NCBI RefSeq assembly: GCF_001708405.1
Contig: NZ_CP012418.1
Coordinates: 496,001 to 560,000 of the forward strand
DNA from: Kangiella sediminilitoris
Lineage (GTDB): Bacteria; Pseudomonadota; Gammaproteobacteria; Enterobacterales; Kangiellaceae
Length of the DNA: 64,000 bases
Direction of reading: 5' to 3'
The notes beneath the pieces are model-generated. The model was not told the origin of the DNA and ran no database searches. It was given only the letters and a program-made list of their open reading frames with translations. This document shows positions 1 through 64,000 of this stretch, piece by piece. The first letter of the stretch is position 1, and the number at the start of each line of letters is the position of its first letter. A program made the position numbers and the translations under genes.

Positions 1-30
1 GACGACTTTGATGATGACATTCCGTTCTAA
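1..30 (+). CDS. ssb: Single-stranded DNA-binding protein, last 9 codons (partial)
   Basis: The first 27 bases read in frame 1 as DDFDDDIPF followed by TAA. An acidic tail ending in DDIPF is the diagnostic C-terminal tip of bacterial SSB, which docks partner proteins such as RecO, RecQ, PriA and exonuclease I. The rest of the gene lies outside the window to the left. The identification rests on this tip alone, but it is highly specific and in frame with a stop. Confidence 0.85.
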   Translation, partial: DDFDDDIPF

Positions 31-91
31 TGTCATAAACGCCTTATATAATTATTAAATACAATAAATTAGCTTAACCAAGGAGACAATA

Positions 92-799
92 ATGAGCTAT
101 CAAGATATTGAGCAACAAGATGTTGCCGTTAGCCGTGGTGGTTTAGGTGACCGCGCAAAATTTATTACGAAAACCTACAATCATTTGCTTGGCGCGATTT
201 TTGCTTTTGTATTGATCAGTGTTTACTTCTACCAGTCAGGAATCTCAATGGCGATTGCCGAGTGGGTGTTCTCATTTGGTGCTGGCTGGATGGTTCTTCT
301 AGGGGGCTTTATTGCCGCAAGTTGGGCTGCTACTCATTTAGCTCATACTTCTCAGTCAAAGGTTACTCAGTACTCGAGCCTGATAGGCTTTATTATTGCT
401 GAAGCTATCATCTTTGCTCCTATGCTGTTGATTGCAGCGAATTATGCCAATGGAGTCATTAAGAGTGCGGCTACGGTAACCTTGGTGGGCTTCGCAATAT
501 TAACCGCAATTGTTTTCTACACTCGCAAGGACTTCTCGTTCTTACGCGGTATTCTTATGTGGGCGGGTGGTCTAGCGCTATTGGCCATTGGTGCTGCATT
601 CATTTTTGGCTTCCAGCTTGGGACCTGGTTCAGTGTCGGCATGATTGGTTTGGCTGGCGCAGCAATTTTGTATGATACTTCAAACGTTCTTCACCATTAC
701 CCAGAAGATCGTTATGTTGGTGCTGCACTGCAGTTATTTGCCAGTGTCGCCATGATGTTCTGGTATGTTCTTCGTCTCTTTATGGCGAGTGAAGATTAA
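92..799 (+). CDS. Bax inhibitor-1/YccA family membrane protein
   Basis: A 235-residue protein with a short polar N-terminus (about 1-28) and seven hydrophobic segments, the size and topology of the BI-1/YccA (TMBIM) family. Near the C-terminus it has the family pattern of an Asp-containing segment (AAILYDTSNVLHHYPEDRY) before the last membrane helix. In E. coli, YccA is an inner-membrane substrate and modulator of the FtsH protease; BI-1 relatives are linked to calcium leak. Role here is inferred from family only. A ribosome site AAGGAG lies 6-7 nt before the ATG. It stands alone between ssb and a convergent mscS gene. Confidence 0.88.
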   Translation: MSYQDIEQQDVAVSRGGLGDRAKFITKTYNHLLGAIFAFVLISVYFYQSGISMAIAEWVFSFGAGWMVLLGGFIAASWAATHLAHTSQSKVTQYSSLIGFIIAEAIIFAPMLLIAANYANGVIKSAATVTLVGFAILTAIVFYTRKDFSFLRGILMWAGGLALLAIGAAFIFGFQLGTWFSVGMIGLAGAAILYDTSNVLHHYPEDRYVGAALQLFASVAMMFWYVLRLFMASED

Positions 800-810
800 T
801 CGGATATCCG

Positions 811-840
811 AAAAAAAAGCGGCGTTTAGCCGCTTTTTTT
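811..840. terminator. Bidirectional intrinsic terminator
   Basis: A-run, then GCGGC, a short loop and GCCGC, then an eight-base T-run. The symmetry serves both the yccA-like gene (plus) and the convergent mscS gene (minus). Confidence 0.85.
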
Positions 841-861
841 ATGCGCAATTAACGAGCTAAA

Positions 862-1947
862 CTAGTCTTCGCCCTTGCCTTCCTTATTAAGCTCCGACTC
901 TTCAATGACCAGCTTCTCTTTTAATAGCTCGATTTTTTCTTTAGCCTTGTCTTGCTTCACTTTAAGTTTATCCTTTTGCTCGCTATCGGATGTTTCTTTT
1001 ATTTGCTCTGCCATCTCCTCGACGGCTTCCTCAAGCTTTTCGACCTGTTGACGGGTTTGATCAACCTGTTCAGCTTTGTTGGCCTTATCAAAAATTACGG
1101 ACTCTGGTTCTTCCTTTTTAGCCTTTTTTGACCGGGATTTTTTAGATTTTCCTGCTTCTGGAATAAAAGTCTTCTCGTCAACCATCCGTTGATTTCTAAA
1201 AATGGGAGAAACTATTTCTATTCCAGCCTGATGTAGACTGTCTAGAACACAGGCGTTTAGTTTTGAGCGACTTGATAGGAGAGTATTGATATCTGTAGCC
1301 AGCCCGTGAATCTTATAGACGATGGCATGATCCAGCAATTTTTCGATGTATACAAAAGGTTTCTCTAGCTCGGCATTCTTTGCGGCTTCAAGAAGTAAAG
1401 GCTCAATGGTTTGATGTTCATTGTCATAGCCCAAAGATACTTCGGTGGATATAATTGTTCCATCACTGTGCATTACTGTAACCGGGTTGGTTGCCAAAAA
1501 CAGGTTAGGCAGGGTAATTAAATCCCTTTCGCGGTCCTGTAATTCGGTATGGAGTAAACCACGCCCCGATACTCGACCAAACATATCCTTGACTTCAATA
1601 AAGTCTCCTAGACGGAAGTTACGAACTGAACGAAGCCAAATCCCAGCCATGATATTACCTAAGAATGTAGCTGAGCTTAAAGCTATCGAAGCTGATAAAA
1701 CGATACCAATAAGACCGATAATTTGGTTCTTTAAACTATCTTTTATAGGTAGCACCAGTACGAATACAATGATCAGCAATAACATAAAAACAATATTCGT
1801 AAGCTGTCTCTGAAGCACTACATTAGTGTTTTTGTTTTTACTGAGAGTAAAGAATTTTTGCAGAAGCTGATAGGCGAAGAAGCCGATAACCAGAGTCGCA
1901 ACCGGCCAGAAAAGGCTGGTTAAATCAAAACCGAAAAAGTCTGACAT
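862..1947 (-). CDS. MscS-family mechanosensitive ion channel with charged C-terminal tail
   Basis: 361 residues. Three or four hydrophobic segments occupy about residues 10-110; the last (about 85-110, rich in Ala, Gly and Ser) corresponds to the pore helix TM3 of MscS. The cytoplasmic beta domain follows (about 112-160, pattern RVSGRGLLHTELQDRERDLITLPN), then an alpha/beta domain to about 255. Residues from about 262 to the end are an unusual Lys/Glu-rich, coiled-coil-like extension. The family releases solutes on hypo-osmotic shock. It is monocistronic with the start ATG preceded by a GGAG-type site. Confidence 0.87.
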   Translation of the reverse strand: MSDFFGFDLTSLFWPVATLVIGFFAYQLLQKFFTLSKNKNTNVVLQRQLTNIVFMLLLIIVFVLVLPIKDSLKNQIIGLIGIVLSASIALSSATFLGNIMAGIWLRSVRNFRLGDFIEVKDMFGRVSGRGLLHTELQDRERDLITLPNLFLATNPVTVMHSDGTIISTEVSLGYDNEHQTIEPLLLEAAKNAELEKPFVYIEKLLDHAIVYKIHGLATDINTLLSSRSKLNACVLDSLHQAGIEIVSPIFRNQRMVDEKTFIPEAGKSKKSRSKKAKKEEPESVIFDKANKAEQVDQTRQQVEKLEEAVEEMAEQIKETSDSEQKDKLKVKQDKAKEKIELLKEKLVIEESELNKEGKGED

Positions 1948-2073
1948 AACGTGTGCTCCTTGTTATTTATTCTTATCATAATTGTTTATAACTCTTATGC
2001 AAGATATTCAATAATCAGGCTTAAGAGACTGAGGAAGAGAATATTTTAATTTTCTCTTAGGCAAGGACGGCAC

Positions 2074-2096
2074 AAAAAAGGGCGCCATTGGCGCCC
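2074..2096 (-). terminator. Intrinsic terminator of the porin gene
   Basis: Perfect 7-bp stem GGGCGCC-ATT-GGCGCCC. On the minus strand it is followed by a run of six T, so it ends leftward transcripts, fitting the porin gene just upstream. Confidence 0.85.
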
Positions 2097-2140
2097 CTAA
2101 ATCTAGAATTATATTTTAGTATGTTAACAAGAAGTCTTGC

Positions 2141-3265
2141 TTAGAATACGTACTGGAAACGAACCGCTATAGCATCGCCATCTCTAGTGTTACCAGCAGC
2201 TTCAGTAATGTCACCGTTGACGTAGTTAAGGCCAACACGTACTGCTTTGCTTGCGTAATAGTTCAAGCCTAAAGTGAAGGCTTCGGCTTCTTCTGTACCT
2301 GGCTCATAGTTACTGAAGCGACCAAATACTTCCCAGGCGCCATCTTTACCTTTCGGAGATACACGCTTGAATTTACCTTTGCTGTATGGACGTGCTTCGC
2401 CAGTCAATACATAGCCGAACTGAGCGTAGTAGCCTTCAATGTCAGTATCAGCGAAGTTACCGCCGTCTACCTCAGCGTCGAAGTATTCAGCTTGAGCGTG
2501 GAAAGGACCTGCAGCGTATGCAAATTCAAGGTTATAAGCAGAAATGCTTTCACCATTAATGTCACCACCAACTTTATAATCAGCTGTGTGGATTTCTACA
2601 CGCTGATCAGCGCCGTACTCATTACCAGCCAATCGACTTTGACGGAAACCAAAACCTAAATGGAAAGTCTGGTTATCAGTATTCACTGGTGCAAACGTCA
2701 TGCGACCCGTAACACCCGTAGCGATATTGTTGCCTTCTTCACCTTGATCATAAAGGCCGACCATCCAGGTGTAGTCATTGTTATAAGAACCTAAAGACGC
2801 GCCATAGTTTTTACCTGGAGCCAAAGCGTTAGTAACCATAGTACGTTCGATCGCAGTGATATCTTTCGATGAAGTATTCTCTTCAAGGCCAAATGGCTCT
2901 TTGTGTTTACCAAGAACAAGCTCTAAGTTATCCCAGCCATTGTATTGGATGAAAGCATCGCTCAGACCCGTATCACCTTCGTCATCGAAGTCGCCCTGTA
3001 CTTTAGCTTCCCATTCACCAAACTCACCGCTAACGTAGATACGTGCGCGACGAAGTTCTGAATCTGAACCAGAGGTATCTGTGTCAGAAAAAGCATCACC
3101 ATCCCACATATCGATGTCATACATTAAACGGCCGCCAACTTTGATGTTAACTTCGTCAGTTTTAATGCTCATACCACCGCCAGCTTTTGATTTTGCTTCT
3201 GTTTCTGCGAAAGCCGGTGTAGAAATTACAGCTGCTATAGCTACTGCTAATAATTTTAATTTCAT
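2141..3265 (-). CDS. Phosphate-selective porin O/P-like outer membrane protein
   Basis: 374 residues from the chosen start. A signal peptide (MKLKLLAVAIAAVISTPAFA, cleavage after AFA) leads into a beta-barrel protein with alternating aromatic strands and a C-terminal Phe (RFQYVF), needed for BAM insertion. Strand patterns such as ARIYVSGEFGEWEAKVQGDF match the OprP/OprO porin family, which passes phosphate or polyphosphate through the outer membrane. The start at 3265 is chosen because GGAG sits 6 nt upstream; an ATG at 3292 in the same frame would ignore that site and spoil the signal peptide. A strong Pho box lies upstream, so induction by phosphate starvation is expected. Exact anion selectivity cannot be read from the sequence. 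Confidence 0.85.
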   Translation of the reverse strand: MKLKLLAVAIAAVISTPAFAETEAKSKAGGGMSIKTDEVNIKVGGRLMYDIDMWDGDAFSDTDTSGSDSELRRARIYVSGEFGEWEAKVQGDFDDEGDTGLSDAFIQYNGWDNLELVLGKHKEPFGLEENTSSKDITAIERTMVTNALAPGKNYGASLGSYNNDYTWMVGLYDQGEEGNNIATGVTGRMTFAPVNTDNQTFHLGFGFRQSRLAGNEYGADQRVEIHTADYKVGGDINGESISAYNLEFAYAAGPFHAQAEYFDAEVDGGNFADTDIEGYYAQFGYVLTGEARPYSKGKFKRVSPKGKDGAWEVFGRFSNYEPGTEEAEAFTLGLNYYASKAVRVGLNYVNGDITEAAGNTRDGDAIAVRFQYVF

Positions 3266-3307
3266 TGTCATCTCCAAAAAAGAGTATTTCATTAAAAGTC
3301 GGTGTGG

Positions 3308-3341
3308 ATTTTACGGCTATTATATGACAGTTACATGACAG
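3308..3341 (-). promoter_or_regulatory. Pho box and -10 element of the porin promoter
   Basis: Read on the minus strand, CTGTCATGTAACTGTCAT (3341-3324) contains two perfect CTGTCAT half-sites 11 bp apart, the PhoB consensus. Ten bases further lies TAAAAT (3313-3308), the spacing known for PhoB-activated promoters, which lack a good -35. Confidence 0.92.
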
Positions 3342-3410
3342 AAACGCTAAGGCTTTGTGAAACAGCACTTGTTACAGAAACTTTAAGCTGATTACTTACT
3401 CTATCCGTCC

Positions 3411-3428
3411 ATGTTACCGGGATGTCAT
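3411..3428 (+). promoter_or_regulatory. Possible upstream Pho box (pst operon)
   Basis: ATGTTAC-CGGG-ATGTCAT, two degenerate half-sites with 11-bp spacing, 41 bp (about four helical turns) upstream of the promoter-proximal Pho box of pstC. Likely an auxiliary PhoB site; weaker than the others. Confidence 0.5.
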
Positions 3429-3451
3429 AAAACAACCTGAATATTACAAGA

Positions 3452-3485
3452 CTTTAACATTACTGTCATATTCCAGACCTATAAT
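3452..3485 (+). promoter_or_regulatory. Pho box and -10 element of the pstC promoter
   Basis: CTTTAAC-ATTA-CTGTCAT (3452-3469): one perfect and one degenerate half-site at 11-bp spacing. Ten bases later comes TATAAT (3480-3485). The geometry is identical to the porin promoter on the other strand. Confidence 0.82.
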
Positions 3486-3513
3486 CCAAGCATGATTCTA
3501 GAATTGGTCTGAC

Positions 3514-5757
3514 ATGAACACTTCGATTAAAGATACCACGCGAAAGCTATTAGACCAGCAGACGCAAAGTGGAAAGCATAAAAGACGAAAGCTGAATGAC
3601 ATGCTTGCACGCTATGGCATTGCTGTGGGCGGTATGTCCGTTATTGTGGCCGTTGTTCTTATCTGTTTCTACCTGTTATGGGTTGTATTACCAATATTTA
3701 AGCCAGCAGCAGTAGAAATGGAAAAGGATTTTCCCTGGTCACAAAAGCAATTATTGCACCTTGAAGTCGAAGAATACGGGGAAATTGCATTTGGTCTGGA
3801 GCCATCGGGACATATGCAGTTTACCGATATTGAGGCTAACAAGGCGCTAGCTAATTATAAAGTGTCTGAAGAGCATACAGTTTCAGCATTTGCTCAGCTG
3901 GATCTAAAGGGGATGATGGCCGTAGCTCTGGATAATGGTTCGATACAATTATTACAGCAAGATTACGCTATCAGTTACCCGGATAATAAGCGTAAGTTAA
4001 CCCCATCAATTCAACACCCTTTCGGCGAAGAGTCTATAGAGTTCAGCGATAAGCCTGTTAGGCTGCTGAACGGTAAGTTATGGGACGATGGCATGATTCT
4101 GGTGGGTACGAATGAAGATAACGAACTGTTAACCAAGCATTTTTATGTTGAGCAATCATTTCTAGGTGAAGGTCTGGAGCTTGATGAAAATACATCATCC
4201 ATCATCCAATTAGGATTTGAACCGAAATTTGTGCTTGCGACTCCAGGTCCAGACTGGATCTACGCTATCGGTGAACATGGTGAGATGAGTTCTTACCAAT
4301 ATGAGGGCGGTGAGTGGCAGCTCAGAGAAACGAAACAGCTAACAGAAAGTGGCATAAACGTCTCTAATGCCAGCTTTTTATTAGGCAATGTCTCTCTTAT
4401 GATTGGCGACTCGAACGGTACCATCAGTCAATGGTTCCAGGTAAAGAACGAGAATAACGTTTCTTCGTTAACAAAGATTCGAGACTTTAAGTTAGGTAAT
4501 CAGCCTATCGTGACTATAAAGCCTGAAGCACGTCGAAAAGGCTTTATTGCAACAGATACAGAGGGAAAGGTTGGTGTTTTCTACACCACATCAGAGCGTT
4601 TACTGGAACAGTTTGAGTTTGGTCAGCCGATTCAGGCTTTATCTATCAACTCCCGTAGTAACAAGTTGTTGGTTATTGGCGAAGATGCACAAGCGACAAC
4701 TTTTATGGTGGAAAACGAACATCCTGAGATTTCATGGTCTGCTATCTGGAACCAGGTCTTTTACGAAGGTTACACAGAACCTACCTTTACCTGGCAGTCT
4801 TCTTCGTCTTCTAATGATTATGAGTCAAAGTTTTCCTTGGTTCCGCTAAGCTTTGGCACCTTGAAAGCAGCATTTTATGCCATGCTTTTCGCCGTACCTC
4901 TAGCAATCTTTGGCGCGATATTTACAGCTTACTTCATGGCTCCAAAAATGCGTTCAATGGTAAAACCTACTGTTGAAATCATGGAGGCGTTGCCGACGGT
5001 TATTCTAGGTTTCCTTGCTGGTTTATGGTTAGCTCCCCTGATCGAGGAAACACTGGTTGGCTTCCTGTTGACCATTATTCTACTGCCGATATTTACGGTT
5101 CTGTTTGGCTTTTTATGGTCAAGATCACCTGAAGTTATCAGGCATAAGATTCCTGATGGTTGGCAGGCAGCTTTGTTATTACCGGTGGTGATAGTAGGTA
5201 CTATGTTTGCTTTCTGGTTGGGCGAGCCGGTAGAACAGTGGTTGTTTGATGGCAATATGCCAGGCTGGCTGGACGATCATGGCCTCAACTATGATCAACG
5301 TAACTCGTTAGTTGTTGGTCTGGCTATGGGGTTTGCGGTAATTCCAACTATTTTCTCAATTACAGAAGATGCTATTTTCAGCGTACCTAAACACCTGACA
5401 AACGGCTCACTGGCACTTGGCGCCAGCCAATGGCAAACCTTAACTCGAGTGGTTTTACCTACAGCGAGCCCGGGTATTTTCTCGGCTCTTATGATTGGCC
5501 TCGGAAGAGCCGTGGGTGAAACCATGATTGTACTGATGGCAACGGGTAATACGCCGATTATGGACATGAATATTTTTGAGGGTATGCGTACGCTTTCGGC
5601 CAATATTGCGGTTGAGATGCCAGAGTCTGAAGTGGGTAGTTCTCACTATCGAGTACTGTTCCTGGCGGCATTTGTTTTATTCTTATTCACCTTCGCATTC
5701 AATACGATTGCAGAGGTGGTGCGTCAACGTCTACGTAATAAGTACGGTTCACTGTAG
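3514..5757 (+). CDS. pstC: Phosphate ABC transporter permease PstC, long form
   Basis: 747 residues, more than twice the length of E. coli PstC. One N-terminal membrane helix (about 35-62) is followed by a periplasmic domain of about 380 residues with repeated beta-strand patterns resembling a WD/propeller-like fold. The permease domain begins near residue 448. It holds the ABC permease contact loop (GSLALGASQWQTLTRVVLP), which engages PstB. With PstA it forms the membrane channel for phosphate import. It is first in pstC-pstA-pstB-phoU-phoB-phoR, 11 nt before pstA. Long PstC proteins are known in Vibrio and Shewanella relatives, so this is not a frameshift fusion. The role of the added domain is unknown. 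Confidence 0.93.
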   Translation: MNTSIKDTTRKLLDQQTQSGKHKRRKLNDMLARYGIAVGGMSVIVAVVLICFYLLWVVLPIFKPAAVEMEKDFPWSQKQLLHLEVEEYGEIAFGLEPSGHMQFTDIEANKALANYKVSEEHTVSAFAQLDLKGMMAVALDNGSIQLLQQDYAISYPDNKRKLTPSIQHPFGEESIEFSDKPVRLLNGKLWDDGMILVGTNEDNELLTKHFYVEQSFLGEGLELDENTSSIIQLGFEPKFVLATPGPDWIYAIGEHGEMSSYQYEGGEWQLRETKQLTESGINVSNASFLLGNVSLMIGDSNGTISQWFQVKNENNVSSLTKIRDFKLGNQPIVTIKPEARRKGFIATDTEGKVGVFYTTSERLLEQFEFGQPIQALSINSRSNKLLVIGEDAQATTFMVENEHPEISWSAIWNQVFYEGYTEPTFTWQSSSSSNDYESKFSLVPLSFGTLKAAFYAMLFAVPLAIFGAIFTAYFMAPKMRSMVKPTVEIMEALPTVILGFLAGLWLAPLIEETLVGFLLTIILLPIFTVLFGFLWSRSPEVIRHKIPDGWQAALLLPVVIVGTMFAFWLGEPVEQWLFDGNMPGWLDDHGLNYDQRNSLVVGLAMGFAVIPTIFSITEDAIFSVPKHLTNGSLALGASQWQTLTRVVLPTASPGIFSALMIGLGRAVGETMIVLMATGNTPIMDMNIFEGMRTLSANIAVEMPESEVGSSHYRVLFLAAFVLFLFTFAFNTIAEVVRQRLRNKYGSL

Positions 5758-5768
5758 GAGGATAACTG

Positions 5769-7376
5769 ATGAGTAAAAAATTCTTTAACAGTGGGCAACA
5801 CTGGGTTTGGCTAAATGCTGGAGCGATCAGTATTTCGTTGGTTATGGTTGTCGGACTGCTGTTGTTGATAGCTGTTCGAGGGCTGGGGCACTTCTGGCCT
5901 GCGGAAGTAAAAACTTTTGAAATGGCCGAAGGCGACCAAAAAACAACACTGATGGGCGAAGTTCATAATATTGAACATGATGTTCAAGATGGCCTTGACC
6001 GTGAACAGTACCTTTTAAAGATGGGTAACCGCGATGTTTATGGGCTTGATTTTAAATGGATTAATGTCAAAAACATTGAAGAAACCACTATCGATGAAGA
6101 CGTTATCGTGGTCGAGCGTCGTGAATGGGGCAATCTCTATGGTTTCCTGGATAGCGTTACCAAAGATGGCTCTGTTATCAAAAATGATGTGACTGCACTA
6201 GAAGATATCGTTGATCGAGCGAATGATTTACACGAAGAAATCAGAAGTATCGAAAAAGACGATATTGGAAGTATTAACTATGAAATCGAGCAGTTACGTC
6301 TTGAGAAGCGACGACTTGAACTAGAGGGTGAGTTCACTGCAGAAGCCAGGTCCGACATCGAAAACCGTGAAGCCGAGCTTCAGCAGCAGTTTTTAAGTTA
6401 TCAGGAAGAGTTGAACAAACTGTATGCCGATATTAAGCGAGACACTGCAGAGTTTAAATTAGTTGGTGGAGAAACGATCTCATTAACGGCAGGTAATATT
6501 GTTCGTGCATTCCAGCCAAACAATATGGGCTTCTTCGAAAAACTGGGCCATTACTTCTCCAAGATCGGTGAGTTTATATTAGATGAGCCGAGGGAAGCTA
6601 ATACCGAAGGTGGGGTTTTCCCGGCAATATTCGGTACCGTAATGATGGTACTGTTGATGTCGGTAATTGTAACGCCTCTGGGTGTAATCGCTGCAGTTTA
6701 TATGCGTGAATATGCCAAGCAGGGCCCGTTAACTCGCACTATTCGCATCGCTGTAAATAACCTGGCTGGTGTACCTTCTATCGTATACGGTGTGTTTGGC
6801 CTCGGTTTCTTTGTGTACTTTCTGGGAGGCTCAATTGATGAGCTGTTTTATCCAGAAGTCAGTCCTTCTCCGATGTTCGGTACTCCAGGATTAATGTGGG
6901 CATCTTTGACTTTGGCGTTACTAACCTTGCCAGTAGTCATTGTTTCAACAGAAGAAGGCTTGGCACGAATTCCGAAATCAATTCGTGAAGGTAGTTTGGC
7001 TTTAGGCGCAACAAAGTTTGAAACCCTACGTAAAACCGTACTACCAATGGCTAGCCCTGCAATGATGACAGGCTTAATTCTAGCGGTAGCACGAGCAGCG
7101 GGTGAGGTAGCGCCATTGATGCTGGTTGGTGTAGTTAAACTGGCCCCGACATTACCGCTGGACGGAAACGCACCTTTTTTACACCTGGAGCGTAAGTTCA
7201 TGCACCTGGGTTTCCACATTTACGATGTCGGTTTCCAAAGTCCTAACGTTGAAGCTGCGCGTCCTTTAGTTTATGCCACAGCTCTATTGTTGGTATTAAT
7301 CATCATCTTATTAAATATTGCGGCTATTAAGATCCGTAATAACCTGCGCGAAAAATATAAATCGCTTGAGCAGTAA
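5769..7376 (+). CDS. pstA: Phosphate ABC transporter permease PstA, long form
   Basis: 535 residues versus about 296 in E. coli. A first membrane helix (about 18-40) is followed by an extended extracytoplasmic region. Within it, about residues 150-215 are strongly charged and heptad-like, predicting a coiled coil. The permease domain (about 280-525) carries the ABC contact loop [19 protein letters not shown] and several helices. It partners PstC and is joined to it by an 11-nt gap with its own AGGAGG-like site. The paired enlargement of both permeases suggests that their periplasmic parts work together, possibly in contacting PstS; that is inference. Confidence 0.93.
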
Positions 7377-7399
7377 AGAATTCCATCGAGGTAATTGAA

Positions 7400-8203
7400 A
7401 TGACACAAGTATTGGAAGAGAAGACAATTGAGCAGCACTTGGCGGATGAAAAGATTGCTATAGAAGTTGAAAAGTTAAACTTGTTCTATGGTCAAAACCA
7501 AGCGCTTTATGACATCGACATGAAAATACCTGAGAAGAAGGTAACTGCTTTTATCGGTCCTTCAGGTTGTGGTAAATCGACATTATTGCGTTGCTTTAAT
7601 CGCATGAATGATTTGGTTGATATCGCTCGAGTTCAGGGTGATATTAATATTCATGGTGACAATATCAATAAACCGGGTGTTGACGTTGCTGAGCTTCGTC
7701 GTAACGTTGGTATGGTATTCCAGAAGCCAAACCCTTTTCCTAAGTCAATTTATGAGAATATTGCTTATGGACTGCGATTACAGGGCATTAACAAAAGACG
7801 CGTTTTGGATGAAGTAGTAGAGTGGGCACTAAAAGGCGCGGCTTTATGGGACGAAGTTAAAGATCGTTTGCATGAAAATGCACTTGGTCTGTCGGGTGGT
7901 CAGCAGCAGCGTCTGTGTATTGCCCGAGCTATTGCCGTTCAGCCTGAAGTTCTACTGTTGGATGAGCCTGCATCGGCACTGGACCCGATTTCAACACTGA
8001 AAATCGAAGAGCTGATCCACGAACTTAAAAATGACTACACGATCGTTATTGTTACTCATAACATGCAACAGGCCGCTCGTGTATCTGATTATACTGCGTT
8101 TATGTATATGGGCGATATGGTGGAGTTTGATCAGACCGATACAATCTTTACTAACCCGTCACAAAAGAAAACAGAAGACTATATTACTGGTCGTTACGGA
8201 TAA
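7400..8203 (+). CDS. pstB: Phosphate ABC transporter ATP-binding protein PstB
   Basis: 267 residues, usual length. Walker [10 protein letters not shown] (about 54-62), Q-loop FQKPNPFP, signature LSGGQQQRL, Walker [14 protein letters not shown] and the H-loop IVTHNMQQA are all intact. PNPFP after the Q-loop is typical of PstB among ABC ATPases. It drives phosphate import through PstCA and, with PhoU, signals phosphate status to PhoR. It is third in the operon, 23 nt after pstA. Confidence 0.97.
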
Positions 8204-8230
8204 TAGACGCTACTGAAAGAGGTATTTGAA

Positions 8231-8965
8231 ATGGATAATGAAAATTTGAGCCAACATATTTCTAAGCAGTTTAACCAGGACTTGGAAAATGTTCGTGAAG
8301 AAGTTTTAGCGATGGGCGGTTTGGTTGAAGAGCAGTTGACCAAGGCTTTAGAAGCGCTAAGTTCGCAGGATATTAAATTAGCCAAGGAAGTAATCGAAAC
8401 CGATGATCGCGTAAATGACTTTGAAATTAATATTGATGAAGCTTGCGTAAAAATTCTTGCTAAACGTCAACCTGCTGCCAGTGACTTGCGACTGGTTTCT
8501 ACGGTGTTAAAAACCATTACAGACTTGGAGCGTGTTGGTGACGAAGCAGAGAAAATTGCTCGGATGGCAGTTGAAATTGCTGAAGCAAAAGAGGAGTCGC
8601 CACTATCTGGTAAATTGCATTTTGGGTCACTGCAACATTTGGGTGGATTAGTCAAAAGCATGTTGCATGATGCTCTGGATTCATTCGCAAGAATGGACAC
8701 TGAGTCTGCTGTCAAAGTTGCTAAGAAGGATAAGGACGCAGATAAAGAGTATGATGCCATTTCACGTGAACTCATGACCTATATGATGGAAGAACCACGT
8801 AACATTTCTCAGGTTCTAGACTTTATGTGGGCGGCACGTTCATTAGAGCGCATTGGAGATCATGCCCATAATATTTGTGAATATATTGTTTATTTAGTGA
8901 GAGGCCAAGACGTTCGTCACTTGTCCTGGGATGAGATCCATAGGCTGGTAAAGAACCGTAACTAA
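8231..8965 (+). CDS. phoU: Phosphate signalling complex protein PhoU
   Basis: 244 residues. Two tandem three-helix PhoU repeats are visible, each with the acidic metal-binding pattern: DLERVGDEAEKIA in the first half and SLERIGDHAHNICEYIVYL in the second. PhoU links PstSCAB to PhoR and keeps PhoB inactive when phosphate is plentiful. It lies between pstB and phoB in the same operon, as in enteric bacteria. Confidence 0.96.
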   Translation: MDNENLSQHISKQFNQDLENVREEVLAMGGLVEEQLTKALEALSSQDIKLAKEVIETDDRVNDFEINIDEACVKILAKRQPAASDLRLVSTVLKTITDLERVGDEAEKIARMAVEIAEAKEESPLSGKLHFGSLQHLGGLVKSMLHDALDSFARMDTESAVKVAKKDKDADKEYDAISRELMTYMMEEPRNISQVLDFMWAARSLERIGDHAHNICEYIVYLVRGQDVRHLSWDEIHRLVKNRN

Positions 8966-9001
8966 GGCTATTATTCGGGTAAAAAGGAGTTGAATAATTC
9001 A

Positions 9002-9694
9002 ATGAGTGCCAACATTCTCATCTTAGAAGATGAACGTGATATCCGAGAAATGCTAGCGTTTTGTATGACGCAGGCTGGATACGAAGTAGAGCAGGCAGCG
9101 ACCGCTGAACGTGTCTTTGGGTTAATTAAGGATGGCTACAAACCGGATCTGTTTTTAGTCGACTGGATGTTACCGGGTGCCTCTGGGATTGAGCTGACCA
9201 AAAAGTTGAAAAAAGATCCTGATATGCAGTCCATACCTGTCATTATGTTGACTGCCAGAGGTGAAGAAGACGATCGCGTACAGGGATTGGAGGTTGGTGC
9301 TGACGATTATGTAGTGAAACCCTTTTCGCCTCGTGAACTATTAGCAAGAGTACAGGCTGTCCTTCGTCGCAGTGGTCTGGCTGCGCAGGCAAGCGAACAG
9401 TTAACTCATGGTGCTATCCAGATTGATACTGCCAGTCACCGAATTATCATTAACGGCAAAGAAGTGCACCTTGGCCCGACAGAGTATAAAATTCTGCATT
9501 TCTTTATGAGTAATCCAGAGAGGGTCTATTCCCGAGGCCAGCTACTGGATTCAGTATGGGGACAACAGGTTGTTGTTGAAGAAAGAACCGTTGACGTTCA
9601 TATTCGTCGCTTACGTAAAGTATTGGCTGAATATAATGTTGAAAATTATGTTCAGACGGTGCGTGGTTCAGGTTATCGTTTCTCCAGTAAATAA
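9002..9694 (+). CDS. phoB: Phosphate regulon response regulator PhoB
   Basis: 230 residues. The receiver domain has the acidic pocket (EDE near residue 9), the phosphorylation Asp in LFLVDWMLPGASG (about residue 53) and Lys in VVKPFSP. The C-terminal OmpR-type winged helix (about 130-228) ends in the usual VRGSGYRF. A TTG at 8990 would touch the AAGGAG site (8984-8989) with no spacing, so the ATG at 9002 is preferred. It should bind the Pho boxes at the porin, pstC and pstS. Confidence 0.96.
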   Translation: MSANILILEDERDIREMLAFCMTQAGYEVEQAATAERVFGLIKDGYKPDLFLVDWMLPGASGIELTKKLKKDPDMQSIPVIMLTARGEEDDRVQGLEVGADDYVVKPFSPRELLARVQAVLRRSGLAAQASEQLTHGAIQIDTASHRIIINGKEVHLGPTEYKILHFFMSNPERVYSRGQLLDSVWGQQVVVEERTVDVHIRRLRKVLAEYNVENYVQTVRGSGYRFSSK

Positions 9695-9705
9695 GGCAGG
9701 AAGCC

Positions 9706-10998
9706 ATGTGGACTAACCGTTTCTGGCAGGCAGAGTTCTGGACTTTAGCTTTTATCATTTTTGTAGTAGGGCTAATCGGTTCACTTTTTGATAGAGCTGC
9801 TGCCAGTATTGCGGTTATCATTTTTGGATATCTACTATGGAATTTGATCCAGCTATCCAGGCTTTATAAATGGTTGGTTAAATCAAAGTCGTTATACCCT
9901 CCGTCAGCTCCAGGCCTCTGGGGTGATATTTTTAATCACCTTTATGTTCTACAGCGGAAGAACCGGAAAGAGTTAAAAAAGCTTAAAGGGATTATTTCTG
10001 AGTTTAGGGCCTCAACTTCGGCATTGAAGGAAGGGGCTCTGATTATCAGTAATCAAGGCGAAATCCGCTGGTTTAATAAAGCATCTGAGAAGTTACTGGG
10101 CTTAAAAGCCAGCACCGATATCGGTCAGCGCTTATTTAACCTGTTGCGACACCCTAGCTTTATAGAGTATGAGCAAGTGCGTGACTATGAGAAGCCTTTG
10201 ACTATCCCGTCCCCAGCGGATGAAAAGCTCATGCTTAATATACATATTACGCCCTACAACAACGATCAACGATTAGTCATGATACGTGATGTCACAGAAA
10301 AACATCATCTGGAAAGGGTACGGCAGGATTTTGTGGCTAATGTATCTCACGAGTTGAGGACGCCTTTAACGGTGATACACGGTTATCTTGAAATGCTGGA
10401 CCCAGAGGTATACCCGGAGTTGTCGAAAGTGGAAAAGCCACTACAGATGATGCGGCAGCAGGCATTGAATATGGGGCACTTAGTAGATGATCTATTGCTC
10501 CTCTCCAGATTGGACGCCAAAGATCCTGCCCATAACGGCAACAAAAAAGACATAGATATCAATATCATGCTGGACAGTATTTGCGCTGAAGCGAGGGTGT
10601 TAAGCGGAGAAAAGAATCAAACAATTTTATTCCATTCGTACTCGAACAAAACTTTTTGTGGCTCTGAAAAACAATTACGGAGTGCATTTTCCAACCTGGT
10701 ATTCAATGCCGTCCGGTACACCCAAAAGGGCGGGAAGATAGATATCTACTGGAAAGAAACCGATGAAAATCTGGTTATGAGTGTCTGTGATAATGGTCCG
10801 GGGATTGAAGAGGAGCATATACCTCGATTGACTGAAAGGTTTTACCGCGTTGATACTGGCAGGAACCGTTCTCAGGGTGGTACAGGGCTGGGTTTAGCTA
10901 TTGTAAAACACGTTCTGGAGATGCATGGTGGTTATCTGAACATTCAAAGTACTGTTGGCAAGGGTAGTGAGTTTAGCTGTTATCTACCAAAGAGTTAA
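9706..10998 (+). CDS. phoR: Phosphate regulon sensor histidine kinase PhoR
   Basis: 430 residues. Two close N-terminal hydrophobic segments (about 12-50) leave no real periplasmic domain, as in E. coli PhoR. A linker and a PAS domain (about 100-195) follow, then the HisKA phosphoacceptor (VSHELRTPLTVI) and the ATPase domain with N, G1 (DNGPGI) and G2 (GGTGLGLAI) boxes. It phosphorylates PhoB in phosphate limitation. It starts 11 nt after phoB, last of the pst-pho operon. Confidence 0.95.
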   Translation: MWTNRFWQAEFWTLAFIIFVVGLIGSLFDRAAASIAVIIFGYLLWNLIQLSRLYKWLVKSKSLYPPSAPGLWGDIFNHLYVLQRKNRKELKKLKGIISEFRASTSALKEGALIISNQGEIRWFNKASEKLLGLKASTDIGQRLFNLLRHPSFIEYEQVRDYEKPLTIPSPADEKLMLNIHITPYNNDQRLVMIRDVTEKHHLERVRQDFVANVSHELRTPLTVIHGYLEMLDPEVYPELSKVEKPLQMMRQQALNMGHLVDDLLLLSRLDAKDPAHNGNKKDIDINIMLDSICAEARVLSGEKNQTILFHSYSNKTFCGSEKQLRSAFSNLVFNAVRYTQKGGKIDIYWKETDENLVMSVCDNGPGIEEEHIPRLTERFYRVDTGRNRSQGGTGLGLAIVKHVLEMHGGYLNIQSTVGKGSEFSCYLPKS

Positions 10999-11195
10999 TC
11001 CTGTCATCAATCTTGAGTAAATAGCCTTAAACGTTAACACTGTTTCATCTGTTGTTACTATTCAATAAAGCGCAAGATTGTGTTTAACAGTTTCTGATTG
11101 ATTCAGCCCAATATAATCCATTGTAAAAAACAGTATTAGTGTCATCTAAGCCAGGCTGTTCTTTCTGTAAAATTCAAATCTGACTTGTAATAAAA

Positions 11196-11240
11196 GCGTC
11201 ATATTGCAGTCACAAGGCCTTAACATAACTTACCCATAAT
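11196..11240 (+). promoter_or_regulatory. Tandem Pho half-sites and -10 element of the pstS promoter
   Basis: Half-sites GCGTCAT (11196), CAGTCAC (11207) and CCTTAAC (11218) recur at exact 11-bp spacing. Ten bases after the last lies CATAAT (11235-11240). This is the PhoB promoter architecture with three weaker half-sites. The rest of the 284-nt gap between phoR and pstS shows no other gene. Confidence 0.75.
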
Positions 11241-11282
11241 GACAGCGTCTGTTAATCATACATACTCAGTTGGAGAGTTATA

Positions 11283-12245
11283 ATGAACTTATTCAAAAAA
11301 GTCGCTCTAGCGGCAGCAGTTTCAACTTTGTCATTAGGCGCATTGGCTGAAGCTAAAGTTGATGAAAAATTACCTACTTATAAGAAAACAAGCGGTATCT
11401 CTGGCAACCTTTCAAGCGTTGGTTCTGATACTTTGGCTAACTTAATGACACTTTGGGCTGAAGAGTTCAAGCGTCAATATCCTAACGTAAACATTCAGAT
11501 TCAAGCAGCGGGTTCTTCTACTGCGCCTCCAGCACTAACTGAGGGTACTTCAAACTTCGGTCCTATGAGCCGCATGATGAAAGATAAAGAGCTTGAAGCC
11601 TTTGAGAAAAAGCACGGTTACAAGCCAACGCCAATCGCTGTAGCAATTGATGCATTGGCCGTTTATGTGCATAAAGATAACCCAATCGAAGGCTTAACTA
11701 TTTCACAGGTTGACTCTATCTTTTCTTCAACTCGCAAATGTGATGGCGAAGCTGACATCGCTGACTGGAGTGCGCTAGGTCTTAAAGACTTGGGTGATAT
11801 CCAGCTATATGGTCGTAACTCAGTATCTGGTACTTACGGTTACTTCAAAAAGAAAGCACTTTGTAAAGGTGACTACAAGAACACTGTAAACGAGCAGCCA
11901 GGTTCTGCTTCTGTTGTTCAATCAGTAAGCCTATCTAAGAACGGTATTGGTTACTCTGGTATTGGTTACAAAACATCGGGTGTTAGAGCTTTACCACTAA
12001 CTAAAAAGAACGACACGAACTATGTTGAAGCTACGCCTGAGAATGCAATCTCTGGTGATTACCCGCTAGGTCGCCAACTGTTCGTATACGTAAACAAGCA
12101 CCCTAACAAGCCTCTTTCTCCAATCGAGCTTGAGTTCTTGAAAATGGTTCTTTCTAAAGTAGGTCAGGAAGTTGTTGTGAAAGACGGTTATATCCCACTT
12201 CCAGCAAAAATTGCTGAAATGCAGTTAAAAAAGTTAACTAAGTAA
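11283..12245 (+). CDS. pstS: Periplasmic phosphate-binding protein PstS
   Basis: 320 residues with signal peptide (cleavage about after ALA, residue 22). The ligand-binding motifs are seen: [11 protein letters not shown] near the N-terminus, [11 protein letters not shown], and [17 protein letters not shown]. It captures phosphate for PstCA. GGAG lies 8 nt before the ATG. It is separated from the pst-pho operon by its own promoter and ends at a strong terminator, allowing much higher expression than the permease genes. Two Cys in the central region could form a disulfide. Confidence 0.94.
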
Positions 12246-12272
12246 TATCTTTCTAACTCATAGTAAGGCTTT

Positions 12273-12303
12273 ACCGGCTAGTGTCTCACTAGCCGGTTTT
12301 TTT
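12273..12303 (+). terminator. Intrinsic terminator of pstS
   Basis: Perfect 11-bp stem ACCGGCTAGTG / CACTAGCCGGT with a TCT loop and a seven-base T-run. Confidence 0.93.
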
Positions 12304-12655
12304 ACTTTTGGAATTGAGCTAAATAATTATCCATTTCTTCAGTATTAGCAAAAACAGTAAAGTCAGGTAGTGCCTTAACGATTTCGAAGACTTTCTTGAC
12401 GCCAGGGCTCATATTACTAACGGCAACTTTTCCGCCTTTAGCTTTTTGTTTTTTTAGAGTAGAAAATATTACGCGCAATCCAGCTGAACTGATGAACTTA
12501 AGTTCCTTCATATCGAAGACTATCGCTTTTACTGAATCATTCAGATTACCGATATATTGTTCTAGTTTAGGTGCTGTATCACTATCAAGCGAACCGTCAA
12601 GAGATAACCTTGCTGCTTCTTCACCGTTCTCACCAACTTCAATATCTAATGGCAT
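12302..12655 (-). CDS. STAS-domain anti-sigma-factor antagonist (RsbV/SpoIIAA-like)
   Basis: 117 residues, a single STAS domain. The conserved phosphorylation segment FISSAGLRVIFS (about residues 54-65) is present, with Ser-Ser where RsbV-type proteins are phosphorylated by their kinase. In its unphosphorylated form such a protein sequesters the cognate kinase/anti-sigma. It is last in a three-gene minus-strand operon with a kinase and a PP2C phosphatase. A GGAG-type site precedes the ATG. The final target is not encoded nearby. Confidence 0.88.
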   Translation of the reverse strand: MPLDIEVGENGEEAARLSLDGSLDSDTAPKLEQYIGNLNDSVKAIVFDMKELKFISSAGLRVIFSTLKKQKAKGGKVAVSNMSPGVKKVFEIVKALPDFTVFANTEEMDNYLAQFQK

Positions 12656-12680
12656 ATGATGCTCCTTTTATATAAACCTA

Positions 12681-13091
12681 TTAAGACTTAAACGTTAACA
12701 ATAAATAATTACTACCCTCTAACCATTTATAATGTTGTTCCGCAGTTAGAGATTTAATTAAATAGATCCCAAGCCCGCCTATATCTCTATTCTCAACTGG
12801 AGATTCTAAGTCCGGGTTCTCCTCGGCTAAGGGGTTAAACTGATTCCCATCATCTGCAATCTCAATCACTAATTCCTTAGGTGAGTTGCTTTGCATAGAG
12901 CAAGTAATTTTAATTGCATCCGAATGTCCCTCTGAGTACTTTTTTATATTGCTTACAACTTCATCTGCTACTAGTAACGCATTATTCAAAATGTCTGAAT
13001 CGATATTGTGAGATTGACAAAATCGCTCTATACACTCTGAGACTGAGCTGATTAGTGAATTTGATTTTGATAAGAAACTATATTTATCCAT
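12681..13091 (-). CDS. RsbW/SpoIIAB-like serine kinase (anti-sigma regulatory factor)
   Basis: 136 residues, a GHKL ATPase-fold protein without other domains. The N box (ADEVVSNIKKYS), G1 box (IADDGNQFNP) and G2 box (GGLGIYLIKSL) are visible. Such proteins phosphorylate a STAS antagonist and hold a sigma factor or another partner. The gene overlaps the end of the upstream phosphatase gene by 8 nt, so the two are translationally coupled. It lies 25 nt before the STAS gene. Confidence 0.88.
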   Translation of the reverse strand: MDKYSFLSKSNSLISSVSECIERFCQSHNIDSDILNNALLVADEVVSNIKKYSEGHSDAIKITCSMQSNSPKELVIEIADDGNQFNPLAEENPDLESPVENRDIGGLGIYLIKSLTAEQHYKWLEGSNYLLLTFKS

Positions 13092-15084
13092 TTTGTATCT
13101 TTTCTAGAATGAAGAGTGTTATATCATCGGATTGAGGCTCGTTTCCTGCAAATTTAGAAACCTGTTCCAGAACATGCTCGGAAATTAAGTTAATGGGTTG
13201 AACGGATTTAGACTCTTCCAAAGTTTCCAATAATTTCTCGTCTGAGAATTCTTCATGTTCCTCATTGAAGGCTTCTGTGATTCCGTCAGTGTATATAACC
13301 AGTTTATCTCCTACATAAAAGTCTACCTGAGTTTCTTTGTACTCTCCATTTTCAAACAGGCCCAAAGGTGACCCAGCTTCAACTTCAATGAAAGAAACAT
13401 CGCCAGAAGATTTTATGAGTACTGGGGGGTTATGTCCTGCACAGGCCACAGTTAAACGACTATCACTGGGGTCGAGTACGGCACAGAAGAATGTAATAAA
13501 CATACATTCGTCGTTGTCTTCTGCCAGTTCATCATTGAGCTCTGAAACGATGTCACTGAGTGATATCGATTTAGGGACCAGAAGTTTTGCAAGGCTAACA
13601 GCTCTGGACATAAATAAGGCGGCTGGAACACCCTTATCAGAAACATCCCCGACTGCAATAAAGTATTTGCCATTTGGTAGTGCTATCGCAATATATAAAT
13701 CACCCCCCACGGCTTTGGCAGGCAATAACCTTGCATCAATATTGTATTCAGGAAGTGCTAAGTTTAAATTCCCAGCTCCTGGTACCATACTCATCTGAAT
13801 CTTCCGCGCAATTTCTAATTCGCTTTCGAGCTTCTTTTTTGCCACCTTTGCATTGGCAAGATCATTAATGTGTTGCTTGATGGAGTTCTTCATTGTGTGT
13901 AAAGCAACGACCAGATCTCCTACCTCATCGTTACTGTTAATATCGGGTAATGTGAAATTGAAGTTACCGTTACTGACATCCTCAATGGATTTGTGAAGTT
14001 GACTCAGAGGATCGGAAATGCGTTTGGCAAGATACCAGGTAACAGCGATAAGCATAATCAATAGCATCACTGAAATGATATACATTTGATTTTTAAGACT
14101 CAGGTAATTAGCCAGCAGATCGTCCTTGGGGATGGCAACGATTAATTCAGGTGTAATCGTACCTGAGAAATCTAGCCTTGAACGGTGTACTAACCACCCA
14201 TCCTTATCTTCTGAACGGCCAATATGACTGAAGATGGGGTGCTCTAGCTCAGAAATTGTGCGTTGCCTGAGCCCTTTGTCTGGCGTTTGAACTAAAGGGG
14301 ATATATCTCCACTCCATGCAAGGATCTCTTGGTTATTGTGAATCAAAGATGCTGAAGAGTGAGTGATTGGATTCTCTTTTAACTTTTTAGCGATGTTGCT
14401 TAAAGTGATGTCAGTAGCAATGACTAAGGTTTTATTCTGATTGGCTTTTGCAATAGTGATGCCTATTTCTTTCATAAAATAAAAAACATAGGGAGATGTG
14501 GTTATGGAGTCATCACTCGCCATAGCATCCAGATACCAAGGCCTAATTCTTGGATCATAACCGGTATCTTCTAACGCTTCTGTACCAATAATTTCAACAT
14601 TATTATTGAAGAAATAACGGATATGCTTTTTCATTTCCTTTTGAAGATAGTCGGCAACAAAGTACGCATCATCGGGCGCATTAAATTTATCTCTTAAAAA
14701 CTTTTCAGGAATGTACCTTAATATAAAATAATCACCTTGGTGAGACCCAACCTGAATTCCTGTTGCTGAGGGGAGCTTTTCAAGCATTTGAGAGAAACTA
14801 GGCACTAATAATAATGGATCATCAATGTTATCCATCTCATTAAACTGGCTGGAGGCCAGGAGGGTAGTCGCACGGTCTACGGGAGCATAACTTCTCTGCA
14901 ACTCTAGGTTGATTTCATTGCTGGAAGACTCAAAAATCCTTTTAGCCGTTTCGTTTAGTAAAACGTTTGAAATGCTCTGACTGTAAGTGATAATAAATGC
15001 AGCAAATACAAAGGCAACAAGAATTGTACCTAATACAATCTTGTCACGGATCGACATAGAGCTAAGTAATGGAAACTGTCTCAT
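13084..15084 (-). CDS. Membrane sensor PP2C (SpoIIE/RsbU-type) phosphatase with HAMP domain
   Basis: 666 residues. A first membrane helix (about 15-37), a periplasmic sensor region of Cache type (about 40-330), a second helix (about 335-355), then HAMP (about 355-410), a short coiled coil and the PP2C_SIG phosphatase domain (about 430-660). Metal-binding Asp residues appear in VGGDLYIAI, VGDVSDKGVPAALFM and YTDGITEAFN. It would dephosphorylate the STAS protein encoded two genes downstream in response to an extracytoplasmic cue. First gene of the operon. Confidence 0.9.
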   Translation of the reverse strand: MRQFPLLSSMSIRDKIVLGTILVAFVFAAFIITYSQSISNVLLNETAKRIFESSSNEINLELQRSYAPVDRATTLLASSQFNEMDNIDDPLLLVPSFSQMLEKLPSATGIQVGSHQGDYFILRYIPEKFLRDKFNAPDDAYFVADYLQKEMKKHIRYFFNNNVEIIGTEALEDTGYDPRIRPWYLDAMASDDSITTSPYVFYFMKEIGITIAKANQNKTLVIATDITLSNIAKKLKENPITHSSASLIHNNQEILAWSGDISPLVQTPDKGLRQRTISELEHPIFSHIGRSEDKDGWLVHRSRLDFSGTITPELIVAIPKDDLLANYLSLKNQMYIISVMLLIMLIAVTWYLAKRISDPLSQLHKSIEDVSNGNFNFTLPDINSNDEVGDLVVALHTMKNSIKQHINDLANAKVAKKKLESELEIARKIQMSMVPGAGNLNLALPEYNIDARLLPAKAVGGDLYIAIALPNGKYFIAVGDVSDKGVPAALFMSRAVSLAKLLVPKSISLSDIVSELNDELAEDNDECMFITFFCAVLDPSDSRLTVACAGHNPPVLIKSSGDVSFIEVEAGSPLGLFENGEYKETQVDFYVGDKLVIYTDGITEAFNEEHEEFSDEKLLETLEESKSVQPINLISEHVLEQVSKFAGNEPQSDDITLFILEKIQNG

Positions 15085-15332
15085 CCCCTTGCTCCTAAGT
15101 AATCTGGCTCATATTAAGCCATGTGTGATTTTCAGCGTGTAAAGCTACTTTCACACTAAGATCCGTTGCTAATATATAGATGATACTTAACTCCTTGTAT
15201 TTTGTATCTGGTTATAACTTAGCCATTTGCGACGTAATTTTGAAGTGAAATTTTAAATAATCGTCGGTTAATAGTGGTTTTTTGCTATATTTATCGCCTT
15301 AGAGAGGCATATAAAAAGGTTCAAGAGAGTCT

Positions 15333-16214
15333 ATGGTCAGGTTATCAGACAGCCCTATTCAGCCGGTTACCTGGAGTCAGGCAGAAAAGTATGGAGTTAC
15401 CATAGATATTAAGCGAGATGACTTAATTCACCCGATCGTTACTGGTAATAAGTGGAGAAAACTTAAATATCTGCTAATGGATGCTCAGAATAAAAAGTGC
15501 CGACAAATTGTCAGCATGGGTGGTAATTGGTCTAATCATCTACATGCTTTAGCCTTTGCGGGAAACTCCCTGGGTATCAAAACACGAGCTTTTGTGCGAG
15601 CCCATCAAAATCAGGCCTTAACGCCTACGCTGAGAGATTGCCAACGATGGGGAATGACCCTTCAATTTTGTACTCGAAGTGATTATGAATTATTGCGCAA
15701 AGACAGCCATTGGGCGAGGTGGCAAAACAGGTTTCCAGACAGTTACTGGATAGGCGAGGGTGGCTTTAGTGAGCTGGCGATACAGGGTGTGAGTGATATG
15801 TCTAGAGAAGTACAGGAAGCTTACGATTATATATTTACTGGTTGTGGTTCTGGAGCAACGCTGTGTGGATTAGCCAGAGCTTTTCCTGAAACTAGGATCG
15901 TAGGTGTCGCTGCATTTTCTGGTGCGGAGTACCTAAAGAGCGAGATTCAAGCCTATCTGGGAAAGCTGACAAACTGGTTTCTGGATACTAAGCATCACTG
16001 CGGTGGCTTTGCCAAAAGCTCAGAACTGCTTTTAAAACTTCAGTCAGAACTGGAGAGTAAGAACGAGTTTCGACTTGATACTGTCTATAACACAAAAACA
16101 TTTCTGGCCTTAAATAGTTGGATAGAAGAAGGCTATATAACTAAGAGCAACAAAGTGCTGGTTATTCATACGGGGGGACTACAGGGTGAACGTGTTACAC
16201 CCACTGATAAATAG
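15333..16214 (+). CDS. PLP-dependent D-cysteine desulfhydrase / ACC deaminase family enzyme
   Basis: 293 residues. The PLP-lysine region is clear (IKRDDLIHPIVTGNKWRKLKYLL, Lys in GNKWRK; quoted motif spans about 26-48), followed by a substrate-binding stretch SMGGNWSNHLHALA and a phosphate-binding glycine loop GCGSGATLCGLA. The family converts D-cysteine to pyruvate, sulfide and ammonia, or opens 1-aminocyclopropane-1-carboxylate; the sequence does not settle which. Its end overlaps the convergent membrane-protein gene by 20 nt. Confidence 0.8.
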   Translation: MVRLSDSPIQPVTWSQAEKYGVTIDIKRDDLIHPIVTGNKWRKLKYLLMDAQNKKCRQIVSMGGNWSNHLHALAFAGNSLGIKTRAFVRAHQNQALTPTLRDCQRWGMTLQFCTRSDYELLRKDSHWARWQNRFPDSYWIGEGGFSELAIQGVSDMSREVQEAYDYIFTGCGSGATLCGLARAFPETRIVGVAAFSGAEYLKSEIQAYLGKLTNWFLDTKHHCGGFAKSSELLLKLQSELESKNEFRLDTVYNTKTFLALNSWIEEGYITKSNKVLVIHTGGLQGERVTPTDK

Positions 16215-16611
16215 AGTAACCAATCACAGCAAGTCCGAAGAGCCCTTGCAGGGTAAACAGTGCCCTAAATATGAAGGTATAACGCAAGTATCTGCTCAAG
16301 TTGGCTTCGTCCAAAGCAAATAAACGTGAACTCTCTGAAAAGGTTTCTTCGCAGCGTATCAGGCCGGGGATAGTGAGTTTAAGCAGGACCTGACTTCTCA
16401 TATCCAGAACAGTAAATGCTAAGGCCAGAATACAAATTAAACCTCCTATCAGTAGTATAACCAAAGGGTGCGCTTCTTTTTCAAAGGCAGCAAAAGCCCC
16501 GCCATTGACAAACATGGTTAGAGTGATAAAGAAATGGAATGCTTTTAAGCGCTGCTCTGCGTTGAATTTGAAGTGTTCCCATAGATAATTTTTTTCTTCT
16601 AAATAATCCAT
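16195..16611 (-). CDS. Small integral membrane protein, unknown function
   Basis: 138 residues from the chosen ATG. An amphipathic N-terminus (about 1-22) is followed by two close hydrophobic segments (about 24-68), a polar middle with acidic residues, and a C-terminal pair of hydrophobic stretches (about 108-137). I do not recognise the family. An in-frame ATG at 16671 would add 20 residues without helping the topology, and neither start has a convincing ribosome site. Confidence 0.6.
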   Translation of the reverse strand: MDYLEEKNYLWEHFKFNAEQRLKAFHFFITLTMFVNGGAFAAFEKEAHPLVILLIGGLICILALAFTVLDMRSQVLLKLTIPGLIRCEETFSESSRLFALDEANLSRYLRYTFIFRALFTLQGLFGLAVIGYSIYQWV

Positions 16612-16737
16612 ACAAGTCCACATCCAGTTTTTTGAGGCTAGTTTACATAAAAAAGGGGGAGATAACAGCACACCAATTGTGGCAAATTGCCGAAGAAGTT
16701 GTGATATGATATTTTCTCGTCAAAAGCGAGGTACCTT

Positions 16738-17205
16738 ATGAAAACAGGTCAAGAATGGATTGCGGAGTATAGCGAAAGCCATCGAAACCCGAAAAATAAG
16801 CTATTACATTGGATTTGTGTGCCGCCGATTATGTGGACTGTGTTAGCTTTTTTATGGTCAATACCGGTTCCTGAAGCGCTACAATTTCACCCATGGCTTA
16901 ATTGGGCCACAGTTTTCGTACTATTGGCTCAGTTATTTTACCTCAGCTTTGGCGCAGCCATATTTATTGGGATGTTGCTGGTCAGTGTAGGCATGCTATT
17001 ATTTACCGCCTGGCTTGAGCAGGCAGCGCCCTTTGCTTTATGGCAAATCGCTTTGGTGGTGTTCATTCTCGCCTGGATAGGGCAGTTTGTTGGGCATCAT
17101 ATTGAAGGTAAAAAGCCTTCTTTTTTCAAAGACTTATTGTTTTTGCTTGTGGGGCCTGCGTGGGAAATGAATTATTTCTTGCGTAAGATCCGTGTAATTT
17201 CATAA
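16738..17205 (+). CDS. Mpo1-like (DUF962) membrane protein
   Basis: 155 residues with the DUF962/YGL010w hallmarks: N-terminal YSESHRNPKNKLLHWICVPP (His in SHRNP and LHW), hydrophobic helices in between, and a second His pair in GQFVGHHIEGKKPSF. In yeast, Mpo1 is an iron-dependent dioxygenase in alpha-oxidation of 2-hydroxy fatty acids, and these histidines bind the metal. A bacterial role is inferred from family only. GAGG lies before the ATG. Confidence 0.85.
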   Translation: MKTGQEWIAEYSESHRNPKNKLLHWICVPPIMWTVLAFLWSIPVPEALQFHPWLNWATVFVLLAQLFYLSFGAAIFIGMLLVSVGMLLFTAWLEQAAPFALWQIALVVFILAWIGQFVGHHIEGKKPSFFKDLLFLLVGPAWEMNYFLRKIRVIS

Positions 17206-17248
17206 TATTTCATACTTTAAATCCAGTTTTTAACATTGGGGATAACTG

Positions 17249-18505
17249 ATGCAGAATCCTGATACTACAGAGAATGTAGCACTGATTCAGTCTGATGCCG
17301 TGGCCTTTGGCGTGATTATGGCGGTGTTAGGACTTATTTTTTATACCTCCAGTCGTCAGCATGGCTTCTGGCATAAATTCTATAAACATATTCCGGCTTT
17401 GTTGTTGTGCTACTTTGTCCCCGGGGCCTTAAATACTTTTGGTATTTTTGAGGTAGAGTCGGCTAAGAATATTTACCACATTGCCTCCCGTTACTTGTTG
17501 CCTGCGAGCTTATTCCTTCTGACTTTAAGCATCGATCTTAAGAAGATTTTTGGTTTAGGCTGGCGCGCTTTGGCCATGTTCTTTACTGCCACGGTGGGTA
17601 TTATTATAGGTGGTCCTCTGGCTATCTGGTTATTCCACGTTATATCTCCGGAATGGGTTGCGGGCGATATATGGAAAGGTATGTCTACGGTAGCCGGTAG
17701 CTGGATTGGCGGTGGTGCAAACCAGGCATCCATGCAGGCACTGTACAATGTGAACGATACTCTATTCGGTACTATGGCTGTAGTTGATGTGCTGGTCGCT
17801 GAAATTTGGATGATTGGTCTACTTATTATGGCTAAAAAGTCAGACTCCCTGGATAAAAAGCTGGGCGCTGATAACTCCAGTATCGAAGATCTGAAGCATA
17901 CGGTTGAAAAGTACACTCGTGAAAATGAGCGTGTATCTCACCTAAATGATTATATGATCATCTTGGGTGTTGCTTTTGGTGTTGTTGCACTTGGTCATGC
18001 AATTGGTGGATGGTTGAGTCCTTTCTTTGGACAGTTTGAGTGGGCGAAAGAATACAGCTTGGACAGTAACTTTTTATGGTTAATTTTAACCGCTACCTTT
18101 GCAGGCATCGGTTTATCCTTTACCCGTACCCGTGAGTACGAACATGCTGGAGCCTCTAAGATTGGCTCAGTATTTATTTATGTCCTTGTTGCAAGCATTG
18201 GTATGAAAATGGATCTGTTTAAGATCTTTGAAGAGTGGCAGTTATTCTTGGTAGGCGCAGTTTGGATGATGATACACATCATATTGCTATTTATCGTTGC
18301 TAAAGCGATTAAAGCACCGGCATTCTTTATTGCGGTCGGTAGTAAGGCTAACGTCGGTGGTGCTGCTTCCGCTCCGGTAGTAGCGGCTGCTTTCCACCCG
18401 TCACTTGCACCAGTCGGTGTACTGCTGGCTATTCTGGGTTATGCAGTAGGTACTTTTGGTGCTTATCTAACCGCAGAAATGATGCGCATGATTGTCACGG
18501 GTTAA
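17249..18505 (+). CDS. DUF819 family membrane protein (YjcL-like)
   Basis: 418 residues with about ten to twelve hydrophobic segments. Family-typical stretches include RYLLPASLFLLTLSIDLKKI, GSWIGGGANQASMQ and the C-terminal GSKANVGGAASAPVVAAAFH. It is likely a transporter of the DUF819 group, which has an inverted-repeat fold and no firmly assigned substrate that I can name. A GGGGATAACTG leader precedes the ATG. It starts 43 nt after the Mpo1-like gene and ends at a strong terminator. Confidence 0.85.
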   Translation: MQNPDTTENVALIQSDAVAFGVIMAVLGLIFYTSSRQHGFWHKFYKHIPALLLCYFVPGALNTFGIFEVESAKNIYHIASRYLLPASLFLLTLSIDLKKIFGLGWRALAMFFTATVGIIIGGPLAIWLFHVISPEWVAGDIWKGMSTVAGSWIGGGANQASMQALYNVNDTLFGTMAVVDVLVAEIWMIGLLIMAKKSDSLDKKLGADNSSIEDLKHTVEKYTRENERVSHLNDYMIILGVAFGVVALGHAIGGWLSPFFGQFEWAKEYSLDSNFLWLILTATFAGIGLSFTRTREYEHAGASKIGSVFIYVLVASIGMKMDLFKIFEEWQLFLVGAVWMMIHIILLFIVAKAIKAPAFFIAVGSKANVGGAASAPVVAAAFHPSLAPVGVLLAILGYAVGTFGAYLTAEMMRMIVTG

Positions 18506-18518
18506 TTCTAGACCTTAT

Positions 18519-18548
18519 AAAAAAAGCGGCTTTAAAGCCGCTTTTTTT
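18519..18548. terminator. Bidirectional intrinsic terminator
   Basis: Near-perfect palindrome: seven A, GCGGCTTT / AAAGCCGC, seven T. It serves both the DUF819 gene and the convergent ctlX. Confidence 0.92.
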
Positions 18549-18553
18549 GGCAC

Positions 18554-19477
18554 TTAGCTTTTTGGTAAGAAGTTTTCAGCGACCATGCAGCGGGCACTGC
18601 CACCACCTATTGTTTCAATGGTTTTTATGTCGCAGCAAATAAGTCTACCGTGGGCTTCAAGCTGTTGTTTCTGCTTTTTGTCAAAGCCCTGAAAAGCTGT
18701 CTGTGACATGACAATGACGGGCTCATTCTGCTGATTACGGAGCTGCAGTATATTGGCGCAAAAAGCCTGTTCTGCCTGCTGGTGGTCGATATTAATAATT
18801 TGCTTATTGTCATCGTGTAAGCTGCTGAGAAGAGATTCTCGCTCTTCCGCATCGGCAATGGATTCCAGGCATATCACCGCGAACTGTTCACCCACACTCA
18901 TCATGACGTTGGTATGATAGAAGGGAGTGCCCTTGCTACTCGTACTATGAAAGGATATTGGGTGGTAGCCTCTATCTCTACAGTATTGCTCGAAAAGATC
19001 CTGTTCGCATCGCTCAGATAGGGTGGCATAGGCTTTACCCTTAAGATGGTCAAAAACCATGGCGCCAGTTCCTTCGAGGACCTGGTTACCTTGTCTCAGG
19101 TCATGAGTCACTCTAGGATTATAGCCATTGTACTCCAGCAGGCGTGTTAGTGCATCCAGACGGGCCTCTTGCTTGCGATTGGCTGCCTTCATAGGAAAGA
19201 TATCAATACTTCCATCCGCTCTGGTGCAAAACCAATTATTTGGAAAGACGGCATCAGGCATTTCGGGATCGCCCTGCCTTTTATTCAATAATAATACTTC
19301 TAAATGGTGGTCGCGTAGCTGATTGACCATGACATTAAATTCTTCGAGAGCGCTTTCTTTAACCAGGTAGTGAGGCTGCTCTACTTTATTTTGAAATTCA
19401 TTATCCTGCGCCGTTTCTTCATTAAAATGAAAATCGGTTGGCGGAACCATGATAATTGAATGAGTGGTATGCGACAT
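18554..19477 (-). CDS. ctlX: CtlX-like citrulline/arginine-type amidinohydrolase
   Basis: 307 residues of the amidinotransferase/arginine deiminase fold. Typical patterns are MVPPTDFHFNEETAQDN at the N-terminus, DAVFPNNWFCT (Asp/Asn pocket), FHTNV-like HTNVMMSVGEQFAV (catalytic His region) and a C-terminal GGGSARCM with the nucleophilic Cys. CtlX is a citrulline utilisation hydrolase; other members hydrolyse related guanidino or ureido compounds. The start at 19477 matches family N-termini better than an upstream in-frame codon at 19528. No clear Shine-Dalgarno sequence is seen. A terminator-like hairpin lies just upstream. Confidence 0.82.
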   Translation of the reverse strand: MSHTTHSIIMVPPTDFHFNEETAQDNEFQNKVEQPHYLVKESALEEFNVMVNQLRDHHLEVLLLNKRQGDPEMPDAVFPNNWFCTRADGSIDIFPMKAANRKQEARLDALTRLLEYNGYNPRVTHDLRQGNQVLEGTGAMVFDHLKGKAYATLSERCEQDLFEQYCRDRGYHPISFHSTSSKGTPFYHTNVMMSVGEQFAVICLESIADAEERESLLSSLHDDNKQIINIDHQQAEQAFCANILQLRNQQNEPVIVMSQTAFQGFDKKQKQQLEAHGRLICCDIKTIETIGGGSARCMVAENFLPKS

Positions 19478-19511
19478 AGGTAGGAGAATTAAAGAGTCAT
19501 TTTCGTAAGAT

Positions 19512-19538
19512 AAAAAAAAGGCTTGCAATGTGCAAGCC
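19512..19538 (-). terminator. Terminator-like hairpin in the ctlX leader
   Basis: GGCTTGCA-CAT-TGCAAGCC on the minus strand, followed by eight T. It lies 35 nt before the ctlX start in the same direction, so it is either an attenuator or the end of a short upstream transcript. Confidence 0.6.
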
Positions 19539-19623
19539 GTATATTAGCAATCTGCGGGTCATAAGGACCAAATGGGGGTAGGTATATAAAACATGCCCGC
19601 TCGCTAACCAAAGGAGTCAGTCT

Positions 19624-19692
19624 ATGAAACTTAAATTACCAACTTACCAGAAGTATCCTTCTGGTCGGAATAAGCAAAGCTCATTCGCTTAA
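19624..19692 (+). CDS. Candidate 22-residue peptide (leader or small protein)
   Basis: ATG preceded by a strong AAAGGAG site at 7-nt spacing. The open frame encodes MKLKLPTYQKYPSGRNKQSS plus Phe-Ala and a TAA stop. It is basic and has no membrane segment. A perfect AT-rich inverted repeat begins 9 nt after the stop. I do not recognise the peptide. It could be a leader peptide for the downstream LysR gene or an independent small protein. Confidence 0.45.
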   Translation: MKLKLPTYQKYPSGRNKQSSFA

Positions 19693-19700
19693 ACCAACAG

Positions 19701-19733
19701 TGTTAATTTTTTTAATCATTAAAAAAATTAACA
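19701..19733. repeat. Perfect 15-bp AT-rich inverted repeat
   Basis: Arms TGTTAATTTTTTTAA and TTAAAAAAATTAACA separated by TCA. It follows the small open frame and could act as a transcription terminator (weak stem, all A-T rich) or as a binding site for a dimeric regulator. Confidence 0.6.
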
Positions 19734-19759
19734 AAGTGTTTGCCTTTTCATAAGGGTAT

Positions 19760-19788
19760 TTGACAAAATAGAAGCGTCTGGCAAATAT
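19760..19788 (+). promoter_or_regulatory. Candidate sigma-70 promoter for the LysR gene
   Basis: TTGACA (19760-19765), a 17-bp spacer and AAATAT (19783-19788). The -35 is perfect, the -10 is weak. It lies about 140 nt before the LysR start; the rest of that gap holds no other gene that I can see. Confidence 0.4.
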
Positions 19789-19926
19789 TTGTCTAAGCCA
19801 AGTCCTGCTTAAGAGCTGGTTTGGCGTTGCCCCTCAAGGCAGGTCAAATAATATACAGTTGTATGACCAGATTCAAACGATATTTTTTCATGATTCAGAT
19901 TAAAAAAATTAATGTAAGGAGCGGTA

Positions 19927-20832
19927 ATGCCTAGAAGGTTGCCCCCACTAAATAGCCTGAGAGCTTTTGAGGCTGCTGCGCGCCACTTGAGTTTTACTAA
20001 AGCGGCTGAAGAACTATTTGTTACACAGGCTGCAATCAGCCATCAAATCAAAGCATTAGAAGACTATCTTGGCGTTGAGTTATTCATCCGAAGGAACCGG
20101 AAGTTATTGTTGACAGATGAAGGCCAGCTTTATTGGCCAAAGATCCGTGATATTTTTGAAAAATTAGTTAATGCCACTGAGCAGGTTAAAGCACAGGGTG
20201 CTACCGGCTCTCTAACGGTAAGTGTTATTCCAACCTTTGCGACTTTATGGTTGGTTCCCCGCCTTGCGGAGTTTAGCCAGCTTTATCCTGAAATTGATGT
20301 TCGAATCAAAGCGTCAGATACAGAAGTTGATTTTGTACGCGAAGACGTGGACATCGCGGTATATTATGGCAAGGGTGAGTACCAGGGCTTACATTGTGAT
20401 CAACTATTCCAGGAGCACCTTACACCTGTTTGCTCACCCGGACTGGCTGAGTCAGGCACGCTTAACACCCCGCAGGATCTGGCTAATCATACATTGCTAC
20501 ATGATGCGACTACAGAAGAATGGCGGACCTGGATTAAACATGCCGACGTTAAGGGGGTAAATCCAGATCAGGGCCCTGTTTTCAGTCATTCCGGGATGGT
20601 ACTTCAGGCAGCTCGACATGGTCAGGGCGTTGCCATGGGGCATAGTGTCTTGTCCCAGATGGATTTGGATTCAGCTCGTCTGGTTGCACCATTCGATATT
20701 GTGGTCGACAGTGGTTACTCTTATGACTTGGTCTGTCCGGAAAACTCGCACGATCGTCCTAAAATTGTAGCTTTCCGTGAGTGGTTACTATCGAAAGTTA
20801 ACGAAGACGTTGATGACGAAGTTTTATATTGA
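19927..20832 (+). CDS. LysR-family regulator, GcvA-like
   Basis: 301 residues. The N-terminal winged helix (about 1-65; LNSLRAFEAAARHLSFTKAA, then QAAISHQIKALEDYLGVELF) is typical of the GcvA/AmpR subgroup. An effector-binding domain follows (about 90-295) with SVIPTFATLWLVPRL. GcvA in enteric bacteria controls glycine cleavage genes; the target here is unknown. The neighbouring glutamate dehydrogenase and ctlX suggest amino-acid metabolism. AAGGAG precedes the ATG. Confidence 0.88.
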   Translation: MPRRLPPLNSLRAFEAAARHLSFTKAAEELFVTQAAISHQIKALEDYLGVELFIRRNRKLLLTDEGQLYWPKIRDIFEKLVNATEQVKAQGATGSLTVSVIPTFATLWLVPRLAEFSQLYPEIDVRIKASDTEVDFVREDVDIAVYYGKGEYQGLHCDQLFQEHLTPVCSPGLAESGTLNTPQDLANHTLLHDATTEEWRTWIKHADVKGVNPDQGPVFSHSGMVLQAARHGQGVAMGHSVLSQMDLDSARLVAPFDIVVDSGYSYDLVCPENSHDRPKIVAFREWLLSKVNEDVDDEVLY

Positions 20833-20834
20833 TC

Positions 20835-20865
20835 AAAAAAAAGGCGCTGGTTAGCGCCTTTTTTT
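20835..20865. terminator. Bidirectional intrinsic terminator
   Basis: Eight A, GGCGCT-GGTT-AGCGCC, seven T, between the convergent LysR and glutamate dehydrogenase genes. Confidence 0.92.
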
Positions 20866-20877
20866 ATACCGACTTGA

Positions 20878-22170
20878 TTAGGCCTCGCTGGAATTGAAGT
20901 AGTCACGAGTACCGTGAGCCTCCACGGCTTCCCCAATTCTTCGGAAAGCTAGAGTATAGGCTGCATTTCTCATACTACGGTTTTCTGATTTTGCCAAATC
21001 CCAGACTTCATTAAAGCTTTTACCCATGATTTTGCCCAGTCTTTCGTGGACAGTATCAAGATCCCAAGCGTAGCCGGAGCGATTTTGTACCCATTCAAAA
21101 TAAGATACTGTAACACCCCCAGCATTGGCGAGAACATCAGGTACCACATGTATTTCTCTTTCATGAAGTATATGATCGACGTCACTTAATACAGGGCCGT
21201 TGGCAACTTCAACAATGTAGTTAGCTTTGATGTTATCGACGTTATGTTTTCCGATAACACCATCCAGAGCCGCAGGGATCAGTATATCCACATCCAGCTC
21301 CAATAATTCCTCATTACTGATTGGGGAATGCTCGACCTGCTCACAAACGGAGTGTGTGCAATAGACCGCCTTAACCTGACGAGTGCGCTGCTTTTCCTTA
21401 TAGATACTTGGGACATCAAAGCCTTTATCTGAGTGGATACCACCACGAGAGTCACTTATAGCAACAATTTTGTAACCTCTCTCATGTAGCAATCGAGCTG
21501 CATGGTAACCCCCATTACCGAAGCCCTGAACCGCAACGGTAATGTTTTCTGGTTTCCAGTTGTGTTTCTTTTCTAATTCAAGAATGCATAGGTAAGCACC
21601 TCGGCCAGTGGCATCATCACGCCCTAGACTTCCGCCTAAACTGATAGGCTTACCGGTGATAACACCAGGAGCTTTTTGGCGAGTAATGTGTTCATATTCA
21701 TCCATCATCCAGCCCATGATACGTTCATTGGTGTAAACGTCTGGTGCCGGAATATCGCGGTCAGGACTGATAATATCAGCCATTTGGCGGACGTATGAAC
21801 GGGATAGTCGTTCTAATTCCATGCGCGATAACTGTTTAGGATCAACCGTGACACCGCCTTTACCACCACCATAGGGTAAACCGACAATAGCACATTTAAT
21901 TGTCATCCAAAGGGCTAAGGCCTGTACTTCGGGCTGATTAACATCAGGGTGATAACGGATACCGCCCTTTGTTGGTCCTAGTGCGTTATTGTAGCGGCAG
22001 CGATAGGCCGTAAAATATTGAGTTGAGCCATCATCCATGCGGACGGGAAGTGAGGCCGTCAGTGTGCGCATTGGCTGCATCAGGCTGTCAATAACCTCAG
22101 GGTTAACTCCGGCGTTTTCGCCAATTTCGCGAACTCGTGATAAAGCGTCCTGATAAATTTTTTCGGACAT
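20878..22170 (-). CDS. Glu/Leu/Phe/Val dehydrogenase family, likely glutamate dehydrogenase
   Basis: 430 residues, the length of hexameric glutamate dehydrogenases. The substrate-binding and catalytic Lys region KCAIVGLPYGGGKGGVTVDP (about 87-106) and the dinucleotide-binding loop GFGNGGYHAA (about 213-222) are intact. The acidic residues expected for NAD or the pattern for NADP preference cannot be judged safely by eye. The enzyme interconverts glutamate and 2-oxoglutarate plus ammonia. An AGGGAGAG leader precedes the ATG. Confidence 0.9.
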   Translation of the reverse strand: MSEKIYQDALSRVREIGENAGVNPEVIDSLMQPMRTLTASLPVRMDDGSTQYFTAYRCRYNNALGPTKGGIRYHPDVNQPEVQALALWMTIKCAIVGLPYGGGKGGVTVDPKQLSRMELERLSRSYVRQMADIISPDRDIPAPDVYTNERIMGWMMDEYEHITRQKAPGVITGKPISLGGSLGRDDATGRGAYLCILELEKKHNWKPENITVAVQGFGNGGYHAARLLHERGYKIVAISDSRGGIHSDKGFDVPSIYKEKQRTRQVKAVYCTHSVCEQVEHSPISNEELLELDVDILIPAALDGVIGKHNVDNIKANYIVEVANGPVLSDVDHILHEREIHVVPDVLANAGGVTVSYFEWVQNRSGYAWDLDTVHERLGKIMGKSFNEVWDLAKSENRSMRNAAYTLAFRRIGEAVEAHGTRDYFNSSEA

Positions 22171-22325
22171 AATCTCTCCCTAGTTTTTAAGAGATCTATG
22201 AAATATAGGCGATGGTTATAACATGTGCCTTTAAGAAATCAAAATATGGAGTCTGAATTTAGAGCTGGTCGGAGTTTATAATTTTCGATATAACAGTAGG
22301 CATTAGTAAACTAAATTGACCATTT

Positions 22326-23120
22326 ATGAGTACTCTTAAGAATAAAACAATTTGGATAACGGGAGCCTCTTCCGGTATTGGTGAGGCTCTTGCATATGAG
22401 TGCGCGCGTCATGGTGCTAGGCTCGTTTTGTCCGCTCGTCGAAAGGATGAGTTAGAGCGAGTGGTAGCCCATTGTGAAGGTAGAGACAAGCATATTATTG
22501 TTGGCATGGACTTAGCTGATAGTAACGGCTTTACTGATTTAGCTGACAAAGTCTGGCAGCAGACAAATGGTGTTGATTTATTAATTAATAATGCCGGCTT
22601 GAGTCAGCGGGCGCTAGTGATGGATACCTCTCTGGATGTACATAGGACAATTATGGAGATAAATTATTTTGGTACGGTGGCATTAACACAAGCCATACTT
22701 CCACTGATGTTAGAACGGGGAGCGGGTGGTGTTATTACAGTTAGCTCTCTAGTCGGCAAATTTACTACGCCATTACGTTCGGCCTATGCTGCATCAAAGC
22801 ATGCGATTACTGCTTATATGGATAGTCTGCGTGCTGAGTTACATGACACAGGCTTACAGTTCACAACCATCTATCCAGGGTTCATACATACGAACCTCAC
22901 ATATAAAGCACTTTTGGGAGATGGTACGGAGCAGAACACAATGGATCGTGCACAGAAAGAAGGCATGCCTCCCGAAGTCTGTGCAAGTAAGATTATGAAA
23001 GCCTATATGAAGGGCAAGGACGAAGCTTTTGTTGGCGGTAAGGAAACCAGAGCGGTATTACTGAAAAGACTATTCCCCAAACTATTTGCAAAAATAGTTC
23101 GTAAGGCGAAAGTAACCTAG
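22326..23120 (+). CDS. Short-chain dehydrogenase/reductase
   Basis: 264 residues. Cofactor loop TGASSGIGEALA (about 11-22), NNAG at about 90, catalytic Ser in TVSSLVGK and YAASKHAI for the Tyr-Lys pair. Arg residues after the glycine loop (SARRKDEL) suggest NADP. The basic C-terminus (KRLFPKLFAKIVRKAKVT) is amphipathic and may touch the membrane, as in DHRS7-like members. Substrate unknown. No strong ribosome site is seen before the ATG. Confidence 0.85.
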   Translation: MSTLKNKTIWITGASSGIGEALAYECARHGARLVLSARRKDELERVVAHCEGRDKHIIVGMDLADSNGFTDLADKVWQQTNGVDLLINNAGLSQRALVMDTSLDVHRTIMEINYFGTVALTQAILPLMLERGAGGVITVSSLVGKFTTPLRSAYAASKHAITAYMDSLRAELHDTGLQFTTIYPGFIHTNLTYKALLGDGTEQNTMDRAQKEGMPPEVCASKIMKAYMKGKDEAFVGGKETRAVLLKRLFPKLFAKIVRKAKVT

Positions 23121-23137
23121 TCGTAAAAAGCCGAAAG

Positions 23138-24826
23138 TTAGATATGCACTCTACCTTTCTGCTTAACTTTACCTTTAACTAGAATTTCATCAGCCTGTTC
23201 AATAAGCTCTTCTGCGGTTGTTGCAATTTGTGGGTTAGTGGTCACGCCCCCGAGCGTCACGCTGATCGATACCGGTGCTTTATTTTGAAGTACTATGGGT
23301 TCCTGCGTGATATTGTTATGAATACGTTTCAAAAGTTGGAATGCATCATGCTCGTCAGAAACTTGGGCCGCGACTATGAATTCGTCACCGCCATAACGCC
23401 CCAATAGATCAAACTCACGTAAAGTATCCTTGGTTCTTTTAGCTACCGTTCTTAAAACGAGATCACCCGTTAAATGGTTGTGCTGGTCATTAAATTGCTT
23501 GAAATAATCAATATCGATTAGAGCCAGGACCATAGTGTCTTCTGAGCGATGAATTCGGTGAAGTTCTTCATTCAGTCTCTCTATAAATGAGGAGCGTCTC
23601 AAGCAATTAGTTAAATAGTCGTAAGTAGCGTTACGGTAGTACTGCCAATGCTTGTGGATTAGTATCAGTGTTATGACTATAAATATTGCGATGATAAAAA
23701 TGGGGGATACCAGCCCTTCAAGACCACTCATAAAAGTTGGTACAAGCTGCAGGTCGACCATAAAGTCAAATAGTACGGCGCCAATGAAAACCACAATAGT
23801 CCATGCCATCAGTCTGGCATAGGGCAGTTTATCTTTTATTGCCTGATAAAAAAGGTAAAAATAAAACGGGATCAATACGACAATACTAATCGCTTGTAGC
23901 AAGTGAACAATATGGTAAATCGAGTCAATATGGATAAAAACCGCAGCCAGACTAATCAGCGACAATAACCATATCAGTGGTAATCTAAACCACTTAGACA
24001 CTTTGCATTTAAAGAAGTTGGTCAGGAATAGAAAGAATAATAGTGTCAGAACCCCGAATAATAAAATGTTCAATCTAAAAATAATATTGAGGTGAACCCC
24101 TGACGCGAATATGAAGTGTGAGTAGGTCAGAATATAAACTGCTTCACCAATGCAGAACAAACCAAAGTAAAGATGGTCTCTGTTTTGTTTTTGTGCAGCA
24201 AAATAGAAAAACTGTACTGCAGAGATAATGAGCATCAAGCCCACATAGAGCATTAGTAATCCCTCGTGAGCAATCAGTGTGTCCTGTATAGTGGTGGTTT
24301 CATTGATCGTCGGGATACCGGAACTCATGCCACCTTGCCGCGCATGGTTATAGACTTTTATGACCAGCTCATTTGCCTGCTCTTTTCCATATAGCAGGTA
24401 ATTATTGGGAATAGGGTAGTTACGTGAATATAAAGTAGCTTTTTCGAAATCAGGTGGGAAGCGACCTGTCTGACCCAATAACTTTCCATTCAGATAAATT
24501 TCATCCGCGTCTCGCAAGTGAGGAATGGAAAGGGATAACTGTAAGTTTTTGGCGGCTTTTTCAAGACGAAACTTATTAGTATAGATAGCCATTCCATCAT
24601 AGTCTGGGAAGCTGTCCTCAATGGCACCAAGGCGTTTCTGTACCTTACAATCCGTTTTGTCATTATCGTCCGTAGCTACGTCAACACATAAAGCCCAGTT
24701 ACTTTCAAGCTTTAAAGGAAGCGCCTGAGGAGGAGTTTGTTCATTACTTGAATGCGCAGCAAAAAGCCTGTCAGATAATAGCAAGCTGAACAATACGCAA
24801 GATAAGAGTAATAATTTTTGTTTGAT
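23138..24826 (-). CDS. Diguanylate cyclase with 7TMR-DISM sensor, apparent AUC start
   Basis: 562 residues from 24826. A signal peptide is followed by an extracytoplasmic beta-sandwich domain (about 30-185, DISMED2-like), seven membrane helices (about 190-390) and a GGDEF domain (about 400-560) with intact GRYGGDEF. An RxxD inhibitory site (REFD) lies five residues before it. The product would be cyclic di-GMP. The first standard start is a TTG at 24793, which would cut the signal peptide in half. The ideal AGGAGG site (24839-24834) instead points to an ATC codon at 24826, beginning a classic KQKLLLLSCVLFSLLL signal sequence. Confidence 0.85.
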   Translation of the reverse strand: MKQKLLLLSCVLFSLLLSDRLFAAHSSNEQTPPQALPLKLESNWALCVDVATDDNDKTDCKVQKRLGAIEDSFPDYDGMAIYTNKFRLEKAAKNLQLSLSIPHLRDADEIYLNGKLLGQTGRFPPDFEKATLYSRNYPIPNNYLLYGKEQANELVIKVYNHARQGGMSSGIPTINETTTIQDTLIAHEGLLMLYVGLMLIISAVQFFYFAAQKQNRDHLYFGLFCIGEAVYILTYSHFIFASGVHLNIIFRLNILLFGVLTLLFFLFLTNFFKCKVSKWFRLPLIWLLSLISLAAVFIHIDSIYHIVHLLQAISIVVLIPFYFYLFYQAIKDKLPYARLMAWTIVVFIGAVLFDFMVDLQLVPTFMSGLEGLVSPIFIIAIFIVITLILIHKHWQYYRNATYDYLTNCLRRSSFIERLNEELHRIHRSEDTMVLALIDIDYFKQFNDQHNHLTGDLVLRTVAKRTKDTLREFDLLGRYGGDEFIVAAQVSDEHDAFQLLKRIHNNITQEPIVLQNKAPVSISVTLGGVTTNPQIATTAEELIEQADEILVKGKVKQKGRVHI

Positions 24827-24895
24827 GGTGCTCCCTCCTTAGTAGCATCCTATGTCAATCCTTGAGGCTTTGCAAAGCTTATGAGAGTAGTCTAA

Positions 24896-24940
24896 TGAAA
24901 AATTTTAAGGCCGTGTCAGAGAGTCCCTGACACAGCCTTA
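24896..24940 (-). terminator. Intrinsic terminator of the M28 peptidase gene
   Basis: A 14-bp stem (24906-24919 with 24927-24940) that pairs fully only on the minus strand, where the one mismatch becomes a G-U pair. It is followed by AAAATTTTT. Confidence 0.72.
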
Positions 24941-24964
24941 ATTTGATTGGCTTAAAACTATCTG

Positions 24965-26716
24965 TTACTTAGTCTGTTGCATACTTTTGTCACGGATAGC
25001 TTTAAACTCTGTACCTTCATACCAGTTCGGGTAATTACCGCTGTTACTCAGCAGATAGCCAGCTTCGAAGAAGATGCGGATATCTTCCATCGCAGCGTTC
25101 CAAACCCAGTCTTCCTGATATTCGTCACAAAGGTTGTGATAGCACTCACTACGCATAGCGTCCCATTTCTCTGCAGCCGCTTTATCAGCATCATCACGAT
25201 ACTCAGTACCGCCTCCACCATAGACCGCTGGAACACCAAATTTAGCCAGGCTGAAATGATCTGAGCGATAATAGCCACCGCGCTCCGGTTTGCTTTCAGG
25301 GCGTAATTCACGACCTTGACGTTTGGCTGCTTGTTCAACGTAGGTTTCAACTTCTGACTTTGGATAGCCGACCACAGTAAAATCTTTCATACGGCCGCTC
25401 ATGTTCATGCTGTCAATATTGAAAGCACCCACAATTTTGTTAAGAGGGACTATAGGATTGGCAGCAAAATATTTAGAACCTAAAAGACCCTGTTCTTCTG
25501 CAGTAACAGCAACAAAAGTTACGCTACGGTCAGGCGCTTCAGGCAATTGCTTAAAAGCTTGTGCAATACTGATAATGCCAGCTGTACCGGTTGCATTATC
25601 AATGGCACCGTTATATACGTGATCGCCTTCCATATTTGGACGAGATCCCAGGTGATCCCAGTGAGCCATGTAGATAACATGCTCGTCGGGCTTTTTCTTA
25701 CCAGGAATCGTCGCGATAACGTTTGCTGACTGAGATTCTTTAATGGTGTTACTGATGGAAACAGATGCTTTGCTGTCCAACGGAACCGGTTTAAAGTCTT
25801 TGCTCAAAGCTTTTTGTTGCATCTCGGCCAGTTCAAGTCCTGACTGTTTGAAGAGGCTGTGAGCCTGATCAAATGTAATCCACATCTCTGCATCCAGCTT
25901 TGGCTCATCACCAGTACTAGGCAGGTGGTATTGAGGACCAGACCAGCTACTGGACACCACATTCCAGCCATAAGAAGCTGGCGCTGTTTCATGAATAATG
26001 ATTGCACCCGCGGCACCTTGGCGTGCTGCTTCTTCATACTTATAGGTCCAGCGACCATAGTACGTCATTGCTTTACCTTGAAAGATTCCAGCGTCCGGCT
26101 GAGCAAAACCGGGGTCATTAATCAAAATAACTGCTGTTTTACCTTCCATATCAATGCCTTCATAATCGTTCCAGCCATATTCTGGTGCGACTACGCCATA
26201 CCCAACATAAACCAGATCAGAATCTTTCAACTCAATAGATTCTACTGTTTTAGCAGTACCTGCTACAAAGTCAGTACTATATTCTAGGGTCGAGTCGCCT
26301 AGCTGAAGCTGCATATTAGCGTCAGCTTCAATGCTGATTAATGGAACCTGCTGAAAATAGCTGTCGCCATTACCCGGCTCTGCACCAACGGCTTCAAACT
26401 CTGCTTTCAGGAATTCTGTAGTTTTGCGACCGCCTTCCGTCGCTGGGCTTCGACCAGCAAACTCATCTGTGGATAAGGTCTTAACACGCTCTTTATATTG
26501 CTCAAGATCTATATTGTCATAAGCAGTCAGAAAGCTGTTCTGTGCCTTAGATGAATCAGTGCTTGTCTTGTCAGTTTCAGCCTTCTTTGATGCAGTTGTT
26601 TCCTGCTGTTTAGTTTCTGCAGGTTTTGCCTCAGAGGCGGTTTCTGATGAACCGTTGTCATTACAGGCAGAAAGTAACAGTGCTGCAATGGATAAACTCA
26701 GGGTTGTTTTGTTCAT
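24965..26716 (-). CDS. M28-family metallopeptidase lipoprotein with PA domain
   Basis: 583 residues. A lipoprotein signal (LLLSAC, Cys at 18) and a low-complexity Ser/Thr/Lys linker (about 20-60) lead into a peptidase. Zinc ligands appear in MAHWDHLGS (His, Asp region), YNGAIDNATG (Asp), VTAEEQGLLGS (Glu-Glu), FNIDSM (Asp) and YYRSDHFSLA (His). A protease-associated domain is inserted between about 150 and 300. M28 enzymes are mostly aminopeptidases or carboxypeptidases. It is divergent from a DPP-type peptidase gene, and both suggest extracellular peptide use. Confidence 0.9.
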   Translation of the reverse strand: MNKTTLSLSIAALLLSACNDNGSSETASEAKPAETKQQETTASKKAETDKTSTDSSKAQNSFLTAYDNIDLEQYKERVKTLSTDEFAGRSPATEGGRKTTEFLKAEFEAVGAEPGNGDSYFQQVPLISIEADANMQLQLGDSTLEYSTDFVAGTAKTVESIELKDSDLVYVGYGVVAPEYGWNDYEGIDMEGKTAVILINDPGFAQPDAGIFQGKAMTYYGRWTYKYEEAARQGAAGAIIIHETAPASYGWNVVSSSWSGPQYHLPSTGDEPKLDAEMWITFDQAHSLFKQSGLELAEMQQKALSKDFKPVPLDSKASVSISNTIKESQSANVIATIPGKKKPDEHVIYMAHWDHLGSRPNMEGDHVYNGAIDNATGTAGIISIAQAFKQLPEAPDRSVTFVAVTAEEQGLLGSKYFAANPIVPLNKIVGAFNIDSMNMSGRMKDFTVVGYPKSEVETYVEQAAKRQGRELRPESKPERGGYYRSDHFSLAKFGVPAVYGGGGTEYRDDADKAAAEKWDAMRSECYHNLCDEYQEDWVWNAAMEDIRIFFEAGYLLSNSGNYPNWYEGTEFKAIRDKSMQQTK

Positions 26717-26941
26717 AGTACTACCTTTGGTCTGTTTAGTGGGCTCATATTACCCATGGCTAAGGCGAATCTCAATGATTTGATACAAAGGAAGGCGAAA
26801 TAATATTAGTTAACACTAATGTTCAGTGGCTTTAATGGTTACATCACTTGACTGTATGCACAGGGGGGGTAAGCTTTATACCTTGATAAACCCTTTCCAA
26901 GTGAATTTTTGGGTTCATATTTGTTAGTGGGAGTAATTCTA

Positions 26942-29374
26942 GTGGTCTTAAAACAATCAATGAAGGCATGGTTGGCGACAGCGGGTGCATTAACAGCATT
27001 TGGTCTCATGTCCAGTATCCATGCAGCAGAGACGCAAAAAACATCAGCTCTGACTTTGGAGCAAGTGATGGCCTATCCTGACTGGATTGGTAATGCGCCA
27101 GAATCACCATATTGGTCAGATGATGGGCAGGCAATTTTTTATAAACAAAAGATGCAGGGACAGGATGAGCGTCGAGTATGGCGACTCGAGCTCGGCAACA
27201 ATAAATTGACTGCTGTCAGAGATGCAGAGTTATTTGAAATAGACAGCCCTCAAGGTGATATCAGCCCGGATGGTAAATTAAAAGTCTATAACTTGCGTGG
27301 TGATCTATATCTGAAGTATTTGGAGTCAGGGGAAGTCAGACAGTTAACCAAAACACATGCTAACGAAGGAACGCCACAGTTTGTAGGTAATGACACTGTG
27401 GCCTATCGCGACGGTAATGGTTTCTTTACGATTGATGTTGGCTCAGGTCTGTTATCTCAGCTAGTAGACATTCAATTAAAGGACAATCCTGAAGACAAAG
27501 AAGAGGATGGGTATCTTGAAAAGCAGCAAACGAGATACTTTGACTATATTCGAGAGCAGCAAGAAAAGCGCGACTATAATAAAAAGCGTGAAAAAGAAAT
27601 TACTGAAAGTAGTCCACGAACGGCAAATAATACTTGGTACCTGGGTGATGATAAGGGGATACACACTTTAAGTTTGTCACCTAATGGTAAGTTTGTGGTG
27701 TTGTCCACCTACAATAAGTCAGAAAGTGAGGGTAAGAATGACAACATGCCGCGATTTGTGACAGAAGACGGTTATGTTGAGAATGAAAAAGTACGCCCGT
27801 TAGTGGGGACTTACACACCAAGAAATGAAACCTTGTACTTGCTTGATCTAACCACTGGAGAAAAAACCGAATTAAATTACGACAGCCTACCCGAGTTTGA
27901 TGACGACCCTCTGGCTGACATCAAACGTGCTACGGCTAAACGTAACGGTGAAAAGTATAAAGCCGATAAAGACCCGCGTAATGTTTTTGTATTTGACTGG
28001 ATCCCTAATCAAGGTATTTCGTGGAATGATAGTGGCGACACCGCGGCAGTTTTATTATATTCAGCAGATAACAAGGATCGCTGGTTAGTAAGTATTGATA
28101 CGGAAGACAAAGAGCTGGAAACAGAGCATCATCTAAGAGATAAGGCCTGGATCAATGACTGGAATTTTAATGATTTTGGCTGGGTCAACGATGACACTAT
28201 CTATTTTACAGCTGAAGATACTGGCTATAGTCAGCTTTATGTAAAGGAGCTGGGTGATTCGCCTGATGCTTTAACTAAAGGGCGGTATATTGTGGATAGT
28301 GTGGTTAAAGATCCGAATAGCAATTATCTCTACTACAGAGCCAATAAAAAGCACCCGGGTATTTACGAGGTATACCGTGTTAAAGCTGATGGTAATGAGT
28401 CGGAAGTTGTTACAGACCTTGGCGGGAAAAATGACTTTGTATTATCTCCGGACGGTCAGAAGCTGGTGATTACTCACTCTGAGGCATTAAATCCGCCTGA
28501 GCTGTTTTTGGTAGATGCCAATGGTGGTGAGGCAAAACAGCTTACCTATACGACCAGTGAAAAGTTTGAGTCTATCCCATGGACACAGCCGGAATATGTA
28601 GAAGTACCTTCCAGAGATGTTGATCAGCCAATCTATGCTCGGTTATATAAACCAGAAGGTTTCGATGAGAATCGAGCTGAAAAGTACCCGGCGGTAATCT
28701 TTATTCATGGGGCCGGATATCTTCAAAATGCACATCAGGGCTGGTCTCTCTATTTCCGTGAATTTATGTTCCATACCTTCCTCAACCAAAAGGGGTATGT
28801 GGTGATGGATATTGATTATCGAGGTTCTGCAGGATACGGCAGAGATTGGAGAACGGCAGTATATCGCCAAATGGGTACTCCTGAGGTAGTGGATTTGATT
28901 GACGGAGCTAACTGGATGGAAGCAAACGTTAATGTGGATCGAGATAACGTTGGTATCTATGGAGGCTCTTATGGTGGCTTCCTGACTTTCATGGGACTGT
29001 TTACCGCACCGGAAGAGTTTGCCGCTGGTGCTTCACTGCGACCGGTAACCGACTGGGTTCATTATAATCATCCTTACACTTCAAACATATTAAATACACC
29101 AGAAGTTGACCCTGTGGCTTATGAGCGTAGCTCTCCGATCGAATTCGCGGAAGGCTTAAATAAGCCATTACTCATCGCACATGGAATGGTTGATGACAAC
29201 GTTTTCTTCAAAGATACAGTGCGTCTTGTACAGCGTTTGATTGAACTGGAAAAAACGGAATATTTTGAGACGGCAATCTATCCTGTTGAGCCGCATGGCT
29301 TTAAGGAGCCTTCAAGCTGGCTGGATGAATATAAGCGTATTTATTACCTTTTTGAGGAACATTTGAAGGACTAA
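26942..29374 (+). CDS. S9 family dipeptidyl peptidase IV-like, secreted
   Basis: 810 residues from a GTG at 26942, chosen because GGGAG lies 8 nt upstream; an in-frame ATG at 26960 gives the same signal peptide core (cleavage about after HAA). A beta-propeller N-terminal domain (to about 530) precedes the alpha/beta-hydrolase domain. Catalytic Ser is in YGGSYGGF, Asp in HGMVDDNVF and His in EPHGFKEP. S9 exopeptidases cut dipeptides after Pro or Ala. It likely acts in the periplasm. Confidence 0.88.
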   Translation: MVLKQSMKAWLATAGALTAFGLMSSIHAAETQKTSALTLEQVMAYPDWIGNAPESPYWSDDGQAIFYKQKMQGQDERRVWRLELGNNKLTAVRDAELFEIDSPQGDISPDGKLKVYNLRGDLYLKYLESGEVRQLTKTHANEGTPQFVGNDTVAYRDGNGFFTIDVGSGLLSQLVDIQLKDNPEDKEEDGYLEKQQTRYFDYIREQQEKRDYNKKREKEITESSPRTANNTWYLGDDKGIHTLSLSPNGKFVVLSTYNKSESEGKNDNMPRFVTEDGYVENEKVRPLVGTYTPRNETLYLLDLTTGEKTELNYDSLPEFDDDPLADIKRATAKRNGEKYKADKDPRNVFVFDWIPNQGISWNDSGDTAAVLLYSADNKDRWLVSIDTEDKELETEHHLRDKAWINDWNFNDFGWVNDDTIYFTAEDTGYSQLYVKELGDSPDALTKGRYIVDSVVKDPNSNYLYYRANKKHPGIYEVYRVKADGNESEVVTDLGGKNDFVLSPDGQKLVITHSEALNPPELFLVDANGGEAKQLTYTTSEKFESIPWTQPEYVEVPSRDVDQPIYARLYKPEGFDENRAEKYPAVIFIHGAGYLQNAHQGWSLYFREFMFHTFLNQKGYVVMDIDYRGSAGYGRDWRTAVYRQMGTPEVVDLIDGANWMEANVNVDRDNVGIYGGSYGGFLTFMGLFTAPEEFAAGASLRPVTDWVHYNHPYTSNILNTPEVDPVAYERSSPIEFAEGLNKPLLIAHGMVDDNVFFKDTVRLVQRLIELEKTEYFETAIYPVEPHGFKEPSSWLDEYKRIYYLFEEHLKD

Positions 29375-29389
29375 TAAGTTTGCTGAAAT

Positions 29390-29420
29390 AAAAAAGAGGA
29401 GCCTATGCTCCTCTTTTTTT
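29390..29420. terminator. Bidirectional intrinsic terminator
   Basis: A-run, GAGGAGC-CTAT-GCTCCTC, seven T; between the S9 gene and a convergent membrane-protein gene. Confidence 0.9.
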
Positions 29421-29435
29421 GTCGGAAAACTTTTT

Positions 29436-30308
29436 CTACAAACTGTTTTCAGACTTACTGATATCACCAAGAAATATTTCACGATAAGCGATATATGTAG
29501 TACCAATACCAATAGGGATCAGCAATGAGGTAAGGGCAACGTCGATTATCAAGTTGATGTATGGATTAGTAACCAAGCTTCCAAATAGAGATAAAACCAA
29601 ACTTGCAATCAGGGCTAAAACCAGTAAACAGATAATGGCGACGATAGCCAGAATAAGAACCGCAAAAAAGTTCTTCAGACCACCAACAAAACTGTTGCCA
29701 ATTGCAGGAAAAGCTTTTTGACCACTAAAAAGTATCAGGCTGATGGCAAACCATGTCGCTAACGAGAATAATAAAATTAGCACGACAGCCCAGGGGATTG
29801 CTGGAGCAATTAACTTAAATAAAGAGCGAGCGTACTCTTCATCTCCGGCTTGAATTCTCGAAAAATCTACCCCTTGTAGAGCTTCAACACCAATGATTGA
29901 CGTCAGAATAAAAAAGATTCCGAACATTAAACCTATAGCAATAATTGCATACAAGATTATCTGTCCAATTTGTTGATGCTGGAAAGCTTTAAATGTCTGC
30001 AGAGGCGAGATGCTTTCAGTTTTGGTGTAGGCCTTATGGGCTCCAATCAATAACCCAGCAATCAGTAATGGATTTACAATTGCCATCACATACCTCATTG
30101 GTGGAATAATGGCTGGGACCAGTGATGAAATCAGGGTATAGATCAGTGCTGCAACAAACCACTGCTTGAAGTGAGGCACATAAACTTCACTTAAAGCCCG
30201 TTCCAGCCAGTAGAATCCTCTAATAGGTGAAACGGTTTGGCTTTGAGCGGGCTCCGGTCCTTGGGAGGCCTGCTCATCCTCATGGATAAATTCATTGTTG
30301 TTGTCCAT
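29436..30308 (-). CDS. BPSS1780-like integral membrane protein
   Basis: 290 residues. A polar N-terminus (about 1-30, with RGFYWLERAL typical of the BPSS1780 family) is followed by six or seven hydrophobic segments. Function unknown. It begins 11 nt after rutE on the same strand with AAGGG before the ATG, so the two are probably co-transcribed. Confidence 0.75.
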   Translation of the reverse strand: MDNNNEFIHEDEQASQGPEPAQSQTVSPIRGFYWLERALSEVYVPHFKQWFVAALIYTLISSLVPAIIPPMRYVMAIVNPLLIAGLLIGAHKAYTKTESISPLQTFKAFQHQQIGQIILYAIIAIGLMFGIFFILTSIIGVEALQGVDFSRIQAGDEEYARSLFKLIAPAIPWAVVLILLFSLATWFAISLILFSGQKAFPAIGNSFVGGLKNFFAVLILAIVAIICLLVLALIASLVLSLFGSLVTNPYINLIIDVALTSLLIPIGIGTTYIAYREIFLGDISKSENSL

Positions 30309-30319
30309 TGAGTAACCCT

Positions 30320-30931
30320 TTAAATAATTGAGTTAACATCATCAAAATCAAAGCGTGGACTACGAGGGAATAAATCTTTTTTTGTTCCGTAGCCGAGATT
30401 ACATAAGAAGTTAACTTTTGTTTTTGTGCCTTCAAAGAAAGTTTCATTGATCTTTTTCGGGCTGAATCCAGACATAGGTCCACAGTCCAGACCTAGCGCG
30501 CGAGCGGCCATGATGAAGTAGCCACCCTGAAGTGAGCTGTTGCGGAATGCCGTTGACTCAATAAATTTGTCATTACCTACAAACCAGCTTTTGGCGTCTG
30601 TGTGTGGGAACAGCTTAGGTAGGTGCTCGTAAAACTCCATGTCCATACCGATGATTGCGCAAACAGGAGCGTTCATGGTTTTTTCCACGTTTCCTTCCAT
30701 CAGGCATGGCTTTAGCTTTTCCTTTGCTTCGTCGCTTTTGACAAAAACAACACGCATCGGACAGCAGTTAGCGGATGTTGGTCCCATTTTTACCAGATCG
30801 TGTAGTTTATGAAGCAGCTCATCAGATACCTCCGTATCTTCGAAGTCATTGTAAGTTCTTGCTTCGTTAAATAATGTATCTAGAGCTTCTGGCGTAAGTG
30901 GTTGCGCGTGTTGTTTTGTTATATCAGACAT
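30320..30931 (-). CDS. rutE: RutE-like malonic semialdehyde reductase / nitroreductase
   Basis: 203 residues, the RutE/HadB branch of nitroreductases. Seen are [27 protein letters not shown] (FMN contact region), [27 protein letters not shown] and the C-terminal NLGYG. RutE reduces malonic semialdehyde to 3-hydroxypropionate in pyrimidine degradation. The other rut genes are absent from the window, so the substrate here may be different. AGGAAA precedes the ATG. Confidence 0.85.
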
Positions 30932-31025
30932 ATTTTCCTCATAAAGAAATTACGGAATTTAGGTGCATTTTACCGATTGTTTTACCATAATAAAGGTATC
31001 TATAGCGTGAATTTAACGATAACCC

Positions 31026-31841
31026 ATGATTTTTAACATTAACTGGACAACTATCATTAAGGTAGGATGCCTGGCATCCTTATGCCTGATGTTGCTTATT
31101 GGCTGCAATTCCGGCCAAGATCACGCTAGTTTATGTAAAAACCACTTTCAAGCGAAAAGTTATCAGGTCGCTCTTAAACATTGCCAGCAAGCTGTCGACA
31201 ATGGCGATGTTGAAGCTCATTACTATCTGGGAATGATTTATATCAGAGTTGAGGGCAAAGACGAGCAGGGACGTAAACTTATCTACAAAGCCGCTGAAGA
31301 AGGGTTTACCAAAGCAGTTTTCCATAAGACCGTAGAAACCCTGCTTGAATCGGACAGTCCCGAGAAGTCTGCGGCTGCGCTCAAAAAGATGCAGGTATTT
31401 GCTGAATCTGGGGATGATGTTGCTCAGTTTTGGATGGGTAATGTCTTTCTGTTTGGTTACGCCGGACAAAATAAAAGCCCGAATGAAGCCAGTTACTGGT
31501 ATCAGATGTCAGTACAACAGGGCAATGTAAGAGCTATGAATAATCTGGCATGGATAAAGGCTTTAGCACGAGACAGTGCTTTATTCGATCCGGAAGGAGC
31601 GATAGAGCTCGCCACTAGGGTGGTAAAAAAATACCCTGATAGCCATGGTTATATCGATACTCTGGCTGCAGCTTATGCTGCTAATGGACAATATGATAAG
31701 GCGCTTGATACTCAGACCCGGGCTCTGGAGCTGGTTCGAGAAGGAAAATGCCAAAATTGCTCACAGAAATTACTCGATTATTATCAAAAGCATTTGCAGC
31801 GTTACCAACAGAAAAAGCCGTTACAGGAAGAGCTGCTTTAA
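31026..31841 (+). CDS. Sel1/TPR repeat lipoprotein
   Basis: 271 residues with a lipobox (LMLLIGC, Cys about 27). Helical repeats of Sel1 type follow: AHYYLGMIYIRVEG, AQFWMGNVFLFGYAG with SYWYQMSVQQGNVRAMNNLA, then a TPR-like C-terminus (DTLAAAYAANGQYDKAL). Such proteins scaffold other proteins in the periplasm. No ribosome site is obvious before the ATG. No partner can be named. Confidence 0.8.
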   Translation: MIFNINWTTIIKVGCLASLCLMLLIGCNSGQDHASLCKNHFQAKSYQVALKHCQQAVDNGDVEAHYYLGMIYIRVEGKDEQGRKLIYKAAEEGFTKAVFHKTVETLLESDSPEKSAAALKKMQVFAESGDDVAQFWMGNVFLFGYAGQNKSPNEASYWYQMSVQQGNVRAMNNLAWIKALARDSALFDPEGAIELATRVVKKYPDSHGYIDTLAAAYAANGQYDKALDTQTRALELVREGKCQNCSQKLLDYYQKHLQRYQQKKPLQEELL

Positions 31842-31857
31842 GGTTGAGGCAGTTATC

Positions 31858-32376
31858 CTATTTTTGCCGCGGGAGCATGTTAGCTAACTGGACATCAATA
31901 GGCCCGTCACTTTGCTCAATAATACGACCTAACTCCTGGTTGTCTTGATACAAGATAATAGTAGGGGTATATCGAACCTCAGCTTGTTGCGCGAGCCCGT
32001 TACTGTCATTTTTACTTCTGTCCAGTGCTACCATAGTGAGAGTCACCCTCGGGTTATTAATCGAGTTATAAAATTTGATCAGGCGCGGCACTTCTCTCTG
32101 GCTATCATGACACCAGGTTCCTAAAAATACCTTGATATCAGTTGATGCCGTAGTGGCATTAAAGCTTTCTATCGAGGCTTTTACTGGTTGGTACCCGCTC
32201 CCTGCATTAAATATCGGGTAGTTTGTCTGTAGTTCCTCAATAGAAATTAGGCCCTCTGCATCAACATGCTGATTGAATCGACTCTGCTGCTGCGCTTGAT
32301 GTTGTTTTTGTTGCAGGCTGCATGCTGTCAATACAGTTAAGGCAGTGATCAAGAGCCCAGTAGCTTTTAATTTCAT
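31858..32376 (-). CDS. Thioredoxin-fold lipoprotein with a single active-site Cys
   Basis: 172 residues. Lipoprotein signal (VLTAC, Cys 19) and a Gln/His-rich linker precede a thioredoxin-like domain (about 65-170). The active-site position reads GTWCHDSQREVPRL, so the second Cys of CxxC is Ser-like and only Cys 89 remains; the cis-Pro is in YTPTIILY. Only a monothiol mechanism would be possible. The ATG overlaps the stop of the PanE-MsrB fusion gene (ATGA), so translation is coupled and a shared redox role is plausible. Confidence 0.8.
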   Translation of the reverse strand: MKLKATGLLITALTVLTACSLQQKQHQAQQQSRFNQHVDAEGLISIEELQTNYPIFNAGSGYQPVKASIESFNATTASTDIKVFLGTWCHDSQREVPRLIKFYNSINNPRVTLTMVALDRSKNDSNGLAQQAEVRYTPTIILYQDNQELGRIIEQSDGPIDVQLANMLPRQK

Positions 32377-33641
32377 GAGTTTTCCTTAGTAAAATCAAGA
32401 CTGACTGAATTAACGCAGAAGCGCTGCCCAGTTTCTGTTGGACCATCTTCAAAGACGTGACCTAGATGGGAACCGCACTGGGCGCATAGAATTTCAGTTC
32501 GGTGCATGCCATGACTGGTATCTTCGCGATAAGCAATGGCCTTGTTATCTTCTGCTCTATCAAAGCTAGGCCAGCCACAGCCTGAGTCGAATTTTGACTT
32601 ATCAGTAAAAAGTGGGTTGTGACAGCAAATGCAACGATAGAGCCCTTTATCATTATGCAAATTATAGCTTCCGGAAAAAGGAGGTTCGGTACCATGCTGC
32701 TGGGTAACCTGATAAGTCATGGAGTCGAAGCTGTTTGCTGCCTGTTCTCTTAGTTCTTTCAATGGAGGATACTTAATGTGGAATTGGCTCCATAGTCTCC
32801 AGTTATAAGGCATCGGTAGGCCAAGGTCCGTAGCAACATCGAGTAAGTATCCATTAATGCTATCAATTTCTGTGGTTGTCCCTTGTTTCACGTCCTGTAG
32901 CATTGATGACTGATTATTGGCAGTGGAACCTATAACGTCGAGGACTTTTGACTTTAGTCCATCGGCAATCGGTAAATCCAAAGCTTTGGCTAATTGCTGG
33001 TTTTCATTTATCAGTGCTAAAACCATGGGCTTCATCTCAGGAAGTAATAAGTCACCGTTCTTGCACTGATGTATTGCAGTTAGAGGATTAACGATAGCGT
33101 TAATGAAGAGTTTCTGCCACAGAACAGACTTGATATCTTCAGTCCAGCTTCCTTGAATTGCAGACAACATGTTCTCAGAGAGCCAGTCTGGCTGTGTTTC
33201 TTTATTAAGGCTGCCAAATCTGATACGTCCTTCCCCCGCATGCTCAACGACCTGCGAGCTCTGCTTGAAAGCGCCGTGAGTGTTACTGGCAAAATAAATA
33301 TTCTTAGAGTCGGTATACTTCTGGGCCAGCTTGTCATGCCCCATGCCGTTCTGAAATAGCACCACGGACGTTTTGTCATCAATCGCATGAGATATACTTT
33401 GCAGAGCCGACTGCAGCTGGTGTGATTTCACGCAAACCCACAGGTGCCTTATTTCATCACAATCTGAAGCGGTTATTGTTTTGATTTCGTGGTAAGTTGG
33501 TTGCCCTTGTTGGACAAGCTGCCACTGCTTAGCGTCCAGGTCATGCCCAGGCTTTACAATTAACTGGCATTCGATAGACGCTTCAGTTAGTTTATGGGCT
33601 AGAAGCTGACCGATAGCGCCAGCACCAAGAATTGAAATCAT
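32373..33641 (-). CDS. Fusion of ketopantoate reductase-like and methionine sulfoxide reductase B
   Basis: 422 residues. Residues 1-290 are a PanE/ApbA-type reductase: ILGAGAIGQLLA dinucleotide loop, Lys176 in WQKLFINAIVNPLTA, and TEIDSINGYL. Residues 305-415 are a complete MsrB: YQVTQQHGTEPPFSG, zinc Cys 337/340 and 386/389, GCGWPSF, and catalytic Cys409 in QRFCVNSVSL. PanE makes pantoate for CoA; MsrB repairs methionine-R-sulfoxide. The reading frame is continuous with no sign of a frameshift. No signal peptide, so the protein is cytosolic. The fusion is unusual. Confidence 0.9.
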   Translation of the reverse strand: MISILGAGAIGQLLAHKLTEASIECQLIVKPGHDLDAKQWQLVQQGQPTYHEIKTITASDCDEIRHLWVCVKSHQLQSALQSISHAIDDKTSVVLFQNGMGHDKLAQKYTDSKNIYFASNTHGAFKQSSQVVEHAGEGRIRFGSLNKETQPDWLSENMLSAIQGSWTEDIKSVLWQKLFINAIVNPLTAIHQCKNGDLLLPEMKPMVLALINENQQLAKALDLPIADGLKSKVLDVIGSTANNQSSMLQDVKQGTTTEIDSINGYLLDVATDLGLPMPYNWRLWSQFHIKYPPLKELREQAANSFDSMTYQVTQQHGTEPPFSGSYNLHNDKGLYRCICCHNPLFTDKSKFDSGCGWPSFDRAEDNKAIAYREDTSHGMHRTEILCAQCGSHLGHVFEDGPTETGQRFCVNSVSLDFTKENS

Positions 33642-33678
33642 AGCAAACTATAATTAATGAGTTGAGAATAATCTTATA

Positions 33679-35064
33679 GTGATCTTAGCAAGAATAAAAC
33701 TTTTAAAAAGCGTAAAAAACTTTGTTTACTTCCAGCCGGAAGTTTTCAGAATGCTATTTCTGGGATTTTCCGCAGGACTCCCATTGCTTTTAGTACTGGG
33801 CACCCTGTCACTCCTTCTAAAAGATGCAGGGATTTCAAGAAGTGAAATTGGCTTTGCCTCCTGGATTGGTTTGGCTTATTCAATAAAAGTGGTTTGGTCT
33901 CCAGTTGTTGATAACTTTAAGTTACCAATCTTAAGCAGGTTGTTGGGTAAACGAAAGGGCTGGCTACTTTTTGCTCAGATTGGGATTGCTACAGGCCTGT
34001 ACCTTATCTCCCAAACCGATGCTGGAACACATACAGAAAGGTTATTGGTGTTTGCCCTTATCACTGCTTTCCTGTCTGCCACCCAGGATATTGTAATTGA
34101 TGCATTTCGTGTTGAGTCAAATGATGAAAAGGAGCAGGGTGCAGCCGCAGCAACTTATATCATGGGGTACCGGATCGGAATGATAGTTGCAGGAGCAGGA
34201 GCTTTAAAAATTGCCGCTAGTTTTGATTGGGAGTTTAGCTACCAGATTATGGCGTTATGTATGCTTGTTGGTATCTTAGGTGGGCTATTGTCACCGGAAC
34301 CCCCCCACAAAAAACAAGTTTTAGGTGAAACAGACCTGGAAAAAGATATTTCAAATCAATTGCTTAAGCCTTTTAAAAATAGCCGGCAATCGCTTAAAAC
34401 CAAAATCCAAAATAGTCATGTTTTTCTATATTTTGTTAAAGCAATCCTATCCCCATTTGTAGATTTTTTCAGGCGATATAAATGGTGGGGACTGGTCATT
34501 ATTGCTTTCATCCTCTCATTCAGAGTGAGTGATATCGTCTTAGGTGTTATGACAAATGTATTTTATGACGATATGGGGTTTACCAAAGACGAGATAGCTG
34601 ATTACTCAAAGATTTACGGAGTAATCATGACTATTTTGGGCGCCTTTATAGGTGGCTATGTGGTTAATAAAGTAAAGATATTGTGGTGTTTGCTTTGGGG
34701 CATTCTGTTAGTGATCCTGACGAACTTACTTTTTGCCTATATGGCTACACAACCAAAAGATGTGGGATTTCTGATCGCTGTAATCAGTGCTGACAATATG
34801 GCGGGCGGATTTTCGATGGGTGTTCTAATGGCTTATTTTGCTACCCTGATCAATCAAGAATTTACAGCAACACAGTTCGCTCTGTATACATCCCTTATGA
34901 CGCTTACCGGGAAAATATTAGGAGGTTACAGTGGTGTTAATATTGATAACTGGGGTTATCCAATGTTCTTTACTTATGCGGCTTCTCTAGGCATTCCTGC
35001 ACTGATTTTGATAATGGCATTACTGTACAGAGAAAGGTTGATACAAAAAAAAGGCGCTGATTAG
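33679..35064 (+). CDS. AmpG-like major facilitator transporter
   Basis: 461 residues with about twelve to fourteen hydrophobic segments. AmpG-type motifs include MLFLGFSAGLPLLLVLGTL near the N-terminus, GLAYSIKVVWSPVVDN and SATQDIVIDAFRVE. AmpG imports anhydromuropeptides for cell-wall recycling; related proteins may carry other solutes. The start is a GTG at 33679 with only a weak ribosome site. The stop codon lies inside the terminator hairpin. Confidence 0.83.
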   Translation: MILARIKLLKSVKNFVYFQPEVFRMLFLGFSAGLPLLLVLGTLSLLLKDAGISRSEIGFASWIGLAYSIKVVWSPVVDNFKLPILSRLLGKRKGWLLFAQIGIATGLYLISQTDAGTHTERLLVFALITAFLSATQDIVIDAFRVESNDEKEQGAAAATYIMGYRIGMIVAGAGALKIAASFDWEFSYQIMALCMLVGILGGLLSPEPPHKKQVLGETDLEKDISNQLLKPFKNSRQSLKTKIQNSHVFLYFVKAILSPFVDFFRRYKWWGLVIIAFILSFRVSDIVLGVMTNVFYDDMGFTKDEIADYSKIYGVIMTILGAFIGGYVVNKVKILWCLLWGILLVILTNLLFAYMATQPKDVGFLIAVISADNMAGGFSMGVLMAYFATLINQEFTATQFALYTSLMTLTGKILGGYSGVNIDNWGYPMFFTYAASLGIPALILIMALLYRERLIQKKGAD

Positions 35065-35074
35065 CGCCTTTTTT
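35045..35074. terminator. Bidirectional intrinsic terminator overlapping the ampG-like stop codon
   Basis: Eight A, GGCGCT-GATT-AGCGCC, six T. The TAG stop (35062-35064) is in the loop and right arm. It also serves the convergent yfaZ-like gene. Confidence 0.9.
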
Positions 35075-35088
35075 GATGTGTGTTGCAT

Positions 35089-35844
35089 TTACAGATGAAG
35101 AGTAAATCCAGCATAGTAGCCATCGAACTTAATATCACTTGCTAAGCTATCAAAGTTATCGAACTCGATGTCAAAAGTACGGTAACCGAATTCAACACCA
35201 AAGCCTGTGCCGCCTTCATAAGCGATAAAGCCTTTGATATCAGAGATTTTATCACCCGACTTTTCACCGATATTTGCAGTTACGCCAGCGCTTAAGCCTG
35301 TAAGAGGGAAGTCGAACTGTGCTTTACCATAGGCTGTAGGGATGGTTCCACTCAAATCAAGCGTTGACCCTACTGTACCTGACGTTGCCTGGTAGTTTAC
35401 TGACATGAAACCGTCAAATTCTTTAGCGTTAAGGCCAAGATCAAGGTTAACCCAGTTATCGAGTAACTCATAATACAGCGTATAGTCAGTATGCGATAAA
35501 TCGTATGCTGACGCTACTGCACTGCCTTGCGGGAAGGCAAGATCGTTAAAAATAAACGACTGAGTAGTGGTACCTGTCGCTTTACCTTCCAGGTTAGTCT
35601 GTTGAACTTTAACGTTAGGCAAGAATGGAACTGGATGCTCAAATGCCACGTAATAAGTATTATCGTCATTATCACTAAAACCTAGGTCCTGATTCAAATC
35701 AATGTCACCGCCGCCAGTGCTGATAATGCCCTCAGCGTCATAGTTCCAGTTCTCTGTACCAGCGTATAAACCAATAAAGTCAGCGCTTGCCGTACCGGAA
35801 GCAACCAGAATTGTAGTTGCTGTAAGAAGTTTCTTTAAAGTCAT
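35089..35844 (-). CDS. YfaZ-family outer membrane protein
   Basis: 251 residues from the ATG at 35844. Signal peptide (about 20 residues, cleavage after ASA), then alternating beta strands with a C-terminal YYAGFTLHL ending in a hydrophobic residue, as in small outer membrane barrels of the YfaZ group. Function is not established. An AGAGGAAG site favours 35844 or the ATG two codons upstream (35850) over a distal start at 35916. Confidence 0.75.
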   Translation of the reverse strand: MTLKKLLTATTILVASGTASADFIGLYAGTENWNYDAEGIISTGGGDIDLNQDLGFSDNDDNTYYVAFEHPVPFLPNVKVQQTNLEGKATGTTTQSFIFNDLAFPQGSAVASAYDLSHTDYTLYYELLDNWVNLDLGLNAKEFDGFMSVNYQATSGTVGSTLDLSGTIPTAYGKAQFDFPLTGLSAGVTANIGEKSGDKISDIKGFIAYEGGTGFGVEFGYRTFDIEFDNFDSLASDIKFDGYYAGFTLHL

Positions 35845-35979
35845 TGTCATCTTCCTCTTAGAATTTTTGGCTATTCTATCGCTTTTTAAGTGTAAAAAAT
35901 ACCAACAGTTCAGCACTCTTACTTAATAGTCGTAATGCTTGTTATAATCATGCCACTAATTTTGTCAGTAGAGATATTT

Positions 35980-36750
35980 GTGGATACACGATTTGGCGGC
36001 ATTGCACGTCTATATGGTCAAAAAGCACTGGATAAGTTTAGACGGACTCACATTTGTGTCATTGGTATTGGGGGCGTTGGTTCTTGGGTTGTCGAAGCTC
36101 TGGCTCGCTCTGGAGTTGGTGCTATTACCATGATTGACCCGGATGAGGTGAGTGAAAGCAATATAAATCGCCAGCTAGTTGCGCTGGATAGTACCATTGG
36201 GCAAGGTAAGGGTGATGTTCTAAAAGAGCGAGTTTCTGATATTAATCCAGAGTGCAAGGTCGCAATTATTGAAGATCTGCTAAAACCTGACAATACCCGT
36301 GAGTTGATTGGTAGCGGCTTTGATTACGTCATTGATGCGATTGATAGTGCTCGTAGCAAAGCCGCGTTGATAAGCCATTGCAAGCGTAACAAAGTGCCGA
36401 TTGTCTGTATTGGTGGTGCCGGGGGGCAGATCGATCCACAGCAGATTACCGTAGCCGATATAACCCGAACCCATAATGACCCTCTGCTAGCGAAAACCCG
36501 ATCTATTTTGCGATATGACTATGGCTTTTCAAGTAATTTAAAGCGTAAGTATCAGGTTCCTTGCGTCTACTCAACCGAACAGCTATCTTATCCACTCCCG
36601 GATGGCGGTATAACTAACCAAAAACCAGATTCTGATAGAGCATTACGCATGGCGTGCGATGTTGGCATGGGGTCAGCCACCCATATAACTGCCACTTTTG
36701 GCTATTTTGCAGTGGGGCTTGTGTTACAAAAAGTTGCTAAAAAAGCATAA
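35980..36750 (+). CDS. tcdA: tRNA threonylcarbamoyladenosine dehydratase TcdA (CsdL)
   Basis: 256 residues from a GTG. E1-like adenylation fold: GIGGVGSWVVEALARSGVG nucleotide loop, Asp in TMIDPDEV, NINRQ, and DAIDSARSKAAL. TcdA cyclises t6A37 in tRNA to ct6A. An extended -10 (TGTTATAAT, 35940-35948) lies just upstream, so the GTG at 35980 is preferred. In-frame ATGs at 35935 and 35950 lie at or before the expected transcription start. Start choice is uncertain; the family assignment is firm. Confidence 0.9.
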   Translation: MDTRFGGIARLYGQKALDKFRRTHICVIGIGGVGSWVVEALARSGVGAITMIDPDEVSESNINRQLVALDSTIGQGKGDVLKERVSDINPECKVAIIEDLLKPDNTRELIGSGFDYVIDAIDSARSKAALISHCKRNKVPIVCIGGAGGQIDPQQITVADITRTHNDPLLAKTRSILRYDYGFSSNLKRKYQVPCVYSTEQLSYPLPDGGITNQKPDSDRALRMACDVGMGSATHITATFGYFAVGLVLQKVAKKA

Positions 36751-36819
36751 TAAATTGCCGTATCCTTGGCTGTCATTATCAGAATTACGTACAACTTATT
36801 AGAAATAAAGGACTTTAGG

Positions 36820-38772
36820 ATGAAAAAGATCGTTTTTATTCTTGGCTTGCTATTGTTTTCAGGGCTACAAGCTGAACAAATTCCAATTGAAGATTTTGCA
36901 AAAAAATCACAATTTAAAGATGTCCGAATCTCTCCCGATGGTAAGCATGTGGCATTCACTTATGAGGATGATAACCAGGTAAAATTAGCTATCATGGATC
37001 TGGAAAATAAGGATATTAAATTTTCTTTTGGCGCTGGCGATGGCCGTGAGATTATTCAGTTTTTCTGGCCAAATAATGACCGTGTCGTGATGTTGCAGCG
37101 AAAAATCACAGGCTGGCTGGACGGTGCAAGACAGTATCCAAGGCTCGTTGCAGGTAATATTGATGGTACCGAGCGTGATTTGTTGTGGGACTTTCAGCGC
37201 TCTAGTCTCAGAATCGTATCCGATCTGGAGTCTGACCCTGAGAAGATCCTGGTGGGAAAGTATCATTTTACGGAAGGTGATGTAAAACTGCATCGCATGG
37301 ATATCTACAAGGGTGAGCTGTACTACGAGCAGGACTCGCCACGTCCGGTGGGTGAAAATGGTTTAATTCGCTCCATTAACGTTGATCTTGACGATGTTCC
37401 TCGGTTTGCCGTTGAGTTGGATTTGATGGACGAAGACGATGCAACTGATGATATTCAGCGCCTTCACATTAAAAACAAAAAAGGCGAATGGGAATCCATC
37501 ATACTGCCAAAGAAGCGTGAAGATTTCCCGTCACCATCAGCCATAGGCTTTAATGAAGCTGGCGACAGATTCTATTTCACCTCTAACCATGACCTGGACC
37601 ATGACGGAACAGAGGGTTTATTTGTTTTAGACACAGAAACAAAAAAAATTGAATTACTTTTCAGACATGATGATGTCGATATACTGGGTGGAATTTACGG
37701 TTCTGAAGGTGAGGTTATTGGTGCTTATTACGAACCAGGTTACCCAAGTTATTACTACTTAGACAACCCGGATGTAGCCAAAGAAGTTAGCTTTCATAAA
37801 CGTTTACGCGCTAGTTTCAAGGGCTCAAAGCTGAGAATGAGTAACTACAGCGATGATGGAAGGCTAAGTATTGTTAATGTATCAAGTGATAAAAACCCGG
37901 GTGATTTTTATTTGTTTAATCGAGAAACAAATAAGGCTAGGTATATCGCTAGCTCAATGCCACACATCGATCCTAAGAAAATGGCACAGGTAGAGCCATT
38001 TGCAATGAATGCTCGAGATGGCCTAAAGATGTATGGACAGATGACCATTCCCAATGGCAAGGAATTAAAAGATCTACCAATGGTAGTTTTCCCTCATGGT
38101 GGGCCTTATGGAGTTGCGGATTCTTGGCGTTTTGACTGGAGGGCACAGCTTTTAGCCAATCGCGGTTATCTGGTACTACAGTTAAACTACCGTGGATCTG
38201 GAGGTTATGGTGATGACTTCCGAGAAGCCGGCAATGGTGAGTGGGGCACGAAGATGCAGGACGATCTTGCTGATGCGACCTTATGGGCTATCAATCAAGG
38301 TTTTGCCGATAAGAACAGAGTTTGTATGCATGGTATTAGTTATGGTGGTTATGCCTCTATGAATGCTGCTGTAAGGCATCCAGACCTTTACCAATGCGTT
38401 ATTCCTGAAGCCGGACTTTATGATGCTGAGCTACAGTGGGATAAAGCAGATTCGTTCCGTAACGCCAGCGAAGAGTATAAAAATAGTTTCCTTACTATGT
38501 CTTTTGGCTCCGCTGACCAGGAGACTCTAGAAGAGCGCTCTCCTGCTTTCCATGCTGAAAAAGTAAAGGCTCCGGTATTCTTGATTCACGGTGAAGACGA
38601 TGTTCGGGTGCCGATTGAGAATGCTTATGTTATGGAAGAAGCCTTGAAAAAAGCAGGCAAAGAGGTTCAAACTTATTATAGAGAAGATGGACATGGCTTC
38701 CAGAAAGTGGAGTACAGAATTGAATCGTTTGAGTTGATTTTTGACTTCCTGGAAGAGCATATTGGTAAGTAA
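36820..38772 (+). CDS. S9 family prolyl oligopeptidase/acylaminoacyl peptidase-like, secreted
   Basis: 650 residues with a signal peptide (cleavage about after LQA). A WD-like propeller domain (to about 390) precedes the hydrolase domain. Catalytic Ser is in HGISYGGYA, Asp in HGEDDVRVP and His in EDGHGFQK. Seen also is the oxyanion region VVFPHGGPYG. AAGGA lies 7 nt before the chosen ATG at 36820, which removes a non-signal extension from 36766. Second S9 enzyme in the window; it differs enough from the DPP IV-like one to have another specificity. Confidence 0.88.
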   Translation: MKKIVFILGLLLFSGLQAEQIPIEDFAKKSQFKDVRISPDGKHVAFTYEDDNQVKLAIMDLENKDIKFSFGAGDGREIIQFFWPNNDRVVMLQRKITGWLDGARQYPRLVAGNIDGTERDLLWDFQRSSLRIVSDLESDPEKILVGKYHFTEGDVKLHRMDIYKGELYYEQDSPRPVGENGLIRSINVDLDDVPRFAVELDLMDEDDATDDIQRLHIKNKKGEWESIILPKKREDFPSPSAIGFNEAGDRFYFTSNHDLDHDGTEGLFVLDTETKKIELLFRHDDVDILGGIYGSEGEVIGAYYEPGYPSYYYLDNPDVAKEVSFHKRLRASFKGSKLRMSNYSDDGRLSIVNVSSDKNPGDFYLFNRETNKARYIASSMPHIDPKKMAQVEPFAMNARDGLKMYGQMTIPNGKELKDLPMVVFPHGGPYGVADSWRFDWRAQLLANRGYLVLQLNYRGSGGYGDDFREAGNGEWGTKMQDDLADATLWAINQGFADKNRVCMHGISYGGYASMNAAVRHPDLYQCVIPEAGLYDAELQWDKADSFRNASEEYKNSFLTMSFGSADQETLEERSPAFHAEKVKAPVFLIHGEDDVRVPIENAYVMEEALKKAGKEVQTYYREDGHGFQKVEYRIESFELIFDFLEEHIGK

Positions 38773-38792
38773 GCAGATTACCACTTAAAACT

Positions 38793-38817
38793 AAGCCACC
38801 TCAGGGTGGCTTTTTTT
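38793..38817 (+). terminator. Intrinsic terminator of the S9 peptidase gene
   Basis: AGCCACC-TCAG-GGTGGCT stem followed by seven T. Confidence 0.88.
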
Positions 38818-38833
38818 ATGCTGAAAATAATCC

Positions 38834-38861
38834 CTTGAAAAAAAATTGTCAGTACCTATAT
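38834..38861 (+). promoter_or_regulatory. Candidate heat-shock (sigma-32) promoter of hsp20
   Basis: CTTGAAA (38834-38840) matches the -35 consensus exactly. A 13-bp spacer leads to ACCTATAT (38854-38861), a fair match to CCCCATnT. Confidence 0.6.
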
Positions 38862-38916
38862 CTGTATTGAGCGTTAAGTCTCTGAGAGATTAACGCCATG
38901 TATAAAAAACTTTAAC

Positions 38917-38941
38917 TATATTGCTTCTATTGGAGGATATA
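38917..38941 (+). promoter_or_regulatory. ROSE-like RNA thermometer covering the hsp20 ribosome site
   Basis: UUGCUUC (38921-38927) pairs with the Shine-Dalgarno GGAGGA (38932-38937) across a UAUU loop. G38923 opposes G38936, the non-canonical pair typical of ROSE elements, and U38921 is bulged. Flanking AUAU/AUAU pairs (38917-38920 with 38938-38941) close the helix. The weak hairpin should melt on heating. Confidence 0.68.
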
Positions 38942-38945
38942 CATT

Positions 38946-39422
38946 ATGAACAGAATAGATCTATCACCCTTGTACCGCAGCAGTGTCGGTTTTGATCGTT
39001 TAGCATCTTTGTTGGACAGTACTCTTCGAGGTGAGCAACAAAGCTCAGGCGGTTACCCACCTTACGATATTGAAATTTTAGATGAAAACCAATATGCCAT
39101 TACTATTGCTGTGGCGGGTTTTGAACAGAACGAATTAGACATACAGACTGAGAAAGGCGTGCTAACGGTTCGTGGTCGTAAAGCAGACAGTGATCAGGAG
39201 CGTAATTTCCTACATCAGGGAATTGCTTATCGTGCCTTTGAACGTAAATTCAATTTAGCTGATTATGTCGAAGTGACAGAAGCGAATATGAGTAATGGAT
39301 TGTTAACCATTAATCTGGTTAAAGAAATTCCAGAAGCTATGAAACCGAAAAAAATTGCTATCGGTTCTAGTGAGGCAACAACCATTGAGCATCAGTCTGA
39401 AAAAAGTGAACAGGCCGCTTAA
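38946..39422 (+). CDS. Small heat-shock protein Hsp20/IbpA family
   Basis: 158 residues. The alpha-crystallin domain (about 38-130) follows a short N-terminal arm (DLSPLYRSSVGFDRLASLLD, IbpA-like). Motifs are YDIEILDENQYAITIAVAGF, ERKFNLADYVEV and NGLLTINLVKEIP; the C-terminal PKKIAI is the IxI-type anchor. It binds unfolding proteins as an ATP-independent holdase. Regulation by a heat-shock promoter and an RNA thermometer is suggested by the leader. Confidence 0.93.
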   Translation: MNRIDLSPLYRSSVGFDRLASLLDSTLRGEQQSSGGYPPYDIEILDENQYAITIAVAGFEQNELDIQTEKGVLTVRGRKADSDQERNFLHQGIAYRAFERKFNLADYVEVTEANMSNGLLTINLVKEIPEAMKPKKIAIGSSEATTIEHQSEKSEQAA

Positions 39423-39455
39423 CTGCCAGATTCATAAAATTTTTCTTATAGATAG

Positions 39456-39483
39456 AATAGGGGCTTTACGCCCCTATTTTTTT
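39456..39483 (+). terminator. Intrinsic terminator of hsp20
   Basis: AATAGGGGC-TTTAC-GCCCCTATT stem followed by T-run; it touches the stop codon of the convergent amidase gene. Confidence 0.88.
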
Positions 39484-40777
39484 AGTTATTGGCAATCCGC
39501 ATCATTGTATTGAATAGAAGCTGTACTCCCTTTTCGATGTCTTGCCAATGTGACCATTCATCTGGTGCGTGACTGACACCACCGACACTGGGGATAAATA
39601 TTAAACCGGTAGGCGTGAGGTCAGTGAAAAATTGAATATCGTGACCAGCACCACTTGGCATTCTCATATAAGAGTAATCAAGTTTTTTTACTTCATCTTC
39701 GATCAGGTCAACAATATTAGGATTGAAGTATTTTGGCTCAAGCCAGCTCATTTGTTCATATTCAAAGTAGAGCTTATGTTTACGGGCAATAGAGGATAGA
39801 ACTTTACGGCAACTGTTCGCCAGCTGATGCATAACATCTTCCTGCATGTCTCTACCGACAATGGTAAAGTGAGCCTCTCCGGGAATGGTATGTGCATACC
39901 CAGGCTTGAGATCAACTCGGCCGATAGTCAGGCGACTTTTATCAGTCCCTTCTTCATCAATAATACGACTGATTTCGTGAGCGAAGTCTGCTAGTCCCAT
40001 GAATGCATCGCTGCGCATATCCATTGGTGCGGTACCTGCGTGGTCGGCCTTACCCTTGAGTTTTACCAGCCACTTAAATACACCTGAAATCCCATCCACT
40101 ACGCCAATACATTTGTGTTCATTTTCAAGTACAGGTCCTTGCTCAATGTGGAGCTCTAGAAAGGCTTTCATCGAGCTTGGGTCGCGGCGTGCCTTAAGCG
40201 CGGCATGAACGTCAAGTCCACATTTTTGTAACGCGTCCTTTAGATATTCACCTTTAGGATCGCGGGCTTTTTCAAGCCAGTCGAGAGTAAGATGACCGCT
40301 TAGAGCTTGCGCACCTAGCATGCCCCCAAAACGTCCCTCTTCTTCACTGGTTCCAATGACCTCAATGGGGCAGTCAATTTCAAGATTATTTTCCTGGATA
40401 ACTCGAATACACTCTAGCCCTGCAATGACTCCAAGTGTTCCATCAAACATGCCTCCGGCAGGGACGGAGTCCAAGTGAGAGGCGATGATGATTGCTGGCT
40501 TATCAGGTTCGCCAAGACGACCACAGACATTGCCAGCACCATCCATATGAGTAGTGAGGCCATTGCTTTTGAATTGCTCCATTACCCACTGCCTGGCCTC
40601 CATGTCTATTTCTGTTAATCCCTGGCGGTAAATGCCCTTATCTTTTTCGTTAAAACCAAACTTGGATAGCTCGTATAAATCATTTTCGATTCGGTCAATA
40701 TTAATTGAAGTAATAGTGACATCCTTAATTAAGTGAGTCGTGCTCAAATTATAACCACTTATTTGCTTTGAATTCAA
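39482..40777 (-). CDS. Hydantoinase/carbamoylase family amidase (M20 type)
   Basis: 431 residues. Zinc-ligand motifs of N-carbamoyl-L-amino acid hydrolases/allantoate amidohydrolases: IIASHLDSVPAGGMFDG (His, Asp), TSEEEGRFGG (Glu), FLELHIEQGPVLE (His) and GVSHAPDEW (C-terminal His). A dimerisation lid domain (about 215-330) lies between. The enzyme should hydrolyse an N-carbamoyl or ureido amide bond, releasing ammonia and CO2 or carbamate. It is divergent from an operon encoding a symporter, carbamoyltransferase and amidotransferase, with only 48 nt between, suggesting shared control. Confidence 0.88.
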   Translation of the reverse strand: MNSKQISGYNLSTTHLIKDVTITSINIDRIENDLYELSKFGFNEKDKGIYRQGLTEIDMEARQWVMEQFKSNGLTTHMDGAGNVCGRLGEPDKPAIIIASHLDSVPAGGMFDGTLGVIAGLECIRVIQENNLEIDCPIEVIGTSEEEGRFGGMLGAQALSGHLTLDWLEKARDPKGEYLKDALQKCGLDVHAALKARRDPSSMKAFLELHIEQGPVLENEHKCIGVVDGISGVFKWLVKLKGKADHAGTAPMDMRSDAFMGLADFAHEISRIIDEEGTDKSRLTIGRVDLKPGYAHTIPGEAHFTIVGRDMQEDVMHQLANSCRKVLSSIARKHKLYFEYEQMSWLEPKYFNPNIVDLIEDEVKKLDYSYMRMPSGAGHDIQFFTDLTPTGLIFIPSVGGVSHAPDEWSHWQDIEKGVQLLFNTMMRIANN

Positions 40778-40825
40778 AGCTTTGCTAAGGTGGATTGCCT
40801 TTGAAAAAGACAGTGAACATAGGTT

Positions 40826-41356
40826 ATGACCAAAATCATAGTGACGGTCTTCCTGTTCCTGCTGGTGTTTAGTGGCGGGGCGTTAGGCAACGACCAATGT
40901 GGTGCAAATGACTGCCCGTTGACGCTAGAATTAAAAGAAGGCAAGGATGCGATCATAAAAGCAGGTCATTTTAATTTAATCTGGCCTGTAAAAGAAAACT
41001 CTTCAGAGGAAAACACGGTTGATGAAACTGTAGTTGCAGACGCGCTTATCGATGATGAGACACATCCCGCAACCAAAATTCTTATTGCTTCCGATCAAAA
41101 TTTTTCTCAAATCACCCATTCTATTCCCATACATGCTACCAAGCGAATGGTCAGTCTGACTGGTTTTACTGATGGTGTTTATTTCGCCCGTTTAGTCGAT
41201 GAGGACAACCAACCTGTCAGTAATTTCGTCAAGATTACAGTAGAGCATCATTCGATGCAGCGAGTGATGATCATATTTGCTTCTGGCGCTATTCTTTTCG
41301 GTCTCCTTATTGCCTATATGGTAGCTAAAGTTTTTCGACATAAAGAAGAAGGTTAG
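40826..41356 (+). CDS. Secreted membrane-anchored beta-sandwich protein, unknown function
   Basis: 176 residues. Signal peptide (about 1-21), a Cys pair (QCGANDCPL), a predicted beta-sandwich (fibronectin type III-like pattern, about 40-138: FNLIWPV, HPATKILIASDQNFSQI, GFTDGVYFARLVDEDNQPV) and a C-terminal membrane helix (about 148-168) with a basic tail. Probably a periplasmic domain tethered to the inner membrane. It is 2 nt from the symporter gene and thus first in a coupled operon, perhaps an accessory part of the transporter. Confidence 0.7.
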   Translation: MTKIIVTVFLFLLVFSGGALGNDQCGANDCPLTLELKEGKDAIIKAGHFNLIWPVKENSSEENTVDETVVADALIDDETHPATKILIASDQNFSQITHSIPIHATKRMVSLTGFTDGVYFARLVDEDNQPVSNFVKITVEHHSMQRVMIIFASGAILFGLLIAYMVAKVFRHKEEG

Positions 41357-41358
41357 TT

Positions 41359-42783
41359 ATGGAATATAACCCGATATCGATCAGTACTGCCCTGATATTG
41401 TTAGTGATCTTTGGCGTTGTCTGGATATTTTTTGGGTGGTGGCTTGGTAAAAAGAATAAATCATTAGATGACTTTATGCTGGCGGGTCGTAATGTTGGCC
41501 TCGCATTTGCAGGTGCAACTGCTATGGCTACCTGGATAACCAGTAACACTACTTTGGTAGCGCCCCAGCTAACCTATGAGCTTGGTGTATGGGGTATGGT
41601 TGGTTATTCACTGGCCGCATTAGGGTTAATTTTATTTGCACCTATGGCGCAAAGAATTAAAGAGTTAATGCCAAAAGGATACACCTGCGGCGACTTTATT
41701 CGAGTGCGTTATGGCAAGCCTGCCTGGATTGCATTTTTAGTGGTATCGTTCTGCTATGCGATGGGCTGGTTAGTCAGTTTGGGCATGGCAGGTGGTGTTT
41801 TGCTCGATACCTTGAGTGGACTTAACTATAAAGTTGGTATGACCGTTATTCTTGTCATCTGTGTCACCTACACTTTGCTTGGAGGCTTAAGAGCTGTAAT
41901 TGCTACCGACTATGTACAAACCATTATTATCATCGTTGGTGTTTTAATTATTGGTTTTGTCTGCTATCAATCAGTTGGGCTGGAAGAAGTATATGAGTTT
42001 AATAAAGAAAAACATCCCGAGCTTTTGAGTTTATTGTTTCCCGCAGCAATGATGTTTTTATTTAATAATATCTTCTTTGGTATTGGGGAAATCTTCCACT
42101 CCAATGTCTGGTGGTCACGAGCACTGGCATTCAGGCCTGGTATCGGTAAAAAAGCTTACCTGCTTTCAGGCTTTCTTTGGTTACCAATTCCTATCGTAAC
42201 AGGGTTTGTTGCGTTGGCAGCTCCGGCGCTTGGTTTATACCCCGATTCCAGTGACATGGTGGGGCCAATGGTTGCTGCCAATCTGCTTGGTGATATCGGC
42301 GCCATATTTGTATTTATTGTTGTTTTTTCTGCTCTGGCATCAAGTCTGGATTCACTATTAGCAGCAACCAGTGATCTGGTTACTCGCGATATCTATAACG
42401 GTTTAATTGATAAACAGGCGAGCAAAGAAAAACTTCATAAAATTAGTAAGCTGGTCATACTGGGACTGGGTGTGGTTACATGGGTTATCTGTTTACCTAA
42501 AGTAACTACCTTAGGTGCTTTATTGAATTTCACTGGTGCGTTTGTGGCCAGCACTATTTGGCCTATTGTATTGGGCCTCTATCAGCGTCGTATGTCAGGT
42601 CATTTTGTGACGGCAGCCCTGATTCTGGGAACCACTTGCGGATTAATTGGTTATCACGTGATAGGTTTTTATGTAGCGGCATTATTTAGCTGCATAACAT
42701 CTTTCATCATCTGCATGATTGGTTTAGTCGTTAAAGATGATAAATTTGATTGGCAGCGACTGAAAAATATGGAGAAACAGTAA
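41359..42783 (+). CDS. Sodium:solute symporter (SSS/SLC5 family)
   Basis: 474 residues, about thirteen membrane helices. SSS features: SLDDFMLAGRNVGLAFAGATAMATWITSNT-like start region (about 35-64), YVQTIIIIVGVLI, and the sodium-site Ser-rich helix FSALASSLDSLLAATSDLVTRD. The substrate cannot be read from sequence. The neighbouring carbamoylase and carbamoyltransferase suggest a ureido, amide or amino-acid compound; similarity in style to the urea branch is an impression only. Its TAA overlaps the next small gene (TAATG). Confidence 0.88.
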   Translation: MEYNPISISTALILLVIFGVVWIFFGWWLGKKNKSLDDFMLAGRNVGLAFAGATAMATWITSNTTLVAPQLTYELGVWGMVGYSLAALGLILFAPMAQRIKELMPKGYTCGDFIRVRYGKPAWIAFLVVSFCYAMGWLVSLGMAGGVLLDTLSGLNYKVGMTVILVICVTYTLLGGLRAVIATDYVQTIIIIVGVLIIGFVCYQSVGLEEVYEFNKEKHPELLSLLFPAAMMFLFNNIFFGIGEIFHSNVWWSRALAFRPGIGKKAYLLSGFLWLPIPIVTGFVALAAPALGLYPDSSDMVGPMVAANLLGDIGAIFVFIVVFSALASSLDSLLAATSDLVTRDIYNGLIDKQASKEKLHKISKLVILGLGVVTWVICLPKVTTLGALLNFTGAFVASTIWPIVLGLYQRRMSGHFVTAALILGTTCGLIGYHVIGFYVAALFSCITSFIICMIGLVVKDDKFDWQRLKNMEKQ

Positions 42784-42905
42784 TGATAATTTCTCTAGAC
42801 GTTTTAGATACATTAGTCCTGGTGGCAATGGGTGTAACCTGTTTGTCACCTATCATTTTAATCATCTTGTTAATAAGGGATTGGTTGAAGGAAGAATTAT
42901 GGTGA
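42783..42905 (+). CDS. 40-residue single-pass membrane peptide in the symporter operon
   Basis: Starts in TAATG overlapping the symporter stop, with GGAG 8 nt before, and ends in ATGGTGA overlapping the next start. The peptide begins MIISLDVLDTLVLVAMGVTC, continues as one hydrophobic helix to about residue 30 and ends in RDWLKEELW. Double overlap and a membrane helix argue for a real small protein, perhaps a symporter subunit. I do not recognise a family. Confidence 0.72.
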   Translation: MIISLDVLDTLVLVAMGVTCLSPIILIILLIRDWLKEELW

Positions 42906-43969
42906 ACCAAATGGTTGATGAGAATATGAAGTTTTCTCGAGTTAAGCCAGATGTATTTGGCGATGCGCATCCTAAAGCTCTACTCAAGCGTATACAAGAA
43001 GACGGCGATAAGCTGCAAATACTATCTAATCAACATATCGTAGCGGCAGATCAGTTCGACGCTGAAACGCTGCTGCAACTTTTTAGATTAGCGAGCAAAT
43101 ATGAAAGTAACCCGAGCCGCTATAGTAATCCGTTGAAAGGGAAAATATTAATCAGTGCTTTTTACGAGCCTAGCACACGTACCCGACTATCATTTGAAAG
43201 CGCATGGCACCGTTTAGGTGGTGACATTATGTCAATTACTGACCGCGCTACTACAGGTATTGCCAAGGGCGAGTCTTTAGCTGATATTGGTGAAATGTTC
43301 AATAACTACGGCGACTGCGTGGTTCTGCGTGAGTCTAACGAAGAGTCTGTCACTGAAATGACGTCGACTCTGAGAATACCAATTATTAATGCCGGTAACG
43401 GTACACGTGAACACCCGACTCAGGCAATGGCTGACCTGTATACCATTTTTAAGTGGAAGCCAGAGCTATTAGAAGGCAATGGCGAAAAAATACGAGTTGG
43501 TGTTATCGGTGTTCCTAGCTTTATGCGCACCGTGCGTAGTTTATTAAAGCTTTTTGCTTTATTCCCGGATATGTTTGAAGAAGTCGTATTGATCCATGAT
43601 GCCGAGGATAAAGATATGTTTACTCCTGGTCAGCGGGAGAAGCTTGAGGCTAAGGGTTTAAAGTTGACGACCAGCAGAAAACTGGATGACATATTACCAA
43701 CTTTGGACGTTGTTTATATCAATGCTATTGCCTGGGTTGGTGACTCTTATGAAGAGCATGGCACTCGTTTTAAGTTAGATAAAAACTCGCCACTTAAGAA
43801 AGACGCCATTATTTTGCATCCTCTTGCACGCGGCGACGAGTTATCGACCGAACTTGATGAGACACCTCATAACTGGTATTTCTCACAAGCGAGAGGAGCG
43901 GTATTTTTGCGTATGGCTCTGCTAACCTGCATGGTTGAGCGAACTGAACGCGTACTGGATGTGATCTAG
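42899..43969 (+). CDS. Aspartate/ornithine carbamoyltransferase-family protein, altered specificity
   Basis: 356 residues. The carbamoyl-phosphate site is intact: FYEPSTRTRLSFESAWHRLGG, TTGIAKGESLAD (80s-loop Lys) and HPTQAMADLYTIF, all closest to ATCase catalytic chains. However, the segment that binds aspartate in ATCase (TRVQKER type) reads NAIAWVGDSYEEHG, and HPLPRVDE reads HPLARGDE. The second substrate is therefore probably not aspartate. Its start overlaps the upstream small gene; it lies 55 nt before an asparagine synthetase. Not the pyrimidine pyrB, in my reading. Confidence 0.85.
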   Translation: MVNQMVDENMKFSRVKPDVFGDAHPKALLKRIQEDGDKLQILSNQHIVAADQFDAETLLQLFRLASKYESNPSRYSNPLKGKILISAFYEPSTRTRLSFESAWHRLGGDIMSITDRATTGIAKGESLADIGEMFNNYGDCVVLRESNEESVTEMTSTLRIPIINAGNGTREHPTQAMADLYTIFKWKPELLEGNGEKIRVGVIGVPSFMRTVRSLLKLFALFPDMFEEVVLIHDAEDKDMFTPGQREKLEAKGLKLTTSRKLDDILPTLDVVYINAIAWVGDSYEEHGTRFKLDKNSPLKKDAIILHPLARGDELSTELDETPHNWYFSQARGAVFLRMALLTCMVERTERVLDVI

Positions 43970-44024
43970 AGTAATAAAAGATCCCCTTTTTACGAAATAA
44001 TATTATCTCAAGGAGATTAAGTGT

Positions 44025-46037
44025 ATGTGCGGAATCGCCGGTGTTATACACAGTGATAAAAACCGAACAATCGATCCACAAACCTTAGTAAATATGGCTG
44101 CGATTCAGTCTCATCGTGGCCCTGATAATTTTGGATATTACAGCCCCGAAGGTGCTGGTGTAGGCTTAAGTCATGCGCGACTGACTATCATAGACCTGGA
44201 TGAAGAGAGAGGGCGGCAGCCACATGTGAGCGATAGTGGTCGTTACATGATGGTGCATAACGGTGAGTTTTACGATTTTCAAAGGATCCGTGCTTCCATG
44301 ACTGCACAGGGAGCAAGATTCCAGAGTAAGAGTGATTCAGAGTTGGTGCTGCAGATGTATCCACATTACGGCATTGAAAAAACCGTCGAGGAGCTTCGTG
44401 GCGAATTTGCTTTTTCGATCTATGATCGCGAAGAAGAAACGATGTATTTGGTTCGGGACCGTTTCGGTATTAAACCTCTGTACTGGACAGAAACAGAGCA
44501 TGGAGTAGTTTTTGGATCTGAACTTAAAGTTCTTTTCGCGCATCCAGATGTTAAACGAGAAATCGATTCTGAAGGCTTGTATCACCAGCTGATTCAAGTG
44601 ATGGTGCCTGGTTCGACAGCATTTAAAGGTGTTAATCAGGTCCCTCCGGGCCACTGGATTAAAATTCAGCGTAAGGATGGCAAGCTAAAGATTGAGCAGC
44701 ATAAGTATTGGGATATCAACTTTCCACAAGCTGAGGAGCATCTTAAGGTTAAAGAGGAGCAAGAGTATATCGAAGGTGTGAGGGAGCAGTTATTAGAAGC
44801 CGTTCACTTACGTCTAAACGCAGACGTTCCTGTAGGTGCATACTTATCCGGAGGAATTGATTCCTGTTCCATTCTTGGTCTTTCCGCGGCAGTGCGTCAG
44901 GATCCTGTTAAGGCTTTCACCATTGGCTTTGATGATGCTGATTATGATGAGACCCCTATTGCACGAGAAATGGCTGAAATGACGGGTGCTGATCAGATTG
45001 TTTTGCCATTGTCTGCCGAGCATCTATACGATCATTTTGAGCGAACTATCTGGCACACCGAACGCACAATTTATAACACGCTGGGTGTTGCCAAATTACT
45101 GATGAGCCAGAAGGTTCGTGAGCAAGGATACAAGGTTGTTCTAACAGGTGAGGGCAGTGATGAACTTTTTGCTGGTTACCCGGCTTTCCGAAAAGATATG
45201 TTTCTTTATGGCCTATCTGATTTACCGGACAATCTTAAAAGCGAACTTCAGGATACTCTAGCAGAGTCTAACGCTTTATTTAAAGGTGCGATGCTGCCGC
45301 GTGAGGAGTTCCATTCAGAAGCCATTGATAAAAAAGTTGGTTTTACTCCTACTTGTATACAGAGTTGGATGGGATGCGATCATTTTGCTCGTAACCTGAT
45401 GAATAAAGACCGTCTATCTAATATTAAAGATTACGATCCGGGTACTGCCATGGCTGAGCAGTTTGATGAAAGTCAGCTAGAGGGAAGACATCCGCTGGAT
45501 AAAGCACAGTATGTTTGGATAAAAACTATGCTAGAAGGACAGATCTTAACCTGGGGTGGTGATCGTGTGGATATGGCAAACTCAATGGAAGCTCGTCCAC
45601 CATTTCTCGATCATCATCTTGCAGATTATGCGGTTAATATTCCGCCACAAATGCGAATTAAGGGTCCGGTTGAGAAGTATGTACTGAAAGAGGCAATGAA
45701 AGGGTTGCTGCCAGAGACTTTATACAAGAGGCAGAAATTTGCTTTCATGGCACCCCCAGCACACACAGACAAGCAAAAGTGGAATGCTCTGATGGAGCTG
45801 ATGGAAGAATTTGCCAATGAAGAAAAAATTAAAGAAGCCGGTCTTATCGACTATGGTGCACTTCAGGATATGATTCAAAGCCATGATGACCCCAGTGTCC
45901 CTCGAGACCATAAGGTTCAAATGGATGCTATTTTAAATCATGTTCTTGGGGTTCAGTTACTCTATCACCACTTTGTCAAACAGGATATCCCGAAAAAAGC
46001 CGCCGCAAAAGCACACGAGCTTGGCTGGGTAGCCTGA
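44025..46037 (+). CDS. Asparagine synthetase, glutamine-hydrolysing (AsnB-like)
   Basis: 670 residues, longer than E. coli AsnB (554). Mature N-terminal Cys2 nucleophile (MCGIAGV), RGPDNFGYY, HNGEFYDF and DSELVLQ define the glutaminase domain (1-about 200). The synthetase domain has the PP-loop AYLSGGIDSCSI and TGEGSDELFAGYP. It transfers ammonia from glutamine to an adenylated carboxylate. Context with a divergent carbamoyltransferase suggests that the acceptor might be a modified amino acid rather than aspartate; this is inference. AAGGAG lies before the ATG. Confidence 0.88.
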   Translation: MCGIAGVIHSDKNRTIDPQTLVNMAAIQSHRGPDNFGYYSPEGAGVGLSHARLTIIDLDEERGRQPHVSDSGRYMMVHNGEFYDFQRIRASMTAQGARFQSKSDSELVLQMYPHYGIEKTVEELRGEFAFSIYDREEETMYLVRDRFGIKPLYWTETEHGVVFGSELKVLFAHPDVKREIDSEGLYHQLIQVMVPGSTAFKGVNQVPPGHWIKIQRKDGKLKIEQHKYWDINFPQAEEHLKVKEEQEYIEGVREQLLEAVHLRLNADVPVGAYLSGGIDSCSILGLSAAVRQDPVKAFTIGFDDADYDETPIAREMAEMTGADQIVLPLSAEHLYDHFERTIWHTERTIYNTLGVAKLLMSQKVREQGYKVVLTGEGSDELFAGYPAFRKDMFLYGLSDLPDNLKSELQDTLAESNALFKGAMLPREEFHSEAIDKKVGFTPTCIQSWMGCDHFARNLMNKDRLSNIKDYDPGTAMAEQFDESQLEGRHPLDKAQYVWIKTMLEGQILTWGGDRVDMANSMEARPPFLDHHLADYAVNIPPQMRIKGPVEKYVLKEAMKGLLPETLYKRQKFAFMAPPAHTDKQKWNALMELMEEFANEEKIKEAGLIDYGALQDMIQSHDDPSVPRDHKVQMDAILNHVLGVQLLYHHFVKQDIPKKAAAKAHELGWVA

Positions 46038-46090
46038 CTCTCATGGTCATCACACGAGTGGTGACCACCGTCATTTATAACCAAAGTATG

Positions 46091-46125
46091 CAAATCCAAG
46101 TCAGAAAAGACTTGGATTTGTTGTA
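46091..46125 (+). terminator. Hairpin terminator after the asparagine synthetase operon
   Basis: Perfect 12-bp stem CAAATCCAAGTC / GACTTGGATTTG with a six-base loop, followed by TTGTATTCTT, a broken T-run. Confidence 0.6.
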
Positions 46126-46262
46126 TTCTTCATAATTGTTATATCTATAACTACTATTATATGGGACATTCGTTATACTAGTGTCTAAAAGATAAACAGT
46201 TCCGGGGGGAGGGCACAGGTTTTTGGCCAGCGCACTAAAAACTTCAGTGTCGAAAGTACGTT

Positions 46263-46736
46263 ATGCACATAACAAGATATACCGATTATTCACTCAGAGT
46301 TTTAATCTATCTATCATTAAATAAAGGTAAGCGAACAACCATAAAAGATATTGCCGACAGCTATGACATATCGAAGAACCACCTGATGAAAGTGGTGCAT
46401 AACCTCAATAAGATTGGTTATATAGACACCCTTCGAGGTAAAAAAGGGGGGATGAGCTTGAGTGTAGCACCCGAGGATATCAATATTGGCCGTCTGGTTA
46501 TGGAGTTGGAGCCAGACTTTAGTTTGGTTGAGTGTTTCACTTCAAAAGGAAATTGTGCCATTACTCCTGTGTGTGAGCTGAAATCAATTTTAGCATCAGC
46601 TCTGAGTGCGTTTTTACAGAGACTAAACCAATATACTTTGGCAGACGTAGTTGCCAAAGGGCAGGAAGAAAAAGCATTAAGCATACTCGGTATAGATGAC
46701 GTTAAGTCGGCAATACCTTTTAAAAATGTTGGCTAG
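46263..46736 (+). CDS. nsrR: Rrf2-family NsrR-like nitric oxide-sensing repressor (copy 1)
   Basis: 157 residues. Winged helix with TRYTDYSLRVLIYLSL and HLMKVVHNLNKIGYIDTLRGKKGG, the NsrR subgroup of Rrf2. Three Cys for the iron-sulfur cluster appear in ECF...GNCAITPVC (about 92-106). NsrR represses NO-detoxification genes until NO disrupts its cluster. It lies 6-10 kb from the nor/nir genes, and a second paralogue sits within them at 56897. A nearly G-only stretch (46203-46212) lies upstream. Confidence 0.88.
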   Translation: MHITRYTDYSLRVLIYLSLNKGKRTTIKDIADSYDISKNHLMKVVHNLNKIGYIDTLRGKKGGMSLSVAPEDINIGRLVMELEPDFSLVECFTSKGNCAITPVCELKSILASALSAFLQRLNQYTLADVVAKGQEEKALSILGIDDVKSAIPFKNVG

Positions 46737-46777
46737 AAACTTTCAGTGGGGATTTAGTGGCTGAGTTGGTTCTGGCA

Positions 46778-47872
46778 CTAAATCCGCTGCCAAATCCAGA
46801 ATATCCCCAGTAAAAAAATTATACTACTGCTGAGCAGCAAGAAGTATTTATACAAACGCTGGTTCTGTGATATGAGCAAGAGCATCGGTACTGCGATTAA
46901 TAGTATGGCTATCTGTCCAATCTCAACTCCAAGATTAAATCCTACTATGCTGGTAACTTGATGAGACTTGCTCAGGCCAAGGCTACTGAGTGCCCCGGCA
47001 AACCCAAGTCCATGGAGTAGACCAAATCCCATTGTCATTAAAATGATACGCTTTATCCAGTTCGTGAAGACATTTAGTGCCGCGAAGGCGACGGAAAAAG
47101 CAATACCTACTTCAGCCCACTTAGGTGATATATCAATTAAGCCCAACGCTGTTAAAGTTAAAGTTATTGAATGTGCAAGAGTAAAACCCGTGATTAACCA
47201 GAGTAATGGTTTTAACTTTAGCCTTCTTACAGGCTTTTGTTGCTTTGTATTTTGTTCATAAGACCACTTGAAATGAAAGAGTAGGATTAATAAGAATAGT
47301 ACGTGGTCTAAACCAATCCATATGTGAATCATCCCTTGGTAAAGATAGAAAAGAAAGGTTTCCCAGCCTGAATTAGTACCAGCATCGACGTTCCATACAA
47401 AATCTGGGCTATCGATAACTGTTTGTGTTTGTCCATTTTTTAATAACCAGTTAATCAGCAGTTTATGGCTGTTCGTTGTATCAAATAGCGCTTGGTATTG
47501 AAGTGAAAAGTGCCCGTTACACTGGGTTGTCAGTGGCTGTCTTAGTAATAGTTCTCCGTATGAATCCACAAGTGAGACATTATCTGCCCATTCAATACGG
47601 CAGGGTTCTGACTGTGTCCGTAGATGAATATGATTGGTAAGATAGCCTACTAGCTTTTGGTGAGATTGTTTTACTTCTCCCCAGGTGAGCTTTCCGTCTT
47701 GGTCAGGGTCTAGCCTTAGTGTTTGTTGTAGGTCATTTAAGGACAGCTCTATAAAACCTCTGTGATGCTCTGAAGAGATTTGCTCCATGGTTAAGTTTGC
47801 CGTACTGAATTGGTGAGCGGCAGCGTTCAGATTCATGAACAGTAGGATAGCGGTGAAAAAAATGTAGCGCAT
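46778..47872 (-). CDS. HupE/UreJ-2-like membrane protein with EF-hand-like N-terminal domain
   Basis: 364 residues. Signal peptide (to about AAA, residue 19), an extracytoplasmic domain (about 20-170) containing an EF-hand-like loop LDPDQDGKLTWGE, then six membrane helices with HIWIGLDHVLFLL and TGFTLAHSITLTL, typical of the HupE/UreJ_2 group. HupE relatives move nickel or other metals; the substrate here is unknown. Last gene in the DUF4331 operon. Confidence 0.8.
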   Translation of the reverse strand: MRYIFFTAILLFMNLNAAAHQFSTANLTMEQISSEHHRGFIELSLNDLQQTLRLDPDQDGKLTWGEVKQSHQKLVGYLTNHIHLRTQSEPCRIEWADNVSLVDSYGELLLRQPLTTQCNGHFSLQYQALFDTTNSHKLLINWLLKNGQTQTVIDSPDFVWNVDAGTNSGWETFLFYLYQGMIHIWIGLDHVLFLLILLFHFKWSYEQNTKQQKPVRRLKLKPLLWLITGFTLAHSITLTLTALGLIDISPKWAEVGIAFSVAFAALNVFTNWIKRIILMTMGFGLLHGLGFAGALSSLGLSKSHQVTSIVGFNLGVEIGQIAILLIAVPMLLLISQNQRLYKYFLLLSSSIIFLLGIFWIWQRI

Positions 47873-47881
47873 CAGGGCTCC

Positions 47882-48991
47882 TTAATCATAGTTTAATGCT
47901 TTAGCTTGACGCAGCAGAGCCCTATCACCTGGCTCTTTAACTTGTTCCCAATTGATAGTGGCCCATTTCATTGCAAGATCTGGAGCTCGAACGACATGGA
48001 TATAATAGTAGGCTATATCGGCAGCATGTAATCGATCATTTCGATGCTGGCGGAGCTTAACTCGCTGTTGAGCTAAGTTACGGTATGTATAGTCAGAGGA
48101 TTTCATAGCTTTTTCTGCACGTGCGAGTCTTACTATAAATCCGTCTTCAAGGCTGGAGTTATCTGAAGTGGAGTCCGCAATAGTCTTCAAAGCGGAGTAT
48201 ACCTGTTGCGGCCGACTGTTTTTCATTACCATATCTGCCCACTGGTACCATTGACTGGATGGGGCATTAAGTAGATCGTAGGCGAAAGCTTCTTCGGCAC
48301 CAATATAGTCCTCTTGTATTAAAAAATACGTGGCAAGTATTTGGAAATAGTATCGGCTGAGGGAGCTTGAGCTTGTTTCAGAGTTATAACGTCTCTTCAA
48401 GAGCCTGAGTGGTTGAGTTAACCCTGGGGCCTCTTGATAGATCTTAACCTCAATTGAGCAAAGCTCACCTGCTTGAATATGAATTGGTATGAGTGATCTG
48501 CAAGACGTTTCTGCAGATCCATAGTTGCCTTGAATAAGGTATAAGCGAGCCTTTATTAGTAGGGACTGAGCATAATATCGGCTATTAATTTTAATGTTAT
48601 TTAGATGTTCGATGGCTTTCCTAAAATTATGTGACTGCTGTTCAATATTGGCCTGAACTAAAGTCAACTGAGACTGCTGTTCAGTAGAAAGCTTATACTT
48701 TTTGCTGGTTACTTCCCGCTCAATGTTTTTTGCTACATTAAGGTAATGGCTATTGCCGGGAAGTTGTGACAACTCGATTAGGCTAGACATCTTATCGAGC
48801 AGTTCCTGAATATTTTGAGAGTCGCTGTAAGATTGTTTCTCTAATATATTTTTTCCTGACTGATCGGGTTTATATTGAAGTATTACCTGGTCTTCGTTTT
48901 CAGGAATCCATTGCTTAGAAAAGCATAAAGGAGATACCAGCAGCAAAAAAATCACTGCCGGTATCTGTGTGTTTTTTTTATTGTTCACCAT
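47882..48991 (-). CDS. Secreted helical-repeat (TPR-like) protein, unknown function
   Basis: 369 residues from the ATG at 48991, which overlaps the end of the preceding gene by 14 nt. A signal peptide (MVNNKKNTQIPAVIFLLLVS region, cleavage about residue 24) precedes an alpha-helical protein with TPR-like repeats (LTLVQANIEQQSHNFRKAIEHL, KARLYLIQGNYGSAETSCRS; quoted pieces near 105-165). Probably a periplasmic scaffold. An in-frame start at 49144 would lack a signal peptide. Confidence 0.7.
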   Translation of the reverse strand: MVNNKKNTQIPAVIFLLLVSPLCFSKQWIPENEDQVILQYKPDQSGKNILEKQSYSDSQNIQELLDKMSSLIELSQLPGNSHYLNVAKNIEREVTSKKYKLSTEQQSQLTLVQANIEQQSHNFRKAIEHLNNIKINSRYYAQSLLIKARLYLIQGNYGSAETSCRSLIPIHIQAGELCSIEVKIYQEAPGLTQPLRLLKRRYNSETSSSSLSRYYFQILATYFLIQEDYIGAEEAFAYDLLNAPSSQWYQWADMVMKNSRPQQVYSALKTIADSTSDNSSLEDGFIVRLARAEKAMKSSDYTYRNLAQQRVKLRQHRNDRLHAADIAYYYIHVVRAPDLAMKWATINWEQVKEPGDRALLRQAKALNYD

Positions 48992-49487
48992 CTTGAACCA
49001 AATCCTGGTAAGTATCGGTCGTTGTGACATCAAAAATAAACTCACGACCGTTAACTCCTGAGGGCTCATCACCACTCGACTTGGAGTAAGAAGTGCGACT
49101 GTAAGAGCTAAATACCTCCTGTTTGACGTTAACAGTAATATCAACTTCTGTTACCGCACTGCTCAGGGAACCATCACTGGCAACGAAAGTGAAAATGTCG
49201 CTACCAGTAAACTCTTTTGCAGGAGTGTAAGTAAAACTGCCATCGGCACTGAGCTGTACAGTTCCGGATTGTGGTTCTGCAAAGATACTAAAGGTTAAAG
49301 AATCCCCATCAGGGTCATTGGCTTGTAACTGGTCCATCACCTCTGTGTCAGTTTCTGTAGTAACTGTTAGCTTAGTAGCCACCGGTGCCTGATTCATTTC
49401 TGGTTCCGTATAATCGTTATCACTACACGCTGCCAGAATGAGTAGGCATATTAATGGTGTAAGCTTCGTAGCATGTACAATTTTCAT
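48978..49487 (-). CDS. Cadherin-like (Ig-fold) lipoprotein
   Basis: 169 residues. Lipobox LILAAC (Cys about 21). One cadherin-like/VCBS-type repeat (about 35-118) carries the calcium-binding pattern ANDPDGDSLTFSI, GTVQLSADGSFTYTPAKEF and FTFVASDG, common in surface adhesins. The C-terminal 50 residues are polar. It lies 12 nt after the DUF4331 gene and overlaps the repeat-protein gene, so the products probably act together outside the inner membrane. Confidence 0.8.
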   Translation of the reverse strand: MKIVHATKLTPLICLLILAACSDNDYTEPEMNQAPVATKLTVTTETDTEVMDQLQANDPDGDSLTFSIFAEPQSGTVQLSADGSFTYTPAKEFTGSDIFTFVASDGSLSSAVTEVDITVNVKQEVFSSYSRTSYSKSSGDEPSGVNGREFIFDVTTTDTYQDLVQDGEQ

Positions 49488-49499
49488 TTCATACTCCTA

Positions 49500-51095
49500 T
49501 TAGTTTGGTGAACCGGCAACGGGAGTTTTTAAGTAAGGGAAAAACTCATCTAGGTCTGTAGCGGATAATGGTGCACCGTCAGTGAAGGGAGCGTTACCAA
49601 CGTTTGCATCAGCAGGTTCACAATAGCCAAGATTTGTTGGAGTGCCGTTGACTGGGAATTCGTAGCATAGACGACCCATTACGACTCGTAGTGCAATATC
49701 AACAACATCGTCACCAGGTCGTCTACCATTAGGGAAGCCAGCCAAGTCATCGCCGACAACACCATATGGTGATTGCTGTGAGGCGGGTACTGCAGGAATG
49801 CCTGTGTTAAGGCGAAGCATTTCCGATGGTGTTACTGTTGCCTGTTGATTGACGCCAGGGAAGCCTGTTAGGAATGCTGCGATTAGATCCGTACGCGGGA
49901 AGTTTGTTGGGGCAATAGTCTCAAAGTTAGTTCCCAGGGTGTTGTTCACCGCATCTCTGAATAAAATATTAAGTAACTCAGGGAAACTTGGGTGCGTTAC
50001 ATAATCCGCGAACTGACCGTCATCGGCAGGGGCGGCTGTTGAGAACCTGTCTTTGTCAGGTAGTCCTATAACCACTTCGTTGACCAAGGGGTTGCTGAGT
50101 CGTGAAATTTGTACTTTTGCTCCGCCGTTAACTTCTGGTTTTTCAAATGTTGCGTTTGGGTTCTGAATTCGAGCTTGTGGTACGTAAGCTGTTGTCCAGG
50201 CTCCAATCACTCCATTACCATCACCAACGATGCAGCTGGCTGGTAGCTCCAAAGCAAAAGTTGTGACATTTTTATTACGTAAGTCATCATTTGCTTTGTC
50301 CTGAGTAATACCGCCTGGGAAACCTCCGCCATCGCCAGCACCCGGCGAACTATCACCTTCTACCGGTACGTAATTTACTAAGTCAAAGCTCTCACCCAGA
50401 TTAACAGCGAAGGGATCTGAACGCTGACCTACGAATACCTTACCTTCGGTGGAGCATCCCGGAACACTGATGTTATAAATATATTGATTGGCATAATCCT
50501 GGTATGCAGTTGAAGAACCAAAGGTTTTGTCACCAATATAGTCCCATGGCTTAGTGAAATTAGTTTCTCCACCTGAGCCTGTTATTGCTGAGGTTGTACC
50601 TGAACGAACGGGACCTTCAACAAGGTTAAGGGTGTATTGCTCCGTAAAGTTTAAAGCTGAGCTATCACCGGCAGAAATGCCCCCGGCGTTCTTTAATGGA
50701 ATAGCGATTTGTTTCTTATCGCCATCAGGACCGACTGCGAGCTCAATCCCTGCACCTCCGGCGGCGAGGTTGTTATCGAATTTAAATTGAAAGGTAAGGT
50801 CTTCTACTGCGTCGCCATCACTGTCAATGTGAATATTGTAGTCTGCAGCAGGATCTAAAGCGAAGTAGTTCGGTCCACCGTAAGCATCTTGAAGTGGAAC
50901 ATAGTTAGCGATCATTGTAACATAACCTGAACGCCCTGTTTCGTAGCTGTTAAAAACATAGAAGTCGGTGGAATCCAAAGTTGGGTAACGTGTAATGTTG
51001 GGTGCTTCACGGTGACTAGAAGCCTCTGCCTCCTGAGAAATATAAGACGCTGTCATGCACAGGCAGACAGCGCTCATTGCGATATGCTTCTTCAT
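49500..51095 (-). CDS. DUF4331 family secreted protein
   Basis: 531 residues from the ATG at 51095, with GAGG 8 nt upstream. Signal peptide ends near EAEA. The family mark is the mature N-terminus SSHREAPNITRYPTLDSTDFYVFNSYE. Beta-rich and Gly/Asp-rich thereafter, with DSDGDAVEDL suggesting calcium binding. Function of the family is unknown. First gene of a four-gene minus-strand operon ending with a HupE/UreJ-like protein. An in-frame start at 51230 would add 45 residues with no export signal. Confidence 0.85.
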   Translation of the reverse strand: MKKHIAMSAVCLCMTASYISQEAEASSHREAPNITRYPTLDSTDFYVFNSYETGRSGYVTMIANYVPLQDAYGGPNYFALDPAADYNIHIDSDGDAVEDLTFQFKFDNNLAAGGAGIELAVGPDGDKKQIAIPLKNAGGISAGDSSALNFTEQYTLNLVEGPVRSGTTSAITGSGGETNFTKPWDYIGDKTFGSSTAYQDYANQYIYNISVPGCSTEGKVFVGQRSDPFAVNLGESFDLVNYVPVEGDSSPGAGDGGGFPGGITQDKANDDLRNKNVTTFALELPASCIVGDGNGVIGAWTTAYVPQARIQNPNATFEKPEVNGGAKVQISRLSNPLVNEVVIGLPDKDRFSTAAPADDGQFADYVTHPSFPELLNILFRDAVNNTLGTNFETIAPTNFPRTDLIAAFLTGFPGVNQQATVTPSEMLRLNTGIPAVPASQQSPYGVVGDDLAGFPNGRRPGDDVVDIALRVVMGRLCYEFPVNGTPTNLGYCEPADANVGNAPFTDGAPLSATDLDEFFPYLKTPVAGSPN

Positions 51096-51460
51096 TGTTA
51101 ATACCTCTTTTTCTGTGGGGTATTTTTGTTGCGTCACGAACGAAATTTGTGTGTGAATTCGTGCGTAACATTGATACCCCGTCTTATTTAACACGTTGAG
51201 ATAACTCAAATTAACGTGCCTCAAATCCACACTATGAATGATTATGTGAAAGTTATGTAAAGAAAACGGGGTGTGTTCTTACAAATATGTATAAATGGGG
51301 GGTATTCCTGGATAGGTATAGGGGAATACGACTAGACGTTGAGCTGGTGGTCACTGTTCTGCAAAGGTGAGAAAGTAAACTCTTAATAATGCTTGCCTCT
51401 AAAGCATTTTAAGCATATAAATAGCACAATTCTTACTCTATTGCTTTGAGGCCCCCTCTA
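51096..51460. other. 365-nt divergent intergenic region with two dyads
   Basis: No gene seen. Two symmetric elements are present: CACGAA / TTCGTG about 18 nt apart (51137-51166), and TTGAGATAACTCAA inside a larger CACGTT...AACGTG dyad (51191-51217). Either could be an operator for the DUF4331 operon or the oxygenase gene. Confidence 0.4.
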
Positions 51461-52141
51461 TTGAGCAGTAACGTCATACATGTATTTCAGCATCAGGATA
51501 TTATCGAGGTCGATAGCAAGACCTTGTTTGATAAAATTACTGATGATATTGGTCGTCAGGGTTACAGCATCAACCCCAATGCCTTGCCTCCTGAGCTGTC
51601 TGAAGCTTTATACCGTCAGCTACATCAAATGTCTTATTCAGAGTTCGACTCGGCTGGAATAGGCCGGCAGTCTGATCATATGGTAAATAATTTTGTCCGT
51701 ACTGATGAAATTTGTTGGATTGATGGTTTGTCGAAAGCGGGGCAGGAGTGGTTAGCCTGGACCGGTGAACTGAGGGTTCACCTTAACTCAAGGTTATTTC
51801 TAGGGCTGTTTTCTTTCGAGAGCCATTTTGCACATTATGCGCCTGGAGACTTTTATAAGCGTCATTACGATGCTTTTAAGGGAGAGTCAAACCGAGTTTT
51901 ATCGCTGGTAATTTACCTTAATCCTGAGTGGCAACCCGAAGACTCAGGAGAGCTAGTGCTGTATCGCAATGAACACGATAGCGAAGGTATTAAAGTTACA
52001 CCAACATTTGGTACCTTAGTGGCGTTTCTGAGTGAGGACTTTCCACATGAAGTCTTACCTGCGAGCAGAGACCGTTTTTCGATTGCAGGCTGGTATCGCA
52101 TCAATACCAGTCAGGGACACAAAGTTGATCCACCTCGGTAG
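51461..52141 (+). CDS. 2OG-Fe(II) oxygenase (prolyl hydroxylase-like)
   Basis: 226 residues. The jelly-roll core has the iron triad: His-x-Asp in RHYDAFKG, and the distal His in FPHEVLPASRDRFSIAGW, with Arg for 2-oxoglutarate 10-11 residues later. The family hydroxylates protein side chains or small molecules using oxygen and 2-oxoglutarate. No ATG is available; a TTG at 51461 with GAGG 9 nt upstream is chosen over a TTG at 51446. Confidence 0.82.
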   Translation: MSSNVIHVFQHQDIIEVDSKTLFDKITDDIGRQGYSINPNALPPELSEALYRQLHQMSYSEFDSAGIGRQSDHMVNNFVRTDEICWIDGLSKAGQEWLAWTGELRVHLNSRLFLGLFSFESHFAHYAPGDFYKRHYDAFKGESNRVLSLVIYLNPEWQPEDSGELVLYRNEHDSEGIKVTPTFGTLVAFLSEDFPHEVLPASRDRFSIAGWYRINTSQGHKVDPPR

Positions 52142-52150
52142 GTAGAGATA

Positions 52151-52177
52151 AAAAAAGAGGTGCCTGCAAGGCACCTC
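52151..52177 (-). terminator. Intrinsic terminator of the nnrS-RIC-norB operon
   Basis: GAGGTGCCT / AGGCACCTC 9-bp perfect stem; on the minus strand it is followed by a run of T. It follows norB. Confidence 0.88.
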
Positions 52178-52207
52178 AAAGTATCAGGAGAATGTCTCTT
52201 ATTATTA

Positions 52208-54490
52208 TTACATTGTTTCTTCTGCAGGAACCGGCTGAGTCACTGGCTCTCGACTGGTCTTATTAAGTAGTCCTTTTATAACCTGCCATGTTATCGCAAG
52301 CGCTCCTACGATAAAGACTACGTCACCAAGTGTTCTAATCCAGCGAAGTGTGAATAGGATGTCACTTTGCATGACTGCCTCACTTCTCGCATACCAGAAT
52401 CCCTCACTCGCACTGGCATAAAACTGAATTAACCCTACGGGGAGCAAACTTGTCAGTAACATCAAAACGAGTCCGATATTGAGCCACCAGAAACCAGTTT
52501 TCATCAGTTTTTCATCAAACACCATGTGAGGACGGATGTAACGTAAAATCAGCAGTACGAAACCTATGGCAAGGAAACCATAGACCCCGAACAGAGCTGC
52601 GTGTGCGTGAGTCGGAGTCATGTTTAGGCCCTGTACATAGTAAAGTGAGATGGGTGGGTTGATCATGAATCCGAGTACTCCTGCGCCAAACATATTCCAG
52701 AAAGCCACAGCAACAAAGCACATTAATGGCCAGCGGACTTTATCCATCCAGGCCGCACGACTTTTTAGACGATAATGTTCCCAGGCTTCATATCCAAGCA
52801 CGATAAGCGGTACAACTTCTAAGGCACTGAAAGTCGCACCGATTGCCATGACTGGGGTAGTGGTTCCGGCAAAATACAGATGATGGAAAGTGCCTGGTAC
52901 ACCGCCTAACAGGAACAGTGATGCTGAGGCCAGACTTGCTGCGGTAGCCGTCGACCGGCTAACTAATCCCATACTGTGGAAAATGAAGGCTAGTGATACT
53001 GTTGCGAATACTTCAAAGAATCCTTCAACCCACAGGTGAACAATCCACCAGCGCCAATACTCCATGATCGAGATATGTGTTCTTTCGCCGTAGAAGAAGC
53101 CAGCACCATAGAAAAGGCCAATAGCTACAACAGAAGCTGTTAATAAAACCAGTAGGTTTTTATCACCCTTCTGTTTGAGTGCCGGTCTAATGCCTCGCAT
53201 CATCAAAAACAACCAGAATACAACGCCAAGGAATTTACCCCACTGCCATAAACGGCCGAGGTCTACGTACTCATATCCCTGGTGACCTAGCCAGAAATTC
53301 AGTTCAGGAGGCATAATCTGTGCGATGGCTAAATAACTGCCAATGAAAGTACCAGCAACTACCGCAACTAAAGCCCAGAATAAAACATTAACCCCAAGCT
53401 TTTGATACTTAGGATCTTTTCCTCCATTAATAATGGGTACTAAGAATAGTCCCGCGGCTAAGAATCCGGTAGCAATCCAGAACATGGCCGCTTGTATATG
53501 CCATGTTCTGACCAGGGAGTAAGGGAACCACTTAGACGTTTCCAGTCCATAAAAACCCTGACCTTCTACTGTGTAATGTGCAGTAAATCCACCGAGAAAA
53601 ACCTGTAGGGTAAATAGTGCCACAACAACGAACAGGTATTTGCCCAGGGCTTTTTGAGAAGGAGTCAGTTTAAAAGTCGTAATCGGGTCCTGTGCAGGAG
53701 GCTCCGGCTCCCGGTCTTCCTCTTTCCTCATGAAAGCCCAGCCCCAGACAAGCCCGCCAACACCAGCAATAAGGAGGATGACACTAATAACTGACCAGAC
53801 AACGTTTTCTGAAGTCGGTTTGTTATCAATTAAAGGCTCATGTGGCCAATTATTGGTATAAGTGGAATCGCTTCCGGGTCTGTTTGTTGACGCTGCCCAG
53901 GCCGTCCAGAAAAAGAATTGCCCAAGAACCTTGCGACGCTCTGCATCAGGCAGAGTGTTTTCTTTCATGGCATAGTTATCACGTCTTTTTTGTAATTCAG
54001 GAGCGTCACTGAACAGACGGCTATAGTAGGTAGCTACTTGCTCTATCGCCTTCGCACGTCTTTCAGAAACTGTCATTGTGCCAGTCTCTTTATTGAAAGA
54101 GTTGGTGCGATACTCTTTCTTAAGACGGTATTGCAATGTTTGTTGCTGCTCACCATCCAGTTCACTGTATGGTGCACCAAAGTTGTCATGTGCAGCTAGA
54201 TCCAGCCAGGCGAGTAATTCGCGATGTAGCCAGTCAGCTGTCCAGTCCGGAGCCTGATAAGCACCATGCCCCCAAACTGAACCAAGCTGCATACCACCGA
54301 CAGATTGCCAGGCGGTTTGACCGTCTAGAATGGAGTCTTGTGTCATAAGCTCCTGTCCCCCTGTGGTGATGACCTTTTCAGGGATCGGGGGCGCTTGTCT
54401 ATATACTTCATTACCAAAATAGCCAAGAATAGCGAAAGTTACCGCTAATATAGCTATCAGGGTAAACCAGAGTTTGCGATATTTACCCAT
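52208..54490 (-). CDS. norB: Quinol-dependent nitric oxide reductase, large single-chain form
   Basis: 760 residues, the length of qNOR, in which the cytochrome-c-like NorC region is fused to NorB. An N-terminal helix (about 8-28) and a periplasmic extension (about 30-220) precede about twelve helices. Heme ligands and the non-heme iron site are seen in TWHIQAAMFW, WWIVHLWVEGFFEVF, FHHLYFAG and THAHAALFGVYGF. It reduces two NO to N2O using quinol. Third in the operon, 2 nt after the RIC gene. Confidence 0.95.
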   Translation of the reverse strand: MGKYRKLWFTLIAILAVTFAILGYFGNEVYRQAPPIPEKVITTGGQELMTQDSILDGQTAWQSVGGMQLGSVWGHGAYQAPDWTADWLHRELLAWLDLAAHDNFGAPYSELDGEQQQTLQYRLKKEYRTNSFNKETGTMTVSERRAKAIEQVATYYSRLFSDAPELQKRRDNYAMKENTLPDAERRKVLGQFFFWTAWAASTNRPGSDSTYTNNWPHEPLIDNKPTSENVVWSVISVILLIAGVGGLVWGWAFMRKEEDREPEPPAQDPITTFKLTPSQKALGKYLFVVVALFTLQVFLGGFTAHYTVEGQGFYGLETSKWFPYSLVRTWHIQAAMFWIATGFLAAGLFLVPIINGGKDPKYQKLGVNVLFWALVAVVAGTFIGSYLAIAQIMPPELNFWLGHQGYEYVDLGRLWQWGKFLGVVFWLFLMMRGIRPALKQKGDKNLLVLLTASVVAIGLFYGAGFFYGERTHISIMEYWRWWIVHLWVEGFFEVFATVSLAFIFHSMGLVSRSTATAASLASASLFLLGGVPGTFHHLYFAGTTTPVMAIGATFSALEVVPLIVLGYEAWEHYRLKSRAAWMDKVRWPLMCFVAVAFWNMFGAGVLGFMINPPISLYYVQGLNMTPTHAHAALFGVYGFLAIGFVLLILRYIRPHMVFDEKLMKTGFWWLNIGLVLMLLTSLLPVGLIQFYASASEGFWYARSEAVMQSDILFTLRWIRTLGDVVFIVGALAITWQVIKGLLNKTSREPVTQPVPAEETM

Positions 54491-54492
54491 GA

Positions 54493-55167
54493 TTATGCTC
54501 CTCTCAGGTAGTTATCAATACGTTCAAATAAAATGTTATTTTCTGTGTGAATATGATTGGTTAAGTCTTGTTGAAATATCTTCAGGTTGTCATAAAGCGA
54601 ACGCCAGCTGTTGCAGGCATCGCCGGGTAGTTGAAAATTATTGGTTAATAGCGTTAGTCGACGTAATGAACCACTATGATCATCATGCTCCATACGCATA
54701 ACAGCGACGGGGCTATTAGCCATGTGCGCCATGCCTTGTCGAATAATGGGAAACAGGATTTGCTCCTCTTTAAGCATGTGAGCTTCCATCTCCTGAGACA
54801 TCTTGTGCAGATGTTGTGTTAATCCTTGGGGGCAGTCGGGGTGATCCTTGTGAACCGACTCAACCCGATCGGCCAGTTGCAAAAGTTCGGGGATTTGTTG
54901 CCGATGAACCACATGATAGCGCTCTAGAATGTGGTCGATTAACTGCTCATCGGATAGGTTCCTAAGTTCATGTTCAGATGGTGGGCGTGCTTCTAGTTTT
55001 TGCAAAGCCTCCAGAATGTTATCAGGACTCAGTCCCATCTCTTCAATAGAAGAACCTAATGTTGACTTTCCTGAGCAGCTGTAATCAATACCATGCTCAA
55101 AAAATAGATCATTAGCTCCAGGAATGTCACGGGCAATTTGCCCAAGGGGTAGAGTTAATAAGTTCAT
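54493..55167 (-). CDS. Iron-sulfur cluster repair di-iron protein (RIC/YtfE/ScdA)
   Basis: 224 residues from the ATG at 55167, which overlaps the nnrS stop as ATGA and has GGAG 9 nt upstream. The ScdA_N domain (about 1-60; HGIDYSCSGKSTL) and a hemerythrin-like domain with His/Glu ligands (HLHKMSQEMEAHMLKEEQILF, EHDDHSGSLRRL, HIHTENNILFERI; these are separated segments) are intact. The protein repairs clusters damaged by NO. Second in the operon. Confidence 0.9.
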   Translation of the reverse strand: MNLLTLPLGQIARDIPGANDLFFEHGIDYSCSGKSTLGSSIEEMGLSPDNILEALQKLEARPPSEHELRNLSDEQLIDHILERYHVVHRQQIPELLQLADRVESVHKDHPDCPQGLTQHLHKMSQEMEAHMLKEEQILFPIIRQGMAHMANSPVAVMRMEHDDHSGSLRRLTLLTNNFQLPGDACNSWRSLYDNLKIFQQDLTNHIHTENNILFERIDNYLRGA

Positions 55168-56285
55168 GTCGCTTGTCTCCAAGACGAAATAGTAAAAGGA
55201 CCCAATGAGTTTTTAAGAAGGAAAACTCCCAGGCACAGAAATGCTATCGCCCAACATAAAGCTGAGATAGAAAGTAACGGTAAGGAGTAGCCTCCCACTG
55301 TTGCCAGTACTCGCATTGAGGCTGCTATACAGATTAAGCTGATAATGCCAAGTACCATAATGGCGGAAGCGGTCTGAGCAGTCTCACGCTTGTATTGACT
55401 TTTAAGGATGACGCCTGCAGATAAACAGCCGGCAGCAGCGACTGTCACAATATGAAGTATGGTTTTAATCGGTAGGTTAAACCAAAATGCAACGCCTAAT
55501 GCTAGGGTGCCAAGTGCTAGAGAGAAGTACCCCATGCCAAGGGCCATCAAATCGGGGCGATTAAGGCAATGCCAGAGTTGCCACCGAGTGAGCCGAATCA
55601 ATAAAATACTGGCTGCTAACAATGTTACTACTCCTGCTACTTTATCGGTGCTAGGGACTGATATGCTGAGGGCACCAACAGGTAAAAGCAGGAGTAGCAA
55701 ACCTTCTAAACGAGCTTGAACGGGAGCTTGAAGTCGTTTGCCCTGTTTTTGTAATTCACCAGCTGCGGCTGGGGCTATAATCCGGCCACCAAAAAATGCC
55801 ATCAACAGAATAAATAGAAGCAATATTGCCGACAGTAGCTGCCGGTGACTTAAATCGATATAGCCCCAGAACTGCAGGTACCAGAGAAGCGGAAAAATAC
55901 AGATTACTAGCAACAATGGGCTGATCATCTTGTTGCGCCATTTCTTAGCAGCGAAAAAACGGGGTACAATTTTCCATGCCAGTACCAGAGCAAATATGGG
56001 GCTCAGCCACTGGGATACGGGGTGAGTCGGGACAATTATGTAGGTAATCCGAGCGAGTAGCCACAGTATAAACAGGCACCACATTGAGAAGCGGGCGAGT
56101 TTTCCTAAGTTATAACCCGCCACCAGAGCTAATAGGAAACCAAAGAGAAGTTCGTGGCCATGACCAGAGCCAACCAGCCCCATAGGCCAACCTGTGTTAA
56201 GTGCCACAGCTGACAACACAACAGCCAAAGCACCGTAAAAGCAGGCTGCTGGGAAGAAAACTACTTGTGCGCTAACTGTTTTCAT
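55164..56285 (-). CDS. nnrS: NnrS family heme-copper membrane protein
   Basis: 373 residues and about twelve hydrophobic helices. NnrS-type patterns are GSGHGHELLFGFLLALVAGYN (quoted across about 36-56) with the conserved His pair, and PTHPVSQWLSP. NnrS is linked to NO stress tolerance. It is first in nnrS-RIC-norB; an NsrR-like site lies 16 nt before its ATG. Confidence 0.85.
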   Translation of the reverse strand: MKTVSAQVVFFPAACFYGALAVVLSAVALNTGWPMGLVGSGHGHELLFGFLLALVAGYNLGKLARFSMWCLFILWLLARITYIIVPTHPVSQWLSPIFALVLAWKIVPRFFAAKKWRNKMISPLLLVICIFPLLWYLQFWGYIDLSHRQLLSAILLLFILLMAFFGGRIIAPAAAGELQKQGKRLQAPVQARLEGLLLLLLPVGALSISVPSTDKVAGVVTLLAASILLIRLTRWQLWHCLNRPDLMALGMGYFSLALGTLALGVAFWFNLPIKTILHIVTVAAAGCLSAGVILKSQYKRETAQTASAIMVLGIISLICIAASMRVLATVGGYSLPLLSISALCWAIAFLCLGVFLLKNSLGPFTISSWRQAT

Positions 56286-56300
56286 GTTGCTTCTCTTTTG

Positions 56301-56323
56301 AAGGTGTATCTAAAATGCATGTT
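56301..56323 (-). promoter_or_regulatory. NsrR-like operator before nnrS
   Basis: A 23-nt site, AAGGTGTATC-T-AAAATGCATGTT written in its two halves, agrees with the gammaproteobacterial NsrR consensus (AAGATGCATTT-n-AAATGCATCTT) at about 18 of 22 positions. It sits in the leader of nnrS. Confidence 0.8.
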
Positions 56324-56388
56324 TATGGGTAAATTAATAAGCACTTTGTCTAGAATGCTCTTACGCTGTTAAACCAGTCTTTGCCTAG

Positions 56389-56429
56389 ATAATAATCGGC
56401 AGGGTGTATTTATCTTTGATCTAGATCAA
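56389..56429. promoter_or_regulatory. FNR/DNR-type site between nnrS and ybaN, with nnrS -10
   Basis: TTGATCTAGATCAA (56416-56429) is a perfect match to TTGAT-n4-ATCAA. For nnrS (minus strand) a TATTAT -10 (56394-56389) lies where a -41.5 site would place it. On the plus strand TAAAGT (56452-56457) fits the -10 for ybaN. Confidence 0.85.
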
Positions 56430-56453
56430 AATTACATTGAGGTGATAGAAATA

Positions 56454-56476
56454 AAGTATCATTGTAAATGCATGTT
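56454..56476 (+). promoter_or_regulatory. NsrR-like operator before ybaN-nsrR
   Basis: A 23-nt site beginning AAGTATCATT and ending AAATGCATGTT agrees with the NsrR consensus at about 17 of 22 positions. It overlaps the expected -10/+1 of the ybaN promoter, a good place for repression and nsrR autoregulation. Confidence 0.72.
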
Positions 56477-56516
56477 ATTTAAATCTGTGTAGAGGACGAG
56501 CTTGAGGCGCAAGTGA

Positions 56517-56882
56517 ATGTTTGTATCGAGTCGGTTAATTTATAAAGTCGTTGCTTTGACTGCTGTCGGTGCAGGCTTTGCCGGGGTTATATTGCCACTA
56601 TTGCCTACTACACCTTTCCTGCTCATCGCCCTATGGGCTGCTACTAAGGGATCCCCTGAGTTAAAGGGGTGGCTCATGGATCACCGTCATTTTGGCCCTG
56701 CCTTGAAGGCGTGGCATGAGCGAAAGGCGATACCCGTGTCCGCGAAATACCTGGCATGCAGTATGATGACAATCAGCTGGCTAGCCCTGTGGTTTATGGG
56801 AGCAAACACATACCTAATTGTGGGCTTATCAGTGCTCTTTGCATGCATAGTTGTATTTATTTTAAGCCGGCCCTCAATGTAA
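56517..56882 (+). CDS. ybaN: YbaN family (DUF454) membrane protein
   Basis: 121 residues. DUF454 marks: ALTAVGAGFAGVILPLLPTTPFLLIALW (quoted across about 13-40), with LPTTPFLL as the key part, then KAWHERKAIP. Three to four hydrophobic segments. Function unknown; the family often sits near heme or respiratory genes. A GAGG site precedes. It lies 14 nt before nsrR copy 2. Confidence 0.85.
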   Translation: MFVSSRLIYKVVALTAVGAGFAGVILPLLPTTPFLLIALWAATKGSPELKGWLMDHRHFGPALKAWHERKAIPVSAKYLACSMMTISWLALWFMGANTYLIVGLSVLFACIVVFILSRPSM

Positions 56883-56896
56883 CTAAGGAATTGAAA

Positions 56897-57334
56897 ATGA
56901 ACATTACTCGATATACTGACTACTCTTTGCGTGTCTTAATGTTCTTAGCATTACAAGAGGGGCGGCTGACTACCATTCATGAGATATCTGACCGTTATAA
57001 AATATCCTCTAATCATTTGATGAAAGTTGTACATAATCTTAATAAAAAAGGTTATATCGAAACTATTCGAGGTAAAAATGGTGGGATTCGTATGAAGCTA
57101 AAGGCTTCTGAAATCAATATTGGTGTACTGGTAAGGGAGATGGAGCCCGATCTTGCCTTAGTTGAATGCTTTTCGGATAAGAACCAGTGCATAATTACTC
57201 CAGTCTGCGGACTTAAAGGGGTCTTAAGTGAGGCCTTAAATTCCTTTCTAACAACGCTGGATAAGTACACCCTGGAAGATGTTCTTCCTGATCAGTACCG
57301 AGCGCAATTAGCCAGAATCCTGCAAATCACATAA
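56897..57334 (+). CDS. nsrR: Rrf2-family NsrR-like repressor (copy 2)
   Basis: 145 residues from the ATG at 56897; an in-frame codon at 56756 would overlap ybaN heavily. NITRYTDYSLRVLMFLALQ, HLMKVVHNLNKKGYIETIRGKNGG and cluster Cys in ECFSDKNQCIITPVCGL are seen. It resembles copy 1 closely in the helix-turn-helix and Cys regions. Its place between nnrS/norB and nirK, downstream of an NsrR-like site, makes it the likely local NO sensor. Confidence 0.9.
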   Translation: MNITRYTDYSLRVLMFLALQEGRLTTIHEISDRYKISSNHLMKVVHNLNKKGYIETIRGKNGGIRMKLKASEINIGVLVREMEPDLALVECFSDKNQCIITPVCGLKGVLSEALNSFLTTLDKYTLEDVLPDQYRAQLARILQIT

Positions 57335-57475
57335 GCCTAATAGCTTACATTTATTTTGTTTACATCTTCTAATAAAACTCCTACCTACTTCACAGGTTAG
57401 GTTTTTATCCTATTTTCAGTCATTTAAGGTGACTATTGCTGAATAAGGTCTTGTCTAAACATGCTGAAAAGAAAG

Positions 57476-57498
57476 AAGATGTAATTATTTTGCATATT
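57476..57498 (+). promoter_or_regulatory. NsrR-like site upstream of nirK
   Basis: AAGATGTAATTATTTTGCAT (first 20 of 23 nt) resembles the NsrR consensus in the outer parts of both halves; the centre is poorer. It lies about 60 nt before the expected nirK transcription start. Confidence 0.5.
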
Positions 57499-57510
57499 TA
57501 AACCGGTACA

Positions 57511-57551
57511 TGATCTAGATCATACTCACGTTCTCATTTTGGTCTGATACT
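57511..57551 (+). promoter_or_regulatory. FNR/DNR-type site and -10 of nirK
   Basis: TGATCTAGATCA (57511-57522) is the core of the same palindrome seen at 56416. GATACT (57546-57551) lies at the -10 position expected if the site is centred at -41.5. Confidence 0.72.
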
Positions 57552-57585
57552 TACTTACAGTGAATAACCATCTGGAGAAATGATT

Positions 57586-58986
57586 ATGTGGGGAAAGAAA
57601 CTTTTAGTGACTTTAGCAATAGCCACTGCTGCCTCTGTCGGGGCGGCAAAAACACTACCTGTCGAAGATGCCATTTTAACATCACCGCCTAATGTACCAC
57701 CGGCGATTGAACGTGACCATAATGCACGTGTCGTTGTTCATTTAGAGACCGTTGAAAAAGTTGGAACTATGGCGGATGGCGTAGAGTATGTCTACTGGTC
57801 TTTCGGTGGAACCGTTCCGGGTAGTTTTATACGAGTGAAGGAGGGCGATGAAATTGAGTTCCACCTATCTAACCATCCCTCTTCAAAAATGCCTCATAAT
57901 ATCGATTTACACGCCGTAACAGGTCCTGGCGGTGGTGCAGTCTCTTCATTTACTGCCCCTGGACATACTTCAACTTTTGCCTTCAAAGCTTTAAACCCGG
58001 GTCTATATGTTTATCACTGTGCAACTGCACCGGTGGGTATGCATATTGCTAACGGTATGTATGGATTAATTCTGGTCGAGCCAAAAGAAGGTTTACCAAA
58101 GGTTGACCGGGAATACTATGTAATGCAGGGAGACTTCTATACTAAAGGCAAGTATGGTGAAGCTGGTTTACAGCCATTTGATATGGAAAAAGCGATTGAT
58201 GAAGATGCTGATTACGTTGTATTCAACGGCTCAGTAGGCAGTTTGACTGGTGACAATGCTTTGACTGCGAAAGTCGGTGAGACTGTTAGATTGTATGTAG
58301 GTAATGGTGGCCCGAACCTGGTTTCATCATTCCACGTCATTGGTGAGATTTTCGACACTGTGTATATTGAAGGTGGTGATGCCAAAAACCATAATATTCA
58401 GACTACGCTAGTCCCTGCTGGTGGCTCTGCTATTGTTGATTTTGAGGTTCAGGTTCCAGGTAATCTCATTCTTGTTGATCACTCTATTTTCCGTGCGTTC
58501 AATAAAGGTGCTCTAGGCATGATTAATGTGACAGGCGAGGAAGATAAAGTCGTGTATTCAGGCAAGTTGAGCGATGCAATTTATCAACCTGAGGGTTCTG
58601 CAGTTCAAACCATGGAAGGCGACTACAAAGTTGCAAAAGCAGAAAATAAAGAAGATAAAGTGAAATTTGGTAAGCGTGTCTATGATGCTAACTGCAAAGC
58701 ATGTCACCAGGCCAATGGTGAAGGGGTGCCACAGGCATTTCCTCCTCTAGCTGAATCTGATTACTTCAATGAAGACCCTGTACGCGGTATCGAGGCGATT
58801 GTCCATGGATTGGAAGGACCTATTAAAGTTAACGGCGAAAGCTTTAACAGTGTGATGCCAGCGATGAAGCTTGATGACGATGAAATAGCTAACGTTCTAA
58901 CTTATATCCTTAATTCTTGGGGAAATAAGGGGGGAGAAGTGACTGTTGAGGACGTACAGAAAGTTCGTCAGCAAAAAGGTCATTAA
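57586..58986 (+). CDS. nirK: Copper nitrite reductase with C-terminal cytochrome c domain
   Basis: 466 residues. Signal peptide (to about GAA), two cupredoxin domains (about 30-330) with type 1 and type 2 copper ligands in [23 protein letters not shown] and SFHVIGE, then a linker and a cytochrome c domain (about 355-450) with CKACH heme binding and Met in SVMPAM. It reduces nitrite to NO; the tethered heme delivers electrons. The ATG at 57586 is favoured by GGAG at 8 nt over the ATG two codons earlier. Confidence 0.95.
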
Positions 58987-59002
58987 GAGTACGTAGCCTT
59001 TT

Positions 59003-59776
59003 ATGAATATGTTAACTCTAACTTTGATCACCGTTTCACTGGCTCTTTCTGGAGCCAGTGAAACGGTACTTATTCAGGGCGGTGAGTATCGACCTTTGTA
59101 TATGAGTAAGGATAGTCCTATGCAAATTGTTGATTCTTTCGAGCTTGATAAGTACCCGGTAACTAATGGACAGTTTTTATCTTTTGTTAACGAGCATACC
59201 GCTTGGCAGCGTTCAAATATCGCTTCTGTATTTGCAGAAGAGGATTACTTAAAACACTGGGATAACGATACAAGCCTGGGCAAGATATCTGCTAATAGTC
59301 CTGTAACTAATGTGTCCTGGTTTGCAGCGGATGCTTATTGTCAGGCGCAAGGTAAACGGTTACCAAAGGTGTCAGAGTGGGAGCTTGCCGCACTAGCTAG
59401 CGAGACTCAGCCGAACGGCTCATTAGAGAATGGGTACAAACAAAAAATCTTGACCTGGTACAGCAGGCCAAGCCCGGCAGTGTTGCCGGACATTGGTCTG
59501 GAGTCGTCCAATTACTGGGGAGTTCATGATATGCATGGGCTGGTCTGGGAGTGGACTGAAGATTTTAATTCTACTTTGGTCACAGGCGAGTCACGAGAGG
59601 ATAGCACGATTGACACCAAACTATTTTGTGCTGGAGGTGCCAGCGGTGCCGTTGATCCAGGTGATTATGCGGCATTTATGCGCTATGGCTTCAGAAGCAG
59701 TCTTGAGGCAAAGTTTACCTTGTCAAACTTAGGTTTTCGCTGCGCCTCGGATGTGAAAATACAGAGCGGAGAATAA
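59003..59776 (+). CDS. nirV: NirV-like formylglycine-generating-enzyme family protein
   Basis: 257 residues. Signal-like N-terminus, then an FGE/SUMF1 fold: GGEYRPLYMS, FELDKYPVTNGQFLSFV, PVTNVSWFAADAYCQAQGKRLP, GLVWEWTEDF and LGFRCA (separate segments). NirV is commonly found beside nirK; its exact role in copper or nitrite reductase maturation is not settled. It begins 16 nt after nirK. Confidence 0.85.
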   Translation: MNMLTLTLITVSLALSGASETVLIQGGEYRPLYMSKDSPMQIVDSFELDKYPVTNGQFLSFVNEHTAWQRSNIASVFAEEDYLKHWDNDTSLGKISANSPVTNVSWFAADAYCQAQGKRLPKVSEWELAALASETQPNGSLENGYKQKILTWYSRPSPAVLPDIGLESSNYWGVHDMHGLVWEWTEDFNSTLVTGESREDSTIDTKLFCAGGASGAVDPGDYAAFMRYGFRSSLEAKFTLSNLGFRCASDVKIQSGE

Positions 59777-59777
59777 T

Positions 59778-60341
59778 ATGAAAGTATGGTCGAAAGTGGT
59801 TGCGTTGGGGTTCCTACTGGCACTGACTGCTCAACCTGAAGGAAGGGCAAAGGAGCTTTCTGAGGCTTCCATTTATCATCTGGATAGTGAGTGGATTACT
59901 CAGGATAAAGCAACGATTAATATTAAAGATCTCAAGGGAAAGAAGCAGGTCGTGAGCCTAATATACACCCACTGCATGCACACCTGCCCAACGATTGTGG
60001 CAACGATGCAGGAAATTCAAAAAACATTGCCTGTAGAGTATCAGGATAAAGTGGGTTTCGTCTTGATATCTTTAACACCGGGATCAGACACCCCTGAAGT
60101 ACTGAAGTCTTTCGCCGAACGACGTAAGCTTGACCCAGAATACTGGACATTACTTACAGGAACTCCTAGAGATGTCCGTACACTTGCCATGGCCATGAAC
60201 ATTAAATACAAAAAAAGCGATGACAATGAAGTGGCACACTCGAATCTGATGACGGTCTTAGATGAGGAGGGTCGTATACTTTTTCAGCAGGTGGGTAATA
60301 TTGATAAAGCAAATGAGACCCTTACAAGAATCATTAAATAA
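59778..60341 (+). CDS. SCO1/SenC-family copper chaperone
   Basis: 187 residues. Signal peptide (to about GRA), thioredoxin fold with the copper-binding CMHTCP (about 68-73) and the distal His in NEVAHSNLM. SCO proteins deliver copper to oxidases; beside nirK it may serve the nitrite reductase. Start follows nirV by one base (TAATATG), so the two are coupled. Confidence 0.9.
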   Translation: MKVWSKVVALGFLLALTAQPEGRAKELSEASIYHLDSEWITQDKATINIKDLKGKKQVVSLIYTHCMHTCPTIVATMQEIQKTLPVEYQDKVGFVLISLTPGSDTPEVLKSFAERRKLDPEYWTLLTGTPRDVRTLAMAMNIKYKKSDDNEVAHSNLMTVLDEEGRILFQQVGNIDKANETLTRIIK

Positions 60342-60357
60342 ATTGCTGAGATAAACG

Positions 60358-60387
60358 AAAAAAGGCCACTTCATAAGTGGCCTTTTT
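60358..60387. terminator. Intrinsic terminator of the nirK operon
   Basis: A-run, GGCCACTT-CAT-AAGTGGCC, five T. It ends nirK-nirV-sco just before the island border. Confidence 0.92.
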
Positions 60388-60390
60388 ATT

Positions 60391-60413
60391 TGGTGGAGGC
60401 GGCGGGGCTCGAA
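60391..60413 (-). other. Attachment-site remnant: 3' end of a tmRNA/tRNA gene
   Basis: On the minus strand, TTCGAGCCCCGCCGCCTC followed by CACCA: a T-loop TTCGA, the 3' strand of a T-stem, an acceptor strand GCCTCCA and CCA. The end matches gammaproteobacterial tmRNA 3' ends. Sequence on the 5' side (TATTGATT) cannot pair with the T-stem, so the gene is truncated here. This is typical of an att half-site at the edge of an integrated element. DNA beyond it is much more AT-rich. Confidence 0.78.
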
Positions 60414-60721
60414 TATTGATTTTAAGGTATTGTTTATTATGTGATTAAATTAGTAATAATGGTTTTAGTGTTACATTAAATGTTACATTGGAAGCATCCT
60501 TCTTTAAAATGCATTATATAAAGCATGTCAGAAGTTAAGGACGTTGCCTGAATATTTTTTTGGATGAAAGCACCTTCCTTCTAATAAAGTAAGATAATAT
60601 TTTGAACAATAAATAGCATTGTTGTAGTGTTTAAGTGCAGCATAAACATGCAAATTGTACAGCCTTATCAAGTTTAAAAGTTTTTAGGGATGTAAGGCTC
60701 TTAAAAATTAAAGGTATATCA
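60414..60721. other. AT-rich island border with a direct repeat; no gene seen
   Basis: TGTTACATT occurs at 60469-60477 and again at 60481-60489, 12 bp apart, close to the att remnant. Such repeats can be arm-type sites for a tyrosine recombinase. No convincing open frame lies here. Confidence 0.55.
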
Positions 60722-61186
60722 ATGAGCTACGATAATTTTATTAGGGATCCAATGTTAGTAGCGGTTGCCTCTGCTTTTATAGGTCTCTTATTAGCCCTAT
60801 TATATGACAAGTGGAAAGGAAGAAAGGACAGAACTGTTGCTTTAAAGTTGCTCAAGCTCCAACTTGAGAGTCAGATTGAACAACTAGATCTTCTAAATGA
60901 TAACCTTGGTGAGAATAGAATTCTCGGAGGGCTGGATTCTTTTTATATTAAAAACTTTCTAACAGGCTCATCAGTAGACCTATCAAAAGATGAGAAGCTC
61001 ATATCATATTTACACGAGCACCTGGATAATGTTGAGCTAATAAAGAACGCAATAACTAGAATTAATATGTGCTCTGCAGGGTTTACTAATGTACATTCCA
61101 GAATGAAACATGAATTGGAGAGTAACCTAAGGGTTTGTCTAACTGATTGTAAGGAAACAATCAGAAAATGCATCTCAAATACGTGA
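60722..61186 (+). CDS. Membrane-anchored helical protein of the island, unknown function
   Basis: 154 residues from the ATG at 60722 (AAAGG 7-10 nt upstream). One N-terminal membrane helix (about 10-28) is followed by a basic stop-transfer segment KWKGRKDR and a mostly alpha-helical cytosolic domain. Family not recognised. AT-rich codon use unlike the core genes. It lies 100 nt before a second small membrane gene and may belong to the same element as the STAND gene. Confidence 0.6.
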   Translation: MSYDNFIRDPMLVAVASAFIGLLLALLYDKWKGRKDRTVALKLLKLQLESQIEQLDLLNDNLGENRILGGLDSFYIKNFLTGSSVDLSKDEKLISYLHEHLDNVELIKNAITRINMCSAGFTNVHSRMKHELESNLRVCLTDCKETIRKCISNT

Positions 61187-61286
61187 AGTTATAACCAGAT
61201 GAATAGTTTTTAGATTTTAAATTGAGACTGCAGTATATATTAGGAAAGAATAGTTTATATTCTTTAATCGATAGTAAGGGGGATAA

Positions 61287-61529
61287 ATGAAAGGAAAATT
61301 AAATTTTAAAAATATAAATATATTTTTAACAATACTATTAGCGGTTTCAGCAATTACTTCATCATACTTCAGTTACCAAATAGTAAAAATATCAGAAGAA
61401 AATATAAAGTTACTAGAAGAACAGCAGGGTCGAGAGTCTCGAAAGGAGCTTAGGGAAATGTTAGAGCTTTTTATAAAGGTACATAAAGAGTATAAACAGG
61501 CTGAAAAGGAACTTGAACAAAAGAGTTGA
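61287..61529 (+). CDS. Small membrane protein with coiled coil, next to the STAND gene
   Basis: 80 residues. A membrane helix (about 10-31) is followed by a charged coiled-coil region (about 33-78; EENIKLLEEQQGRESRKELR). The stop is 2 nt before the STAND ATG, so the two are in one operon and may work together. AAGGGGG lies before the ATG. Family not recognised. Confidence 0.65.
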   Translation: MKGKLNFKNINIFLTILLAVSAITSSYFSYQIVKISEENIKLLEEQQGRESRKELREMLELFIKVHKEYKQAEKELEQKS

Positions 61530-61531
61530 TA

Positions 61532-64000
61532 ATGGCAAGTCAAAACCAAATTAAAATAAAAATATGTGAGTTGGAGGGAGGTGGTTTTCAACGCCTTTGC
61601 GATGATTGGTTATATAAGAAAGGCTACGAAAATATAAACTCTATTGGCATGATGAAAGCAACAGACCGTGTAACGATAGGTACTCCAGATAGCTTACTCA
61701 TGCAAGAGAATGGAAAGTATATTTTTGGTGAGTACACGGTGCGTCAACAAGGTTTGGGAAGAAAGATAGAGGGAGATATAGGTAACTGTTTAGATGAAAA
61801 TAAAACTGGTATCCCAATAGATAAAATTAGCAAAATAATAATATGTTATACAGGTGAGTTATCTACTAAAGAGATAGAGAATCTTAGGAGTCTTTGTTAT
61901 GAAAAGGGAGTTATATTAGAACTATATGGAATTGACACAATCTCCTTAAGCATTACAAACTCTTATCCTGCTCTTTCAGAAAGACATTTAGGCATACCAT
62001 TAGATACAGGGCAGCTACTCTCGGTTCAAGACTTTATAGAGCGTTACGGAAAGAGTAACTTTACAGCACCAATTGATAATGAGTTATTATTTAAAGATGA
62101 TTTACTAAAAAAAGCTACTGAACTACTAGAAGAAAAAAAGTTTTTATTAATATCTGGTGGACAAGGAGTTGGGAAAACACTATTTGGTGTTAATTTAGTT
62201 AAAGATATTAAAAAAAGGGAAGGTAAGTTAAAAGCATTTTGTCTTTTTGATAAAGGAGTAGATCTAATAAGAGATATAACCGCCTGTTTTAGCGAGCCAG
62301 GTAATTATTTAATATTTGTTGATGACGCCAATCGACTTGATAATAGGCTTGATTACATTCTCCATTACCTAAATGATATTGATGAACAAAGAAGTTTTCG
62401 TATTATTGCTACGGTAAGAGACTATGCTAGAGAATCTGTAATAGAAAGAGTTAGTAAAATTACGGAGTTTCACGAACAAACAATCCAGCCACTTTTAGAT
62501 GAACATATAAAAGTACTTACGGAAACTTTATTTGGAATCAAAAACGCAGAATATCAAAAGCAAATTCAGGAGGTGGCTCGTGGTAACCCTCGTTTAGCTG
62601 TAATGGCATCAAGAGTCGCAGTTGAAAGAAAAGAGATACAGTCTATACATAATGCTGCTGCAATATACAAAGAGTATTTTGGAAGTAATGATAGCGTAAA
62701 ACAGTTACTTAATAATAGAGATTTAACATTAGTAGCTTGTGCCGTTTCTTTTTTTAGGAAACTGGATAAGCACAATAAAAAACAAAATGAATGGGTTGAA
62801 AAAGTATTTTGTATACAGTACGAAAAGTTTTGGGAGCTTATTGGTGTCTTACACCGAAATGAAATAGTTGACTTGTACGAAAATGAGGTCGTAAAAATAT
62901 CTGATCAAGTGTTATCTACCTATATATTTTATATTGCGGTCTTTGAAAGAAAAGATGTGCCTTTTTTATCCATTGTAGAAAATTTTTTCCCGGATCTTAA
63001 TAGCTATATCGTTGACTCAATAAATCCATTGATGAAAGTTTTTAACCAAGGTGAAATAATTTCCGAGATTAGACGGTCAATAAAAGAATATTATAAAAGT
63101 ATATATAACACTAGCAGTAGTGATGAAGTCTTAAGGTTTCTTAATATGTTTTGGTTTGCCCTTCCGGAAGAATCCCTTCTATACGTAAAAAACTGTATTC
63201 AGGGAATGCAAAACGATGAAGTTAACTGGAGAAATGTGAACTTTGAAGAGTCAAGTAATGAATTAAGTAAATTTCCTATTGTTAAATTATTATCCAACTT
63301 TAGACAGTTCGATGAGTCAACTTTTAAAAATAGCATTGAATTGTTGTTCGATTATCTTTTAAGGGATAGTTTTAGTCTTGGTGCCGTCATACAAGTCTTA
63401 GTCCACAATTATAATTTCAGACCTAAAGATAGGCGTTATGGTTACAATATTCAAAACTTTATCATAGATAGGTTAGTAGCCCTGTCTGATAGAGGCAAAA
63501 ACTATTTATATAGCAAACTATTGCTTATTGTCTCAGATTCTTATTTAAAAACTGAGCATCGTGCACATGAATGGTCAAATAGCGATTCAATAAATTTTAT
63601 TACATTCTGTCTTCCTCCTGATGAGTACTTAATCCCTTTGAGGGAAAAAATAATTATAAATATATCCAAACTCTTAGGTGACTGTAAATTTGAAGAATCT
63701 ATTTTGCGTATTTTTGATAAATATATTTTAAGGTTAAGGGTGGAGGGAAAAGAACTAGCGGAAGTAGACTTTCCACTTATAGAAAAATATTTTATTCAAA
63801 AATTAGACCGAAACAAAGTACTGCACTGTTTCATAGTGCATAAATATTTAGACCAGTTAGAATCGATTGAGCTGAGTTTCGATAAGCAATTAAGAGTATT
63901 TTATCAAAATAAAACGGTAGAGTTATCAAAGCTACTACTTGATAATCGAAGTGAGCGAGTTGCCTTAGAGATGGGGTTTGAAGATTACGAGGTCTATAAG
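61532..64000 (+). CDS. STAND-like P-loop NTPase with N-terminal nuclease-like domain (partial, defence candidate)
   Basis: 823 codons without a stop to the window edge; the C-terminus is missing. Residues 1-150 look like a PD-(D/E)xK-type nuclease: Asp53 in GTPDSLL and Glu67 in FGEYTVRQQG, though the usual Lys is Thr69. A P-loop NTPase follows: Walker A GGQGVGKT (209-216), Walker B YLIFVDDANRLD (Asp264-Asp265) and an arginine-containing sensor ATVRDYA (Arg296). The rest is alpha-helical, as in sensor repeats. The layout is that of nSTAND-type antiphage proteins (Avs-like). AT-rich, in an island. Family assignment is by architecture, not a search. Confidence 0.78.
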   Translation, partial: MASQNQIKIKICELEGGGFQRLCDDWLYKKGYENINSIGMMKATDRVTIGTPDSLLMQENGKYIFGEYTVRQQGLGRKIEGDIGNCLDENKTGIPIDKISKIIICYTGELSTKEIENLRSLCYEKGVILELYGIDTISLSITNSYPALSERHLGIPLDTGQLLSVQDFIERYGKSNFTAPIDNELLFKDDLLKKATELLEEKKFLLISGGQGVGKTLFGVNLVKDIKKREGKLKAFCLFDKGVDLIRDITACFSEPGNYLIFVDDANRLDNRLDYILHYLNDIDEQRSFRIIATVRDYARESVIERVSKITEFHEQTIQPLLDEHIKVLTETLFGIKNAEYQKQIQEVARGNPRLAVMASRVAVERKEIQSIHNAAAIYKEYFGSNDSVKQLLNNRDLTLVACAVSFFRKLDKHNKKQNEWVEKVFCIQYEKFWELIGVLHRNEIVDLYENEVVKISDQVLSTYIFYIAVFERKDVPFLSIVENFFPDLNSYIVDSINPLMKVFNQGEIISEIRRSIKEYYKSIYNTSSSDEVLRFLNMFWFALPEESLLYVKNCIQGMQNDEVNWRNVNFEESSNELSKFPIVKLLSNFRQFDESTFKNSIELLFDYLLRDSFSLGAVIQVLVHNYNFRPKDRRYGYNIQNFIIDRLVALSDRGKNYLYSKLLLIVSDSYLKTEHRAHEWSNSDSINFITFCLPPDEYLIPLREKIIINISKLLGDCKFEESILRIFDKYILRLRVEGKELAEVDFPLIEKYFIQKLDRNKVLHCFIVHKYLDQLESIELSFDKQLRVFYQNKTVELSKLLLDNRSERVALEMGFEDYEVYK

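Follow-up and report, generated by a model that had tools for sequence, protein, structure and literature searches.

A candidate anti-phage STAND receptor with a restriction-endonuclease-like domain lacking the catalytic lysine on a satellite-like island of Kangiella sediminilitoris

Introduction

The stretch of Kangiella sediminilitoris DNA analysed here (64,000 nucleotides, hereafter the window) ends inside a long open reading frame, for which a preliminary description had proposed an anti-phage STAND NTPase whose nuclease-like N-terminal domain has threonine in place of the expected lysine. The locus raises the question of whether this is a defence gene, and whether a domain altered in this way may still act as its nuclease. 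A defence role for the STAND protein is judged highly probable, and the fuller reading, a single-gene NLR/Avs-type anti-phage receptor with a DNA-cutting N-terminal domain, carried as cargo of a PICI-like satellite, is favoured on balance. The family would be a likely group of defence receptors missed by the 2023 PADLOC models, found in four phyla and lying here on a satellite-like island. Through its natural variants, with Thr, with Ser and in one case without the Glu, it offers a clean test of whether the restriction-endonuclease fold stays an active immune effector without the catalytic lysine.

The gene and its reading frame

The gene begins with an ATG at window position 61532 on the forward strand and runs without a stop to position 64000 (codons 1-823, 823 residues). 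The genome is a single contig of 2,496,140 bases, and in a 20-kb segment of it around the gene (L002; window position = L002 position + 58999) the frame completes with a stop at L002:6303, so that the C-terminus sought by the preliminary description was recovered and the protein (P0001) ends at 1256 amino acids. All of the residues named in that description were placed correctly (Asp53, Glu67-Tyr-Thr69, GGQGVGKT at 209-216, the Asp pair at 264-265 and ATVRDY at 293-298). A chance frame is ruled out because of the nSTAND3 score, full-length relatives that reach down to 23% identity, and dN/dS below 0.5 in every region of the protein across four pairs of relatives. The features of the gene are as follows.

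L002:2533-6303, + strand (in-window part 61532..64000): full STAND NTPase gene, 1256 aa
61532..61996, + strand: N-terminal effector domain of predicted restriction-endonuclease fold, about residues 1-155
61688..61690, + strand: codon of Asp53 (within GTPD), a residue present in all 29 N-terminal domains
61730..61738, + strand: Glu67-Tyr68-Thr69 codons, ExT replacing (D/E)xK; Glu in 28 of 29, and Thr in 27, Ser in 2 and Lys in 0 of 29
62099..62476, + strand: nSTAND3 NTPase match (PF20720), residues 190-315
62156..62179, + strand: P-loop GGQGVGKT (209-216), with G209, G212, G214 and K215 invariant in 17 of 17
62321..62326, + strand: Walker B Asp264-Asp265, invariant in 17 of 17
62408..62425, + strand: ATVRDY (293-298), with T294, R296 and Y298 invariant in 17 of 17
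62522..64000, continuing past the window, + strand: helical region from residue 331 on, presumed winged-helix and sensor

The NTPase core, the helical region and known systems

The assignment to the STAND NTPases has held. The Pfam nSTAND3 profile (PF20720) matches residues 190-315 with 34.8 bits (gathering cut-off 27.2), Walker A and Walker B are both intact with their key residues invariant in 17 of 17 sequences, and by structure matching the NTPase resembles those of Avs4, Avs5, Avs3 and animal NLRs. A plain housekeeping NTPase, which the preliminary description had named as part of an outcome that would speak against it, is rejected on the patchy distribution of the gene and its position on an island. 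The helical region expected after the NTPase was also recovered, as the C-terminal part is almost all helical in an AlphaFold model of residues 160-1256 of a relative (L011; pLDDT 82.2); the least conserved part of the protein starts at residue 481.

PADLOC-DB includes AVAST models, and those for AVAST/Avs types 1-5 matched neither P0001 at E<=1 nor the 17 family members at E<=0.1. Matches of P0001 to other PADLOC models were weak (JetA 0.0019, mad8 0.0097), and those of the 17 members (mad8, Jet, PD-Lambda-4_A) had E values of 8e-7 or weaker; the PD-Lambda-4_A model did not match P0001 at E<=0.1 and matched 2 of the 17 members weakly (best E 5e-4).

Avs4 (AVAST type 4; PDB 8dgf) shares with the window protein an Mrr-like nuclease-fold N-terminal domain, a STAND NTPase and a long C-terminal part, and it is the best VIA-align match of the N-terminal domain and the best Foldseek match of the rest. 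It differs in that no AVAST model matches the window protein, which has Thr or Ser in place of Lys in its family and is 1256 residues long, as opposed to 1534-1541 in the 8dgf chains. Recognition of the phage portal by Avs4 is described in PMC12724215. Protein A of PD-Lambda-4, a system classed with the P-loop NTPase defence systems in a PMC10952713 table, is of similar length and has an NTPase homologous by profile (95% probability, E 2e-8, query residues 194-414), while homology is seen over the NTPase only, the rest did not align, its N-terminal domain reads DGGVD and is of canonical Mrr type by eye, and the window gene is without such a partner. Avs5 (SIR2-STAND) has the Pfam NTPase PF20720 in common with the window protein, as stated in a passage of PMC12931631, together with a helical C-terminus and a Foldseek match to 9jap (E 5.2e-7), and differs in having a SIR2 effector where a restriction-endonuclease fold is predicted here. 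Mrr-type nSTAND3 proteins (L032-L036, frames of 753-768 aa) likewise place a D..QxK N-terminal domain, of Mrr type by eye, before nSTAND3, with an Asp-Gln distance of 14 (L032, L033), 13 (L034, L036) or 20 (L035) as compared with 14 in the window protein; unlike it, they keep the Gln-x-Lys, have a shorter C-terminus and carry N-terminal domains that hhalign could not align with its own. No description of the gene's family appeared among the matches listed in openly licensed literature, which is not proof of novelty.

The N-terminal domain

The N-terminal domain most likely has a restriction-endonuclease fold, as judged from its model, which contains helices at residues 16-29, 75-87 and 112-123 and strands at 34-37, 54-57, 63-69, 99-106 and 128-132. 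The core layout of PD-(D/E)xK enzymes is present in the model, with the Asp before one strand and the Glu on the next, and the catalytic Lys two residues past the Glu is absent from all 29 domains tallied, the window's own included (all 20 genome-contig loci, with L028 partial; L005, L008, L038 and L040; two of 13 Leptospira records; and L121 and L122; the copies L004, L006 and L007 of L011, L014 and L023 were excluded). In structure comparison the model matches the nuclease domains of Avs4, LlaBIII, AspBHI and MspJI, the best matches being Mrr-like or other restriction-type domains with Avs4 first, and the Mrr-like nuclease fold found at the N-terminus of Avs4 is thus also predicted here. A non-nuclease fold, which the preliminary description had counted, together with a housekeeping NTPase, as refuting its proposal, was therefore not what the model gave. 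Foldseek taken alone was weak for this domain (best E 1.6e-3 in PDB), and absence of a family from such structural match lists does not exclude that family. Chains of RPB5, a non-catalytic, dead member of the restriction-endonuclease fold, also match the model.

Sequence profiles gave a different outcome. Pfam had no match to the window's domain at E<=1 and only scattered weak matches to the other 18 members (1 of 19 members to HSDR_N at E 0.008), the PADLOC nuclease models did not match it, and hhalign of the family's domain against canonical Mrr-nSTAND3 domains twice gave a probability below 1%. Profile searches of the PDB returned hemagglutinin chains, with best E values of 0.0018 and 0.0038, alongside some further unrelated proteins, all judged to be chance matches. 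As the sequence-profile route failed, the nuclease reading rests on predicted fold, motif layout and conservation: of the PD-(D/E)xK-like domain first proposed, the fold (as a prediction), the Asp/Glu layout and the Thr in place of Lys have stood, while a link by sequence profile to any nuclease family has not. Searches with the domain profile, which matched 1 of 398 phylum genomes and 3 of 369 class genomes (own included), revealed no other architecture containing it.

Among 16 full-length sequences, mean pairwise identity is highest in the N-terminal domain (0.61, with 34 of 160 columns invariant), as compared with 0.53-0.55 for residues 161-480 and 0.35-0.41, with 3-5% of columns invariant, beyond residue 480. 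In two more distant pairs, where synonymous changes are near or at saturation, dN/dS was 0.05-0.06 for the N-terminal domain, 0.03-0.10 for residues 161-480 and 0.12-0.14 for the rest; in the two pairs of highest similarity, where changes are few, the corresponding values were 0.39-0.50, 0.15-0.16 and 0.29-0.42 (sensor). The domain is well kept at the sequence level, yet dN/dS alone does not single it out.

A natural variant of the presumed active site occurs in a relative on a viral contig (L121:5001-8723), near a large terminase gene, where Glu67 is lost (LMYGT as opposed to EYT).

Proposed mode of action and alternatives

What the analysis itself shows is the order of the domains, their predicted folds, the residues conserved, the island and the lack of the gene in congeners; the steps from an idle state to DNA cutting are modelled on Avs proteins, as far as these are described in PMC12724215 and PMC12931631. 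The idle STAND protein would be kept closed and nucleotide-bound until a phage-made protein binds the long, faster-evolving helical C-terminus, upon which the nSTAND3 NTPase would swap its nucleotide and oligomerise. Assembly of the oligomer would bring the N-terminal restriction-endonuclease-fold domains together, where Asp53 and Glu67 may hold a divalent metal, and cleavage of DNA would halt the phage and probably the host cell. The usual catalytic Lys would be replaced by Thr69 (or Ser), and the site would be completed by the hydroxyl of that residue or by a conserved Lys close to it, for instance Lys78.

BamHI and BglII are active enzymes of the superfamily that lack the Lys. That the N-terminal domain cuts DNA is considered somewhat more plausible than that it does not. 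Counting against this explanation are the lack of Lys in all 29 domains, the missing profile link to nuclease families, the RPB5 match, the relative without Glu67 (L121), a dN/dS of the N-terminal domain above that of the sensor in the similar pairs, though on few changes, and the weakness of the Foldseek matches taken by themselves. The strongest rival to an active nuclease is a dead restriction-endonuclease fold that binds nucleic acid or nucleotide, as an iREase-like sensor or scaffold, with defence exerted by another output; it is a lesser but serious contender, to which the first, third and fourth of these points lend weight, as does a BREX survey in which inactive REases paired with NTPases in immunity are described as often being nucleotide sensors (PMC12839542). 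The catalytic motif of BrxHII is, however, given in the same survey as fully degenerate (PMC12839542), unlike the present one, where Asp53 is kept in 29 of 29 and Glu67 in 28 of 29 domains and where the domain has the top mean identity in the protein. It also counts against this rival that no further effector domain (Pfam, PADLOC, predicted structure) was found in the STAND protein; Pfam gave no SIR2 match either.

The receptor might otherwise be alike and its N-terminal domain be an enzyme of the same fold that acts on a substrate other than double-stranded DNA (RNA, single strands, or nicking only); this is rather unlikely, as the best structural matches are Mrr-like and other restriction-type domains, headed by Avs4. 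It is similarly doubtful that a PD-(D/E)xT enzyme forms a distinct effector class, in which a Thr or Ser hydroxyl would have permanently replaced the Lys with changed chemistry or substrate (hydroxyl-assisted, nicking or RNA-cutting) on a phylum-crossing NLR-like receptor.

Relatives and their settings

Relatives were found in 6 of 394 genomes of the order, own included, and at 20 loci on genome contigs (Vibrio, Shewanella, Pseudoalteromonas, Gilliamella, Desulfobacteraceae, Apibacter and others), and 13 Leptospira plasmid records carry relatives at about 25% identity. The family is found in four phyla. The N-terminal domain profile matched two viral contigs, a repeat search gave the same two and a search from one of them gave itself only; the full-length profile matched none of the viral contigs, and GenBank phages had no match to the STAND protein. 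A 20-row tree joins the Bacteroidota member to Gilliamella (89/92) and places the Desulfobacteraceae member amid gammaproteobacteria (100/100). This indicates that the gene has been transferred between phyla, while the pairing of Apibacter and Gilliamella is less sure, as the tree program flags both as long and compositionally unlike.

Several relatives lie in mobile settings: a Tn7-like set of TniB, Mu-transpos_C and TnsA-like genes (L016), a phage-type integrase (L009), an IS91-type transposase (L018) and a large terminase (L121). On a Leptospira plasmid (L009:9881-13675) the relative follows the integrase and directly precedes a full-length PD-Lambda-4_A (E 2e-273). At E<=1e-20, 61 PADLOC models matched among 103 proteins within 4 kb of the relatives, as opposed to 2 models among 78 proteins at >=5 kb, in a tally of models, several of which can fall on one protein, over 17 loci (16 of the 20 genome-contig loci, leaving out L013, L020, L022 and L024, plus L009). 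When 10 hand-picked proteins, including 8 neighbours from 7 loci, were scanned singly, the 1e-20 threshold was passed by 4 neighbours at 4 loci. This defence-gene neighbourhood is suggestive only, and many relatives sit, by eye, between ordinary chromosomal genes, which weighs against the reading as defence cargo. No neighbour recurs by eye in the locus lists, and the gene is treated as a single-gene system since no shared partner was seen.

Three copies are truncated or broken (L027, L029 in pieces, and L030), and the L040 frame has 530 aa. Matches confined to residues 1-362 (L030) and 1-180 (L027) had raised the idea of domain shuffling, which was abandoned because both frames stop there. 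A PF20720 search of 274 class genomes was noisy (274 of 274 matched at E<=0.001, 102 over the cut-off, often as short P-loop matches; 14 of 14 controls matched, 7 over the cut-off), and it served solely for the choice of L032-L036, L038 and L040. In Vibrio pectenicida a PARP-domain protein, possibly another conflict gene, lies just downstream of the relative (L012:14230-15537).

The satellite-like island and its tmRNA site

The gene had been described as part of an AT-rich island beside a tmRNA att remnant, and this is borne out: att repeats bound the island, and the GC content of the STAND gene is 0.322 as opposed to a mean of 0.430 (SD 0.013, minimum 0.392) in 114 same-size windows of positions 1-60389. 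The intact tmRNA (RF00023, 211 bits) lies 9.4 kb beyond the left att copy. The left part of the island holds the following.

60390..60413, + strand: left boundary of the island, a 24-bp att copy of the tmRNA 3' end (96% identity, repeat family D4; other copy L002:10790-10813)
60466..60493, + strand: 28-bp arm-type repeat inside the left end (repeat family D3, 93%; partner L002:10646-10673)
60722..61186, + strand: small ORF of 154 aa with, by eye, a hydrophobic stretch at the N-terminus; not convincingly placed in any family
61287..61529, + strand: 80-aa ORF, hydrophobic then charged helix by eye, ending 2 bases before the STAND start

Neither small ORF has a convincing copy at the remaining fetched loci, the best match beyond the own genome having E 0.13; together with the STAND gene they are the plus-strand genes. 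The minus strand encodes a tyrosine integrase (PF00589, Arm-DNA-bind_3), a 331-aa ORF, AlpA, a Lin1244_N/replication-type protein, a 132-aa ORF and a small terminase subunit (PF03592, 41 bits; phrog_51), whose gene the STAND gene overlaps tail to tail by 4 bases. The 331-aa ORF (L002:8316-9311, outside the window, between alpA and the integrase gene) had no match in Pfam, PHROGs and NCBIfam (E<=0.1) or PADLOC (E<=1). Integrase, AlpA, replication and packaging (TerS) genes thus lie between att repeats, and an integrase, AlpA, a replication gene, a small terminase subunit and an accessory gene at the far end are gene kinds described for Gram-negative PICIs in PMC6092414. The replication gene here is of the Lin1244_N type and not Pri-Rep, and from the likeness of its genes the island is called a satellite-like, PICI-like element. 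By eye, positions 49500-60341, adjoining the island, hold a denitrification/nitric-oxide cluster (NorB-like, YtfE-like, an Rrf2-type regulator, a copper nitrite-reductase-like protein with a cytochrome domain, and SCO-like).

None of the 17 congeners compared contains a match to the STAND protein, and three genomes have an empty site, so that the gene is not, as would have told against an island gene, a fixture of all relatives at the same place. The tmRNA is present in 20 of 20 genus genomes searched, and in 7 of 20 (own included) a close sco orthologue (>=61% identity) lies near it on the same contig. The gap between sco and tmRNA is about 350-540 bases in G283, G225 and G997 (empty; G997 is not among the 17 congeners), 4.1 kb in G184, 4.9 kb in G195, 6.7 kb in G173 and 9.5 kb in the own genome; in G225 the matches of the left flank and of the tmRNA end overlap in position, as an empty site would predict. 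At the same site G195 holds a sister island whose integrase is 85% identical and which lacks any match to the STAND protein. In G173 the site holds an integrase-like protein (Phage_integrase 21.0 bits, under the cut-off of 27.1) with a type II methyltransferase and a restriction enzyme (PADLOC E 8.2e-125 and 2.5e-134; L111 3164-5298), and the G184 stretch shows no integrase to the eye.

That the gene serves the satellite itself, for example by sensing a helper phage to switch on or package the satellite, would suit its place in the island beside, and overlapping, the small terminase gene, but is very improbable given the G195 sister island without it, the relatives near Tn7-like, plasmid, prophage and plain chromosomal genes, and a GC content (0.322) lower than in int, alpA and the replication gene (0.417-0.427), although terS (0.375) and the 331-aa ORF (0.351) have intermediate values. 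The other islands in congeners suggest that the tmRNA site is one where cargo is swapped; with the restriction-modification pair in G173, it resembles an exchange point for defence genes.

Two of the 13 genomes without a linked sco were looked at, G007 and G107. In G107, two equal-scoring full-length tmRNA matches (C1:816659-817008 and 818941-819290; L114) lie 2.3 kb apart on either side of a 517-aa ORF, which may reflect duplication by an integrating element. In G007, a tmRNA 3' fragment of about 195 bases (C3:372988-373182, at the end of L113) is separated from the intact gene by about 9 kb of ordinary genes and looks like an old island scar.
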